NCBI GenBank assembly: GCA_022925895.1
Contig: JAKSYS010000228.1
Coordinates: 19,026-83,025, forward strand
Length of the DNA: 64,000 nucleotides
From: Fragilaria crotonensis
Lineage: Eukaryota > Bacillariophyta > Fragilariophyceae > Fragilariales > Fragilariaceae
Reading direction: 5' to 3'
Program-made: the position numbers and the translations under genes
Notes under the pieces: generated by a model
The model's database searches: none
The model's input: the letters and a program-made list of their open reading frames with translations, nothing else
What the model was told of the DNA's origin: nothing
Shown here: piece by piece, positions 1 to 64,000 of the stretch
How the letters are laid out: each line of letters begins with the position of its first letter
Position numbering within the stretch: the stretch's first letter is position 1

Positions 1-491
1 GTAGCTCGATTGGTCGATGCAAACGAGCCGGCAAGGTTTTCTCCTCGTAAGTAAAAAATTGCTGACCGTCAGTAAAAAATTGCTGACCGACAGTAAATAT
101 TTACTGACCGTCAGCAAAAAATTGCTGACCGTCAGTAAAAAAATGCTGACCGTCAGTAAATTTGATTTGTCTTTAAGAAGCTGTCGTGGACACATGGTAT
201 GTTCTTACGTCAGTAATTTCTTCTGACCGTCAGCAATTTCTTTCTGACCGTCAGCAATTTTTTACTGACCGTCAGCAAATTTTTACTGACCGTAAGTAAA
301 TTTTTACTGACCGTCAGCAATTTTTCACTGACCGTCAGTAATTTTACACCTTGCGCCATTCAAATGATAATAGCGCCAGCCTATGCTTCACGTTGCGTCA
401 CCACGACTCAGAATGGAAGCGATTTTCACCTCCAGGGTAACACGTGTTTTCATCTTATTCACGATTCCCTCTAGGTATGGCCGGACCTTCC
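1..491. mobile_element. CTGAC element, copy 1 (right part; left end outside window)
   Basis: A non-coding element whose body is an array of CTGACCGTCAG-type palindromes (46-346). It ends with GGCCGGACCTTCC at 479-491. The same terminal motif closes a second CTGAC-rich element at 56.5-57.07 kb, where it has an inverted partner. I infer that this is a second member of the family, cut by the window edge. No transposase is present, so it would be a non-autonomous, MITE-like element. The left boundary cannot be seen. Confidence 0.5.
46..346. repeat. Inverted array of ~21-bp CTGACCGTCAG repeats
   Basis: About six copies of a ~21-bp unit (CTGACCGTCAG followed by TAAAAAATTG) run from 46 to about 165. 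After a ~50-bp spacer, about six copies run in the opposite orientation (CTGACCGTCAG followed by CAATTTTTTA) to 346. The core CTGAC-C-GTCAG is itself palindromic around one base, so the block is a palindrome built from palindromes and could fold into a large cruciform. The short ORF across it is a by-product of the repeat. Confidence 0.85.
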
Positions 492-881
492 AGTAGAGAC
501 TACTCTATGCGTTGTTCCATCTATGGATGATACCAGGTGCAAGTACTAGTAGTAGCTCAGAGTACATGGTTGCCGTACCTGCGTACGACTAGTACATATC
601 AGAGCCCGATAGATTTTTCTTTTGCTCTACCGGTAGTAGTAGTACAGAGGAAAAAGGGTCCAAGTCTACAGAAAGTCGAAGGCGTATTCAGAAATAAGGA
701 TGATATCGGCAATGAATCGCATCTTATAACCTAGAGAGCTCAAGAAAATGGCAAGCAGTAGGGCAAAGCACCATCATCTAGAGAGTCATATTGATATAAT
801 GAACCTACTCGTCCGTATCCAATCAACCATGCAATCTTTCACTTCCACCTACCTTTCATGTAAGAAACACGGATTGATTTC
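492..881. other. Intergenic, nothing recognised
   Basis: Sequence between the CTGAC element and the 3' end of the GET4-like gene. It holds short GTAC/AGTAC-rich stretches (about 530-600) but no convincing ORF or RNA gene. Confidence 0.6.
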
Positions 882-2006
882 TTACATTCCCTGCATTTGT
901 GCCATGGCCGCCTGCATCATGGCAGGGTTCATACCTCCCATACCTCCACCTCCCAACATGTTCTCCATCATGCTCATCATAGATGGCGGTGGCTGAATGT
1001 TAAAATATTCCTTCCCAATCTTGGTCAACATCGATTGCACAGCCTGCGGCTTGATCATCATATCCAACTCGCGTCTAAAGCTCTTCAACAACCAGGTGTA
1101 AAGTGGTCCAGTGCGAGTGTCCTTCTCACAAATGCGCAACAACATACAACAAAAAACAAAATGAGTCGGAGCCAGTCCATCATCCTTTTTCATGTACGAC
1201 TGTGTCAATGCCTCGACTTGACGTTCTTCAATTTCACTCATGTACGTTCGAATCAAAATATTGGCATCGCGCAAATTCTGCACTGCAACAAAGAGCAAAA
1301 TAGCGCGTGTGAGGAGGGCATCGCGATCAGCGGGGGGACACGTGTGTCCAAGTTTCAACTCCGCGGCTGTGGGGGCGGGCAATGTCTTGAGCCACGCGGC
1401 TATCTTGAGAGGTTGTTCCGCCAGACACATGGCCTGGACGGCATCGCACATGATGCTATGACGATCTTCGCCGTCTTCGTCGTTCTTAGCCGGGACCTTC
1501 CAGCACTGGTCGCCAAGGAGGTCGTGCAACTTGGGGTTGCCGAATCGAATGGTTCCGAGATCCGCGGACCAGGAGACACACTTGCGCAAGAATTCACGCT
1601 GTAGGCGCAGAAGTCGATTTGTTTCAATTTCGGAAAGTTCCGACTTGGCAAGAGCCTCATTCTGAGCAGCGCAAAGTTCAGAGATTCTCGCAATCCAGGC
1701 ATCCGTCACATCCATATGCGTTTCTTTCAAAACATCCACCAGAAGATCGAGCAACTGACTCGCAACAGAAACCTTTTTATTCTGCAGCAAGACCAACGAA
1801 GAAGTGTATGCCAAGTCTGTGGCCTCGTCAAACTTGAGGCTGTGGACGCCTTTGCGAACTTGCGATTGCGCCAATTGCAAGGCTTCATACGCCGTTGCCT
1901 CGTCCTCCGACCCTTCCAACAAAGTCTTCAACTTCAACTCCACAGCATCACCTTCCAATTTACGAGCTGCTAACTGTTTACGACGACGGGCGGCAGCGGC
2001 AGACAT
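882..2006 (-). CDS. GET4: GET4-like tail-anchored protein insertion factor
   Basis: A single-exon protein of 374 aa starting at ATG 2006 and ending with TAA at 882-884. It matches the GET4/CEE family: an all-helical repeat protein with an early AYEALQLAQ helix and a conserved FNIQPPPSMM segment near residue 340, followed by a Met/Gly-rich tail (MMENMLGGGGMGGMNPAMM). GET4 joins GET5 (and BAG6 in animals) to pass newly made tail-anchored membrane proteins from SGT2 to the GET3 ATPase for ER insertion, and acts in the cytosol. Family length is usually 310-330 aa; the extra length is mainly the low-complexity Met/Gly tail. It is head-to-head with the phosphatase gene, with 379 bp between the two ATGs. 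Assignment rests on overall family resemblance. Confidence 0.8.
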   Translation of the reverse strand: MSAAAARRRKQLAARKLEGDAVELKLKTLLEGSEDEATAYEALQLAQSQVRKGVHSLKFDEATDLAYTSSLVLLQNKKVSVASQLLDLLVDVLKETHMDVTDAWIARISELCAAQNEALAKSELSEIETNRLLRLQREFLRKCVSWSADLGTIRFGNPKLHDLLGDQCWKVPAKNDEDGEDRHSIMCDAVQAMCLAEQPLKIAAWLKTLPAPTAAELKLGHTCPPADRDALLTRAILLFVAVQNLRDANILIRTYMSEIEERQVEALTQSYMKKDDGLAPTHFVFCCMLLRICEKDTRTGPLYTWLLKSFRRELDMMIKPQAVQSMLTKIGKEYFNIQPPPSMMSMMENMLGGGGMGGMNPAMMQAAMAQMQGM

Positions 2007-2385
2007 GATTCGTCAAGATATGTATGAGTGTATGAGATAACTTTCGATTCGATTTGCCAATGCTCAGAGTGGAGTGAGTGCCGCAGCAGAGCAAGGTATT
2101 CCAAATTCCAAGTGGATACGTTTACGGTATTTTTGTACGAATAACTCGCAACACACATGTACGTGTGTTGGTGTTTGCGTGGTGTGCGGAGTGCGGTCGC
2201 CGTACATCGGATGCTCTCGTCTGGCCTTCCACCAAACGCGGCTCCCTTCACGTGGAAGGACGCACCATGACCCATGACTCACATTTTCCATCAACTCGCT
2301 CCCATCTCTTGGCGTGTGACACCTAATCATTGGATTGCCTTGAACCTTGAATGCCCTACGCAATCAGCGTACTGTTGTATCCACC
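2007..2385. promoter_or_regulatory. Shared 5' region of GET4 and the 5-phosphatase gene
   Basis: A 379-bp divergent spacer that must contain both promoters. It has a GTGTG-rich stretch near 2155-2195. I see no clear TATA box. This is inferred from gene orientation only. Confidence 0.4.
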
Positions 2386-5300
2386 ATGATACGATCATTG
2401 TGGCTACTACTCTTCTTGTTGTTATCTATATTCTCCTCACAAGCGTCACAGTTTCCGCCACGTGGAGGAGCATGGTTTGGGCGTCGAGGAGGCAACGGTG
2501 GCAAGAAAGTTGTGGAGCCAACGACAGTCGATAAGAAACACTCCAAAGCTTCGAAAACGCGTAGCACTGATGTCAAAGGCTCGTCGTCACCGAGCAACTC
2601 AAAGAAGCAGCGTAAAATTAAGAAGAAGGTGCGAAAACATAGGAAGGGATCGAGTACCTTACCAGGCGTTGGCTCCAAGACTGGAAACGTCAACGTCGAA
2701 AATGAACAAGATCGCCGAAAGATTCGAAGTGAGGAACCGCACCAACGAAAGCGCGTCAAGGGCGAGTCCACTAAGCGCAACGATAAAAGCAAAGGCAGCA
2801 CACAGCCAGTGCGGAAACGTGTTCGAAAGATCAAGAAGAAAACGAAGCACCGCACATTGGCTAGACGCGATGACGAGACAGCTTTCGAGATCCAGTCCAT
2901 GTCCGTCCAAAACGTTGACGAGGTAGTAACGCAAAGACCTTTATCAAAGAATCACAGAAAGAAAGTTAAGAAGAGAGCAATTCCAAAGAATGCTGTCGAG
3001 AGTTTTCATTATGATAAAGATGCTGCGCCAGGGCCACATCGTGAGGTAACTCAGGACCGAACGCTTCGACATACGAAGCGCACAAAGAAACGAAAAAGGC
3101 GAACAGGCACCGCGGTGAAGGCATCGATTCCTGTCACAGTCACTTCTGTGGAGCCAGATTTACCGTTAAAGAAACACAAGAAACGGAGAAAACGACATAC
3201 TTCAAACGTTAAAGGTGCGTCGGAGAACACGCTACCTGTGGACGCAGGTGTCGAAAACGTTCGCGAGGATTCTTTAAAGCTCAAGAAGAAGAGGAAGAAA
3301 GTGAAGAAAAAACCTACATTGTTGGAAGTTCCACCTGTCGAAGGCGGTCTTGCCCGTGCAACCTTTGAGAAACCTTTGGGCGACCAGCTGATTGATACGA
3401 TTCCTCTGCCGATATCTTCGGAACCAGCCAACGATGCCGCGGCTGATAGTTTCGAACCAAACCAGCATGAACTGGAATCTGGTGTGTCACAAAAGATTGA
3501 ATTTATTTCAAACAATCCCAATGATGAGATCGGTGCCCGAGTCGATGTCGCTGCACGTGACCAATCCGAGCTCACGGCGATGGAGGCCAATATTCCCTTC
3601 TTTGGACACGGCGCAGAGAAAGACCAAACGGAGCAGGAGGACATTGACGAGCCGGACTCAGCACCTCGAGAAGAAGCAGAGGAGCATGATGGGCATGGCT
3701 TGTTAGGTAAGATCGCTGAATTTACCCCAGTTTTTCAAGACAGACAAAACGAAACAGGTCAAGTCAACCCGAAACGTGAAGATCTTCTTGAGACGGAATC
3801 GCTGGCGCCTGAAAATCAAGGTGCCAATAATGAGCTAGAAACTGAGGATAAGACTGTGCCCGATGTCTCCCATGAACCTGAACTGGAACCAGAGGGACAC
3901 ACGGACGCCGATGCAGATACTGCGACGGATAACGACGCTCTTGACGAGTTGGTCGAAGCGCTGATAGAGGGTAGATTGGATGAATCTGGTGCAAATGATA
4001 ACGATTCCAGTAAAGCATTCAGGGAAGGCGTCGAAGACGCATTGAAAGAGGAAAGCGTGGAGACAACGTCAGCGACGAGTCTCATCGAAGAACTTGAGGA
4101 AAACGATCTCTTGCCCAGCGACACAAAACCGCCTTCGGACACCATCGTTGGAGAGGAAAAGCCCATCGAAGGAGCTATGAGTTATATCGGAGGAAAGGAG
4201 ACCAACGGATACGAAGGAAGTTCCACCATAGAGGAAGACATCGCAAGGGTAGAATCTGCGCTTTATGAAGGCTCATTACTTGAATCGCCGAGTGATGCCA
4301 TCCTCGAAGCGGAGGAACAAGAAAACGCCGACAGTGGTGAACAACTTGCTCTGCAGGAAGACTTATCAAGTGAATCGCCAAGCGACACCACCATCGCGAT
4401 GGAGGAACCAGGAAGCGGCGACGATGGCGAAGATGCAGATGACCAAGTTGCATTTGGTGAAAGGGTGGACGAGGATATGGAGGGAGACGTTTTCCAAGGA
4501 GAGCACCCTGGCACGACGGACGGCGATTTTCAAAGTGGCTCTCCAATCACTGCTGATACAGATTTGGTTGGCGATTCCATCAGAAGCAACAACGACGAGG
4601 TTGACGACGACGTGCAAACAGCTGTCAGTGTCGACGTGGTTGTTGATGCGTCGGATGTCGAGTCAGATCCGGAGTTGATGGACGATCCGCTGGGGGAAAA
4701 TCGAGCAGGAGTGCCACATGATGCAGAAGAAGTCTCCGAAAATCACGAGATTATCGAACCTGGCATCCTTGCCTCTGAGAAAATCCTGTTACCTGGAAAA
4801 ATAGACGATCGTGCGGAATCCAGTGACAAGGAACGAGCCGAAAAGGGTATTGAAGCGGGTGACGAACGAGAGCAAGATGGGTTAGGGAACCAAGAAATCG
4901 ATTCGCCGCGTCAAGAAGAAATGGAGAAGGCTGAAACAACTTCGAAAAATGAAGACCTTGAGGAGGACCTGGCCTCCGTTGGATCAGATGCCCAGCCAAC
5001 TGACGAAGAACCTACTTGCGTGAATAATGAGCCGAACGAAAACTGCAAACTTAACAATGGCGAGGCCGGCCATCAAGTAGACCCAGACGGCGAGCTGGGC
5101 CTGTCTGCTGAACGCGACAGTGCACCGTCGAACGAAGAAGAAACAGAAGGCACTTTTACTTCTGAGGAGTCCAGTCATCTTCCATTCAATGTTGAGATGA
5201 ACGTGACAGCGAAAGTAAGTGTTGTACCTTCTGTGGACAATTCCGACAACCAAATTAGCGCTTTGCAGCCACAATTTGTGAAGACTGACGTACAGTCGAT

Positions 5301-6483
5301 TGCTGAAAGCGAGGATGATCCAAGTGACATTACTGTTTCCATTGTGAGCTGGAATCTGGCGGAACAAGTTGTTCCTGAGAATGATGCTGCGTTCATTCGG
5401 AAATTCCGAAGTACGCCGAGATGTCATAAAGATGGGGAGGACGGCAGTGACATTGTCCTTATCTCCAGTCAGGAGTGTGAAAACATCAAGCCGCGCAGAT
5501 CAGAGGGCCACCGTTCAAGGGAACTTCGCCGATTGATGATCAAAATGCTGGGAAAGAATTATGTACCGCTTGCGATTCATAGTCTTGGTGGCATACAATT
5601 CGGACTATTTTGCAAGCGTTCCATCTTGAGCGATATTGAATTCGTCAGTATTGCGGATGTCACCTGTGGCATTGGCAACGTCTTTCACAACAAGGGAGCC
5701 ATCGGCGCATTCCTGCAAATGAAATCTCGAAATTCATCGCGCAGCAAGAGCGGAGATGTGAAGATACGCACTGCCAAATCGGTGAAAATGCTGTTCGTGA
5801 CAGCTCACTTGGCTGCTCATGTAAAGAACGTTGATTCAAGAAACATGGACTATTGGCGGATCGCAAGTGAGCTGCAGGCGCAAGCGCCTGCACGATTCTT
5901 ACCGACAAAGCCGAACACGGCTCGGGATGATGAATCGACCGGTACTGGATCACACCTTATTGACTCGGTCGATCGCATCTTCTTTTGTGGTGACCTCAAC
6001 TACAGAGTCGACTTGCCAAGAGAGATTACGGAGCACTCAATATTGACGATCAAGCGACTGATGAAGCTTGGTGACGCTGAATCCTTGAAGAAAGCAGAGG
6101 AACTTCGCTCGGGTTTGTTACTGCATGACCAACTTCGGCAGGTCCTTGCACAGGGGGCTGCGTTCCCAGGCTTTGCTGAAGGCAGGATCACGTTCATGCC
6201 TACATTCAAATTTGACATGGACACTGATGACTACGATTCTTCGCACAAACAAAGAATACCTGCTTGGACAGATAGAGTACTCTTCAAGCCGTTCGGAACA
6301 CGAGTGATAGAGTATACAAGTGAGGAGCATGCTCGACACTCAGACCACCGTCCTGTGCATGCTACCTTCCGCGTCAGCACTGTTGGACGGGACATAGCCA
6401 CTCTACCCAAGAGAGGCTCGACGAAGAAGCGATCACGACGATCTACTGGAAGTAAACAAAACGTACCGCATGACGGAAACTGA
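2386..6483 (+). CDS. Inositol-polyphosphate 5-phosphatase with signal peptide and long charged N-terminal region
   Basis: A 1365-aa protein. ATG 2386 is chosen because it lies in a CCACC context and opens a hydrophobic leader (MIRSLWLLLFLLLSIFSSQA). Residues ~25-330 are very Lys/Arg-rich (KKKRKKVKKK-type runs) and ~330-980 are strongly acidic and probably disordered. The C-terminal IPPc domain (~983-1335) has the family motifs in order: VSWNLAE (~985), the SSQECE metal-site Glu, FCGDLNYR (~1201), PAWTDRVLF (~1291) and SDHRPV (~1318). The family removes the 5-phosphate from inositol phosphates or phosphoinositides. Catalytic residues look intact. A signal peptide on this normally cytosolic-facing enzyme is unusual; it could be lumenal, secreted or (ASQF after the leader) plastid-directed. 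The substrate cannot be told from sequence. Confidence 0.88.
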   Translation: MIRSLWLLLFLLLSIFSSQASQFPPRGGAWFGRRGGNGGKKVVEPTTVDKKHSKASKTRSTDVKGSSSPSNSKKQRKIKKKVRKHRKGSSTLPGVGSKTGNVNVENEQDRRKIRSEEPHQRKRVKGESTKRNDKSKGSTQPVRKRVRKIKKKTKHRTLARRDDETAFEIQSMSVQNVDEVVTQRPLSKNHRKKVKKRAIPKNAVESFHYDKDAAPGPHREVTQDRTLRHTKRTKKRKRRTGTAVKASIPVTVTSVEPDLPLKKHKKRRKRHTSNVKGASENTLPVDAGVENVREDSLKLKKKRKKVKKKPTLLEVPPVEGGLARATFEKPLGDQLIDTIPLPISSEPANDAAADSFEPNQHELESGVSQKIEFISNNPNDEIGARVDVAARDQSELTAMEANIPFFGHGAEKDQTEQEDIDEPDSAPREEAEEHDGHGLLGKIAEFTPVFQDRQNETGQVNPKREDLLETESLAPENQGANNELETEDKTVPDVSHEPELEPEGHTDADADTATDNDALDELVEALIEGRLDESGANDNDSSKAFREGVEDALKEESVETTSATSLIEELEENDLLPSDTKPPSDTIVGEEKPIEGAMSYIGGKETNGYEGSSTIEEDIARVESALYEGSLLESPSDAILEAEEQENADSGEQLALQEDLSSESPSDTTIAMEEPGSGDDGEDADDQVAFGERVDEDMEGDVFQGEHPGTTDGDFQSGSPITADTDLVGDSIRSNNDEVDDDVQTAVSVDVVVDASDVESDPELMDDPLGENRAGVPHDAEEVSENHEIIEPGILASEKILLPGKIDDRAESSDKERAEKGIEAGDEREQDGLGNQEIDSPRQEEMEKAETTSKNEDLEEDLASVGSDAQPTDEEPTCVNNEPNENCKLNNGEAGHQVDPDGELGLSAERDSAPSNEEETEGTFTSEESSHLPFNVEMNVTAKVSVVPSVDNSDNQISALQPQFVKTDVQSIAESEDDPSDITVSIVSWNLAEQVVPENDAAFIRKFRSTPRCHKDGEDGSDIVLISSQECENIKPRRSEGHRSRELRRLMIKMLGKNYVPLAIHSLGGIQFGLFCKRSILSDIEFVSIADVTCGIGNVFHNKGAIGAFLQMKSRNSSRSKSGDVKIRTAKSVKMLFVTAHLAAHVKNVDSRNMDYWRIASELQAQAPARFLPTKPNTARDDESTGTGSHLIDSVDRIFFCGDLNYRVDLPREITEHSILTIKRLMKLGDAESLKKAEELRSGLLLHDQLRQVLAQGAAFPGFAEGRITFMPTFKFDMDTDDYDSSHKQRIPAWTDRVLFKPFGTRVIEYTSEEHARHSDHRPVHATFRVSTVGRDIATLPKRGSTKKRSRRSTGSKQNVPHDGN

Positions 6484-6615
6484 TACTTGGACACGTACCA
6501 CCATTTATGATTAAGTCTGCTAGCTAAAATAAATTGCTCGAAACCAAATGGTGCAGTGCGAATTCAGTTTCTATTAAAGCAGTTATCTTCTCTCTTATCG
6601 ATGAACAGGGACAGC

Positions 6616-8215
6616 CTACGCTTCAAACTTGATCAAAACAAAATCATGGAAATCATCATCGCCATCCTCGGCACCTGCACCTGCATCATCACCTGAGCCC
6701 AGAGCCTTGTCAAGAGCACTAGTAAGCTGTTGATCCTTTCCGTTGGCGATCTTGTAGAGGACAGCGGTGAAGTCAACTGGCAAACCGTAGCGAAGAACAC
6801 TCTCCACAAATACACGGATGACCTTAATGTGCATCCAGGCGACAAATGCCTCACCGTAGTGGGTCTTGCACCACCTCATTAGGCCGCTCTTCATACCATC
6901 GACTTCCACTTGGAGTTGTTCCATAGCCATGGACGATTTCGATGCCTGAGATGGATCGTACTTGAAGTCACGAAGGACAAGACGCTTGTCACGGCATACC
7001 TTAGCAAACTCCTTTTCAAAATCAATCTGAGCGCCAGGAACAAATTTATCACCTTCGAAGTAGCCCGCCTCGTACTGGCCCTTCAAGATGGTGACAGCAT
7101 ACAGAATGCTATCCATATCGGAATGGACCTTTTTCAACGATCCAGGCACGACCGGGGATCCTCTTGTTTTGTGACGATCAACAAGAGAGCCGAACTTAAC
7201 TGGCTCTCCGAGCTTGCTTGGATCGCGGCTCCAGTCTGGACCACCGAATCCAGCAAGTTGGTCACCAAGAGTGTAGACAGTAGACTCGAAGTTCTCTTTC
7301 AAGGAGATGGGGATCGCAATGAAAAGAGTTTTGAGGTACTCCGTATCCTTGACATCAACATTCTGCATAATCTCCTCAGTCAAGACATCATTGAGGTCGG
7401 CAGACATCAAAGTTCCTCCTTTTTTGCGGTGAGCTTCCTGCAATGCTGCCATCTTTTCACTGTAGGAGATGCCAAGCTGCTTCAGCTCTTCGTCAATGGC
7501 AGTGACTCCTCCACAGATCAAAGCCACAAGTTCCTTCAAAGGCCGTCTGTTCGGGTACTTTGCGTAGTCCCACGCGAACTGCTGAATGTATCGCGGCGCG
7601 GGTACACCTCCGACTGTCATCTCGCCACCCTTCTTGCCCAAGAATTCCAGACCAGTCTTTTCAACCTTTCGGACAATGGACTCAACAATGGAATCAGTCT
7701 TGGACAATTCATCACTGAGGGACTGCAGTAAGAGGTGAGAAAATAACGCTTCTTGTTTGGGGTAGGAATAGCTGCCGCCGAGATAGTCAACGTACCATGA
7801 GACTGTCCAAAGTTCCGACAGTGAGGGAAGGAACCTCGAACTTGAACATTTCTGCAAGATAATGATTTCGTGGAGTTAGTAACATCGTTCAACATGGTCG
7901 CGTAGGTGCAATCATACAAACAAGTACGCCATCGTTAAGCTGAAAATCGTGAGTCGAGATTTGGCCAGGCGAAACTCTTGAGAGTTATATTGCTATTAAT
8001 TTCGACAGCCGAAACAGTACTTTTTCCGCTCAGCAGCCGGTGTCGCCTGCACAGCAATGATTCGACGAACGGATCTTTTCCGGCGAATTTGACACAACAA
8101 TGGTCTTCGTACCAGCATAAGGGGCTTCCGGACAAGCACCAGCAGATTGCAACTTGCGGTACGCCTGTTCAGGGGCACCGCCTCCATTGGAGATGGCCGT
8201 GATGAAGTAGCTCAT
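6616..8215 (-). CDS. ATP6V1C: V-type H+-ATPase subunit C
   Basis: Three exons: 8113-8215, 7796-7851 and 6616-7722, with introns of 261 bp (GTACGA...TTGCAG) and 73 bp (GTACGT...CTGCAG). The join gives 421 aa starting MSYFITAISNGG, running through FKFEVPSLTVGTLDSLM at the second exon into SLSDELSKTDSIVE. The conserved C-terminal block AWMHIKVIRVFVESVLRYGL is a hallmark of subunit C. This stalk subunit bridges the V1 peripheral stator and Vo and is the one released during reversible V1/Vo disassembly; the enzyme acidifies vacuoles and endosomes, and in diatoms also silica compartments. An acidic, Gly-rich insertion (GSGDDAGAGAEDGDDDFHDF) near the C-terminus differs from animal forms. The start is fixed by the family-like N-terminus of exon 1. 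Confidence 0.93.
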
Positions 8216-8732
8216 GGTTGCCGAGGTTTAGAATGGAAATCCGAAATGGATTTGTGCTTTGCGATGGTGGAATAGACGGTGAACAGTGATTTAACGGTTA
8301 TGGGAACACATCTCTCGCTGAAATAGTTTTGTCAAGGATAAGGTTATCTTTTGAAGAACTGACGTTTGGAGGTGTGTCCATCTCCCGGCCATCGGAATCC
8401 CGGCCAAAAATCAAATCTCGCCACTCTCCGTTGAACGCTAGGACTGAACCGTCTACTTTGTGTGCATCTGTGCACGTACCACCAATGCGCTGAACAAATG
8501 TCGGTTTGCTTAACGAAAAAAATCGGCACGACAGAAATGACACGGAGTTGAACATAGGAGTAGCAGCAGGTCACTGGGACCTCGGGTATACTCCATACGT
8601 ACTACCATCGTATTGTATTTGTTTCTATCGTGTTTTTGTCCTTCACAAAGTTTCCCACTGGTTTTTATTTTGGGGCTGAAAGGGCTATCCACAGCTACAG
8701 GCTGCACAACTCCGCGTAAAAACTCCTCAACA
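8216..8732. promoter_or_regulatory. Divergent intergenic region, V-ATPase C / EF-hand gene
   Basis: A 517-bp spacer between two divergent start codons. No supported ORF or RNA gene is seen; promoters are inferred from orientation. Confidence 0.4.
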
Positions 8733-10496
8733 ATGATTGCCTTTCGCAACTACCGTCTTTTGGCAAGCATCTTTTTCCTTCCATCTGCCTTCGCATTGCA
8801 GTGTGGGCAGCCGTTGACGACGCCATGTTTGGGGGCCACCGACATTCGTTACAACGCCGAAGCTAGCAACGATGCGATTGATCAAGCCGAAGGTGCGTTC
8901 GTGTTCGCAACCGTCGCGGTCCCGCCAATATACAATGAATAAAATATCAACTCACAACGATTGAAATGCCTTGTGTATGCTCATGTTTATAAACTGATCC
9001 GTCCCCTCTCGCACTTTATCTGCCGTACTCCTTAGTCTGGAAGAAATTCGGGGGATACTTCGTCGGAACTGGCAAAGTACAAATTCGATTTGATGGCGCA
9101 GATGATCTTTCATCTGCGTATGACCTGACTATTTTCGTAAACAATACGATTATTGGTTCAAGATTGTACAGCCATCGCATTGAAATTAACGATCTTGGAG
9201 ATATTTTTGTTAATGACACCTTCGCAACGACAACGTATGAGAAGGATGGCAAACTCTCCTTCACGTCTCCGAGCACGGTTGTCAAGGGGGGTCAAGATAT
9301 CTTTGACGCTTATCCAGGTAAGCAGGAAGCCATTGCATCAATCTTATTCTTTGTCGTTGTATCCTATACTACGCAGTGTCTTGGACCTCCCAAGTCTCAC
9401 TCTGTCGCGTTCTGCAGTGGACGAAAATTCGGCCTTCTCTACTTACCACAACGCCAATGGCGACGTTGGGTCGGAGAGTTGGTATGCCTTGGACAGTAAT
9501 GCTAATAAAGCGCGCATCCTCAGTGACCAGTTCAAGGAGGTTAAAGGAGCCCTAGTTCTCTCCAAAACCTACAGTGCCTTTGAAACGCGCGTCACCGAAG
9601 AGGAGTGGATCAAGCAATCCAACGCCAAGCTGACCGAAACCTACGATCTGGCCGTCCTTTACAATTTTACCGTCACACCTGAGGACGAACAGATCTCCTT
9701 GCCGATGGAGACAGCTTGCTTCGAAGATCCGTGCCCATTGGAGGCCGAAAACTGGTGCTCACAAGATCCAGAGTGTTCAGAATCCCCTTACCAGGAACCT
9801 AGTGCCTCCATGTTGCCCGGACCCATTGCCGGATTTGTGGTGTTGGGAGTCGCTATTCTTTTGACTGGTTTCTACTTCCTTCACCGTTATTTGCACAAAC
9901 GCCAGGCCAAGCGCTACAAAACCGTCTTTGCCAAGCGCATTGCTGAGACTATCCAAGTTAACAAGTCCATTCGTTCCATGGGCCCGGAGGAGTTGGCCGA
10001 AGAGTTCAAGAGGGTGGATCTCCAGACTCACGATGGTCTCATTACCAAGGATGACCTCTGGGAGTTTATCTCCTCTGGTAAGGCTGGTGAGATCAGCAAG
10101 GGGGATTTCAACGCATTGTTCGCTGCAATCGACGCAGATGGCGACGGACAAGTCGACTTCCTCGCATTTTGTGCCTTTATGGGACAATGGTGAGTTCCCT
10201 ACTGACAGCTGGCGTATTAATGACTTACTTTTGAAGCTATGGCCACTCACTTCTAATTCTTCCCTCGCGCTTGCAGTCATGACGAGTACAGAGCGGCTCG
10301 TGCCGATAGAGCGAGCCTGGCCGATGTATCGGCCCGTCGTCTACAGGTCGCTGACACAACGGCACGCGCGTCGTTCCGACACTTGTCCATGTCCATGAAT
10401 GAGGACATGGAATCGGATATGCGTGAGGCTGCGATTAGTCGCAATATGGATGACGATGAAAAAATGCTTGAAGCGCAAAGCGTTGAGGTGTCCTAG
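8733..10496 (+). CDS. Single-pass membrane protein with cytosolic EF-hand domain
   Basis: Four exons: 8733-8892, 9036-9317, 9418-10189 and 10277-10496. The introns (143, 100 and 87 bp) have GTGCGT, GTAAGC and GTGAGT donors and AG acceptors; the phases fit and give 477 aa. An N-terminal signal peptide (MIAFRNYRLLASIFFLPSAF) precedes an extracellular or lumenal region with paired cysteines (CFEDPC, WCSQDPEC; ~245-270). One transmembrane segment follows at ~279-302, then a basic stretch and an EF-hand region with a canonical loop DADGDGQVDFLAF at ~385; a weaker first hand lies around LITKDDLWEF. The layout suggests a surface or endomembrane protein with a Ca2+-binding tail. The ectodomain (KVQIRFDGADD, DLTIFVNNT) resembles no family I can name. 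Confidence 0.75.
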
Positions 10497-10875
10497 TGGT
10501 CATAATGGTGTCGAAACCGAACATAAACAAATGCATGTGGTTGCATGACAACGGTCAACGAGCCGGATTGAGCTTTTGGTTCATTTGTGGAAGCTAGCTG
10601 AACACGTTGATGAACGGTCCAGTGAAGAGTGTACAAATCTATTAGAGATAATCTAGAACCAATTGAGTAGATGAGAAACATCTGCTTCTCCGCAGTATCA
10701 TGTTTTAGCCACATGGTCGATTATCAGACATGGTCTCTTTGAGATGAGTCACACAATGAAACTGGACGATACAGAGTAAGCGCAGCATGTGCGCCATCCA
10801 TTTCCCCCAGTACAGGTGTTGGGAACCAATCACTGATGCCGAACAACTTTTATATCAATTGGTACATGCTGGACG
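10497..10875. other. Convergent 3' intergenic region
   Basis: 379 bp between two gene 3' ends. No feature is recognised. Confidence 0.5.
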
Positions 10876-12000
10876 CTATCCATAAAATGCCACTCCATTG
10901 GCCTCAGTACTCGAAGTAGCGCTTGTGGAACTTCCAGCGTGTGTTCGTTGCGTTCGCCGTCGTTCAGCATCGTATTCCTCATCATCAGTCGGCAATTCTC
11001 GACGACAGTATGGACATGAGTTGTGATGCTTGAGCCACGTCAAGGCACATGTGTCATGAAAGGTATGACCACAAGAAGGCAGTTGTACAACAGTGTGACC
11101 AACACTCATATTTTCAACACAAATGATACATTCCTTTGCGGCCTTTTGAATTAGAAGCGTGCAGCTTTGGGTGCAATCTTGACAGCTCTTCACCAGTGCT
11201 TGTCCATCCGACTGTTTCAGCATGACGACTGGAATTCTCAAACCCAACTTGGTTGCTTCTCCCACCGAATCCTTCATAACGTAGGGCCACGAAATGCTCG
11301 TGTTGTTCCCGATGACCACAGCGGAAGCGCCTGCTTCTTGTGCAAGCATGGCCTTGCGAACAAAAGTTATGCCGTCTCCACGTTCCATGTAGAGTATTGC
11401 ACCACCTTGAACTCCTAGTTTCGTAGCGTCGCTAATCTTCGCTCCCTTCCCAGTCCTCGGTTCGGCAAGAACCAACCCCTTGTCTTTCAAGTCGATTGGA
11501 GGCGCTGATCCAAAGTCTCCGCAAACAGCTTCATAAGATTTGTTCCCCACCCGGACTGTCGCTTGCAGCATCATGGACATGGTGGGTTGCAGTATAATCC
11601 GTGGCATGGTAGCAAGGGTCTGTTGCGCCGTCGGCCGGGAACGACTCGCTCCTTGTTGTGGGTCCATGGCTTCCGGAGGAAGTTGTTGTTGTTGTACGAT
11701 AGCATTTTGTTGTGCTTCTCCCATTCTCTGTCGAATTTCAGTCACTTGCTGCCGAATGCCGGATACTCGTTCTCGCAGACCACCCAACATGATGGCAATT
11801 TCGTTATTCGACGTTGCGAGATCACGCATTAAAGTGGCAGTGTCCGGAAGAGCAAGCAAGCGGACGGAAGGTTCTGCAGCAACAGGACGAGGAAGGGAGG
11901 CAGGTCGCGACACCAGAGGATCGCCACATACAGTACAAATGCTGGCATGGTCCTGACAGGATTCATCGCAGGAGGGACACCAATCGTTGATGATTGTCAT
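10876..12000 (-). CDS. RING-H2 E3 ubiquitin ligase with N-terminal zinc ribbon and PA domain
   Basis: A single exon of 374 aa from ATG 12000. Residues 8-25 form a C-x2-C...C-x2-C zinc ribbon (WCPSC...CTVC) like that of RNF115/126-type ligases. Residues ~140-265 resemble a protease-associated (PA) domain (GGAILYMERGD, RIPVVMLKQSDGQAL). Residues ~288-330 are a RING-H2 finger: CIIC...CGHTFHDTC...CPYC. The RING recruits an E2 enzyme and promotes substrate ubiquitination. PA-RING proteins are usually membrane-anchored with the PA domain in the lumen, but here there is no signal peptide or membrane segment and a zinc ribbon comes first, so it is likely cytosolic. Substrates are unknown. Confidence 0.82.
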   Translation of the reverse strand: MTIINDWCPSCDESCQDHASICTVCGDPLVSRPASLPRPVAAEPSVRLLALPDTATLMRDLATSNNEIAIMLGGLRERVSGIRQQVTEIRQRMGEAQQNAIVQQQQLPPEAMDPQQGASRSRPTAQQTLATMPRIILQPTMSMMLQATVRVGNKSYEAVCGDFGSAPPIDLKDKGLVLAEPRTGKGAKISDATKLGVQGGAILYMERGDGITFVRKAMLAQEAGASAVVIGNNTSISWPYVMKDSVGEATKLGLRIPVVMLKQSDGQALVKSCQDCTQSCTLLIQKAAKECIICVENMSVGHTVVQLPSCGHTFHDTCALTWLKHHNSCPYCRRELPTDDEEYDAERRRTQRTHAGSSTSATSSTEANGVAFYG

Positions 12001-12727
12001 GGTTGCTGCTCATATGTTAAACCAAGCACTTGGAACTTGGAGAATGATAAAGTAAGTGTAGGCCTATCTCACCGACGGCTGAGTACTTCTACCAGTAGTC
12101 CAACTTTAGTCGTATTGTTTTATATCGTGAAATGATGATCACAAGTGGATCACCAAAAATCGATTGACCAGAAAGCGAGGGAAGGAAATGTATAAGAAGC
12201 ACAGCCGAGCGAAAAGGAAAGGTACGAGTCACCAGGAAATCAATGGATGATTAATAAAACTATCGACAGATTCTCATACAAACAAAGCCTGCTAGTACAA
12301 CAGTACAACTGTAGCAAGCACTCGGGACTCGGGACTGGCGCACTCCCGAGTCCCGAGTACAAGTACGCATCCACTTCCATACTTCTTTGACGCACCAATT
12401 ATCTATGGCGAAATACGTGTGTGTCGTGTGTCTTGAGATAAATGAACTTCCGAATGTCCATGTTCATCTCATCACCATCACACGTCGGGTTTCTTCATCT
12501 AGTGGTGCGAGGAACATAGCTTATCCGAGACAACCAATCAACAAACACAGCAATCGTGTAGCAATTCCTTGCTCCGACTGCACTACTCTGGACTCTGGAG
12601 TGGAGGAGTACTCCGGCGTACCAGAACCGCCTGTCACAGCACTTGCACCCTGACCAACAACTCGTCGAACAACTAACGAATATCCTGGCACAGAACTGCC
12701 ATTGAGTACGATCGTCCAACCCTGATC
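12001..12727. promoter_or_regulatory. Divergent intergenic region, RING ligase / PPR gene
   Basis: 727 bp between divergent starts. Apart from the perfect hairpin at 12320-12358 listed separately, I see no supported gene. Confidence 0.4.
12320..12358. repeat. Perfect 15-bp stem hairpin
   Basis: ACTCGGGACTCGGGA at 12320-12334 is followed after 9 bases by its exact reverse complement at 12344-12358. Each arm holds a direct repeat of ACTCGGG. It lies in the divergent spacer, about 370 bp upstream of the PPR start. Its function is unknown; a protein-binding palindrome or a small foldback remnant are both possible. Confidence 0.85.
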
Positions 12728-14374
12728 ATGAGGTTCTCAATCTTCGTTCTATTGATGCACGCACGGTTGGGCCTCATCAGCCGCTCACCCTCGGGCTACT
12801 TTGGCGTCCAGGCGTTTTCAACGACGACACCACCGTCACATCCAACAAATGTCGTCACAATAGTGACCCCAAAGAACAAAAAGATTCTTCACTTTTGCAA
12901 AGGTGAAGGTCAGCTACATACTCAAGAGGGAAGCCGCGCTCCTTGGGAACTGCAAATTGAACAAGACATCCAACTATGCGATGTCGTTGGTACACTCCCG
13001 CAACACTTATTGGACCAAATACCCCCTGTCATTACTCGATGGGCTCGGAAACGATCCTCACTGGGGGCCGCTAAAGCACAATTCTTACTGGATCGTTATG
13101 TTCAAGAATATACTGCTGGAAATCCACATGCCAAATTGGAAGTTCGCTTATTTAATATTGCCATGGATGCATGGACCAAAAGTCGGAGGACCGATGCTCC
13201 GCAACAGATTCAAAAGCTTTTCAAACAAATGCAAGATTTGCGCACCTCTCATACAGAACTATCCACGTTGGTCCCCGACGTGATCTCGTTGTCCTCCCTC
13301 TGCCTGGCATGGGCCAAATGTCGCCTCCCCGATGCCGCACAGCGCGCCACAGCCATTTTGGAGTATATGGAACGCGAGGGTCTCCGACCCAATACAATCA
13401 CGTACAATGCTGTATTGTTGGCACACGTCCATTCGCAACGGCGGGATAAGGCAATTCAGGTGGAACGCATCATTGCTCGCATGATTCATCGACAAGAATA
13501 CATGGGGCACGATGAATGTCGCCCGGACGTGTGTTCCTACCAATCGCTCATTGCAGCGTGGTCACGGACGAGATTATCGGGGACGCCGCAAAAGGCAGAA
13601 GAAGTTTTGGATTTCATGACCATGGAATCGCGCATGGGCAAGGCCTATCTGGCTCCCAATTGTCATTGTTATGTCGCGGCTATCCATGCGTGGAGTCATT
13701 CGGAAGAACGCTTCAAGAGTCGACGGGCGTATGAGATACTATGTCATATGAGAGATCTCTACGAGCGAAGCAAGAAGCCGGAACTGAAACCTAATGTGGT
13801 GGCGTATACCGCTGTTTTGAACGCATGCGCATTGCCAGTGGACAAATTGGAAAGGGAGAGTGCTCTGTCCATTGCCCTCCTTGTGATGGAGGAATTGCGT
13901 GTTTACGGCCACGATCGACCTAACTTCTTAACCTATGCAGCGTTTTTACATGTTCTGGGGTCAACTATACCGCATGGTACCAGACGCGATACGTTGGCAC
14001 TCAAGTACTTCCATAAGGCAAAGGCGCATGGTCAGGTAGGGTTCATTGTCCTGGAGAAATTGCACACTGCGTCACCGACCACGTACCGTGCGATTGCTGA
14101 AAAGATAACAGAACAGGACGAGCGTGGAAACGCCGTGGTGCGCATTCCATATGCATGGGGAAAGAATGTTGTGGGCGAACGCGACCCCATGACTCGAGTA
14201 ATAAAGGACGATACAACTGCAGAGATTCAGAAGGCAAACTACATCAAGCTGCAAGAAGTTAAAAGGAAGCGTGGGACGAAGACAAACTTTCACGCTCATT
14301 TGAATCAAGAGGATGCCCGAGTTCCTATGCAGAACGACGACTTCCCTATAAAGTGGAGCGAGGAGTCTCTGTGA
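12728..14374 (+). CDS. Pentatricopeptide repeat (PPR) protein, probably organellar
   Basis: A single exon of 548 aa from ATG 12728. Several P-type 35-residue PPR helix pairs span ~130-430, for example LRPNTITYNAVLLAH, CRPDVCSYQSLIAAW, LAPNCHCYVAAIHAW and LKPNVVAYTAVLNAC. PPR proteins bind single-stranded organellar RNA in a sequence-specific way and act in processing, stability or translation. The N-terminus is a hydrophobic leader (MRFSIFVLLMHARLG) followed by GVQAFSTTTPP. That resembles a signal peptide plus the ASAF-type cleavage motif that directs proteins into the complex plastids of stramenopiles, so plastid import is likely, though mitochondrial import is not excluded. There is no DYW or SMR domain. 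The RNA target cannot be predicted here. Confidence 0.85.
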   Translation: MRFSIFVLLMHARLGLISRSPSGYFGVQAFSTTTPPSHPTNVVTIVTPKNKKILHFCKGEGQLHTQEGSRAPWELQIEQDIQLCDVVGTLPQHLLDQIPPVITRWARKRSSLGAAKAQFLLDRYVQEYTAGNPHAKLEVRLFNIAMDAWTKSRRTDAPQQIQKLFKQMQDLRTSHTELSTLVPDVISLSSLCLAWAKCRLPDAAQRATAILEYMEREGLRPNTITYNAVLLAHVHSQRRDKAIQVERIIARMIHRQEYMGHDECRPDVCSYQSLIAAWSRTRLSGTPQKAEEVLDFMTMESRMGKAYLAPNCHCYVAAIHAWSHSEERFKSRRAYEILCHMRDLYERSKKPELKPNVVAYTAVLNACALPVDKLERESALSIALLVMEELRVYGHDRPNFLTYAAFLHVLGSTIPHGTRRDTLALKYFHKAKAHGQVGFIVLEKLHTASPTTYRAIAEKITEQDERGNAVVRIPYAWGKNVVGERDPMTRVIKDDTTAEIQKANYIKLQEVKRKRGTKTNFHAHLNQEDARVPMQNDDFPIKWSEESL

Positions 14375-14595
14375 CCACAATGACGAAACATGAACATAAC
14401 GTGTCTACTTTCTTTCTCGCTTCTCAATAATGTAGACTTGTAGACATTGATATCATCTATAAAACATGGTGCAACTACTAAGGCCAATTCAACTACGGAC
14501 AAAGCCCAGGATTCAGAACGCAACAAACATGGCATCCGCGGAAAATCGTCAAAGCTGTATCGATTAGCCACATACAGAACTGCTCAAAAGGCGAC

Positions 14596-15047
14596 TTATG
14601 GGGCTCCAGCTTCGTCCAAAGCATAGTCAGCTTCCATCTCTGACTGGCGAAAGATTTCATTGAACGCATCTGGCTGCTTGACTCCCAAGAAGCGAATTCC
14701 AAAGATCAGGACCAGAGTAATCGACGCCATGACGATACCCCAGACGCCCATTGCAAACAAGAAGAGAGCAATCATCAAATCCACCATGTACCTTCCACGG
14801 AAGGTGAAGAGAACCTCTCCAAATTTGGAATTCTCAAGACGAGTCACAACCAGAGCAGGGGCCTCAATGGCAACAAAGAGCATCACAATGCACATGAGTG
14901 CCGTCAAGATACCGACAAGAATGTCAAGGTAGACAGCCTTGGAAGCAAAATGAATAGACACTGCAAGGTTGATCTGTTTGAAGGAGAAGCAGCATCTTGA
15001 GTGAGAACGAAAGTCGCGCAAAATCAATCAGCCATCATTTCCGACAT
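14596..15047 (-). CDS. TVP15/COPI-associated-like small membrane protein
   Basis: Four hydrophobic segments lie between FKQINLAVSI and the acidic tail (EMEADYALDEAGAP). The central block AIEAPAL...FGEVLFTFRGRYMVDLMIA aligns by eye with the LEFQ-P...FLFSFIGRG region of TVP15-type, COPI-associated Golgi membrane proteins; this is moderate evidence only. The frame is open from about 15027 to the TGG GGC TCC AGC end at 14596. The 5' end is unclear. Either ATG 15047 (MSEMMAD) continues with one base missing near 15026, or an upstream ATG (15110) is spliced over a 50-bp intron at 14996-15045 with a weak GTCGGA donor. The role would be Golgi vesicle traffic if the family call holds. Confidence 0.5.
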
Positions 15048-15776
15048 CAACGCCAGTACGACACGCATTTCCGACATGGATCCGTTGCGGTTGAAATTCG
15101 ATGTCAACATGGCTAAATCTTTCGCATCCTTTGGGAAGGGAACAAACTCAACGCATCATTGCTAAGTGAGAATTTATACATGTATACGAGACCGTATACA
15201 AAAACGCGCGCCCGTCAACCACATGTACCCCGCCGAAAAATCACGCCACCAAGTTTCAAGGATTTACCTCCTTCTTTAATACACGTCCACATGGCTGACA
15301 TTGAACGTAAAATCAAGATTAACTTCACTTACAGCATACAACAAGGCAGAGAGTGTGCGAAACGATCTGGTGAGACGATGTTTTGATGACATGGTAGATA
15401 GATGGAGTCGAAACGAGAAGACGAAAGGTGCCTGCGACAAAAGTGAAGGCAATAATTTTTGTTCCGAAGATCGAGCGATTGTGGAAGCCTCCTAATCTAC
15501 ATTAGGGATTGAGATTTATGCGTTTATGTGGCTATGCGATTCAACGATTCCACTTTCGACTCCCCATTGTCCTCCTATAGGCAAAAACCATGGGACAGTG
15601 TCTACACGGTACTACTAGTAGGAAGTGCGAGTGTGCGTTCCGGAAGGATGCGTGGTATCATACTGGTCCGTCGCGTGGCCACCTCAACGCAACGCAACGC
15701 AACGCAACGCAACGCCCAACACCCAACCGATCGTCTAAGAAAGAAGAAATTTGGAGACGACTTCAGTCGCTTGACC
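15048..15776. other. Divergent intergenic region
   Basis: Between the TVP15-like gene and the dsRNA-binding-like gene. It contains a CAACG pentamer repeat (15685-15714) just upstream of the latter. No other supported gene; an ORF from 15528 is in frame with the downstream gene but lacks protein-like content before 15777. Confidence 0.5.
15685..15714 (+). repeat. (CAACG)6 microsatellite
   Basis: Six perfect CAACG units. It probably lies in the 5' leader of the gene starting at 15777, where length variation could occur. Confidence 0.9.
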
Positions 15777-16593
15777 ATGGGACGAAAGAAACGAAATAGC
15801 TCTGCCCTAGCCAGCGACTCCATCAGTGGGGATGTAGTTCCATCTATTGAGAGCAAAAAGCCGAAGGCTGAAGAGAAGTACCTTGTCAAGAAGTATCGCC
15901 CGGAAAAGCATTATGAAGCTATGGATGCTTTCCTCAAATACACCAAATCTCATCGCATGCTTGACGCATCTTATGTGCGAACTTTCAAAGGTACGACCCC
16001 CGAGAAACCGTTCATCTTTTCTGTTCGAGTTGCGGGTACAGATTTAGCTTGGGGTCGCGGAAGTACTAGGGAAAAGGCCATGGATTGTGCTTGTCGGGGT
16101 GCGTTTGCTTTGGTGGCAGCCATGGCTACAATAACTTTCCGCTCGACGACGACTGTTTGACGCAGGAACCACAAGATATGCTTCCACCGCCACCTCCTCC
16201 TCCATTGCCCCCAGGGTTCCCGCCTGGGTATCCTCTGACAGGACTGCCACCTCCACCATTTGGTGCACCTCCACCTCCACCGAATGTCATCCCACCTCCA
16301 CCACCGCCCCAGGTAATTCCGCAACCGAAGCTTCTGTCTGACACAATTCCGGTTGCTTCTAGTTTGGGACCAACATATCCATGCCCAACAACAACGCAGC
16401 TTCTGCTGTTGTGATTGACACGAAGCCTTTTGCAGTCTCGTTATCTGCCCCGCAGAAGAAAACTATCAAGGGTGGACTCACTCTCGTCTTTGATTCAGGA
16501 GAAGATGGCCCGAATGAACTGTGTATGGAAGAGCGCCGGGCATCGTTGGATCGATACCAGAAACTTTTGCGAAAGGCATTGGTCGGGGCCTAG
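15777..16593 (+). CDS. Double-stranded RNA-binding-like, proline-rich protein
   Basis: ATG 15777 has a strong ACCATGG context (MGRKKRNSSALASDS). Residues ~40-112 look like a dsRNA-binding motif: HYEAMDAFLKYTK, FSVRVAG...GRGSTREKAMDCA and an AFAL helix. A polyproline stretch follows (PPPPPPPLPPGFPPGYP), then a conserved-looking C-terminus ending ERRASLDRYQKLLRKALVGA. The frame changes twice, near 16118 and near 16376. It can be restored by GT-AG introns of 53 bp (16113-16165) and 50 bp (16313-16362), both phase 0 (237 aa in total), or by one missing base at each place, which gives smooth joins (LVAA-HGYNNFPLDDD, GPTYP-MPNNNAA). Function is inferred from the domain only; the dsRBM call is by pattern. 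Confidence 0.6.
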
Positions 16594-17630
16594 CTACCTG
16601 GCAATCGGCATTTGACTATGGGAAACGCTTGAGTAAGTCCATCGTGGGAAACGTCGAAGAGTGAACTTTTTTCGTTACATGCTTGTGCGGCCTTCTCTTA
16701 GTTCTTCAAGGGAAAATCAAAGAGAAATAGTTGCAAGTAACTCCACGTCCATGAATCAAAGTTCATCTGACTGATCAGAATCAAGAGCATTTACACGTAA
16801 GTTCACGAATACAAATTGATCACTGGAATAGCCTTAGCACTTTTCTCCTTTTTTTACTCTGTACAAGTGACTACCGTCTTCAGCTACAAAGGAATTGGCA
16901 CGGTGAGACTCCCACTCGGTAAGCCAACCAAAAGTACGTCTATTGTTCTATCGTGCAATGTATGGAACTACGTTTGTGCGGAATACGGGTGACTGTTGTT
17001 CTGTCTCCTACTAGTTTTGTTTGCATTAGTGGTCTATTATAAGCACTTGTAACTCCAAAATAAAGGATGGCTGTAGCTATCGCGTTGCAGGCGCAGCCGA
17101 TATGTCACCCAGTGTGTTGCATTCTTATAGTCGGATTGCAAGGTCTGATGTACCACTTTCCCGTATGGTCATCCATTTGCCTTACCGCGTCCGAGCATTC
17201 TGGTGCTCAACGTCTTCGTCCTCTGGTTGGCACGGACAGTCTCAATGGTGGACTGTTCTCCAGCCGTGCTTTAGAGGGGTATACCAGAAGTGCAACTCGT
17301 CAGCAGAACCTTTGTCGCCCTTCACCATTCCATGGACGACGTCACGAACTAGAAGGATTCGACTGATCCGTGACGGCTGCAGGCATCCAAAAGTGATGGA
17401 TTTCTCGTCCCTGTCGGAACAGGCATCCAAAAGTGATGGATTTCTCGTCCCTGTCGGAACGGATCAAAATCGAGGGGCGTTGTGCGCATTCGGATGCATG
17501 GCCGGCATGCTTCGTGTCGAAGCTCTATTCTCGCCGTGGAAAGCTATACTAGATCATACGATTGGGAATTAAAAACTTGCTCTATCGTTCGCTTTCTACT
17601 CGGATTAAGAAGTTATTCTATTGTGCACGT
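16594..17630. other. Long intergenic region with a 40-bp tandem duplication
   Basis: 1037 bp between the dsRNA-binding-like gene and the 3' end of the P5A ATPase. ORFs of 99 and 156 codons overlap here in different frames (17067-17572), with no recognisable domain and an exact duplication inside. I do not call a gene. Confidence 0.5.
17381..17460 (+). repeat. Exact 40-bp tandem duplication
   Basis: The 40 bases at 17381-17420 (beginning AGGCATCCAAAAGTGATGGA) recur without change at 17421-17460. The identity suggests a recent slip or an assembly duplication. Confidence 0.95.
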
Positions 17631-20600
17631 TCAAAATTCATCTACGGATCCATCAACCGCTGTTGCCAAACAGGCTTCGCCAACACATTCTGCTGCACCT
17701 TTGACGACATCCACGAGCGCTTCCGCAATAGTTCCGTTCGTGCTATTCGTAATGTTGGTGCCATTCAAACCAAGCTCCTCGAACCGACCCTCTTGAAGCA
17801 TCAGACCTTCCCATGTCTGATCGTTTCCGAGAAAGGAGTACATGAGAAACCCCATGACAAGGATAGTGCGCGAGAGACCAAAAACGTCCTTGAGAGTAGT
17901 CCCTTCCACACTCGCAAAGAGAATCTTCGGACAGAAGATGAATTTAAGGACTCGGTCGAGTATAAAGGTGGCACAGACATCAATCACAAGCAAGGTGAGA
18001 ACATAGTCTCTGAACTTGTCGTCGGGAAACGGTACCAACTGGAAGTACTTGTTCAGACCAGGAGCAGACTCGGTTGCAAACATAAATGTTAAGATAAAAG
18101 TACCCAACAAACTCCACAACAGAGGGCGATTCTCCGTAAGTCCAGTCATGAACGGTCTGCCTTGGAGGTTAACGACGAACACACACACTTGCTGCACGTT
18201 GCTCACGAGAAAGACAACTGTGTTGAGAATACCAGGTTTGAAGATTCCATCAAGGTCGGGTTCGTATCCAGGAGGAAGGTGCTGTTTTGCACTTTGTGTG
18301 GCAAGCATCATGACAGCCAAGTGAATCGAGAACTGCCCGAGAAGACTGATAAACAGGGCAGGATGAAAAATTGACGTCAGAGGTCGAACCTTGGACAACT
18401 TGTCCAGGGGTTTTGATCTGGAGACAGACATAAACGAAATGGATCCCAGCATTCCCATTGCTGTCATTTGTGTATCGCCATACTTAACGCCATCCAGGTA
18501 GAGCACCGACAAGGAGTATGAGCTGATGAGACAATTGAGAGCGAGGATCTGGTACATCTGAATACTTGATACCAGCGTACAGCGCCCCTGACGTACGATG
18601 TCCACACAACTACGAATGCTTGGCATTTTGCTGGTGAAGGGGGCAGCAACGCTCGCATCGCCAAGCTTGACCATCGGTAGTTCACCAGACTCCATGTCTT
18701 CGAATTGGCTTGCCATAGCGGCAGCGGATCCTTCCACAGTGCCGAATTGTCGCTGCTTGGCCTTAACATTGTTGGCTTCCTCCTGGTAGAATTCTTTCAT
18801 GGCCTTGAAGGTAGCCCATTGCTCACCTTGAGCCTCCAGCTCTGCGACACGAGCAAGCATCCTTCGTTGCTTCTCCGCCGTGTCTGCACGTGCCTTGGCC
18901 TGAAGCTCTGCTTTCGACATTTGGGCATCAGCCAGAGCTTTCTTCTGTTCATTGCGTTTTATGAAACTTTCACGAGCCTTGATCTCGTACAATTTGAGAA
19001 GATCTGCTTTCTCTGACAATTCAGGGTACTTGTCTGGATCAGCGCCCATCTGACGAATCTTGGCCTTGAGGAGCATCTTTGGGAGTGATCGCATGGCTTC
19101 AAGATGTTCCTCGCTGACAATGGCCATCACTTGGTTGTCCTTTTTCTCCTCTACCTTCTTCTTAACGACTTCCTCTCCTCTATCAACGTTCAGATCTCCA
19201 AATCCAGTGAGCAGGGCGACACCAACATCTGCTTGCTTGAGAGCGCCGACATCGTTTGCGCCATCACCGCACATCAAACAGAGTTTTCCGACAGAGTGAA
19301 GGCACTCAATTACAGTTTCCTTGGCATCAGGGGTCATTCGAGCGAACACCTTGAAGTACTCAAGTTGCGATCGAGTGCCCTCGTCATATTCAAATGCTGC
19401 AGCAAGTGACTTGCCGGTAGTGGCGAGGTCGTATTTCCTTGAGAGTTCAGGAATCTCGCTTGCTGAAAAATCTGCCACTTTTGATTCATCATCATAGCTC
19501 GCCCAGAACATGGAGCCGTTCTTCTGTTCTAGAATGAGAATCGGCTTGAACTGCAAAGCACTTTGTTTTGCAGCAGCTTTCAGTGACCGTTTCGATTCTA
19601 GTAACTTGCGGAGTTCCTCGTTCTTCTCCACTTCGAACAATTCCTCCTCGCCATCATCGCCCGCAATCGGCTCGCAAATACGAACCTCCTTGGCAACATG
19701 AATCGCCGTGAGGATGGCATCGCCAGTAACCATTGCAATACTCATACCACCTTCCTTCAGTCGTTTAAGCACATTCGCGGTATCCTTGCGGACACGGCAG
19801 GTAAATGCGATGAATCCTGCAAAGGTGAGTTTTTGTTCACATGCGGCACGACTGTCCTTCGCTGCATCGACGTCACTGTTGCTGTTTAGCGGCTTGCAAG
19901 CGAGTGCAATAACACGATATCCCTCCTTGGCAAGGTACTTGGCTTTTTCATCGTAGCCGGTTGGCTTATTTGTCAACATATTCCCAATAGCCTCGGGAGA
20001 TCCCTTGGCGACAGCGAAGGCCTTGCGCGAGGACGACCGTACAACGCAACTCATGCACTGTAATTTCGAACTAAAATGGTGCCGAGTTAGAATCTCGAGC
20101 TCGTCGATCGCGCCGCTTCCCTTGATGTCAATGGACACTCCTCCTTTCTTCTTCTCAGTCGCTACCATGGGCACTACATTTCCGCTGGTGGGGGATAATG
20201 TCCAGCGCAGCGACTTCAATGATGCGCTTTCCAATGGATCACCGGTTGTCTCGTCATCAATAAAAACCAAAGAATGACACCCTGCCAGGACGAGGGCCGC
20301 TTCCCCGCCAAGTTTGAACATAGGGGTCAACAGCGAATCGTCTGCGCTGCCTTTCTTCTGGAGATTGGCTGGTTCGCACACTCCGACAGCGACAAGCTCA
20401 TCCGTCGTCAGCGTACCTGTCTTGTCAAACAAACAGGAGTTCAATTTGCCAGCAATGGGGACTTTGAACGGCTCAGTGCAGAAAATACCCATCTTCATCA
20501 GCGTCATCAACGAGTTGTTTACTGCCAGCGCCATTTGCATCGGAAGCTCGGGAGGAATGACTGATGTAACGATCATGATGCAATGCAAAAGTAGTTCATA

Positions 20601-22082
20601 CTTGCTGCGCTTATCGTTTTTCATGCCATGATGCAGAACGTACGACGAACTTGCAACAGCGAAGAAAAACAGAAGGAGCAACAAAAGTCCCGTTTCCCTT
20701 TCATGACCCTTAACCTTTTCTTGAGATCCTTCAATCATACGAACGAGCTTCCCTTGCGCTGAAGAGAAGCCCGTGCGTAGACAAAAGGCAAGGGCTCCGC
20801 CGTCTGGGGGAGACGGAATGGATGAGTAACGATCGACTTCCGAGGTCGCCTTGCACTGCAGCATTTTGGTCCCGGCGTACATAATATGAGATTTGTGGGC
20901 TGTCTTCATTGCGAGCACATCGCCCTCAACTAATTCCACAAGCCCCTCTTTCATCTGTGGTACAGACTCTCCAGTCAAGCTTGCTTCGTTAACGACCGTA
21001 CTACCTCTCAAAAGAAGAAGATCTGCCGGCACCACGTCGCCCCCTTCATCTTCAATCATTCCGCGCTTATTACCATCACTTTTAGCATAATGCGGTTTGA
21101 TTCTGGTCAAGGACATTAAATCACCAGGTAACAAATCTGTCGACTCAATTTGCACCCATCTCCGGACACGATGCACCCACACAGGTCGGATTTTATTTCC
21201 CATGCCCCGGAGGGCCTGTAACGATTTGAGTCTCGAAAAGACAACTGTCGCTTCGAACGTGAACACCATAAACAACGTGAATGCAGAATACTGCCAGTAG
21301 TCATCGAGCATCCAGAGAATGATGCAAAATAGTTGGAAAACAGTAAAAGGGCCGAGGAGTTGTTTCTTGTACATTTCACCAAAGGTAGGCTGTTTGATTT
21401 CAAAGGCATTAGGACCATAACGAAGCTTTGTTAAAAGGATTTGAGCGTCGTCTTTAAAGCCCTTCCACGAATCCCAAAACGGCAGCGGGATGTCAGTCCG
21501 ACAACGAATCTTGGTCCAACTATGTTCTTCCATATCCAACACATAGCGACGACGATGATACTCGAACGTTATACCCAAGATAGGAAAATAGACAAGGGGC
21601 ACCAGGACGTGGGGGCCCTTGGCAGGAATAACACGGGCGTGAGTTGGCAAGGCATTCGGAATGTCCGAAATTGAATGATCAACTTCTTTTCCTTCCTTTT
21701 GGTGTTCTTCTGCGTCAAGGTTGAGTTCCAACATGTCATCTGGCAGAGTGATGTTTTCCGCCTTTACTTCTTGATAGTTAATCCATGTATGAAAGGCCAC
21801 CGACCAGTGCTGCAAAAGCAACACCAACGCATGAAGCGTAACCAATATGCCTAACAACAACGTTGGAAAGAAGGACGTTGCATATCGACTAGGCACACGC
21901 ATGTGCTTAGGCAGGGAATCCAGAACATTGCGTTCCTTCTCACGTTTCTTGCGAGCAGCGTGTTCTTCCAAATCCATATCCATCCAGTCGAAAAAGCCCA
22001 TCTTATTCGCCGGGCGATCAGGATCATTGATGTCGCCAAGAGAGTGTTCCAGTTCGGCTCTCATTTTTGTCTGACCTTCCAT
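17631..22082 (-). CDS. SPF1: P5A-type ATPase (ATP13A1/SPF1 family), ER helix dislocase
   Basis: A single exon of 1483 aa from ATG 22082 (MEGQTKMRAELEH; GTC-ATG-G context; ATG 22091 is an alternative). The P5A signature PPELPMQMALAVNNSL lies at ~507, the phosphorylated aspartate in DKTGTLTTDE at ~553 and the hinge GDGANDVGALK at ~940. Residues ~972-1150 form a long charged, coiled-coil-rich insertion between the P domain and the last membrane helices; P5A pumps have an arm-like extension here, but this one is long. P5A ATPases sit in the ER and extract mistargeted mitochondrial tail-anchored or wrongly oriented helices. The family is usually ~1150-1250 aa; the surplus is the insertion plus N- and C-terminal extensions. 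Catalytic motifs are intact. Confidence 0.92.
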   Translation of the reverse strand: MEGQTKMRAELEHSLGDINDPDRPANKMGFFDWMDMDLEEHAARKKREKERNVLDSLPKHMRVPSRYATSFFPTLLLGILVTLHALVLLLQHWSVAFHTWINYQEVKAENITLPDDMLELNLDAEEHQKEGKEVDHSISDIPNALPTHARVIPAKGPHVLVPLVYFPILGITFEYHRRRYVLDMEEHSWTKIRCRTDIPLPFWDSWKGFKDDAQILLTKLRYGPNAFEIKQPTFGEMYKKQLLGPFTVFQLFCIILWMLDDYWQYSAFTLFMVFTFEATVVFSRLKSLQALRGMGNKIRPVWVHRVRRWVQIESTDLLPGDLMSLTRIKPHYAKSDGNKRGMIEDEGGDVVPADLLLLRGSTVVNEASLTGESVPQMKEGLVELVEGDVLAMKTAHKSHIMYAGTKMLQCKATSEVDRYSSIPSPPDGGALAFCLRTGFSSAQGKLVRMIEGSQEKVKGHERETGLLLLLLFFFAVASSSYVLHHGMKNDKRSKYELLLHCIMIVTSVIPPELPMQMALAVNNSLMTLMKMGIFCTEPFKVPIAGKLNSCLFDKTGTLTTDELVAVGVCEPANLQKKGSADDSLLTPMFKLGGEAALVLAGCHSLVFIDDETTGDPLESASLKSLRWTLSPTSGNVVPMVATEKKKGGVSIDIKGSGAIDELEILTRHHFSSKLQCMSCVVRSSSRKAFAVAKGSPEAIGNMLTNKPTGYDEKAKYLAKEGYRVIALACKPLNSNSDVDAAKDSRAACEQKLTFAGFIAFTCRVRKDTANVLKRLKEGGMSIAMVTGDAILTAIHVAKEVRICEPIAGDDGEEELFEVEKNEELRKLLESKRSLKAAAKQSALQFKPILILEQKNGSMFWASYDDESKVADFSASEIPELSRKYDLATTGKSLAAAFEYDEGTRSQLEYFKVFARMTPDAKETVIECLHSVGKLCLMCGDGANDVGALKQADVGVALLTGFGDLNVDRGEEVVKKKVEEKKDNQVMAIVSEEHLEAMRSLPKMLLKAKIRQMGADPDKYPELSEKADLLKLYEIKARESFIKRNEQKKALADAQMSKAELQAKARADTAEKQRRMLARVAELEAQGEQWATFKAMKEFYQEEANNVKAKQRQFGTVEGSAAAMASQFEDMESGELPMVKLGDASVAAPFTSKMPSIRSCVDIVRQGRCTLVSSIQMYQILALNCLISSYSLSVLYLDGVKYGDTQMTAMGMLGSISFMSVSRSKPLDKLSKVRPLTSIFHPALFISLLGQFSIHLAVMMLATQSAKQHLPPGYEPDLDGIFKPGILNTVVFLVSNVQQVCVFVVNLQGRPFMTGLTENRPLLWSLLGTFILTFMFATESAPGLNKYFQLVPFPDDKFRDYVLTLLVIDVCATFILDRVLKFIFCPKILFASVEGTTLKDVFGLSRTILVMGFLMYSFLGNDQTWEGLMLQEGRFEELGLNGTNITNSTNGTIAEALVDVVKGAAECVGEACLATAVDGSVDEF

Positions 22083-23731
22083 GACTATCATGCAACATAC
22101 CGGAAGATATGAGCAAGGGCAGAGAGAACGAAAGCAGAGAGATGCAGGGTGAGAACCTTCTATGTCATAAGAAGTTGGCAATGCACTTGATCATATATCC
22201 TTTATCGATTCTTATCCGAGGTACAGATTTTCGGTATTCACCAATGACAATTTGCGTATTTACGAACCTTGAAATCCTTCTCGATCCGCTTTTTCGAGAA
22301 ATAATTGATAAGGCTGCCCGATTGTCGAAATGACATAGATCACTTGATAGACGTAGCATAACAAAAAGACAACATGATAAAGGCGGAACCGTCTTTTGCC
22401 AATCCCAGCTGCTAGCTTGGCTTTGTACAGATGCACCCGGTGGATGCGTTTGCTGTCGCACTCCATGGTAAAATTGATCACTCTAGTAGCACAAGGCGAA
22501 AGGCGAGGAAAATGAGTTTTACGGAGGCGAAAGGAACCTGCCTGAGCTGTATGACATGTGCATTTATCTGCAAGTGTCATGGACAGACGAATAATTTCGA
22601 AGCTCGAAGTTCCGAGATTTTGGAGAGACACTCTACCGTACGTAGTACTACTATATAGTATCGTACATTGTACATTACTGGAGTATTCAATAATGCTCGT
22701 ACTTCGAAATACTTCGGAGCAGTGCATGACATTTGATATGAAAACGATACCCGCAGCCGCAGCCGGCCGATTTTCCCCAGCCTCTGTTGGCCGCAGCCGG
22801 CCGTACGCCACTCAGTGTGGGCCGGCCGTACCCGTGCGCACACCAACAGTCCATACCCGTACTCGGCCCGCATTCGAAGTATGCCTGCCCGTAGCCGGCC
22901 GCCATCGCACTGTGCATGACCGTACCTGGCCGTTGACCGTACTGTCCGACACAGTGCACAGTACACCTACCACCGGTAGTGCAAGTGTAGTACAGTACAT
23001 AGTACATAGTACAGTACAGTACTCCTTGCGGTGCTACCAATGGTTAGTACTATCATTCAACAGACCTTGAGCAAACGTTTACGCCCATCAGCCCATCGCC
23101 ATACAGTCGCGTAGGTGAGTACAGATATGATGTTTGATTTGTGTACATGTAGTATGTAGTAGGGGTACATATAAGTGCCTTCTACAGTACCTTCAACTAC
23201 CGGTAGTAGTATGTCATATGCACATTGAACAGACAGCTGACAGTTGTAATACGTCCTACGTAAGATGTCAGTGTAAAGATATCAGATATCAACACGAGTT
23301 TAAGTTGTGAGGTGACACGTCGAATTTGGAATTCGCAACTGGTAGCAAAATCGTATCGTGCTCTTCATGCGGATCCAAATCATCATCAATCATCTCAACT
23401 TTTGCTCGTCGAGTCAAGAAAGTCACTCGATCGGTTTAGAAGTTGCGGCGATACATGTACAACGTACACCGTGTACTGTAACTGTACTCGGTGTACTAAT
23501 CCGGAGTCCGAGCAAAAGCCTGCTACAAACGGTCACATACCACATACCTTCCCTGCTGTTACGTTTGCCTTGAGAACAAAATACGAAACCAAATGAAGCT
23601 ACAATTTTTGGAACTTGGAACATGAAGCGCAGCATGGATTGGAAGAGGGTTGAAAAGGAGAAATACTTTCAAAAAGGAGCTCTTTCCGAGGAGCTAGTTT
23701 CTGCAGGTACATCTACCGTACTATGTAGAAG
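22083..23731. other. Intergenic, repeat-rich and GTAC-rich
   Basis: Contains the GC-rich CGGCCG repeat (22718-22935). It is followed by stretches dominated by GTAC, AGTAC and ACCGGTAGT words (about 22936-23260). ORFs here are short and overlap in several frames; none is convincing. Confidence 0.5.
22718..22935. repeat. GC-rich CGGCCG dispersed repeat, copy A
   Basis: Dense GCCGGCC/CGGCCG palindromic words in otherwise moderate-GC DNA. Read on the minus strand it matches the block at 32.4-32.5 kb: CGGCCGGCCCAC, then GGCCGGCTGCGGCCAAC, then ATGTCATGCACTGCT. The two copies are therefore in inverted orientation on either side of the hAT gene and the satellite array. Confidence 0.7.
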
Positions 23732-25906
23732 TTAAAGGTCAAGATTTGAACGCATGAAGAGCAGGATGTCGAGGGTGGAAGCTTTCAAGCCATTGCGTTT
23801 TGCCGTCAGTGTGTTGCCTGCATCTGAAAAGTTACACTCAGATTTGGAGCTGGAGGCCGGAATACACAGTATTGATCTTGCGACAAGTGCCAGTGAGGGA
23901 AAGCTCGCGCTATTGGTTGACCACCAAGCCAGCAATCGTCCCGGTGCACTCTCAAGATCCACCTTGACAGCTTTGCCTAGCTTAAGGGCAAAGTACTCTG
24001 ACAGTTCTCGAGAAGCTCTGAGTGTGGTGTCGATCTGAGGAGGAGAATGGTCTTCATCCTCATCCTCGTCTGATGAGCTAGCTAAAGTTGTTGCCGTCGA
24101 TGAAGTTCGGATGGCAAGCTTGGGGCGTTTGAGAGGACGGGATGGTCGTCGCAAAGAACTTGTCGGGAATTTCTCCTTCTCCGCAGGATCCTTTATAAAT
24201 GCAGCAAAGATCTTGGTCAATCGCATGAGCTCAGCCTTGGCTTCCTCAATATCACTCTTTCGCACTCCCAATAGATGTAGCCTGGACTTTTGTCGAGGGT
24301 CAAGCATTGCGGCAATGACATGGTGTCTGCAGATAGACCATTTGCTTTTGATCTGGTTTTGAAGGAGAACCTTGATTGAAATGACATCCTCTGAATCTGG
24401 TTGAATTGTCTCGGTGACATTTCCATTGGAATCCTTTATCTCAATGGCAACCGTTACAGCTTCACAATGCTGTAACAATCGATTCCGCCAGAATGGAACA
24501 AGATGAATAGTAGGTGTTTTGAAGCATTCCAATGCCAATGTTGCTGATTTGAAAAGGCTTAGCAATCGGACAATCTCCACCAACAGTTGAAAATCAACAA
24601 CATCAATCTTCTTCTCTCTTCTTGCACCTTTCTGGAGCAAAAGCTTTCGACATTCTTGGAACTGTATTCGTATAGAGTCGAGCATTGTAAGTAGCCCATA
24701 CCAGCGGGTTGCAATCTCCTGCTTAAGCTTAGGGGCAAGCATACTGTTCAAGCCTGACTTCTTGCAATAGGCAACTAGCTCTTTGCAATGTGTGATCATC
24801 TCGAAGACTTCAGAAGCTCTGTCCTGAAATTCATAAAATGGCGCAGATTTCTTTCCATCAATTGTCATGGTTTTCTTGGCCAAAACTGTGTTTATCACAG
24901 TTCCAATCTTATGATCCGAGCAAGGAACCCACACATACTGGCTTGGCAGGCCATCGCCGGAGTGGTTGTTGGATGCAGAGTCTGTAACAACAATTAGTTG
25001 CTCGTCTGAGGCCTTCCCTGTGACACCACTGGTTTCAAATGAGCGATATGGTTCAACAACCAAGTTGAACTCGTTAAGAATCGCTGCACCAGTATGGCTA
25101 ACATTTGGGAATGCATTTACCTGAAGGGTGCGGTCATGAAGACACCACAAATCATCAATGAAGTGGATTGTGACCGACAAGAAGGACTGCTGATGATTAT
25201 CATCAGTCCAAATGTCCAGTGTGAATGCTGCCCAAAGACCGCACTTGAAATGGCTTTGGATGATGGACTTAAGAATGTCTCTTGTCAATGCACATCTCGT
25301 TGTCAATGATCTCTTGACAGTGACTTGATCGGGCAGCAGATCTTCAACTCGCATTGGATTCTTTGAGGATACTCCAATGTCAAGTACATTCTGCAGAAGT
25401 GAGCGAAATCCCTTTCCAGAGACAATCGAGAATGGGCGGATGTCCAATGCACACATGTCCCCTAATGATCTTGAGATTAGTTGTTTCTGTCCACCATTTG
25501 GCTGAACAGTTGCCTTCGCAAAATTTATCATGCTATGAGAACCGCCAGGTGCAATATCCAAGACACGACACTTATGCTTGTTTAAAGCTGATGTGCCCGT
25601 TTGAGAACTGTACACATACAGTGTCTCACACTCATGGCACGCAACAAAGGTTGATTTCCTTTGTGCTGTTGTACTTGTTGCGGATGTATCATCCCCAACA
25701 CATTGAATGAAAACAACTGGCTTGTTGTTTTCAGTAACACACACTGGACCGAACCTTTTCCAGAGTGGTAGAGACGAAGGCTTGGTGGTCTTGTTGTACT
25801 GCAGTATTCGAAATTGCTGATCCGATTGACTCAGAGATGTTGCAATTAACTGTTTAAACTCCGACAACGATTGCCCTGTCAATTCCTGGTGCACAATATG
25901 AGACAT
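23732..25906 (-). CDS. hAT-superfamily transposase
   Basis: A single open frame of 724 aa from ATG 25906 (MSHIVHQELTGQ). Residues ~49-113 form a BED-like zinc finger (W49, C90, C93, H111, C113). The RNase H-like core has the hAT first-Asp motif TLDIWTDDN and the second-Asp motif VVTDSASNNHSG. The C-terminal dimerisation region is typical: LLAWWSTNSASFPSLALVARSILCIPASSSKSECNFS, with EC in place of the usual ER, then KRNGL and LFMRSNLDL. An Asp/Glu run (SSDEDEDEDHS) lies before it. The frame is intact, so the copy may be young or domesticated. I found no convincing terminal inverted repeats or 8-bp target duplication nearby, so the element's borders are unknown. Confidence 0.88.
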   Translation of the reverse strand: MSHIVHQELTGQSLSEFKQLIATSLSQSDQQFRILQYNKTTKPSSLPLWKRFGPVCVTENNKPVVFIQCVGDDTSATSTTAQRKSTFVACHECETLYVYSSQTGTSALNKHKCRVLDIAPGGSHSMINFAKATVQPNGGQKQLISRSLGDMCALDIRPFSIVSGKGFRSLLQNVLDIGVSSKNPMRVEDLLPDQVTVKRSLTTRCALTRDILKSIIQSHFKCGLWAAFTLDIWTDDNHQQSFLSVTIHFIDDLWCLHDRTLQVNAFPNVSHTGAAILNEFNLVVEPYRSFETSGVTGKASDEQLIVVTDSASNNHSGDGLPSQYVWVPCSDHKIGTVINTVLAKKTMTIDGKKSAPFYEFQDRASEVFEMITHCKELVAYCKKSGLNSMLAPKLKQEIATRWYGLLTMLDSIRIQFQECRKLLLQKGARREKKIDVVDFQLLVEIVRLLSLFKSATLALECFKTPTIHLVPFWRNRLLQHCEAVTVAIEIKDSNGNVTETIQPDSEDVISIKVLLQNQIKSKWSICRHHVIAAMLDPRQKSRLHLLGVRKSDIEEAKAELMRLTKIFAAFIKDPAEKEKFPTSSLRRPSRPLKRPKLAIRTSSTATTLASSSDEDEDEDHSPPQIDTTLRASRELSEYFALKLGKAVKVDLESAPGRLLAWWSTNSASFPSLALVARSILCIPASSSKSECNFSDAGNTLTAKRNGLKASTLDILLFMRSNLDL

Positions 25907-26945
25907 TGAAAGCAATAAAAGAAAAAAGAAAAGGATCGCTTTGTGGCAATAGTCAACAAGAACCAACACTATGATACTACTAGAGAGCTGAGTGTCGGGG
26001 CATACGTCACCTTTACTACAGGATTTTATGATTTTTTGGATATCTTCAACTTGCAGCAACGCCCAATAGGAATATTAGGAGATTGTTTGACTTCATATTT
26101 CATTAATATTGGCATGAGAAATATGCATATATTTGGAATGTGTTGATGACGCATGTTACCACGCTACCTGTTACCATATTTATGAACACAAGTTCCAGTA
26201 GAACGACAACATTAATGAGAGGTAATTGCAGTATTTTGTCAATCACTGCTGGACACTGGACAAGCAGATATCCTTGTAGTACAGTATAGAAGAGCATTAA
26301 CGTTACTAAAGTAACATTATCATCGATGATCCCTTACTTCAAATATTGAGGCCATACATCAAAAATACTAGTACTCTGAAAACAGCAGTATATTCACATG
26401 TTATTCCTACTGTTTTGAATGTTATTTTAGATTCTTTGGTAACACTGTGGGTACTCATAGTTGTTTAATTCCTCACGACTGGAGTTGCAACTCGGACAAA
26501 ACCTTGCAAAGATGCAGTGGCAGTGGCTGTGGCTGTGGCAATGGCAGCGGTAGCAGCAGCGGGTACAGAGGCAACAGAGAAACCAAAGGCAGATGCCAGG
26601 AAAAGGAAGGCAAGTACAAAATTGCTGCTGGGGGTACTATACAAAAGAAACGTGCTGTAAAGAAAAACAGAAAAGAAACAGGAGAAGAGGAAAATTTGAT
26701 TGAAGTGGCACAAGAGGCAGCTGCTGCAAAGAAAGGGCAATCACAGAAACATGTCACGGCTATGGATGCATATGTATAATTGGTGCTTAAAACACGCTGT
26801 TTTAAAACAGCTGGATAACAAAACTTCTTTCACGCAATTGTAAAAAGTGAATAATTGATTAGCGATAAGGGTTAAGGGGGTTGCAAGATGCAACAGTTTG
26901 AACTTACAAACTTCACTTGTCATGGTTTATGAAGGCTGTTTTGAG
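25907..26945. other. Intergenic between transposase and satellite
   Basis: AT-rich sequence with a low-complexity GGCAGTGGCTGTGG-type stretch at about 26515-26575. A 110-codon ORF (26447-26779) covers this; it is Gly/Ser then Lys-rich, recognises no family and may be a by-product of simple sequence. It may include the 5' part of the hAT element. Confidence 0.5.
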
Positions 26946-29900
26946 TAAGTCTGCATGATGAAGACCCATTGAGCAGTTGTCACTCTTGCCCTTGTCAGAG
27001 ATATTGATTCAACTCCAAGGTGATGTAAAGTGGCAGTTCCTTGGCCCCAGTTTGAAGCCTAAGGAATCCAATTCATAGGAAAATGTTCTGTCATAGCATC
27101 ATTGTCATGTATCAGACAACAAGACACTCAGGCATTGGTATCACTGCAGGACAAACATTGGTTGTGCAGCAGTCATTCCGGTCCTTGTCACAATTGGCAA
27201 TTTTGTCCCATGGTAAAACAAATTGGCAGTTGTCCCCAGTTTGAAGCACAAGGAATCACATCCAATGTAAAATGGCCTATGATACAATCATTGTCATGCA
27301 TCTGACAAGACACACAGGTATTTGTAAGTCTGCATGATGAAGACCCATTGAGCAGTTGTCACTCTTGTCCTTGTCAGAGATATTGATTCAACTCCAAGGT
27401 GATGTAAAGTGGCAGTTCCTTGTCCCCAGTTTGAAGCCTAAGGATTCACATTCATTAGATAATGTTCAATCATAACATCATTGTCATGCATCAGACAAGA
27501 CACTCAGGCATTGGTATCATTGCAGGAGAAACATTGGTTGTGCAGCTGTCATTCCTGTCCTTGACACTATTGGCAATATCGTCCCATGGTAAAACAAATC
27601 AGGAGTTGTCCCCATTTTGAAGCAAAAGGAATCACATCCAATGTAAAATGCCCAGTGATACAATCATTGTCATGCATCTGATAAGACACACAGGTATTTG
27701 TAAGTCTGCATGATGAAGACCCATTGAGCAGTTGTCACTCTTGTCCTTGTCAGAGATTTTGATTCAACTCCAATGTGATGCAAAGTGGCAGTTCCTTGTC
27801 CCCAGTTTGAAGCCTAAGGATTCACATTCATTAGATAATGTTCTGTCATAACATCATTGTCATGCATCAGACAAGACACTCAGGCATTGGTATCACTGCA
27901 GGACAAACATTGGTTGAGCAGCAGTCATTCCTGTCCTTGACACAATTGGCAATTTTGTCCCATGGTAAAACAAATCGGCGGTTGTCCCCAGTTTGAAGCA
28001 CAAGGAATCACATCCAATGTAAAATGGCCTATGATACAATCATTGTCATGCATCTGACAAGACACACAGGTATTTGTAAGTCTGCATGATGAAGACCCAT
28101 TGAGCAGTTGTCACTCTTGTCCTTGTCAGAGATTTTGATTCAACTCCAAGGTGATGCAAGTGGCAGTTCCTTGTCCCCAGTTTGAAGCCTAAGGAATCAC
28201 ATTCATTGGAAAATGTTCTGTCATAACATCAGTGTCATGCATCAGACAAGACACTCAGGAATTGGTATCACTGCATGACAAACATTGGTTGTGCAGCAGT
28301 CATTCCTGTCCTTGTCACAATTGGCAATTTCGTCCCATGGTAAAACAAATCGGCAGTTGTCCCCAGTTTGAAGCACAAGGAATCACATCCAATGTAAAAT
28401 GGCCTATGATACAATCATTGTCATGCATCTGACAAGACACACAGGTATTTGTAAGTCTGCATGATGAAGACCCATTGAGCAGTCGTCACTCTTGTCCTTG
28501 TCAGAGATTTTGATTCAACTCCAAGGTGATGCAAGTGGCAGTTCCTTGTCCCCAGTTTGAAGCCTAAGGAATCACATTCATTGGAAAATGTTCTGTCATA
28601 ACATCAGTGTCATGCATCAGACAAGACACTCAGGAATTGGTATCACTGCATGACAAACATTGGTTGTGCAGCAGTCATTCCTGTCCTTGTCACAATTGGC
28701 AATTTCGTCCCATGGTAAAACAAATCGGCAGTTGTCCCCAGTTTGAAGCACAAGGAATCACATCCAATGTAAAATGGCCTATGATACAATCATTGTCATG
28801 CATCTGACAAGACACACTGGTATTTGTAAGTCTTCATGATGAAGACCCATTGAGCAGTCGTCACTCTTGTCCTTCTCAGAGATTTTGATTCAACTCCAAG
28901 GTGATGCAAAGTGGCAGTTCCTTGTCCCCAGTTTGAAGCCTAAGGAATCACATTCATTAGATGATGTTCTGTCATAGCATCATTGTCATGTATCAGACAA
29001 GACACTCAGGCATTGGTATCACTGCAGGAGAAACATTGGTTGTGCAGCTGTCATTCCTGTCCTTGACACAATTGGCAATATCGTCCCATTGTAAAACAAA
29101 TCAGGAGTTGTCCCCAGTTTGAAACATAAGGAATCACATCCAATGTAAAATGCCCAGTGATACAATCATTGTCATGCATCTGATAAGACACACAGGTATT
29201 TGTAAGTCTGCATGATGAAGACCCATTGAGCAGTTGTCACTCTTGTCCTTCTCAGAGAGTTTGATTCAACTCAAGGTGATGCAAGTGGCAGTTCCTTGTC
29301 CCCATTTTGAAGCCTAAGGATTCACATTCATTAGATAATGTTCTGCCATAGCATCATTGTCATGTATCAGACAAGACACTCAGGCATTGGTATCACTGCA
29401 GGACAAACATTGGTTGTGCAGCAGTCATTCCTGTCCTTGACACAATTGGCAATTTTGTCCCATGGTAAAACAAATCAGGAGTTGTCCCCAGTTTGATGCA
29501 CAAGGAATCACATCCAATGTAAAATGCCCAATGATACAATCATTGTCATGCATCTGACAAGACACACTGGTATTTGTAAGTCTGCATGATGAAGACCCAT
29601 TGAGCAGTTGTCACTTTTGTCCTTCTCAGAGATTTTGATTCAACTCCAAGGTGATGCAAGTGGCAGTTCCTTGTCCCCAGTTTGAAGCCTAAGGAATCAC
29701 ATTCATTGGAAAATGTTCAATCATAACATCATTGTCATGCATCAGACAAGACACTCAGGCATTGGTATCATTGCAGGAGAAACATTGGTTGTGCAGCTGT
29801 CATTCCTGTCCTTGACACAATTGGCAATATCGTCCCATTGTAAAACAAATCAGGAGTTGTCCCCAGTTTGAAACATAAGGAATCACATCCAATGTAAAAT

Positions 29901-31885
29901 GCCCAGTGATACAATCATTGTCATGCATCTGATAAGACACACAGGTATTTGTAAGTCTGCATGATGAAGACCCATTGAGCAGTTGTCACTCTTGTCCTTC
30001 TCAGAGAGTTTGATTCAACTCCAAGGTGATGCAAGTGGCAGTTCCTTGTCCCCATTTTGAAGCCTAAGGATTCACATTCATTAGATGATGTTCTGCCATA
30101 GCATCATTGTCATGTATCAGACAAGACACTCAGGCATTGGTATCACTGCAGGACAAACATTGGTTGTGCAGCAGTCATTCCTGTCCTTGACACAATTGGC
30201 AATTTTGTCCCATGGTAAAACAAATCAGGAGTTGTCCCCAGTTTGATGCACAAGGAATCACATCCAATGTAAAATGCCCAATGATACAATCATTGTCATG
30301 CATCTGACAAGACACACTGGTATTTGTAAGTCTGCATGATGAAGACCCATTGAGCAGTTGTCACTTTTGTCCTTCTCAGAGATTTTGATTCAACTCCAAG
30401 GTGATGCAAGTGGCAGTTCCTTGTCCCCAGTTTGAAGCCTAAGGAATCACATTCATTGGAAAATGTTCAATCATAACATCATTGTCATGCATCAGACAAG
30501 ACACTCAGGCATTGGTATCATTGCAGGAGAAACATTGGTTGTGCAGCTGTCATTCCTGTCCTTGACACAATTGGCAATATCGTCCCATTGTAAAACAAAT
30601 CAGGAGTTGTCCCCAGTTTGAAACATAAGGAATCACATCCAATGTAAAATGCCCAGTGATACATCATTGTCATGCATCTGATAAGACACACAGGTATTTG
30701 TAAGTCTGCATGATGAAGACCCATTGAGCAGTTGTCACTCTTGTCCTTCTCAGAGAGTTTGATTCAACTCCAAGGTGATGCAAGTGGCAGTTCCTTGTCC
30801 CCATTTTGAAGCCTAAGGATTCACATTCATTAGATGATGTTCTGCCATAGCATCATTGTCATGTATCAGACAAGACACTCAGGCATTGGTATCACTGCAG
30901 GACAAACATTGGTTGTGCAGCAGTCATTCCTGTCCTTGACACAATTGGCAATTTTGTCCCATGGTAAAACAAATCAGGAGTTGTCCCCAGTTTGATGCAC
31001 AAGGAATCACATCCAATGTAAAATGGCCTATGATACAATCATTGTCATGCATCTGACAAGACACACAGGTATTTGTAAGTCTGCATGATGAAGACCCATT
31101 GAGCATTTGTCACTCTTGTCCTTGTCAGAGATTTTGATTCAACTCCAAGGTGATGCAAGTGGCAGTTCCTTGTCCCCAGTTTGAAGCCTAAGGATTCACA
31201 TTCATTCAATAATGTTCTGCCATAGCATCATTGTCATGTATCAGACAAGACACTCAGGCATTGGTATCACTGCAGGACAAACATTGGTTGAGCAGCAGTC
31301 ATTCCGGTCCTTGACACAATTGGCAATTTTGTCCTATTGTAAAACAAATCGGCAGTTGTCCCCAGTTTGAAGCACAAGGAATCACATCCAATGTAAAATG
31401 GCCTATGATACAATCATTGTCATGCATCTGACAGGACACACAGGTATTTGTAAGTCTGCATGATGAAGACCCATTGAGCAGTTGTCACTCTTGTCCTTGT
31501 CAGAGACTTGCTTTGATTCAACTCCAAGGTGATGCAAGTGGCAGTTCCTTGTCCCCAGTTTGAAGCCTAAGGATTCACATTCATTAGATAAGATTTTGTC
31601 ATAGCATCATTGTCATGTATCAGACAAGACACTCAGGCATTAGTATCACTGCAGGACAAACATTGGTTGTGCAGCTGTCATTCCTCCTGTCCTTGTCACA
31701 ATCTGCAATTTTGTCCCATGGTAAAACAAATCGGCAGTTGTCCCCAGTTTGAAGCACAAGGAATCACATTCAATGTAAAATGCCCTATTATTCAATCATT
31801 GCCATGCATCTGACAAGACACACAGGTATTTGTAAGTCTGCATGATGAAGACCCATTGAGCAGTTGTCACTCTTGTCCTTGTTGT
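26946..31885. repeat. Satellite array: ~13 copies of a ~375-bp dimeric unit
   Basis: The landmark AAGTCTGCATGATGAAGACC recurs near 26946, 27326, 27703, 28078, 28453, 28828 (one change), 29205, 29578, 29954, 30328, 30702, 31077, 31453 and 31835, a period of about 375 bp. Each unit consists of two related halves of about 187-190 bp; both halves carry CCCCAGTTTGAAGC and ATCATTGTCATGCATC. Some neighbouring units are nearly identical (28078-28453 and 28453-28828), and a ~750-bp block starting near 29700 repeats almost exactly from 30450. The array is therefore hierarchical and still being homogenised. It has no coding content; the 66-68 codon ORFs recur with the unit. Confidence 0.95.
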
Positions 31886-32892
31886 CACAATACTGATATT
31901 GTTTCACGGAAAATCACTTTGCTTTATTGCTGTTACTGATACAAGGGTATAAGACCCTGTCTGAACCATTTCTTTCACAACCGCTTAACACTCCTTTTAC
32001 AAGCAACAGAGAAACAAGCATGTATTCAAATGCAGCTCAAAGCATCCATCATCCTTAATGGAGGACCACAATTGTCTTTGTTCATTGTGGCTGGTCCTCT
32101 TTAGAGGCACTGATGTTCAATTATACTTTTTGCATGAATACAATTACAACATTTTATCACTACCAATGCTCTTTGGACCGCAGCCGACCCGTACTGACAA
32201 GGAACGAACCAAAGCCGACCCGGACCGACAACGAAAAGGAGCGGACCGCAGCCGACCGCAACCGTGACAAGTAACAAATGTGCTGGCCGTCAGCCGTGAT
32301 GGGCCGACACGTGATTGGGAAGGACCGCAACCGGCCGTTACACTGAGAAAAAAGTTCCGTTCCGGCCGTAACCGGCCGGGACCTAAATACGAGGACCGCA
32401 GCCGCCCGAAATCACGGCCGGCCCACGGTTTCCGGCCGGCTGCGGCCAACGGGCCCCGATGTCATGCACTGCTTCGGAGTCGAGAGTCGAGAGCCCATGT
32501 TTGTCCCTGTAATCGAGCCGATCGAGCATCCTATGCATATAAATAAATAATTCTTCGGTTGCAGCTTGTACAGTACATTGGACATGCATATGAATGCTGC
32601 ACACCCCACACAGCACACCCTGCATTCAGTAGATCGGAGTCTGGTACAGTACAGCGTACCGTAGACTGTACAGTAGATGTCCTGTGCTGAATCTCATCGA
32701 CGAATTCTCTCATAAACTTGATATGCATACTACGCTAGTACGTACTACGAAACAATTCATAAAATTCTGTTCTCTGTAGAACCTGGTACAAGGGCTGCAG
32801 CATGATCTGATGAGACGTACGGTACTGTACCTGGTACTCCAGACTCCAGAATACGCACGGCACTGCACACTGCACACTCTGCAGTCTGCAAA
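31886..32892. other. Intergenic between satellite and F-box gene
   Basis: Unique AT-rich sequence (31886-32160), the GC-rich repeat copy B, then GTAC-rich DNA (32560-32880) up to the F-box gene. No supported gene. Confidence 0.5.
32170..32545. repeat. GC-rich CGGCCG dispersed repeat, copy B
   Basis: Repeats of GGACCGCAGCCGACC and CGGCCGTAACCGGCC type, ending with GGCCGGCTGCGGCCAAC, ATGTCATGCACTGCT and then TAATCGAGCCGATCGAGC. It is inverted relative to copy A at 22.7-22.9 kb. It shares its terminal CCCT(G)TAATCGAGCCGATCGAGC segment with copy C at 36.8 kb. Confidence 0.7.
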
Positions 32893-34145
32893 ATGCACAC
32901 AAACCTCGAAACGAAAAACCAACCCACCACCTCATCGTTTCAATTCTCAACCATGAGCAACCATGAGAACATCCGGTCGGCTTCGATACCAATCGAAACC
33001 AAGGAAGAAGCAGTTTGGTCGAAAGATGATCATGATTGGGCGCTCACATACAACATCTGGCACATGCTGCCATGGATGGAGCGTAAAGATTTGGCTTCCA
33101 CATACGGATGCAAGACAATTGGCGAATTCGAAGAATATATGAGCATACGACGTGCATTGGAAGCGGAGAAAAAGGCGTATCCCAATGAAGAAGCATACAT
33201 AGAGGGAATGGTAAGCAAGAATGAACAACTCGAAGATGTGAAACCTGCAGCTCTGGCTGTTCAAGTTGACGAAGACGAAATTGTGGATGAAGTGCCAACG
33301 GCGACCGAATCTTCTGATGAACCAAATCCCGACGACACGCTCTCCCAAGACGAGTTGTTAAGAGTCGGTGGATATATACTCAGTCTTCCCGAAGAACTTG
33401 GACACGCCGTCTTTTCCTTCCTCTCCGTAGATTCCTTTGCCACGTTGGCGCTTGTGAGTCCACATTGGAAACACTTGTGCCGTACCGAAGCTGTCTACAG
33501 AAAACTATGCGAGCGTGTCTACTTGCATCAGTCGAAACGGCGCGTCTTAAATGTGACACGATTTGGAAGTTATCGCAACATGCTGTACTTGAGACCACGT
33601 GTTCGAACGGGGTTATACGTCATGAGATATGCTCAAGTACGTCGTCATTCTTTTGATCGTTTTTTTGTGCCACCTTTCTTGTCGCTCTCACACAAGGTGC
33701 ACTCTAGGTCAAGCCCATCCAACGCGATATGTGGTGCGAAATTCCTGTCGGTGCCATCCTTGAAACTGTGTACTACCGATACATCTATTTTCTAGAAGAC
33801 GGGCGCGTTTTATATGCACTCACGAATGCCGGACCTCACGACATGATCCGACGCCTCCTCAAGGTCCTACGTCACGGCGAACCAGACCGTGCGGCTGTGT
33901 GGGGTACCTTTCAAATTAAGGGAAAGCATATGACTGTATTGGCGAAACAGGAGTGGCAGCATGTGAAATTGGAACTCTCCATTTTGCCCGAATCGCATTG
34001 GGGAAGGTTTGGTGCATTGACCTTCGATCGCCACTTGACTAGTGCGTCCGGTAATTTTGATGAAAATGCCTGGCCGAATGACATTCACGTCTTTCAAGTT
34101 CCATCTGAAGTGTTTCGGTATGTCCACGATCGGCGGTTGAGCTGA
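32893..34145 (+). CDS. F-box protein, FBXO9-like
   Basis: Two exons, 32893-33636 and 33708-34145, separated by a 71-bp phase-0 intron (GTACGT...CTCTAG), giving 393 aa. ATG 32953 (MSNHENIRS) is in a better context and could be the true start. The F-box is ILSLPEELGHAVFSFLSVDS at ~161-200, followed by the FBXO9-type region: FGSYRNMLYLRPRVRTGLYV, then across the junction VKPIQRDMW, YRYIYFLEDGRVLYALT and a beta-rich C-terminus. F-box proteins link SKP1 of an SCF ubiquitin ligase to substrates; FBXO9 in animals targets TEL2/TTI1. The N-terminal TPR-like segment of animal FBXO9 is not evident; an acidic linker is there instead. Confidence 0.82.
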
Positions 34146-35100
34146 CTGGAAAATATGATATGTAAACATGGACGCGCAGACTCGGAGATACACTTCATTA
34201 TGAATAAAGCGGGTCCGCGTTTGCTATGTGTGGTCCAAGCCATCACCCTTGTGCTTCACAATGTCGTGCAAGATAGCATGTCATGACATCAATCCATCTT
34301 CTGACAATCATTTTTGCGTGGTCTCGTTTGCGTGTCTTCTCGTTGTTCTCGTTGGCGTTTCACACGTTTATACCCCTTGCGACTCTTGGATGATGACTTT
34401 ATTTTGAAGTAACAATTGAAAAAGGCTGGTTCTTTGTGATCATGGGTGGTGCACGCATGATTTTTTATGTATTATGCTGCTGCCACGATGTGACATACTG
34501 GCTGAAGCGAGGCGTTCCCAGGCCAAAATTTTCACTTCCCAATAGGCCTGTGATGCCGTTCGCTTGGATCGCCAACTACTCCTTGTTCAAGCGGGAGAGT
34601 AGGGATACCTCCTTCCGTGGCGAGCGGCAACTCGACCGTTTGATGAGCCGAAGTATCAAGACCAAGCTGTCGCGTGTCCTAACGTGGGAAACATTGAATC
34701 GTGCTCGAACATTCACACCCTTGTCGAAGGATCATGGATACAAAACAACTGGGTCAGCCAAGACCTGGCTTTCTGTGAAAGTTCCAGACGCCATCGATAT
34801 CTGGCGCGTATTCTTAAGGTTCTGCATGCAACAAGATGTAGGCTCAAAGTTCGCCTCCTGGCCGATTCCCCGCTGGTACTAAATTTCACGGGATTTGAGG
34901 GCTTCCCAGCGGTGCCGTTGTTGACCTTGATCAGTTTCAGGAGAATCAGCGATTGCCTTTTCCCTGCAGGTATCGTCATTTACTGTGTCTGCGACTCAAC
35001 CAAAGAGTTGTCTCCTGAGATGGCTCCGATGTCTTGTGAAGGTCTAAGGGATATGGGATCGAGGAAGAGGTGTGCCCACGAGAAGCCTTACCCAAGGCTC
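34146..35100. other. Unassigned stretch with two overlapping frames
   Basis: Two plus-strand open stretches (34436-34882 and 34684-35133; 148-149 codons) overlap in different frames and partly oppose the next gene. Neither shows a domain I recognise. They could be remnants of one decayed gene or chance ORFs. No other feature. Confidence 0.35.
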
Positions 35101-35472
35101 TCAAACGAACGAGAGACTGCACCATTCGATTGAAGCAAACAACGGCTTGACTGGGACAGGCATCGTGCTGCTGACCCCATACTCTGCAAGAAGCTCTTTG
35201 GGAACGGGTGCGAAGTGACTCGCACGTTGAATCCTTGTCGCCTTAATTGGAGGAGAGACTTCAGTACGAAAAGTCGTATCGGGCGCTTCTCCCAAGCGAT
35301 AGGTCTTCACTCTAGTTGTGATGTTTTGGACTTCCCCATCTCGGAGACTAAAAGAGTTTTTGCCCATAGGGGCATGACTCAACTGTTGTACACCGGGTTG
35401 GAATCGAGCACGAGTCTGAAAAGACTCGTGTAGGCGAGCATTTTGGAAAGCGATGGACTTTCGCGTCGACAT
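35101..35472 (-). CDS. Hypothetical protein, 123 aa
   Basis: An open frame from ATG 35472 (MSTRKSIAFQNARLHESF). It is basic, with no signal peptide, membrane segment or recognisable domain. It includes a segment of short polar repeats (GEVQNITTRVKTYRLGEAPD). It lies upstream of another small minus-strand hypothetical frame (35897-36319) and could be an exon of the same gene, but I cannot show a junction. No function is proposed. Confidence 0.4.
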   Translation of the reverse strand: MSTRKSIAFQNARLHESFQTRARFQPGVQQLSHAPMGKNSFSLRDGEVQNITTRVKTYRLGEAPDTTFRTEVSPPIKATRIQRASHFAPVPKELLAEYGVSSTMPVPVKPLFASIEWCSLSFV

Positions 35473-35896
35473 TTTGGCATAATGAAGCTCATGATCGCAT
35501 CGTGGTGCCTTCTCTTTGGATGAATCTGAGGGTTTCGCCTGACAAGGACATGAGTCGAATTGATGAGGAACATTGCCTTCTCAGTTTGTTGGCGACTTCT
35601 CTGAATGGATGTTTCACTAGGTTGAATCAGACGGAGTAGGCCAGAAAGGGAAAGTGCGAAAATGTAGGTGCTTAAGGGATTGTGTTACATTGAGGTAGAC
35701 CTATGTTGTGTTCATGAAGCGTGCTGCATCAAATATATCTTGCTGATGAATGCGCATCCCAAATGACGCTGAAACAACAGATGCGGTGCTCGATGGCACC
35801 GGCAATGGTAGTGATACCCACGAGAACTGCATTGTTTGCGTTCATTGAACGCGCCGAGCTTTCAGTAGATATCACGTACCTCAATCTGGTGAACCT

Positions 35897-36319
35897 TCAG
35901 TCGTCTTCACAGTCGAATAGAGAGGAAGAGGCTTGCGCCTGATGCCAAACTGCTTCTACACTAAGTTGGAAGTCAGGCAACGGTGGCGCAGATCGATTCT
36001 GTGGGTCACCTGTTTCCTTGTCGACACGTCTGCGTTTGACAGGTCGCTCGTGGTATCGACCTGAACCAAAAAGAAATAAATCCTCTGCTACCTCAGTTAT
36101 CTTCATTGTGATATCAGCAAATGATCGCTTCTGTGCGGGTGTGGAAGGGGACTCCCGTATTGGCAGCGATTTTTCTGTTGACAAGTCCGATGTATGGTGA
36201 CGTCCCTTCGTGAGCTCTTCATCGGTGGGATTCTCAAAGTTCGTGCCTATGCCAATGCTTTTGACAATATGTTGGAACGAAGGGAAGTTGAAGGTCGCGT
36301 TCGGCTTGACAGATGACAT
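35897..36319 (-). CDS. Hypothetical small nuclear-type protein, 140 aa
   Basis: An open frame from ATG 36319 (MSSVKPNATFNFPSFQHI) to TGA at 35897. The middle contains a basic cluster RPVKRRRVDKE that resembles a nuclear localisation signal; the end is acidic (SSSLFDCEDD). Composition is Ser/Pro-rich and probably disordered. No domain is recognised. The 3' neighbour on the same strand (35101-35472) may belong to the same transcript. Function unknown. Confidence 0.5.
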   Translation of the reverse strand: MSSVKPNATFNFPSFQHIVKSIGIGTNFENPTDEELTKGRHHTSDLSTEKSLPIRESPSTPAQKRSFADITMKITEVAEDLFLFGSGRYHERPVKRRRVDKETGDPQNRSAPPLPDFQLSVEAVWHQAQASSSLFDCEDD

Positions 36320-36784
36320 GGTGAACTAGAAATGCGAATCGCATATGGATGGTGCCAAATTTCTGAGGTTAGCAGCATGCGACGTTTCAGAAACGGAGGG
36401 AAGGTGCACCCGAACACCCGCCTGGAATCCGCGTGCTCACTAATTACGTTTGACGTTGGATCCAAAATAGATGAAGTGCACGAAGGATGCACAAACAAAA
36501 CTGGCCAACACATGCATATATATGTTTGCACAAAATTTAGGAGGAGACCAGTTCTTAAGTATATGTCGTTGATAATTGCTGTTGAGGTTTAACCTTTTGG
36601 CTATGATGTTTTACTACACCAAATTTCCGACGTCGGACTTTTGCATCTACGGGCATTTTCATATTTATATACATTCACCATTTTGATACACATTATTCAC
36701 TCACGGGACTTCCAGGCTTTATTTAAGAGCTTATTCAATATATGTCTGTATACTCGCAGTACTCCATTTAGTCTACATGACTCG

Positions 36785-36850
36785 GTCGCCTGCTGGCCGT
36801 AGACAACGGGAGGCCTTCTATGTCCCTAATCGAGCCGATCGAGCGTTCTA
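36785..36850. repeat. GC-rich dispersed repeat, copy C (short)
   Basis: Carries GGCCGTAGACAACGGG and then TATGTCCCTAATCGAGCCGATCGAGC. These correspond to the GCGGCCAACGGG and TTTGTCCCTGTAATCGAGCCGATCGAGC parts of copy B (32.4-32.53 kb) in the same orientation, with the material between them missing. Confidence 0.6.
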
Positions 36851-37200
36851 ATAAAATCGACGCCATAAATTATACTGCAAATAAAGTTACACATCGCCTT
36901 TACCTACGAATCTCATGCTGCTCCTCTGACGATAAAAATACCGTACACAGTATCAGTAGTAAGTAGAAGTCAGTACTCCCGTACGATTCTGAAATCGTAC
37001 GTGTGAAACATTGTATGACAGTAGTACTAACCTATCGTATTACTGTGCGAGATCCTCACTGTACCATGGAGATTGGAGATACCAACGTACTGTCGCAATG
37101 TACCGTAGCATTTTGCTACAGTAACCCCTTAAAACCTATGGTAGGTGGTAGGTTTCCGAACCCCTAATAACCCCTTCGCCTTCTTGAGATCCGAATTTGG

Positions 37201-37224
37201 CGCCTTAATTAACTAATTAAGGCG
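37201..37224. repeat. Perfect 11-bp stem palindrome with 2-bp spacer
   Basis: CGCCTTAATTA, then AC, then TAATTAAGGCG. It is an isolated near-perfect palindrome followed closely by GGCGCGCCGGCCGG. No gene ends here; its role is unknown. Confidence 0.85.
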
Positions 37225-37850
37225 TCAGTTGGCGCGCCGGCCGGATTGCATTAATTCAAAACACCCCTGCATATCGTCTACGTACCGGTAACAATTTCAT
37301 TTTCATGATAGAGCGACTCCGACTGCGCGCCCACAAACTGTTACTGTACATGTAGCCAGTACTCCAGTAGCGTGCCAAAACAGTACATGGTATTGAAGTC
37401 CGAATACTGGTACTGTACCATTACTACGAGAATCCACGTACCCGTCCAGTATCATAGTACTACTCGTGTATATCATACTAATTGACCTCGGTCTACCGTT
37501 GTAGCGGAACATAGTACAAGTACCAGGTACTTGTACTAACTGGTAGCATGAGAATTGGAAACAACGGAAACACATGAAACATCGAACATCCGTATGCATA
37601 TTGCATATGCATATGCATATGTCATACTTCCAACAGTACCTAGAGTACTATTATCCTTGCATAACTGCTGCCTCCTGCCTACGTCCTTTGTGACTCAGTG
37701 ACGAATCTTGTTATGATATGATATTGTGTATCATAGACTGCGACTGCGGTCGTCCAACCTGAAACGAAACGAGGCGTTGACGAGATTTCGTTTGACCCTA
37801 TGCATTGATCATTTCAACCAATACAGCCATATCTTTCGGTTTCTGCGCAG

Positions 37851-38999
37851 ATGATTCAGAGACTCCAAAGAAACAGGGTGAGCATAACGAGGTTCACGGT
37901 TCGATATCTTTCTGCCTCAAACAATGATCCCAGACAACGAAAGGCTGATCATGATCATTGTGTTAGTCTAGTTCAACAGCGAGACCGGGAGGGTTACCGT
38001 AAGTGCGACTCGTACTATCGCAGTAGTCGTAGCTGAGTCACCCTCTTCTCTTCTCACGTTTCTATTGTCTTCCAAATCAAAGTATGCGGCCTTCTCCTCC
38101 CGGCCAATTCCAGGAGGCAGTACTTTGCGCTCCGCGCGTTCAATGCGGAGCTCGCTTCTATCAAAGATGGATCTGATCGTCGGAGAGGGGGCGGCGCTGA
38201 GGAAGCAGGCTCCTCTTTAGGTCAACGAATGAGATTCCAGTGGTGGCGAGAGGCACTTTACAGCCTCTACCCTGACGGTCAGGACGATTCCCCCGCTGCG
38301 AACAATGATCGGCGGCAAGTGGGCGGATTTTTATCTAGTATTTCGACAAGCTACGGTCTAAACCCTGTGGTGAGAGCCTTGGGTCATGCGGTGCAGGAAT
38401 CAAATCTGACAAGACGCTTCTTAGAACGATTGCTGGATGCTAGAGAAGCAGATATGGATTTGCAGCAATTACCGACATTGGACAATGCAATCATGTACGC
38501 GGAGGACTCCACTTCCAGTTTGTTGTATCTGACACTGGAGTGCTGCGATGTACGTGAGGACGCAGCGGATGAAGTGGCGTCTAATGTTGGTGTTGGTTGT
38601 GGGTTGGTAACAGCAATTCGATCAGCACCGTATCGAGCCGTTCAAGGCGAAATGTCGATTCCTGCCGAGTTGTTGGCGATGCAAAAATTTCAGGACTACT
38701 TGTCAGCGCGACACAATCCTGATTATCAGTACAGCGCTGAGAATGAAAAGGTTCTCAGGGAGGCCGTGCAGCACATGGCCTATGTAGCGTCCACGTTCTT
38801 GGCTCGAGCCAGAGATACGCAATTCGACGTTCCCATAAAGGGGCGCATCGCAATGATCACTGCAGTCCCCGCGATTCACTACCTAGAGAAGCTTAAAGAA
38901 GTCGAATACGACTTGTTTGATGAGCGATTACATCCGGATCAGTCGAGATTAATCTTGCTCACCATGTTGGGAAGGACTTGGTTGACCGGTAAATTCTAA
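37851..38999 (+). CDS. NDUFAF6: Complex I assembly factor NDUFAF6-like (squalene/phytoene synthase fold)
   Basis: Two exons, 37851-37998 and 38083-38999, with an 84-bp phase-1 intron (GTAAGT...CAAAG). The join restores the family core [35 protein letters not shown], giving 354 aa in all. Further family blocks are MRFQWWREALYSLY, VGVGCGLVTAIRSAPY and the PAIHYLEKLKEVEYDLFDER end. NDUFAF6 is a mitochondrial matrix protein needed early in NADH dehydrogenase assembly; it has the prenyl-synthase fold but lacks the catalytic Asp-rich motifs. The basic, Ser/Arg-rich N-terminus (MIQRLQRNRVSITRFTVRYL) looks like a mitochondrial presequence, which supports the start choice. Confidence 0.9.
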
Positions 39000-39054
39000 A
39001 AATGTCTCACGTTACCAGTCGGTGCATCAGTCGTTCGCTGTGTTTGTTATTCTG

Positions 39055-40227
39055 CTATGGCTCGATGGGTTCTGCCACTCCCATATGGCGAGCTAGTCCT
39101 GGTTTGGGTTGCCAATCCACGATCCGCCAACCAGCCTCGGCAAGAACAGGTCGGGCAATGTCGTAGTCGCCTCCGGGTATGCGCTCCAAGCGATCTGCAA
39201 ATACCAATGATCCCCGAGACGAATTATTCTTTCTCAAGACATTGCGACACACGTTCAGCAGCCCGTGTGGAACGCCCTCATTGAGATATATCATGACGCC
39301 CTCGAATAAAAAAATGGTATGCCACATCTCGTGGTCGGGGGACACGACAAGATCCGTCAAGATGGCCTCCACGTCAGACAGCTGATTCAAATCTACTGGA
39401 TACAAGTCGGGCAGTAACAAGACAGACTGTAATTTCAGAGATGGATCACGTCGTCGTTGACGTCTTCGTTGCAACCGTGGAGCACTAAATAGTTTTCGCT
39501 TGGCATCGACAACGTTTGGCAAATCCAATTCAATAGCGTGGTCGACCAAACCTTCTTGTCGAAATTTGATTGACCGAGCGTCGTACCCACCCCCTAAAGT
39601 GATCAGTCGAATTTTGGGGCGATTTTGGTGATCATTATCATTGTGACTGCTTTCTTGCTGTGGTTGCTCCTCTTTAGCGACTAGGCCCTCGACAATGTGC
39701 TTGACTCTTCGATCCAAGAATGCAGTTCGAATTTCTACGTTCGCGTGGTGCAATCGAAACCATTTGCAGAATGTTGGTCCGACCAACCAGCGTGTTAAGT
39801 ACGGCAACATATCGTAGGTGAGGTAACTATCATAGGCAGGCGAGTGTGGATCATTAGCCGCAAGTGCCTTCCACCAGAGGCACATGAGTGACAGAGACGA
39901 GTCTGGCGGCTTGCACCGGTCTCCGAAATGCAATAATGGCATGGCAGCGCGATGCATATTCCAGGCTCGCTTGTAGGAACTAGCAGGTGCGTCGATGGGT
40001 GGCTGTACCCCAGCGGTTGCGGCCTCGCGTGCGGTTGGGATGGTGGAATTGGGATTGGCGTATTTGGCATCTCGAGACTCTTCCTCTGGTCTGTTTCTAC
40101 CAAATTTGTGAATTCTATTCTCCATGGAGTTGAGGTTTGACGCTAATGCGAAGACACAGTCATGGGTGAGCATGAAGAATAATGATAGGAATGCAATCCA
40201 TGAATTTAGCGAAGAGACCATCGTCAT
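39055..40227 (-). CDS. Leucine carboxyl methyltransferase-family (SAM-dependent) protein with leader
   Basis: A single exon of 390 aa from ATG 40227. The SAM-binding motif is LITLGGGYDARSIKF (~210), followed by HAIELDLPNVVDAKRKL and FLFEGVMIYLNEG, the pattern of the LCMT/PPM family. Classical LCMT1 methylates the C-terminal leucine of PP2A; many relatives methylate other small or protein substrates. The N-terminus is a hydrophobic leader (LNSWIAFLSLFFMLTHDCVF), so this copy enters the secretory route or plastid rather than the cytosol, which argues against it being the PP2A enzyme. An insertion rich in Gln/Asn (EEQPQQESSHNDNDHQN) precedes the SAM motif. The substrate is unknown. Confidence 0.8.
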   Translation of the reverse strand: MTMVSSLNSWIAFLSLFFMLTHDCVFALASNLNSMENRIHKFGRNRPEEESRDAKYANPNSTIPTAREAATAGVQPPIDAPASSYKRAWNMHRAAMPLLHFGDRCKPPDSSLSLMCLWWKALAANDPHSPAYDSYLTYDMLPYLTRWLVGPTFCKWFRLHHANVEIRTAFLDRRVKHIVEGLVAKEEQPQQESSHNDNDHQNRPKIRLITLGGGYDARSIKFRQEGLVDHAIELDLPNVVDAKRKLFSAPRLQRRRQRRRDPSLKLQSVLLLPDLYPVDLNQLSDVEAILTDLVVSPDHEMWHTIFLFEGVMIYLNEGVPHGLLNVCRNVLRKNNSSRGSLVFADRLERIPGGDYDIARPVLAEAGWRIVDWQPKPGLARHMGVAEPIEP

Positions 40228-40963
40228 GACACCTTAGCCCGTTCTCTTGTGCATCATTTTTGATTACAGTGTATGCTCTAACGAGTAATGAGTACAACTA
40301 CTACACTCTCCTTCAATTTCTACCGCTCGAACATGTAAAAACATAGTGTACGCTAGTATACCAGGTACCGTATACCAACGTCACGAGTTCTCATGGAACG
40401 AAAGGAGAGTTCACAGTGCATACTGGAATACTTGCACCTTCTTGACAGCACCTCGTACAACACATACAAAGTGCATAGTGCGCAGCTGCAGACAGCATGC
40501 AGACGACAGACCAGTCATTTTTGTTACGTCATTTTGCTCTAAGAGCATCCAGCAGACAAACGGCAACACAAGGCGAACGCTGTGCATTTTGGCATTTAGG
40601 AGGAAGAACCCTCCCGCTTTCGAGAGAAAAGGCTCTTCCCGACAACAACGACGATTTATCAACGTCTGTTGCAGGTCCATTATTGCCAAGGCTAGCGCCC
40701 TAACCCAACTTCAAGCCTTTCTTGTCGCAGACGCTGACCAGAATACTCTTGAGTCAAGTTAAGTGGGTGTCACAATTTCGAGGAAATTTGTAACTTCACG
40801 ATTCTGCCAATGGCGACGGAAACGAACTCAATTATCTAACTCCCATCCTGACGTCTCGGTTTTGTCTGTGCGTGACTGCCGTCGTCGATCGATCGACTCC
40901 TAAGATCATCATCATCATCAACAACATATCATCCGACGTCTTCCTTCGTACATTTTCCAACTT
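40228..40963. promoter_or_regulatory. Divergent intergenic region, methyltransferase / LamG-like gene
   Basis: 736 bp between divergent starts, with GTATACC/GGTACC-type words near 40350-40380. A 138-codon plus-strand ORF has no domain and is rejected. Confidence 0.4.
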
Positions 40964-42662
40964 ATGACTGACGCTTCAACGATGAATGTCCCTCCCGTGG
41001 CCATCCAATGGTTGGCTCGGAATGCCGCCTCCGACGTGGAACTAGCCCAGCTCTCCAACGTGAGCAAGGAATGGAGACGCCAGGTTGGACTGTCCCTTTC
41101 GGATGTCACCTCGACGAGTCGACTTCTACTGCCATCCATGATACGCTTCGCTAGGAGTCAGACACATCAAAGCACCACGACGAGAACGCCATCCAACACC
41201 AAAAGGAGTGCCAAAACGCAATTCGACACATTTTGTGCTGCGTGGTTTCCTCCTTCTGGGATCCAGCACATTCCCGTCTCAACCCTGCCCCTCGATCATC
41301 AACACGATGCTTTACCAACCAGCCGAAGTCATGGTGGTGCGACTGCGGTTAGGAATCGGTATTGCTGCTATGAATGGGTTGGATACCAAAAGGAATTCCA
41401 GGTATTGTCTCCATTCGGGTATCAGTCATCCTTTCTCGACGGCCTCTTCGCGACGTCCGGATACGTGAACAGCAACCCCGCAAACCATCAGCGGTCGTTC
41501 GAGGCTACTCTTGCCCGTCCAGAAGGTTATTGTGAGTGCTGGGATGACAAGACGGACGCCACTTCTGCAGAGAATATCAACGCAGACCCCGTGCACCTAC
41601 GGCATCGAACCTATCTCCAACGACAATTACTCCCACGCGTCATTCGGAGTTCCTATTGGAAGAATCCTCGGAATCCAACTCTGTCCGGCCAACAACAGCG
41701 CGCAGTGCAATTTTTAAATGCCAGCGGTTCCAGTGCCCTGAGACTCCTCACACCGCCATTTGCGTGCGGACCACTGTCTCGCCAAATTACGATACTGTGC
41801 GTCGGAATTGCCACCGAGGATGGATGCTTTCTTTCCGGACTGACAAGGCGGTGCGAATTGGGTCACATGCATCCTCAATGTGAGCGTGACAGTATCATTG
41901 ACATGAGTCCCGTGTGTATTTGCTGCGACGGGCGGGAGCTTCCGATTTCTCGCATACTCAACGACCGACGAGGAGGAGTGCGATGATGACTCGAGCGCTG
42001 CGGCGGATATCCCCGATGGTTGTAAGTGTGCTTTCAATCCCAACAAAGAGTTGTTCGACTCGGAATCCGTCCGTGACAACGAGGATGATTCCAAGCCACC
42101 AGATTATGTGCACATGGGGAGATTAGGACCCGGCCGGTGGCATTGCTATGTGGCGGTGATCGATGGCTCTGAGAGTACGATACGGATAGATGGAGCACAG
42201 GAGACTATCACCCACTTCATCAACGATGATGCTGGCCCAGTTGTTCTGGATGGACTCACAATTGGATCTGACCACTCGTTTAATTTGTCATTATGCTTTG
42301 GCGATGGAGCTCCAGGAGAAGGTGAAGGATCAATATCGGAACTGATTGTCTTTCAAGGTAGGCTTCCTCTTCGCGATCTGGCAGCGCTGGAAGATCATTT
42401 GATGCGGAAGCACGGCATCACCCCCACTACTTCATCCGACGCAAATGTTCTCCTTCAAGAAGATGAATGGAAGCGCATGAGTCGTGCTCTTATAGAGCAG
42501 TCGGCTCCTTACGACTCGATTGTAGTGCCCGACGGCGTACCCCTTCGCGTGATGGCCAACGATCCCAGTGTATCCTGGCACCGGAACAATGCAGTGACGG
42601 GAGAACGCATGCAGGTGGCGCGCATCGGAAGTCGGTTAAGTCAAGGATCAAGTGACTGGTAG
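40964..42662 (+). CDS. Protein with F-box-like N-terminus and LamG/concanavalin-like C-terminal domain
   Basis: ATG 40964 (MTDASTMNVPPVAIQWLAR). Residues ~9-45 (VPPVAIQWLARNAASDVELAQLSNVSKEWR) resemble an F-box-like helix pair. The second half, from ITILCVGIATEDGCFLSGL through GRWHCYVAVIDGSESTIRIDG to GSISELIVFQGRLPLRDLAALE, resembles a LamG/ConA-type beta-sandwich with an acidic loop (DEEECDDDSS). The frame changes once, near 41930. Removing one base of a GGG run (41930-41932) gives a smooth join (CDG-GSFRFLAYSTTDEEE). A 61-bp GTGTGT...ACGAG intron (41912-41972) is an alternative. About 565 aa if joined. The domain pair suggests a ubiquitin-ligase adaptor, but this is inference. Confidence 0.6.
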
Positions 42663-42838
42663 TGTAGGCATAAGACATGCAGCGCTATTGGAATGATATG
42701 CAGTTACAACAATAGGGCAATAGGGCTTTGTTTGTAGAATGTGGCCATCCCATAATTATTCTGCTTCGCCTTTTGACGGTACGAGCTGTTCTGCCTCGTT
42801 CGGTTGGTCAATTTGTTTTGGCTGATTAGAAGAGGTAA

Positions 42839-43336
42839 TCACCAATTCTTGAAATCCCGTAGCGGGATCTGGAACGCGAAAAGGCCACCCTCGGCAGACC
42901 CCAAGACCAATTCTGCAGTTGTAAAGACTCGCCCCGATATCAAATGTCCGCCAAAGACAGTCCCATTGGCATCAGATATCGCCAGATGTAAATGTTTAGC
43001 ATTGTTGTCACGAGGAGCCAGAGTTCCAACCAGAGATACAATTTCAAATGGCTCATTCCAAGTCCGTATATCATTCATTACCATTGTTGTATCAGAGGCA
43101 GTGGTGCTTGTAGTACTTGGTGGTCGTGTGGGATGATTGTTCGTTTCTTCGTCATGAGAGGCAGTATGAGACGCCATGCGCAACGTTACTTGGTCGAGGC
43201 TGCCCACACATGTTACCACGAAACAAGCCGACGCACCCGTTTGCCGCGCAGCCTCCTGTATGGACGATATCAGATCTTCTCCAGGGTGTAACCGAACACA
43301 ATGAGCGCGTAATGCACCCGAGACCATGGGACTCAT
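42839..43336 (-). CDS. PPC/DUF296 domain protein
   Basis: A single exon of 165 aa from ATG 43336. The whole protein is one PPC (DUF296) domain: ALRAHCVRLHPGEDLISSIQ, ACFVVTCVGSLDQVTLR, PFEIVSLVGTLAP and KHLHLAISDANGTVFGGHL. A Thr/Ser-rich loop (~65-90) is inserted. In plants this domain trimerises and sits behind AT-hook DNA-binding motifs; free-standing versions occur in bacteria and algae, with roles that are not well known. No AT-hook or targeting peptide is seen here, so a DNA-binding role should not be assumed. The C-terminus is short (IPLRDFKNW). Confidence 0.88.
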   Translation of the reverse strand: MSPMVSGALRAHCVRLHPGEDLISSIQEAARQTGASACFVVTCVGSLDQVTLRMASHTASHDEETNNHPTRPPSTTSTTASDTTMVMNDIRTWNEPFEIVSLVGTLAPRDNNAKHLHLAISDANGTVFGGHLISGRVFTTAELVLGSAEGGLFAFQIPLRDFKNW

Positions 43337-44000
43337 TGTGCTGTTGTCTTGACATGCAATTTTGTTTGAATCGCGTTCAGGTTACGCACCTGTGATTTTC
43401 ATAGTTCTCCATTCTCCAACCATGACTCGTAATTTAAATGTGATGCTGGCGTACAACTATGTACCAGGTTGTAGGCGCAGTAGGCTATAAGCAGCAAGAG
43501 ATGCGGTACGTTAGCGACACATCGTATGCCAGTAGCGTAAAACAATTACTGAGATGAATTGGCGTGTACTCTAAGTAGTACATTGAGTACAGATTATTTG
43601 TGGTAGTACAGTACGAGTACCTTGTACGCGTACGAACGAGTGGTCGCAAGATTTCCAGACCACGAGGCACGAGCCTCAACGGATCGACCCATGTCCCACG
43701 CGTCGTGCGGTCGGCTCAATTGCAAATTCACACTTATATTCTCATTTATAGTAGTCTACTGTATACAGTATACAGTATACGCATATGTATGGCACGTGTC
43801 CATGTCTTGCGTCTTGCGTCCACCCTCGAATCCAAGATGCTGGTCGGATCAGAGCATCATATGTCATATGTCATAGGCACGATCAATCTTTAGCCTGCGT
43901 CTTGTGTTCCTTCTTTTGTATGCGCAGTTATTCTGTGGATCCACGTCGACAGGAAATAGAAGGCACGAAAGACAAAAGTGAAAAAGTAAACACTACGACG
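43337..44000. promoter_or_regulatory. Divergent intergenic region, PPC protein / VIT transporter
   Basis: Contains short palindromic TATACAGTATACAGTATAC at about 43761 and GTAC-rich stretches. Promoters for both genes are expected here. An in-frame ATG at 43920 could extend the VIT N-terminus. Confidence 0.4.
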
Positions 44001-45262
44001 ATGGCGCCACATCCACCAACGCTTGATGGCCAAATAAGTGGAGAGGATTCCAGTCTGCTGGTAGGAAAGTTGCTCGCCAAGCCTTTGAGGGTAACGATGT
44101 CGAAGCTTCCAAGTACGTGAAATATGATATCATTGGCACTGTTCATTGATTTGAATGAAGTGTGTGGTTCAAAGCATGTTTTGAGCACTGCTATGCATGG
44201 ATGGATGGGTCACGTCTATGGATTGATGGAATGAACACTCGTTGGAATTGTTTCATCCGAAACCAATCACACAACACACATTTCCCATGTATGATGACGA
44301 ATCCAAGCTAATGAGCTAACTTGTGTTCCTTACCCTCCAATAGGAAGTATCACGACACTCGCGTCTTGATGAATAGTGACGAGCATCACAAAACCGAGGG
44401 CGGGTTGTTGAAACCCATGATTTTTGGTGGCCTCGATGGCATCCTCACGTCGTTTGCCATTGTGGCGGGAGCTGCCGGTGGCAACCTTTCCAGCGGCGTG
44501 GTTCTTATTCTGGGCTTTTCCAACATTTTCGCCGACGCACTTTCCATGGGAGTTGGGGAATTCCTTTCATCCAAGGCGGAGAATGAGTGGATTTTGAGTG
44601 AGCGGAGGAGAGAAGAATGGGAGTTGGAGAACTATCCCGAAGGGGAGATTCGGGAAATGGTGGATCTCTACATGGAGAAGGGTATGAGTCGTCAAGACGC
44701 AGAAAGTGTTATCACAACTATGGCCAAGTATAAGGATTTCTTTGTGGATATCATGATGACACAGGAGCTCCAACTGCAAGTACCAGAGGACGACCATGTT
44801 ACTGAGAGTTTCCGAGAAGGTACGTGCATTCCGCGTGGTCTCAGGTTGTCTCCGGATTCTAAGAAACCAATCTTGCAAACCCGTCCTCACCGTACGTCAC
44901 TCGTCTCCAGGTGTCATCATGTTTTGTTCCTTTGCCTTCTTTGGAGCTTTACCCCTTATCGGATACCTTGTTTTCCCATCTGCATTTCGAATATGTCCGA
45001 AGAAGAGTTGTTTCTTGCTGCTTGCGCAGTGACTGGAATAGTCCTGTTTTTCTTAGGCAGTGTCAAGAGCACATTTTGGTAAGTCAATGTATTCTGTCTC
45101 GCTGTGAATACTTTGAAAGATGTCGCAACTAACGTTTGCCTCTATCGCAGCGCAAGTCACTGGTTTGCTTCTGGAATGGAGACCTTACTATTGGGCGGCG
45201 TTTGTGCCACTGTAGCTTACTCAATCGGACAGTTTGTGCAAGGGATTGTTGGGACTGAGTAG
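44001..45262 (+). CDS. VIT/CCC1-family vacuolar iron (Mn) transporter
   Basis: Exons about 44001-44112, 44344-44819, 44911-45078 and 45151-45262, with introns of 231, 91 and 72 bp (GTACGTG, GTACGTG and GTAAGTC donors). The protein shows TM1-2 KPMIFGGLDGILTSFAIVAG and FADALSMGVGEFLSSKAE, a charged metal-binding loop (EREEWELENYPE-like, to ESFREG), then GVIMFCSFAFFGALPLIGYL and two final helices (ACAVTGIVLFFLGSVKSTF, METLLLGGVCATVAYSIGQF). This family moves Fe2+/Mn2+ into the vacuole by proton exchange. There are two frame changes. Near 44058 one missing base gives SLLVG-KVARQAFEGNDVEASK; a 53-bp intron from an upstream ATG (43920) is the alternative. Near 44990 one missing base gives PSAFR-NMSEEELF; a 38-bp intron is possible but very short. 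It could be an assembly error or a broken allele. Confidence 0.82.
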
Positions 45263-45628
45263 TGGGTGTGTGGGCGGTGTGGGTAATGCAGAAACATGGT
45301 GCTTCAATGTCGCTTTGCCCTCGCGCAATAATAAACTAGGAAGTTCGCCAGGACACGGGCACCGACGCGAATAGGCGCTCTAGAAAGCTGGGTGAGGCTA
45401 ACATATTCGCCTTAAACTCGTCACATCAAATACACCTTGTAAACCTAGTATCATACACACCACACCAGTGTTGGTACCGGGTGCTATAGTTGTTTCACGG
45501 ATCAAAAATTCGAAAGCCGCATCTGTACCATCTTGCATTGAAGCAGGTCGTGTGTCCCCTCTCTAACATACTGCACGGTACAGAGATGGGTGGAAGGACG
45601 GTTTTAATGAAAGCATGTAGGCCAAACA
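45263..45628. other. Convergent intergenic region
   Basis: 366 bp between two 3' ends; nothing recognised. Confidence 0.5.
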
Positions 45629-46128
45629 TTATGCCCACATTTTAGACTGCTGGGTGATGATACTCGTATGGTTGACCATCGATAGAACCACTCGGTGATA
45701 GTCGTATTGTCGTGGATGAATTCGGATTATAAAAATGTCGTCTGCGATTGAAGGTAGATATGGTTCGCAAAACTCGACTTGAGAATATACACAGTAAACC
45801 CATGGCTGTCCCTCTGTAGTCTTGATGAGTACAGAATCGTCATGAGTCTGCAAGAACGCATTGGCGGTATGCAAATGCAAGGAAACAAGTTGAGTCATTC
45901 GTACTTGCGCATGTATGTATGAACATGGTGATGTGAGGCAATCCATGTGTTTCTTGTGGAACTTACTCGGATTTCGACATTGTCCTGTAGTTGCAACAGT
46001 GGACCCAAAACCAACAACCCGTTCCCAACATTCTTATTCCGTGTACCCCGAATCCCTCCTCCTGATTCCACTGAACATCCTATGGATAGGAAGATGAAAT
46101 AGGAAAGTAGCATGGCAGGTGTCGTCAT
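45629..46128 (-). CDS. Small secreted or membrane-anchored hypothetical protein
   Basis: Two exons, 45967-46128 and 45629-45847, with a 119-bp phase-0 intron (GTAAGT...TTGCAG). The join gives 126 aa: a signal peptide (MLLSYFIFLSIGCSVESGGG), a short polar stretch, then NVEIR-THDDSVLIKTTEGQ and a segment with regularly spaced aromatics (PWVYCVYSQVEFCEPYLPS). Two cysteines may pair. The splice sites are good and both frames close at the expected point. No family is recognised. A separate 175-codon frame runs antisense over its 5' end and is rejected. Confidence 0.55.
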
Positions 46129-47047
46129 TGACTTTATATTGTTGGAGGTGATGGTACCTTGCCGAAATCGCAGTTGCGCTTGTAAGTTGCAGGTTGCAGT
46201 ACAACAAGCATTGGACGAGGAGGAGTTACACTCTTACCAAAGCAAACAGTGTATCTTCATGTGTTGTCAGAAATACAAGCAAGATGATGGTGGCTCTAGC
46301 AGTCGCAATTACCTAACTCCAGTACGATTTCATCCGCCGGAACGTGTGAAGCTGAATATGGCGCCAGATCGGAGCATCGAATCCGGGAATCACATATCAA
46401 AAATACCCTCTCTGGATACACGCGAAACTTGCGACCAATACGTCGACCAGATTGTCGAAATGCACTCAGACGTTATAATACGGGTATTCTGGCCCTGGCA
46501 ACGACTTCTCGAACACTGCAACACGGAGTACTCGAGTACTTGCACCCGCCTCATAGTTGATAAGTTGTTGTGCATAGGACGAACGATCGCGCGACATCCG
46601 ATAAAGGCAAACAGTCGCCGACTTGCCGTGCAACATTAAAACCTAGGTCCTAAGCCTGCACATACCTGTCCTGCTGCCTGCCTTTGAGTCAAATGCCATT
46701 AGATATCATGTGAACGCGAGGTCCATCCATTGTATACATCGGCAGACCAAGGAGTCTGGAGTCTGAAAGTGAGTGGGACTAGTAGTAGCGAACCTAAGAG
46801 CAGATTGATACAACGGAAAAGCCAAGCACTGCCTCATTGGGCTTCATTGATCTATAGTTCATAGAGACTCAATTGATATTCCTTTCAAGTTGAATGCGCG
46901 TGAGAATTCATCCAAAGATTAAGCCATTATGTAAGACCAAGCCGCGCACCTCGCTTCCCGATACAGGTGACCGCGGCGTCTGCTTTAAAGTGGGAAGGAG
47001 GTCAGGGATATTGCTGCCTTGGGCAGCAACGGAAAATGAAGAAGCAA
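46129..47047. other. Intergenic region, nothing supported
   Basis: 919 bp between the small secreted protein gene and the 3' end of the RRM gene. A plus-strand ORF of 175 codons starts inside the upstream gene on the other strand and has no domain. No repeat of note. Confidence 0.5.
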
Positions 47048-48025
47048 CTATCGACCACCTTGCTTTTTCGTGGCGACGCGATTCAACATTTTCGTAACCT
47101 TGAGCTTGAGTTCGGTGCGTGCCTTTCCAGCTTCGCCCTTTTTCGTTGAATCATTGACCGCAGCGTCAATGGTTGTGCCATTCAAAGCAACGGCTTTCTT
47201 GGCACTCTCAACGGTATCAAATGTCAGGTAGGCTTGTCCTTTGCACCGACCGGTATCAGGAAACGTTAACAGTTTGCATTGCAACAATTTACCGCAGGAT
47301 GCGAACAATGCATCTACATCCTTTCGCTTTGCTTCAAAAGGGAGGCCAGAAACGAACACCTTCTTTTCATCGGGATCATGAATGCCTTTCGTACTCTTCG
47401 AAACTTTGTTTGTGCCACGAACAGTGACCTTATCAGGGCAGTCGTAGATCCAGTGAATAGGCTCGTGCGTGTTTTTACAAGCCTGGCAGACGTAATCAGC
47501 TGGAACTTCTTTCGCCCGTTTTCTCTTCTTCTTGTCGGACTCGCACGATTTCTTTTCGAGACTTGTTTCGACATCTGGCTCGGGCGCATCATCATCGTCG
47601 ACACTCTGGATATCAACGGCTGGCGAATCATCGTCTTCTTCCTCCCGATTTTCCATTCCTTCCTCGTCATCTTCGTTGTCGGCCCTATGATCATGGTACA
47701 TCATGCCTGCCAACTCCTCCTCCTCCTCCTTTTTAAGCAGCGCTTCCTGTTTCAATCGCTCTTCTTCTTCTTCCGGAGTGGGAACGGGTGGCAGACCTCG
47801 TTTGACTCTCTTCATCATGCGCCGTCGCTGCAACTTGGAATAAGCAATGCCATGCTCATCAGTTTCCGGAACTTGAGATAGCAGTGCCTCCCTCTCTTTG
47901 CGTTTCTTGGAGCGTTTGTCCTCGACCGCATCATCTTCACTTTTTTCCCGCTTTCGCTTTGCTTTTCTTGCCTCCTTGTCAGCAAGTGCCTTCATCTCCT
48001 TGGGAGTTACTTCAATCGCAGTCAT
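47048..48025 (-). CDS. Nuclear RNA-binding protein with zinc knuckle and RRM
   Basis: A single exon of 325 aa from ATG 48025 (MTAIEVTPKEMKALADKEAR). The N-terminal third is Lys/Arg/Glu-rich with nuclear-signal-like KRSKKRKE. An acidic middle (EEEDDDSPAVDIQSVDDDD) follows, then a CCHC-type knuckle, CQACKNTHEPIHWIYDCP (~197-215). An RRM spans ~235-305, with RNP2 KKVFVSGLPF and RNP1 KGQAYLTF. The tail is basic. The layout fits a nucleolar or pre-mRNA processing factor. It shares a 400-bp divergent spacer with the rRNA-processing gene RRP1, which suggests, but does not prove, a ribosome-biogenesis role. Confidence 0.82.
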   Translation of the reverse strand: MTAIEVTPKEMKALADKEARKAKRKREKSEDDAVEDKRSKKRKEREALLSQVPETDEHGIAYSKLQRRRMMKRVKRGLPPVPTPEEEEERLKQEALLKKEEEEELAGMMYHDHRADNEDDEEGMENREEEDDDSPAVDIQSVDDDDAPEPDVETSLEKKSCESDKKKRKRAKEVPADYVCQACKNTHEPIHWIYDCPDKVTVRGTNKVSKSTKGIHDPDEKKVFVSGLPFEAKRKDVDALFASCGKLLQCKLLTFPDTGRCKGQAYLTFDTVESAKKAVALNGTTIDAAVNDSTKKGEAGKARTELKLKVTKMLNRVATKKQGGR

Positions 48026-48425
48026 GATCAACAATGGTACAGGGGGAGATGTTCAGCACAGTACTGGTGCGATGTGATGCTATGTCCAGCGTGTCAGCCC
48101 GTGGAATCGTCCTTATTGTCAACAGAAGGGACTGCTGGGGATGGAGGGTGTTTTCACCCAAAAAAATTGAATGGCGTCGGTCGCGATATTTTTCATCGGT
48201 AAAAGGACAGACGCCAGGATTGTTTTCTGCCACCAAAAGCTTACTCACAAGCATGCTTTTTCTGGATGACGAAAGTTAACATTTTACACTTTCATTCACC
48301 TCTACAGTGACAAATTCTGGAGGCCATCTGTCAAACGATCCATTCACTGAATACCCGGCCTCGTCGAAGAGTGAAGTGCGTTCTCTTCTTTGCCCACGCC
48401 AGAATACCCCTACGTCGCTATCACC
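48026..48425. promoter_or_regulatory. Shared 5' region of RRM protein and RRP1 genes
   Basis: A 400-bp head-to-head spacer between two likely nucleolar genes; possible bidirectional promoter. No motif is named with confidence. Confidence 0.4.
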
Positions 48426-50608
48426 ATGACAGCCGCCATGACAGTTGAGACGAAAGAAATGAAAGAAACCAAACGGGCCCGCCGCAAGTTGGGTGCTCAC
48501 CCGTCACAGTTGTGGCCTCAAATGCCCAAAATCCAGAGTGCTACTGCCCGTGCCAATGCGTACCTCAAAGTGGCGGGGCTCTCAACCAAGATAGCGGCTC
48601 CACCGTTGGATCCGCAACTCGACTTGATGAACTCCCCGGAAATTAAATTTGGGCGCCTCTTGGCATCCACCGAGCAGCGCGTCCGACACGAAGCCGTGAG
48701 GCGGCTCCATGAATACCTCAAGGCGAGGTGTGCCTTGGACAATGAGGAGGGTGTGGGATTGTCGGAGATGGATTTGTTGAAATTGTGGAAGGGGCTTTGG
48801 TTTACGCTGTACATGGCCGATCGAGTGCCAGTTCAAGATGAACTTTCCAAGCAATTGGCGCAGATGATTTGGTGCGTCGCAGGGACGGAGGAAGAAGACG
48901 AGTATGCCGCTAAGACATACCTTGAAATGTATGGCGCGGATGACGAGGAGGAGGACGATGATGATGATCCTGAAGTAATTATGCAAGAGATTGTCAACAC
49001 CACTGGTCACGTTTACACTGATGATGACGACGATGAGGACGACGAAGACGAAGACGAAGACGAGGAAGATCATGACGATCATGATCACGACGAAAACGGA
49101 GCTTGTATAAAGGGCGAAGACGACGAGGAAGATGTTGATGCCAGCCTGATCCCTCATTGTCGGGGCGCTCATTTAGCTGCTCTCTTTATCAAAACCTTCT
49201 TCCAAACTGTGCGCCGTGAGTGGGGCCGCATGGACAAGTACCGTGTGGACAAGTTCTACACTCTGATGCGTCTCATGATGGAACAAGTCTATGAGTACAT
49301 GGCTAAGCGCCACTGGAACCTTGGTATTGTTCGTCTCTTCAATGATATCATTTGCGACGAAGTTCTCATGCAGACCCCGAATGGGCTTCGATTGCACCTA
49401 ATTGATTTATCACTCGACGAGCTGGCCAAAGTTAATGCCAGAGCACCCATGCCTTTGACGGAAGCAACATTTGTGGATGTTTTAGAACCCTTTTTCGCCC
49501 TGGCGCAAGCCTGCAAGGACAAAGTTGTGCAAGCGCGGATCGTGGATAAGGTGTTGCATGGCTTTTTGGAGAAATACAGCGTCGTCTCAGAGGCGGCTCT
49601 GGCTGAGACCGAAGAGGAGAATTTCATCATGACGGAAGTTCATGTTGGAACTGTGGCGGACTTTATCTTCTCGCTCGGAAGTGATTCTGATACCAGAAAC
49701 GAGTATCGTGAGACCCTATACTCCACATATAAGGATTACAAACGACGTTTGAAGCACGTGGGAAGAGATGTCGTCTTGGACCTGAATGATGAAAATGCTG
49801 GAGATGGTGATGCAGAAGAAATGGAAGATGGCGAAGAAGCCCGTGTGATTGAAGTAGACGATCCAATCACGTACGTTGACGACACACTCGACAACGAAGA
49901 GCCGCCGTCAAAAAAATCGAGATCCAAGGGGAACAATAAGAGCAAAGTAGCATCAGCAGAGGCGACGGTCGGATCCAAGGTTGAAAAGGGTGAAGGGAAG
50001 AAAGATGTTGCGGCAAAGGAGAAAGTCCGAGCCGAGGTTGGAATGGGAAGCAAGAAGCGAGTTCGAGCGTCGGCTGAGGAGGCGGAAGAGGAAGGACCCA
50101 CGACCGAGAAGAAGTCGTCAAAGAAAAAGAAGAAGGCGAAGAAAGAGATTTCCGTGGAAACTGAGCCTCTGGTTGCGGAAGAACTCGTTGAAACAAGTGC
50201 TGCCGAGAAATCGAAGCCGAAGAAGAAGAAGCAGTCAGGATTCTCGCCTGCTCAGGAGGAGGTAATAACTATATCGTTAGCTTCCAGCAACAAGCAAAGG
50301 AGGCTACTGTTGCGACCGAGAAGAGCGATGACAATAAAGAAGAACCTATCAAAGACAAAAAGGAAAAGACTAAGCGAAAAGAAACTGAAGAAGAGAAGGA
50401 GGCGAGGCGAGTAAGCTTTGGCAAGGTAAACCATAGCAAGTCGCACAAGGCGTCGATGAAGGCTTTGCGAACAATGCCTCCCCCCAAGCTTGTGTCAGTT
50501 ACCCCTGACAAGTCGATTCTTCTCAAGAAGAGCCCGGGGCCAGTAGCCACTTTAAAGAGCGGAGGGAAAGGGAAAGGTGGTCGCAAGAAGGCTTCTGACT
50601 ACTTTTAA
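48426..50608 (+). CDS. RRP1: RRP1/Nop52 ribosomal RNA processing protein
   Basis: ATG 48426 is in a CACC context (MTAAMTVETKEMKETKRARR). The Nop52 domain spans ~40-420 with family blocks PEIKFGRLLASTEQRVRHEA, KLWKGLWFTLYMADRVPVQ, FFQTVRREWGRMDKYRVDKF and RHWNLGIVRLFNDIICDEV. It is interrupted by a ~90-residue acidic insertion (DDDDDEDDEDEDEDEED). A long basic, disordered tail carries the conserved end RVSFGKVNHSKSHKASMKAL and GGRKKASDYF. RRP1 works in the nucleolus in 27S pre-rRNA processing for the 60S subunit. The frame changes near 50262. Either a 26-bp GTAATA...TTCCAG intron (50262-50287) gives 718 aa, or one base is missing in the GGAGGAGG run. The 26-bp intron is suspiciously short. Confidence 0.88.
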
Positions 50609-51066
50609 GGGAGGCATTTGCGATGTATACCACAGATCTTCTCTTTAAGATATCGTTAGTATTCTGCGGCACCTAGTGGGTTCGAGAGTTGCTTCCTTGA
50701 CAGATGAGTCTAGTAGTTTATCCTGACGTTGTTCTTCGGTTAGGTCTCCATGTGTTCCGTGCAACGCCGAAAACACTTGATAATGCATACTCCGAGAATG
50801 CACAATGCATGCAGAAGACAATGAGTGCGGAAACGTGGGATATGAAGATCGTAGTTGCATTGTCGCGACTCCCCACCCACCCGACATTTTTACGGTAGAA
50901 GTCTCTTGTCAACGGGGAGATGCTGGAAGCGTAGCACGTCATACAAGTAGTACTTGTAGTCTCTACAATGGGCGCAACACTACTAGCACTTATCGTTCGC
51001 TGATTTGACTATTTTGAAATATGTAATTGCATAGATATAAATGAAACTGGCATTTCCATCGTTTGA
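50609..51066. other. Convergent intergenic region
   Basis: 458 bp between gene 3' ends, with some AGTAC-rich sequence; no gene seen. Confidence 0.5.
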
Positions 51067-52313
51067 TCAGTCGTTGTATTCAGGACTCTCAGCACCATGG
51101 ATCTCGAGTTCATCACTATTGACATTTCCAGCGGTGGGGCATGCACGTTTCCTAGATTGATCACTTCCAAATAGAGGATCAAAATTGGCATCCTGGTCTC
51201 TTTTCAAACGTCCAGCCAAAACAGCACACAAATTGTTGGTGAGACTGGACAAATCGGGCGGGGGGTTACCTGCTACAGGACGGAACGTTGGAGGCTCCTT
51301 GAAGGCAGCTTTCTTGAAAACCCTGGTTGGGATCGCGTTTGCTCCAGGCTGATATGACGACAGGAGTCCAGTCATCTCAAGATTAAGCATTTGCACCCAG
51401 GTCTTTTTCTCTTCATGGTAATGCTTGACAAACTCAATTCCTGGGTGTTCAGCGACTATCGTTTTGATTGTAGTGAATTGCTCCTGGCATGGAAATGGCA
51501 GAGCAACTTCATAAGTGGACTTGAGTGTACCACTATTTGCTCCTGCAGTCTCCATCATCTCCCTGATCCTACAGGAGAGTTTGACACTCTTCGCACTGTC
51601 CTCGTCGTACATCAACTCTCCAGATGAAGAGGAGTATACGGCCAGAAGTTGAGAGGGCTGAAACACTATGTCAGGCCAGGCATAGGTGATCACAACTGAC
51701 CTCCCACCTGGCTGGATTGTTGCTGTAATATCCGTTTCACTACATCCAGATGGTAGGATGAATCTGATGGTGACGTGCTTGTTGGTTCTACTGTCTTGCC
51801 ACTCCCACAGTAGATGTGGAAGAAATGACGAGTTTGCTGCAGAGGCATGATTACAGGCACCAAAACCATCAGCCGCTATGCCATCTCTACCTCTAAAGTC
51901 ATACTCATCCTCAAACATCGAATCATTAGAAGCCTTGCTTGAAAAATTTGTACGACCTGGGAGGTGTTTGGAGAATGATGAGTCGTAGAATTGGAATTGT
52001 AAAAGCACCGAAAATGTGACATGTACTCACCAGCTGAGCTTTTGATTTCCATGGCACTGATATAGTCCCGTTGATATGTCTCAAAACTATTGCGAAAGCT
52101 GTTCTTGCCAAACTTTCCATAGATCTCTGGTCGTTTGTTGTACAAGCTCATGTACTTGGGACCTTCCCTATTGAGTGATCCATCATTCATTCCCTTGATG
52201 ATATCGCGACGGAGATAAATCCCCTCTGGCCCAGAATGGTTCCACTTCTTCTTTTTATCTTGATTAGATGATTCAAATGTTGATGAAACTCTTCCATTTC
52301 GTTGAAAACTCAT
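51067..52313 (-). CDS. Hypothetical protein, 390 aa
   Basis: Two exons, 52031-52313 and 51067-51956, with a 74-bp phase-1 intron (GTGAGT...TCCCAG). The protein starts MSFQRNGRVSSTFESS. The N-terminal ~130 residues are polar and probably disordered (NRPE-type, Lys/Ser/Asn-rich). The middle (~170-310) looks like a beta-rich fold: FILPSGCSETDITATIQPGG, RSVVITYAWPDIVF and STYEVALPFPCQEQF. The end is Pro/Asp-rich with a basic patch (DQSRKRACP). There is no signal peptide or membrane helix. I do not recognise the family. The splice sites are canonical and the phases agree, so the gene model is sound even though the function is unknown. Confidence 0.65.
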
Positions 52314-52653
52314 GGTGATATTACAACTTTAGTGGAGAGGTGCAGTGGGGTGAAAAGTGAGAAATGAAATGATGAGATGGAAGCTTTTTGTGTGTGCGCT
52401 TCATGTTCAAAAACGGCGGCGGCAACAATTCCAAATTTGTATGGCTATTTTAATCGATTTCCGGTCATCCTCGGAGGAGTGTTCCGGCTTCCGGCGGCGG
52501 ACCTTGATCGAAATGAGAACACTCTCTTGCTTCGCTCAGTGTCCACGTCACGCCACTCATCGGAAATCTGAAAATCCGACAGCACGGCTACATGTGTTAC
52601 AGCTCTTGCTGTTGCACTACAAATTCCGATCACAATTTGCCTCAGGTATCACC
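52314..52653. promoter_or_regulatory. Divergent spacer, hypothetical gene / FAD oxidoreductase
   Basis: 340 bp between divergent starts; no specific motif recognised. Confidence 0.35.
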
Positions 52654-54368
52654 ATGACAATTCTGACGAAAGATCGGCTGGATGAGGTTGTCGCCGCTGT
52701 CAAGGAGACTCTTTCGGATCCTAAGATTCGTGCTGTGAACCAGCGAGCGGTTCAAGCCAAGGTATGGCACCACCAGCCGGCTGTCGCTGCTTGTTTGACG
52801 GATTTGCGAAAAGAGGAAGAGGAGATCCGGACAAGAATTTTGAAGCTCGTGAGTCACCTTGTGTACCATTTTCACGACCGTACGGTAGATGCAACTTTGG
52901 CCCGCGCTGGAATCTTGCAGGACGATAGAGTGAATGCTGGGTCCTCTTTGACAAGAAAGACGCTATTGATTTGTTCTGTCTGGATGCCAAGGAGCGACTC
53001 TATCTAGTGATGAATCATTATGGGTGGTTGCAAGAATTCTTTCGCGCTTTTCCCATGCACTTTTATGAAAACAGCTTTCAATTCGTTCACAATATACCTA
53101 AAAAGAAATTGAAGGTTAAGGTGAAGGTTGTTGGCCTTGGAATTGGGGGTTCCATGGCTATTAGCGGACTTGCCAAGGCTGGGATTGAATGCGCCGTTGG
53201 ATACGAGAAACGTGTCGAGTCTGGTGTTAGTAGTGTCGGAAGTCGATATCAGAATGCTTCATGGCGTGCGTACGACGTAGCGCGAGACCTCTTAGACGAA
53301 GCCGCTTATGATCACCTCATCGAGTATCGTCAGCGCTTTACGGTGACCTTCGATGATGGCACGACCAAGATGGTGACTTCTGATCGTGTCCAAATCATTC
53401 TTGGTGACGCCATTGAGGTGGCTCAAGCGTCTGCGAAGCGATACGGTGCGAAGCTGGTGTTCGGTGCCAATGCAGATCAGTTCTTCGACAGTGACTCCGT
53501 CGAAGAACCAGTTGATATTGTAGCGCTGTTCGCAGGAGCGCACACATCTCAAATGTTTCCTGGACTCGCGGAGGAAATGAGTATTCACTCTTGGCCCGAT
53601 ATAAGTTCCGTTTGTGACATGTGGCTTCGTATTAAGCCTAGTGAGAAGAAGGACTTCTATTGTATTCGATCCGGGGAGGTCGGTGCCGAACATTGGCACT
53701 ACACGATAGAGAGTGCCCGAAATACTGTTGAGGACGTCGTCCGTGTTCAGAACAGTCTGGTCAGCCAATACCAGTGGAGCTGCAAGAAGATGGTGGATGC
53801 GTCGGAGGAAGAGAAGGAGATTTTGAAAAGGAAATTTGAAGGGCAAATGGCACAGCTCGACGCCGTCAAAAAGTTCATGAATGAAACTGACGGTGGACGC
53901 TTCGACTACATCTTCACGAACGCCCCAAGTAATGAGCACAACGCAAGGAAGCGCGAGGAAGCAAGCGCTGACGGTACCGTGGTTCTAGAAGGGGGATATG
54001 TTGTGGATGTGAAGTTCGCATCGAATGCAATGGTGAATAAGTCCGGAGACTTGCTCTCCAAGTTTGCCACAGATTTGATTGTCATGGGCGGTGATGCGTG
54101 TGTACCACCGAATCCCCAGGCAGCATATGGAGCGACACTGGCGTGTGAAAGTGCGCAAATGGTGGTGCAATTGGCGACATCGTATGGCCACCTTAACTCT
54201 ATCATTCAAGACTTAGATGACTTCGATCAGATGTCGGAGCTTAAAGAGCAGGTTCAGGAATTGAAGGATCTGTTTGCTGCCTACTATGCTGCCAAGAGCA
54301 GATCTGAGAATTACTTCCAATGGGTCCAAACTCTCATATGCAATATCTATTCCCTGCCAAAACAGTAA
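52654..54368 (+). CDS. FAD-dependent oxidoreductase (monooxygenase-like)
   Basis: ATG 52654 (MTILTKDRLDEVVAAVKE). A ~110-150-residue N-terminal helical region precedes a Rossmann FAD motif VVGLGIGGSMAISGLAKAG that ends in a conserved acidic-basic EKR. The second flavin motif appears late as VMGGDACVPPNPQAAYGATL, as in flavin monooxygenases. There is no signal peptide. The frame changes near 52937. One missing base gives ILQDDRVNA-WVLFDKKDAIDLF, which reads naturally (~572 aa). Alternatively an 80-bp GTGAGT...GATAG intron (52849-52928) gives 544 aa. It resembles aromatic-ring hydroxylases or MICAL-like flavoproteins only at the cofactor motifs; substrate and pathway are unknown. Confidence 0.68.
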
Positions 54369-54866
54369 GGGCTAAAGAGGGTAGTTAGGCCGAATGCCTT
54401 GGAGGATTGTCAGCGTGATCAACTTGAAAGTTATCTTGTCTGATGTATCATATGACATTGCAAACCATATCATTTACTAAGCCAAAGAACTGAGTTATTG
54501 AAAGGTACACTTTTCCTATCTAGCAAGGCAATGCAACTAATCTACTACTAGCTAGCGCCGTGAGACAAGGAGTTGATAAATCAACGAAGCATCGGCGCAG
54601 ACCTTTCATCTCACGTCAATTCCGCGAGCAACGTCCGGTTGTTGCCACGAAGTTCCTCGTTCACATTGATTCGTGCGATCGCCGTCGATCGCCTGGTTAG
54701 ACTTTTCATCTGCCAAAAGATGCTTGAGGAGTCAAGTTTGCGGGAACAGTAACACTGGCGTGGTGCACTTCCTGTTGGCCACATTCACTCCATCGTCAAA
54801 AAAGGATCAATGTGAGGTTGCTACTTGAGGTCGTACTCCAAACCAAGCTCTAGCGCGATGCCTTGC
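54369..54866. other. Convergent intergenic region
   Basis: 498 bp between two 3' ends; no feature recognised. Confidence 0.5.
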
Positions 54867-56166
54867 TCATCCGTGCTTCCTCTGTTTGATTCCTTTGTAA
54901 TCCTCAAAAAGGCGTTCCCAATTCATGATATTCCCTTTCCTCACTTCCTTGAGCGTCAGAAGCAGGTTGTCGTAGGCATGGTACGTGTCAATGTCGCGCC
55001 TATCTCTCCCATGTTCCTCCAATCTGTGGTGCAGAACCATATCTGTGATGGAAGATGGGGCGGATGGTTGAAAGAAGTGACTTAGCACAAGGACCATTTC
55101 TTCCACAAGAAATTCCTTGATATGGTTGCACTTTTTGCTGCAAAACTTCTCTCGAACGAAAGAAAAGTCATCAAGGACGAATAGATTTGGGATGTTCCAG
55201 TTTTGTACGAACTTCACATCATTTGTGGCAACGAAAATCGCATCGTAGTCCTTGCTACAAAGAGGAATCCCTGGATCGCCAGCTGTGCAAGTGAGAAAAG
55301 AGTCGATCCCACGACAGTCTTTCCTCTCTTTCGTTGGTGCAAGCGGCAAGCCACCACCCACCCTCTTTGAAGGCTGAAAGCTGGGGATAGCCTGTTTGGG
55401 AACATTCAAAAGCGGGATATCCCTTCAGATCACCTTGTCGAACATGTATTCCCAACAATCGAAAGCTGTCGTTGTCGGCGGCGGTCTGACTGATGTTGCT
55501 TCGAATGGCGTTAATGACTTGTAGTGCCAACTTTCTATAGATTGGATGAAAGGGGAGCAAAACGTCATCGCGATGCGAGGCTGATTCCGGAAGACTATGA
55601 TGGAGGTCACCATACGAGCACGTAAAGGATAGGTGCCTGACGGCAGGATTCGGATCTCTCACAACGTCTTCCGTCGCCACCTGCTCCGGGTCGAAACCAT
55701 GCCATTTTGTGGTCCCAGCCGGCGGAGTATCACGCAATGTAACGGATAATCGTACCTTGGGTACGTCAAAGAGCTCGTCGTATGGAATGGGATCTGGTCC
55801 GTGCGGACTGCCAACGTACGCATTCGGTTGGATCATGAGCGTTCGATTGTATGCAATCGCCAAGTTTGCAGCCACGTTAAGGCATTGGAGCTGGTTGTTG
55901 ATCCCAGCGTTGGCAGGAAGGAGAATTAGAAATCTGTCCTTGTCGAGCTCATGAAAAGGCCCAACAATTGAGTTCGCAGACGGATGTGACCACGAAACGT
56001 CATCAGGTTGAGCATTTGCTTGACCGCAATATTGACGTGCCCACGAAAGGAGAAACCGAAATAGCATCACCGATAACACAAAGCTCGTTATCCGCAGTAT
56101 GTTCCTCCACCTATTCTTCTGACGCTTTCGTTTACGATACGGAATCTTCATCCCAATGACGTGCAT
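54867..56166 (-). CDS. O-fucosyltransferase-like type II membrane protein, frame broken once
   Basis: Starts at ATG 56166 (MHVIGMKIPYRKRKRQKNRW). A short basic cytosolic part is followed by a signal anchor (ILRITSFVLSVMLFRFLLSW), typical of Golgi/ER glycosyltransferases. Family-like blocks are LPANAGINNQLQCLNVAANL with AIAYNRTL, and RLLGIHVRQGDLK (the HxRxGD-type donor-binding loop of GDP-fucose O-fucosyltransferases). After RQGDLK the frame changes. The downstream frame, DIPLLNVPKQAIPSF and on through DYDAIFVATNDVKF, continues the family pattern to TGA at 54867. One extra G in GGGATATCCC (plus-strand 55421-55423) would explain it; no GT-AG intron of the right length fits. Joined, it would be ~432 aa. 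It may be an assembly indel or a true frameshifted allele. Confidence 0.65.
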
Positions 56167-56542
56167 ACACCCTGTTCTCCAATTTGTTTTCTCTCAACAT
56201 GAACTGCACTGGCGGTAACCCAGATGCAACGGTCCATCGGCATTAACAAGGGAGAAGTAACAGACCTCACATGCATGCTACATACACGTAGGCTGCGGGA
56301 CCGATGTGGCTTGCAAGTGTTTGACGTGATGTTGGTGGGAGAAAAGAGATGGGAGGTCGGCAGCTGGAGGGCTGGCATTGGGCAGTGCGAATAGTAGTAC
56401 ACGGTATGCGTATTACAGTACAAGGTACAATACATATATGCATGTACTGAGGGTGACCGATCCTAATCATATGAACATAGTATGCATACCTGGTAGCGAT
56501 GATACAGGAGTAGCTTTTGTACGTTTCTACCTGAACATACTT

Positions 56543-57072
56543 GTACCTGGAAGGTCCGGCAATACACGCTTAGTCGTGAATCAAGGTCGAATTCACGCTG
56601 GCCGGAGGCGAAAATCATTTCCGTTCTGTGTCTGGCTGGTGCTAAACTGGTTATGCCAGCGTCATCGTCGTTTTGCTGACACTTGCTGACGAAAAGACAG
56701 ATCTGCTGACATCCGCTGACAAAAAACGAATTTGCTGACGTCTGCTGACGAAATTCGAATCTGCTGACATTTTCTGACATATGATGACGAAAACGAGTTT
56801 TTTCCAGCACAAAAGCTACGGTGATGCTGACATCTTCTGACGTTTGCTGACGAGAATCAAGTTTGCTGACATTTGCTGACGAAAAGCAAATCTGCTGACA
56901 TTTGCTGACGAAAAAGAAATCTGCTGACATTTGCTGAACCTTGCCAGCTCGAATGATACGACAAAGATCCTAACAAGCTCTAATCACGCCGGCCGGTCAT
57001 TAGCTGGCGCGCACATCCTTAAGGTACATCTTGTTAACTGCGAAACGTGCTTGGGCCGGACCTTCCTGGTAC
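56543..57072. mobile_element. CTGAC element, copy 2, with terminal inverted repeats
   Basis: A left end GTACCTGGAAGGTCCGGC (56543-56560) and a right end GCCGGACCTTCCTGGTAC (57055-57072) are inverted repeats of 18 bp with one mismatch. Between them lies a CTGAC-rich tandem array and no ORF with coding character. The right end matches GGCCGGACCTTCC at 479-491, the end of copy 1. It is therefore a non-autonomous, MITE-like element of ~530 bp. Target-site duplication is not clear. Confidence 0.65.
56670..56938. repeat. ~29-bp tandem repeats with paired TGCTGAC motifs
   Basis: About eight diverged copies of a unit of the form TTTGCTGACGAAAAGCAAATC with a second TGCTGACAT. TGCTGAC occurs roughly every 12-17 bases. 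The motif shares CTGAC with the array at 46-346, although the unit length and spacing differ. Confidence 0.85.
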
Positions 57073-57250
57073 TTGGAATGAGAGACGTAAACACACTACC
57101 GGTAGCTAGAGTAGACAATAGACGGAAGATACAACAGCATCACAACATCTCCCCTCATCACATCATCGAATCTTCTCGATCAGTGCACAAGTCCTTGTAG
57201 TGTACGGTACGATACTGGATTACAATTCCGATCCACCGAATCTGCGCACA

Positions 57251-60070
57251 ATGGCCTCGTCATGGGTGCACGAATTGTCCCGTCTGATTACTCGGAACGA
57301 TCCTTACCAAGATCATGAGAAGGATATGACATGGGGTCGCCGTTTGGCTCGATACCTTTCTCGGTATGGTTGGTACAATCCTCACCAAGGCCGACATCAT
57401 GCGAACGCGCCCTCAATCGACACAGCGTGGGAGTACTTTGAACACGTCACGTTAGCACGGCATTTCACACCGGATGAACGTGAGATTGATGTCAATCGCA
57501 AGGCCGAGGTCGGGGAACATGAGGCACCTACAACCCTTTATTCCGTTTTGGGGACACCAGAGGCGGATCTTGGAGATTTTGGCATTGGAGTTGGTGAGCT
57601 TGTCGCTTGGATGAGAAAATTGAGATTTCACATGGTACCTCCCCTTGGGATTACTAACTTGATGGCATCCTTACAGGTGTCTATTTTTATACGTTGCGAC
57701 TTTTGGCTGTCATCATGCTGTTGGCAGGGTTGATTAACGTGCCGAACCTTATCTTTTTCTTTTCAGACCGCTATAATCCAATGAATGAAAACATCACACG
57801 GCTCTCGTTGAGGGCCAGTGCAATTTGCACCGCAGATACATGGGCTGCGTGCCCTACCTGTACGAAAGAAGATTGGGATAGGTTTCCACCGACGTATGAT
57901 CGATACGCTGAAGTTCAATCCGATGATGGCAGTGTCCTATCGTTCATCAAGGTGAACCAGTGTGAGATCACGAACAGAGTCGGCTTAGTCTCTTACGTAT
58001 CCCTTCTTTTCATTTGCGTGGCTATCCTTGTACTTCAGAAGACTACTGAAAGTCAGCTGATCAACCTCGACAACGCATCACTGACAACCACAGACTATGC
58101 TGTGGAAGTTAGGAATCCGCCGAAAGACGCCCGTGATCCCGACGAATGGAAACAATTCTTCGATCAGTTTGGTCAAGTAGCATCTATCACAGTTGCTTTG
58201 GACAACGAAGAGTTGGTCCGAGCTCTCCTGCTTCGTCGTACATTGATGTCGAAGCTTGAGGACTTGCTTCCACCTGGTCTCAAGCTGAATCCTGACAACC
58301 TTGACGTCGCTGTTCGTGAGGCATTGCCCCTCACCCTGCTGCAAAGATGCATGATGGCGAATGATGCCAATGCTATCAAAAGCAAGATCGACTCTATTGA
58401 CAAGAAGATACAGCTGGATTTGTCAAAGCGAGTCTACGAGGTTTCGAATGTTTTCGTCATTTTTGAAAAGCAGGCGACTCAACAGACTGTGCTCCAGCAA
58501 ATGTCCGTTGGCGGCTTCCGTGTCATGATGAACCATACGTCGATGCTTCCGGAAAATCTCCGATTTCGTGGACACCACGTATTGAGCATTGGCGAGCCTC
58601 CCGAGCCATCGAGCGTGCGCTGGCAAGATTTGGACGAGAGTTTTGTCGTCCAATTCTGGCAGCGAGTCGTCACAGTGTCGATTACCGTGGCACTTATCGT
58701 CGCATCGTGCTTTCTTGTTGTGCGCGTTCGCAACGACTTTGGCACTGCATACGCTGCCATGACGATATCGGCGACCAACTCCATGTTTCCCTCCTTGTGC
58801 CTTTATATTACCGACGTTGAGTCTCATCGTTCCGAGAACTCGAGGCAAGCAAGTTACTACTTCAAGGTTACCGCTTCGATGTGGATCTTGACCACTATTC
58901 TTACTGCGTACTTGACTCCATTTACTGATACACTAAACGATGAGCGGAAATCCTTGATTCCAGCAATGTACGCCATTTTCATTACTGAGCTCTTAAAGAC
59001 GCCCATCACCAAGGTTTTGGATCTTCCTGGTCAGTTCTACCGCCACATTCTCGCCCCGAGAGCCCCAGATCAGCGCCGAATGAATGCATACTTCAGGGGT
59101 GCGAAGTATCATCTATCTGAGCGGTACACGGTGAGTTCTCGTTGGGAGGTGTTGCTTTGTCGATGTTTGGACCCCATTAACGTCTCCGTGTGTCTGATTT
59201 CAGGATATGACAAACGTTCTCTTTCTTACCTTCTATTATGCGATGCTTTTTCCTGCGGGATTCTTCTGGGCTGCGGCAACCCTTTCGGTGCGCTACTGGG
59301 TGGATAAATTCTGCCTTCTTCGCAGTTGGTCGCCAGCGCCAGCATTAGGCACTTCGATTGCGGATCTGAGCCGAGTCTTCTTCTTCCCTGGCGCTGTAGT
59401 TGCCTATGCCATCATGTCATCTTACAACTTTGCCTCCTTCCCATACGACAATGCGTGTAAGCTTGATGACTCGGTCTCCAGTGCCTATGTTGGGTCCTTT
59501 TCCGGTCTGACCGCGGCTGGCCAGCCTGTTCATTTTTCGATTGGGGAAGGTGAAAGTACGTTTCGGTATTGCAATCAAGACATGTTGCGTTATAAACCAT
59601 GGCCAGCCTTTCCCGCTGTCCCTTCATCGCAGCCTGAAGATGGCGAATGGATGGCGCCTGGACAAGAGTTCACTGTCGTGTTCGGATGGACATCCGTGGT
59701 TGTCGGTGCCTTTGTCCTTCTCCTGTACTTCAACGCCCTCCGGAAGTTTCTTCGGTACTTTTTCTATGGTGGATTCGCCAGCCATGACAAGCCCCAGAGT
59801 AAAGGCTTCTCAGCATGCAGCGATATTTTTGGTTACATTCCTCAGTTTAAGCTTGAGGGGGATCTATTTCCCACGCTCCTGTGCGACGTCGATGGGGTCA
59901 GTCATGATTTGATCGATTGGGAAGACCATTCGGATCCCTCGAAGAAGTCGCACAATGCCATCTATGATGTGGCTGGGGTGACCAAGCATACAGAAGCAGA
60001 GTCGGTATTGAGCATTGTGAGGCTTGGCGTCCAGGAGAGGCGAATAGCAAACGTTAAAAGCAAGGAATGA
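57251..60070 (+). CDS. OSCA/CSC1/TMEM63-like mechanosensitive cation channel
   Basis: Three exons: 57251-57593, 57677-59130 and 59204-60070. Introns are 83 bp (GTGAGC...TTACAG, phase 1) and 73 bp (GTGAGT...TTTCAG, phase 0). The protein is 887 aa from MASSWVHELSRL. A first membrane helix spans the first junction (GIGVG-VYFYTLRLLAVIML), followed by another helix and a long cytosolic region with an RNA-recognition-like fold (YAVEVRNPP...FFDQFGQV). The pore region resembles the RSN1/CSC1 7TM domain: FGTAYAAMTISATNSMFPSL, then ERYT-DMTNVLFLTFYYAMLFPAGFF and DKFCLLRSWSPAPALG. The family forms stretch- or osmosensitive Ca2+-permeable channels or lipid scramblases. It is one of the clearest gene models here. 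Confidence 0.8.
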
Positions 60071-60831
60071 ATCTGCAAACGATGTAAAGTGCTTCGAGTG
60101 GAGGCGAATCGTAAAGCTCAATGATCTGCAGCTATTCTAGCGGGCTGCACGGTTCATGAGGGGCAGCTTGAAAAACCCTCTGACAAGCCAGCGACTGGAT
60201 CTGTGATGTTGCGATGTAATCATGTACATGACACGACTTATGCCCCTTTTTGTCAGTCTCATTCAATCTGTTCGCGACGACAAGCTAAAACGCTATCCAA
60301 AATGCTTGCAACGGTTTGTGATTCTAGTGGTCGTTGCAACAGTCCACTATCGCCTGCTCGCGTCGTGAATTCATGGCATGGACATGGCACCGTTTTCTTG
60401 GGTTTAATACCTTGCCAAAGAAAGCAAGTTCTGTCAGCAAAGTCAACTGGCATTCTCTTATTTATGAAATTCGAAACAGTATATCTTCTTGCAGTCCCTT
60501 TTGGAGTACTCTTGACTCGTCGCTCATTAAGTCCAGTGTCCCCGTCATTTCTAGAATTGCATTTGTATACTACTGCAGCACCTACAAGATGGCGTGTCAA
60601 ATAGTTCGTTTCATGTTCAGAAAACAGATACCAGACGATAGAAGTTCTGTATAGAGAACAGTGGTTCAATAAAAAAGTCTCGGATTGGGTTACATCATTG
60701 GACCAGGCTTACCTTTCAAAGGACCGTGTCAAACATGTGTCGTGAAGTTGTCGCCAGCAGAAAGAGTAAGTCGACAATAGGGTACTGCTAGCGACGAGAT
60801 TTTGCGATCGATCCTCTCCCAAGCTTCCAGT
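60071..60831. other. Intergenic, left copy of a diverged duplication
   Basis: From about 60360 the sequence matches, with many changes, the segment from ~62160 (for example GGCATGGCACCGTG and CCCCGT-ATTTCTAGAAT-GCATTTG words). ORFs of 133-136 codons on both strands are not supported by a domain. Confidence 0.45.
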
Positions 60832-61075
60832 TTAAGCCTCCTTCAAGTCATCAAGATCCTTGTCCACGAAGGAAATCGCGTCAAGAAGAATGGCGGCAAC
60901 GCGATCCAGCAGTAACACGGTGCTCGCCCGTTGCGGAGGAGTCACTGGAATTGAATCAATACGATGAGACGTTCTTGTACTGATTCGAGTCCTTTCCCGG
61001 TCTCGTTTTCCGGTTTTTAGTTCGTCAATTGTTTCTGAGAGCGTCTGGATTTGTATGTTTTTTGGAGGCCAGCAT
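60832..61075 (-). pseudogene. Frameshifted paralogue of the small gene at 62508-62792
   Basis: Starts like its paralogue (MLASKKHTNPDALRNN then a stop), but another frame carries the rest: RTRISTRTSHRIDSIPVTPP, QRASTVLLLDRVAAILLDAI and FVDKDLDDLKEA. The intact copy has GIDSFPRVPPQHASTVSQLD and HIAAILLRAIALVDEDLDYL. A one-base deletion near 61050 accounts for the break. Either a decayed duplicate or an assembly indel. Confidence 0.6.
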
Positions 61076-62507
61076 AGTGGAATTTATGGGGTTACACGTT
61101 ACACACGAAACGAGAAAACCTGCGGCGTTCCTTCGTCACAAAGAATGCTTTGCGGATTCCACCCCTATGTAATTGAGTAATCTACGTGAATGTGCATGCG
61201 TGCATGCCACGCATGATGAGATGTCGACACTCCGAGCCATGTCATACTGTCATACTACTTCAACTTGCAGGTTGATGTCGGATTCAGTGGCTCAACATAA
61301 AACGGACATGGCGTTTATGGGGATTGGTTCCGCATGCAATGCAGCAAGCACATTATTTGCGATATCCCGAAGTCACTCGAAAGGCGATCAAACATTAATC
61401 TCGGAACTATATTGCAAATTGCAAACGGCGTGCGACTAATACTTTTCTACATATTACCGGTAGTTTGCTTAGCAATTGCTACTTGTACTCAGCACACTCA
61501 CACTAAGGCAGTAAAGACTAACGTGATGGGACATTGAAATGGAATGATACAAGAATTCGAGCAGTTGTGTGTACTTCGCAAGACATCCTCTGTACTCTAG
61601 CTAGTATCACACTTAATTGAGAATGTTCCTCCACGCCTTAACGAGCTTGAGGTAAACATAATAAGGGATGCGATGGGCCTCTTTTGACGAACGCCCTCAG
61701 GGCAAAGTACAATATGCAATACCGAAGGGTGAAGTGAGAGCCCACGTTCGTTTTGTACACGTCTTACATTTTGTGTTTGTAACAAAGAACTCATTACGTA
61801 TGCCTTTCGTCGTCATTTTTCACGCTGTAGACTGACGAAGGTCTGATAGGGAGGTTGATGCCACGTGTGTTGAAGTATAGAAAACAAGAGCCCTTGCACT
61901 CATCTTCAAGTTCCACCTTAATGACAAATTCAAATGCTTGATATTAAACAGAAAAAAGACTGAAGTGCTGAGTTCGACTTGCTTATAAACCAAGTACTGT
62001 ATCGGAAAGGCGCCTAGAGTAAGCGGCACAGGGTTGGCATAGAATGGGGGCTCTGCCTTTGCCGGACCAGACGGCTGCCTCATGATATACAAACTTCCTA
62101 ACATTCATGTCTGGGGTACTTGTTCCCTCTCCACAGTTTCCTGGTTCTGGTCCTTTTTCTCCTGGTGGGCATAGCATCACGGGCATGGCACCGTGATTCT
62201 TGGCCTGCAACCTTGTCAAAGTAGAACAGTCATCCCTTCCTTTGATCAGTCGCTGAGTTTCCCCGTATTTCTAGAATCGCATTTGCACCTACCGGTAGTA
62301 GCATCTACAAGGTGCCGTGTCACTCAGCCCTTTCATTTTCGAGGAAATATGATATTAGAAGATTAAACTTCACTTCATGGAGAACCGTGATGCCTTCCAA
62401 GGAAAAGTCACGGACTGAGTCCCATCATTGGACTATCTGAAATGATCTGATGAAGAACCCTATTAGGAGGAGTCGTTGGCAGCCTCGCGAGACAGGGCGA
62501 TAACGCG
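61076..62507. other. Intergenic region between the two paralogues
   Basis: Contains the right-hand duplicate segment (from ~62160). ORFs are short and none has a domain. A few GTAC/ACCGGTAGT words occur near 61455 and 62290. Confidence 0.45.
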
Positions 62508-62792
62508 TTATTTATGGTGACCAGATTTCGATTGGTCGTCGCGCAAGCTTTCAGAATTAGTCTCCTTCAAGTAATCAAGGTCCTCATCCACTAAGGCAAT
62601 CGCTCTAAGAAGAATGGCGGCAATGTGATCCAACTGTGACACGGTGCTCGCATGTTGTGGAGGAACCCTTGGAAATGAATCAATTCCTTGAGACGTACTG
62701 ATTCGACCTTCTTCCCGTGTTTGTTCCCCTTGTTTTCGGTTTGTCAATGCTGATGTGAGAGCTTCTGGAGATGTAGGGTTCTTGGAGGCCAT
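62508..62792 (-). CDS. Small conserved hypothetical protein, 94 aa
   Basis: ATG 62792 (MASKNPTSPEALTSALTNRK) to TAA at 62508. The N-terminal half is polar and charged; the second half is a predicted amphipathic helix pair (SQLDHIAAILLRAIALVDED, LDYLKETNSES). A diverged, frameshifted paralogue lies at 60832-61075; the second half is better conserved than the first between the two, which suggests the helical part is the functional unit. An upstream in-frame extension exists but has no coding character. No family is recognised. Confidence 0.55.
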   Translation of the reverse strand: MASKNPTSPEALTSALTNRKQGEQTREEGRISTSQGIDSFPRVPPQHASTVSQLDHIAAILLRAIALVDEDLDYLKETNSESLRDDQSKSGHHK

Positions 62793-64000
62793 GGTGATTT
62801 CCTTGATTCTTGAATTTCGGTGATGGTGAAATTTATGGAACTGCAAACAAAATGAGTAGTACTCAACTTCGTAGTTGACGTCGGTCGAGTTCCCGTTTTT
62901 ACTGTACCATATTTGCTCACAAAGAACAAAGAATGCATTCATGTTCGCTGTTCTTTCCCTTGTATACTGCATATGAGTATCGTACTCAATACTGGTACCT
63001 GGTATGTCCAGTTTGTTTACTGCTCGTAGCAAGGGATTACTCCCGAGTCCGAGTAATTTATGCTCTAGTACTACATTTACAATGACATACGTACAGTAGG
63101 ACCTGGACATAACCCTTTGAGTCGTGAGTAATACCGATAGTCCGATAGAGTAATCCACTACTAGTAGTCCGAGTACTTGAATACTACATCTACTTGTTCG
63201 CGGTACTGAAACCACAGCTTTTGGCTGTAAGCAGTATCGGGTTTGTCAATTGCAGTGTTTCATCCCGTCGTTATGTACGACACGCTGTACAGGACCCTAT
63301 GGTAACGGTAGATACGTGTCCCAGATACTCCGAGATCCGTGTCCTCCAGCCAGAACAGCACGTTTTACATGGCGGAGTACTAGCTAGCTGCCGGTATGCA
63401 TAGTATGGTGACGACGGATCAATCCTGTCTGGAAGAGTTGGCGGCGCACAGTATCCGGGATCAGAGGCGAGTATACGTATATGCATAGTTTTATTCGTAC
63501 TGAGATTGTAGTGTAGCGGACGTATTTACAAACGCAGAAATTCACAGGACACCCTACTGGACAGTGGACAGTACCGGTACACCATTGAAACGGAACGCGA
63601 ATCCGATTTGTGAAACGAAACGAGCATTCGGCCTCTATCCTATGCATGGTCGTACAGTACTCGTACCATACCAGAACTCTAAGGACAAGTACTGGTACCG
63701 GTAGTACCGGTATGGTGCTTCAATCTTCTGGAACTAAAAGTACGGTACTTGCCATCCGGTTTGTACTTGGGCGTATTCTAAGGTACTGGAGTACTCCGAG
63801 TACGGATTACGACACTCCGTAGTAGTACCTGGTACTTGTACGCCAAATCTACTCGCTATCTATGTCTTATCTTGTGTGGGATCTCCCTGTTCTTGGCTCA
63901 TGGAATACTGTACCGGTCGTGTATATAAATAGATATGGATTGAAAGTGTACAAAAACAAAACGTTTTCTTGTATTCCAGTATTGTTTTATTTGTTCGGAG
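62793..64000. other. GTAC-rich intergenic DNA to the window end
   Basis: Dominated by AGTAC, GTACCGGTA and ACTCCGAGTAC words, especially 62990-63200 and 63650-63840. These overlap into many short palindromes. No gene or RNA is recognised. Confidence 0.5.

Follow-up and report, generated by a model that had tools for sequence, protein, structure and literature searches.

A higher-order satellite very probably housed and dispersed by hAT transposons in the diatom Fragilaria crotonensis

The tandem array described here, located in a window of 64,000 nucleotides (i.e., the whole stretch of Fragilaria crotonensis DNA that was analysed), is very probably a transposon-borne satellite that resides within hAT elements and has been spread by them. 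It would mean that a satellite family with higher-order structure lives and spreads in algal hAT cut-and-paste transposons and is common to several of their families. While transposon-borne satellites as such are already known, the hAT carriers, the sharing of one array among several families and the accompanying CpG desert are new. Since terminal repeats, duplications and nesting put the events in order, the system offers a readable case of satellite origin and movement. Moreover, as each insertion allows its arms to be compared with its array, one can test in a single organism why tandem repeats attract methylation.

The array and its largest internal repeats are positioned as follows:
26945–31882, plus strand: satellite array of ~26 monomers (25.8 by TRF), or 13.1 dimers of 375 bp
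29576–30325, plus strand: 750-bp block, copy 1 (746/750 identical to copy 2)
30326–31074, plus strand: 750-bp block, copy 2 (746 identities, 3 mismatches and 1 gap versus copy 1)

A preliminary description of this DNA had proposed ~187-bp monomers paired into ~375-bp dimers between positions 26946 and 31885, limits that are corrected here to 26945 and 31882. The dimer period was recovered by TRF (period 375, 26945–31882, 13.1 copies, 94% matches, score 8532), next to a period of 186 bp (27041–31882, 25.8 copies, 68% matches). A monomer profile identified 25 full monomers in tandem, but with start spacings that alternate between 186 and 188–193 bp and not with a uniform 187 bp. Likewise, the 20-base landmark that had been counted 14 times is present in 13 exact copies, and the number of 14 (13 of them exact) holds for a 31-base extension of this landmark when up to four substitutions are allowed, at a spacing of 374–382 bp. 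The shorter motifs CCCCAGTTTGAAGC and ATCATTGTCATGCATC each have 16 exact copies.

The claimed relatedness of the two half-units stood: the consensuses of halves A and B are 0.686 identical (gaps counted), with a global alignment score of 94 versus a maximum of –61 among 500 letter shuffles. Mean monomer identity amounted to 0.691 between adjacent and 0.946 between same-phase monomers, and the 375-bp units are pairwise 89.5–99.7% identical across the array. The nearly identical units noticed earlier correspond to pairs 4/5, 7/9, 8/10 and 9/11 (99.2–99.7% identity), and the recurring ~750-bp block was found as the two adjacent copies listed above. The identities of halves, same-phase monomers and blocks uphold the proposed hierarchy of monomer, dimer and block, as well as its recent amplification. 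A coding function was rejected, with no frame spanning the array and internal frames of at least 60 aa reaching only 60–81 aa, and no known RNA families were found in the window at gathering thresholds.

When the surroundings of the array were scanned for terminal inverted repeats (TIRs) combined with 8-bp direct repeats, a single solution was obtained (22720–32471), with the following features:
22712–22719, unstranded: left target-site duplication (TSD) CTTCGGAG, exact 8-bp match to 32472–32479
22720–32471, unstranded: outer hAT element of 9752 bp (TIR 13/14 and exact 8-bp TSD)
22720–22733, plus strand: left TIR CAGTGCATGACATT, 14 bp, from the inverted-repeat scan
23732–26074, minus strand: open frame of the hAT transposase, 780 aa stop-to-stop (Pfam, Hermes structures)
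31883–32471, unstranded: right arm of the outer element, with no right end recognised for the nested element (see below)
32458–32471, minus strand: right TIR (CAGTGCATGACATC on the minus strand), from the inverted-repeat scan
32472–32479, unstranded: right TSD CTTCGGAG, exact match to the left copy

The terminal repeat of this outer element reads CAGTGCATGACAT(T/C), with 13 of 14 positions pairing. Its transposase frame matched the Pfam domains Dimer_Tnp_hAT (PF05699, 9.8e-17) and DBD_Tnp_Hermes (PF10683, 5.7e-7), as well as the Hermes transposase structures (6.3e-35). Of the catalytic DDE triad, the first Asp and also the Glu presumably lie in the stretches aligned with Hermes, and the second Asp falls outside of them. 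With its 8-bp TSD, short TIRs and a transposase with a C-terminal dimerisation region, the 22720–32471 segment is an element of the hAT superfamily. A Helitron or Helentron with central repeats was ruled out by the presence of both TSD and TIRs.

The left 241 and right 252 bases of the outer element each had at least 42 matches, the window included (40 candidates scored), and most of the matches listed start or stop exactly at the proposed termini. Furthermore, since short copies of ~0.4–0.63 kb that pair the left with the right end occur on at least 36 other contigs, these ends are supported independently. To the left of the element lies a P-type ATPase frame (17631–22190, minus strand) and to its right an F-box frame (32806–33795, plus strand), so that the insertion is situated between two divergently oriented genes. 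The array itself is located at the 5′ side of the Hermes-like transposase gene, and is bordered on its left by a further feature:
26761–26944, plus strand: 5′ end of another hAT-like element, nested and of the TATGGATGC family, with 82–84% identity to the left termini of two elements, at array loci L009 and L010

This 184-bp flank matches the L009 element from the latter's first base, and the L010 element from 7 bases before its terminus. The L009 and L010 elements have their own 8-bp duplications (GTCTGGAG and ATCACATC, respectively) and imperfect inverted repeats, and their monomers are 89–91% identical to those of the window, the closest among the 27 other arrays. Since the 184-bp flank marks the end of another hAT-like element, the window array probably arrived by nested insertion, most likely as part of a second element that inserted 5′ of the transposase. 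In the window, the right end of this nested element yielded neither a match to known ends above shuffles nor an exact duplication partner; a partner with 1 mismatch is present at 32411, with no visible terminal repeat beside it.

Traces of nesting were also encountered elsewhere. At 15 loci, the array has an end of the CAGGGTTTGCTAATCACG family no more than 1.6 kb away (up to 2 errors allowed); a 16th locus (L026) has one with 3 errors. Such an end is found ~0.14 kb inside a TATGG left terminus, preceded by AATGCGGG at L011–L015 and by AATGCAGG at L023. At L012, both CAGGGTTTGCTAATCACG-family ends are flanked by AATGCGGG, adjoining the TATGG left terminus, and at L017 a CAGGGTTTGCTAATCACG-family element sits within a CAGGGTTTGACAGT element, with duplications of 7/8 for the inner and 8/8 for the outer one. 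No right end was found for the TATGG element at L012, nor for the CAGGG element at L011, L013, L014 and L015. These nested ends in several loci suggest that nested insertion explains several of the host changes, not all of which are complete.

A search of the assembly for related repeats, as had been proposed earlier, was performed with three array pieces as queries and returned matches on at least 31 contigs (27 plus C696 plus C722, C598 and C2), contigs not being equivalent to chromosomes. The assembly has 61 matches to the light-harvesting family PF00504, in keeping with an algal source. Twenty-eight arrays (i.e., that of the window, 26 others and C696, leaving out C722, C598 and C2) were examined further. 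They reside on 28 contigs, measure 0.6–4.9 kb as assembled, never lie at a contig end, and sum to ~68 kb, or 0.11% of the 62.1-Mb assembly.

Of these 28 arrays, 15 were bracketed by inverted repeats and an 8-bp duplication. Twelve passed a strict scan (the window, L011–L015, L017, L019, L020, L022, L024 and L032), C696 was recovered as an 8753-bp element (TIR 14/14, TSD CCGGACAG) when more flank was taken, and L009 and L010, with their imperfect TIRs, were counted by inspection. As controls, the strict scan was run on 200 random spans from the window and on 135 locally shuffled flanks without a single hit, and on 104 swapped flanks with one hit; in the swapped flanks, pairs could stem from one family. 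For the remaining 13 (L016, L018, L021, L023, L025–L031, L033 and L034), a complete TIR/TSD pair was not found; they display one recognisable end, a flank in common with another array locus or a nearby hAT-like transposase, L028 having only a short stretch in common with another locus. Looser scans yielded weaker pairs at L030 and L034 (11/16 each), C696 (12/16 and 11/14) and L026 (9/12), as well as a second, internal inverted-repeat pair at L032, none of which were counted.

The terminal repeats with duplications fall into seven types (CAGTGCATGACAT, TATGGATGC, TATGGATGTGTAT, CAGGGTTTGCTAAT, CAGGGTTTGACAGT, CAGAGTCATGCACG and CAGAGACGGGAATT), among which the two TATGG types are alike, as are the two CAGGG types, and such look-alikes are perhaps related to each other. 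With both flanks 96.5–99.1% identical and 9 and 12 full monomers, respectively, L019 and L020 may represent one insertion seen twice. Among the matches listed, 7 of 31 Dimer_Tnp_hAT domains lie within 3.5 kb of an array, versus ~0.13 expected from the lengths, with four of these seven coming from one family. A single dimer type for all families was rejected: the A and B halves of the window match the L009 and L010 halves as types, and at the other loci both halves are either nearer to the window B half or undecided.

The histories of array and transposase were compared in 15 pairs drawn from six elements with transposase sequence. In 11 of these pairs the transposases gave no alignment or one with E > 0.05, and their arrays are nonetheless 74–91% identical (best match), from which it follows that the array spreads at least partly apart from the transposase. 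L022 is involved in five of these 11 pairs with a remnant of only 178 aa, so that those five weigh less. The remaining four pairs combine transposase identities of 70%, 33%, 21% and 21% with array identities of 72–81%. L026 and L029 have no Pfam match and were assigned to hAT through their resemblance to L033 (21% at 5e-13 or weaker). Transposases related to that of the window (E < 1e-5) were retrieved from 12 contigs and, among the matches listed, are accompanied by an array only in the window and on C696.

The array is also marked by its composition, with a CpG observed/expected ratio of 0.07 in the window and of 0.03–0.24 in the 27 other arrays (pooled 0.09; TpG 1.77, CpA 1.80, GpC 1.15). 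The window outside the outer element has a ratio of 0.98 (209 overlapping one-kb windows; mean 0.98, SD 0.13, minimum 0.50). Moving away from the arrays, the ratio rises from 0.43 (left) and 0.25 (right) within the first 100 bp to 0.90 and 0.84 at 2–3.5 kb. It amounts to 0.59–0.75 in the transposase frames of five elements and to ~1.0 in the two outer arms of the window element, and CpG is scarcer in the arrays than in every other measured part of these elements. Since the assembly also has 13 matches to C5 DNA-methyltransferase domains, a heterochromatin-like state of the array, as envisaged earlier, is supported indirectly, and the near absence of CpG suggests long-term cytosine methylation centred on the array. 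A founder monomer free of CpG may contribute as well, as the per-opportunity rate at which new CpGs still arise is roughly half that of GpC (46/1139 versus 63/879 distinct events). An open-licence PMC search for CpG depletion in diatoms matched ant-genome work only.

The likeness to centromeric satellites that had been raised together with heterochromatin was not supported. Nucleosome-sized monomers, dimers and 750-bp blocks, combined with a CpG-poor, heterochromatin-like composition, would fit a centromeric or pericentromeric higher-order satellite that was later invaded by transposons. This origin is nevertheless very unlikely, because the long arrays looked for in a centromeric satellite were absent from the 28 arrays (short as assembled, on 28 contigs and away from contig ends), the 4.9-kb window array sits in a transposon between gene frames, terminal repeats and duplications surround 15 of the 28 arrays, and the GC content of the window array (42%) exceeds the ~28–32% reported for diatom episome-maintenance sequences in the available text on these. 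It is extremely unlikely that the array is an assembly artefact of collapsed or expanded repeat copies, since its units are individually distinct (89.5% identity at the lowest) and many contigs carry bounded arrays belonging to this family, even if the near-identical 375- and 750-bp blocks leave the exact copy number uncertain.

More was to be weighed for a portable cis-acting module that is selected in hAT elements, either as a methylation or silencing centre or as protein-binding sites near the transposase promoter. The array is common to elements with unalignable transposases, CpG depletion peaks on it, and in five elements (the window, C696, L033, L029 and L026) it lies 5′ of the transposase gene. 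However, in L018, L021, L022 and L024 (CAGGG family) it is found at the 3′ end of what remains of a hAT gene, L026 and L029 have it in opposite orientations relative to the gene, and most of the related transposase loci listed lack it. The varying side and orientation argue against a fixed promoter role. The monomer is unevenly conserved along its length (window-variance permutation p-value of 0.006, best stretch TGTCCCCAGTTT), but a longest-conserved-run test was not significant (p-value of 0.15), and this unevenness is weak evidence of constraint. The motif TGCATGACA is present in the window TIR and in 20 copies in the window array, with TGCATGAC also in the L032 TIR; since the C696 TIR lacks the motif despite an array and a related transposase, the monomer is not supported as a transposase-binding site. 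Selection for such a module is hence unlikely. We similarly doubt that the 187-bp satellite serves as a portable module for silencing (or for evading it), i.e., a methylation centre common to barely related hAT families that would be exchanged by nested insertion and set the chromatin state of the element beside its transposase gene, the CpG desert being its trace.

A passenger satellite that expands in the elements and is methylated is favoured over a selected module. In this passenger scenario, short arrays within an element would expand and contract through unequal exchange or replication slippage, from which the dimers and 750-bp blocks would result, and would be dispersed through cut-and-paste transposition of their host element. 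A change of host could occur when an array-bearing element inserts into another hAT element and the composite then moves on. As the element's principal site of cytosine methylation, the array would have seen its CpGs decay to TpG and CpA.

Comparable associations have been described in animals. According to the available text of the respective papers, the Cg_HINE non-autonomous Helentrons of the Pacific oyster carry short satellite-like arrays, dispersed as central repeats (PMC7492417), and repeats in the terminal inverted repeats of the Tetris foldback transposon of Drosophila virilis (TIR-220) seeded longer arrays outside of it (PMC4079207). Cg_HINE resembles the window array in having short arrays dispersed inside DNA transposons, with flanks and arrays combining modularly, but these are Helentrons, whereas the carriers here are hAT elements with an intact transposase frame, inverted repeats and 8-bp TSDs, and a single array family occurs in several of their terminal-repeat types. 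Tetris/TIR-220 similarly places ~200-bp tandem repeats in a DNA transposon, yet terminally, whereas they are internal here, and no free arrays were seen among the 28 (13 of which are without a complete element). The Xenopus satellites miDNA4 (Tc1/mariner) and Xstir are covered by a review as MITE-borne (PMC12628747, available part); they likewise have tandem repeats that expanded within an element bounded by inverted repeats, but on MITEs instead of the 3.5- to 9.8-kb and partly nested hAT elements seen here. The term hAT has no occurrences in the available part of that review, and occurs twice in a second one, both times among its references. In the open-licence PMC literature, no paper was found on higher-order satellite repeats with transposons in diatoms nor on subterminal tandem repeats of algal hAT transposons. 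The outer element resembles Hermes and other hAT transposons in its transposase domains and 8-bp duplications, and has a 4.9-kb internal satellite that, to our knowledge, Hermes lacks.

Finally, low CpG ratios were also observed beyond the arrays, i.e., in a Copia-like ORF (0.34) and in some right arms (0.30–0.53, with 0.30 for L013 and 0.36 for C696), which counts against a depletion restricted to the arrays.

The outer hAT element (22720–32471), the transposon that encloses the satellite array, lies within the 22190–32806 interval between two gene frames of divergent orientation, a P-type ATPase frame (minus strand) and an F-box frame (plus strand). If the element were absent, a mere ~0.9 kb would separate the stop-to-stop ends of these two frames. 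The two ends of this element (i.e., 22720–22960 and 32220–32471) were also found paired on at least 36 other contigs, in copies of ~0.4–0.63 kb. These short paired-end copies constitute a MITE family, for which the outer hAT element is a possible source of transposase.

Among the loci with related satellite arrays on other contigs, the right arms of L013, L014, and L015, in the right flanks of their arrays, align mutually in both orientations along ~1.6 kb, and the TATGG elements (array carriers named by their terminal-repeat type) at these three loci therefore seem to harbor a long internal inverted repeat. The flanks of L019 and L020, located on two contigs, are 96.5–99.1% identical, and both loci apparently represent one insertion. 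They are possibly alleles of unequal array length, with 9 (L019) and 12 (L020) full monomers.

At the start of the window, 46–345 contains a pair of 21-bp-repeat arrays (5.5 and 6.6 copies) that are mutually inverted, with 91 of 105 aligned bases identical, like a foldback element. The CpG observed/expected ratio of these repeats (1.35) differs from that of the satellite (0.07). They share the motif TGCTGAC with 29-bp repeats located in two adjoining arrays at 56674–56937.
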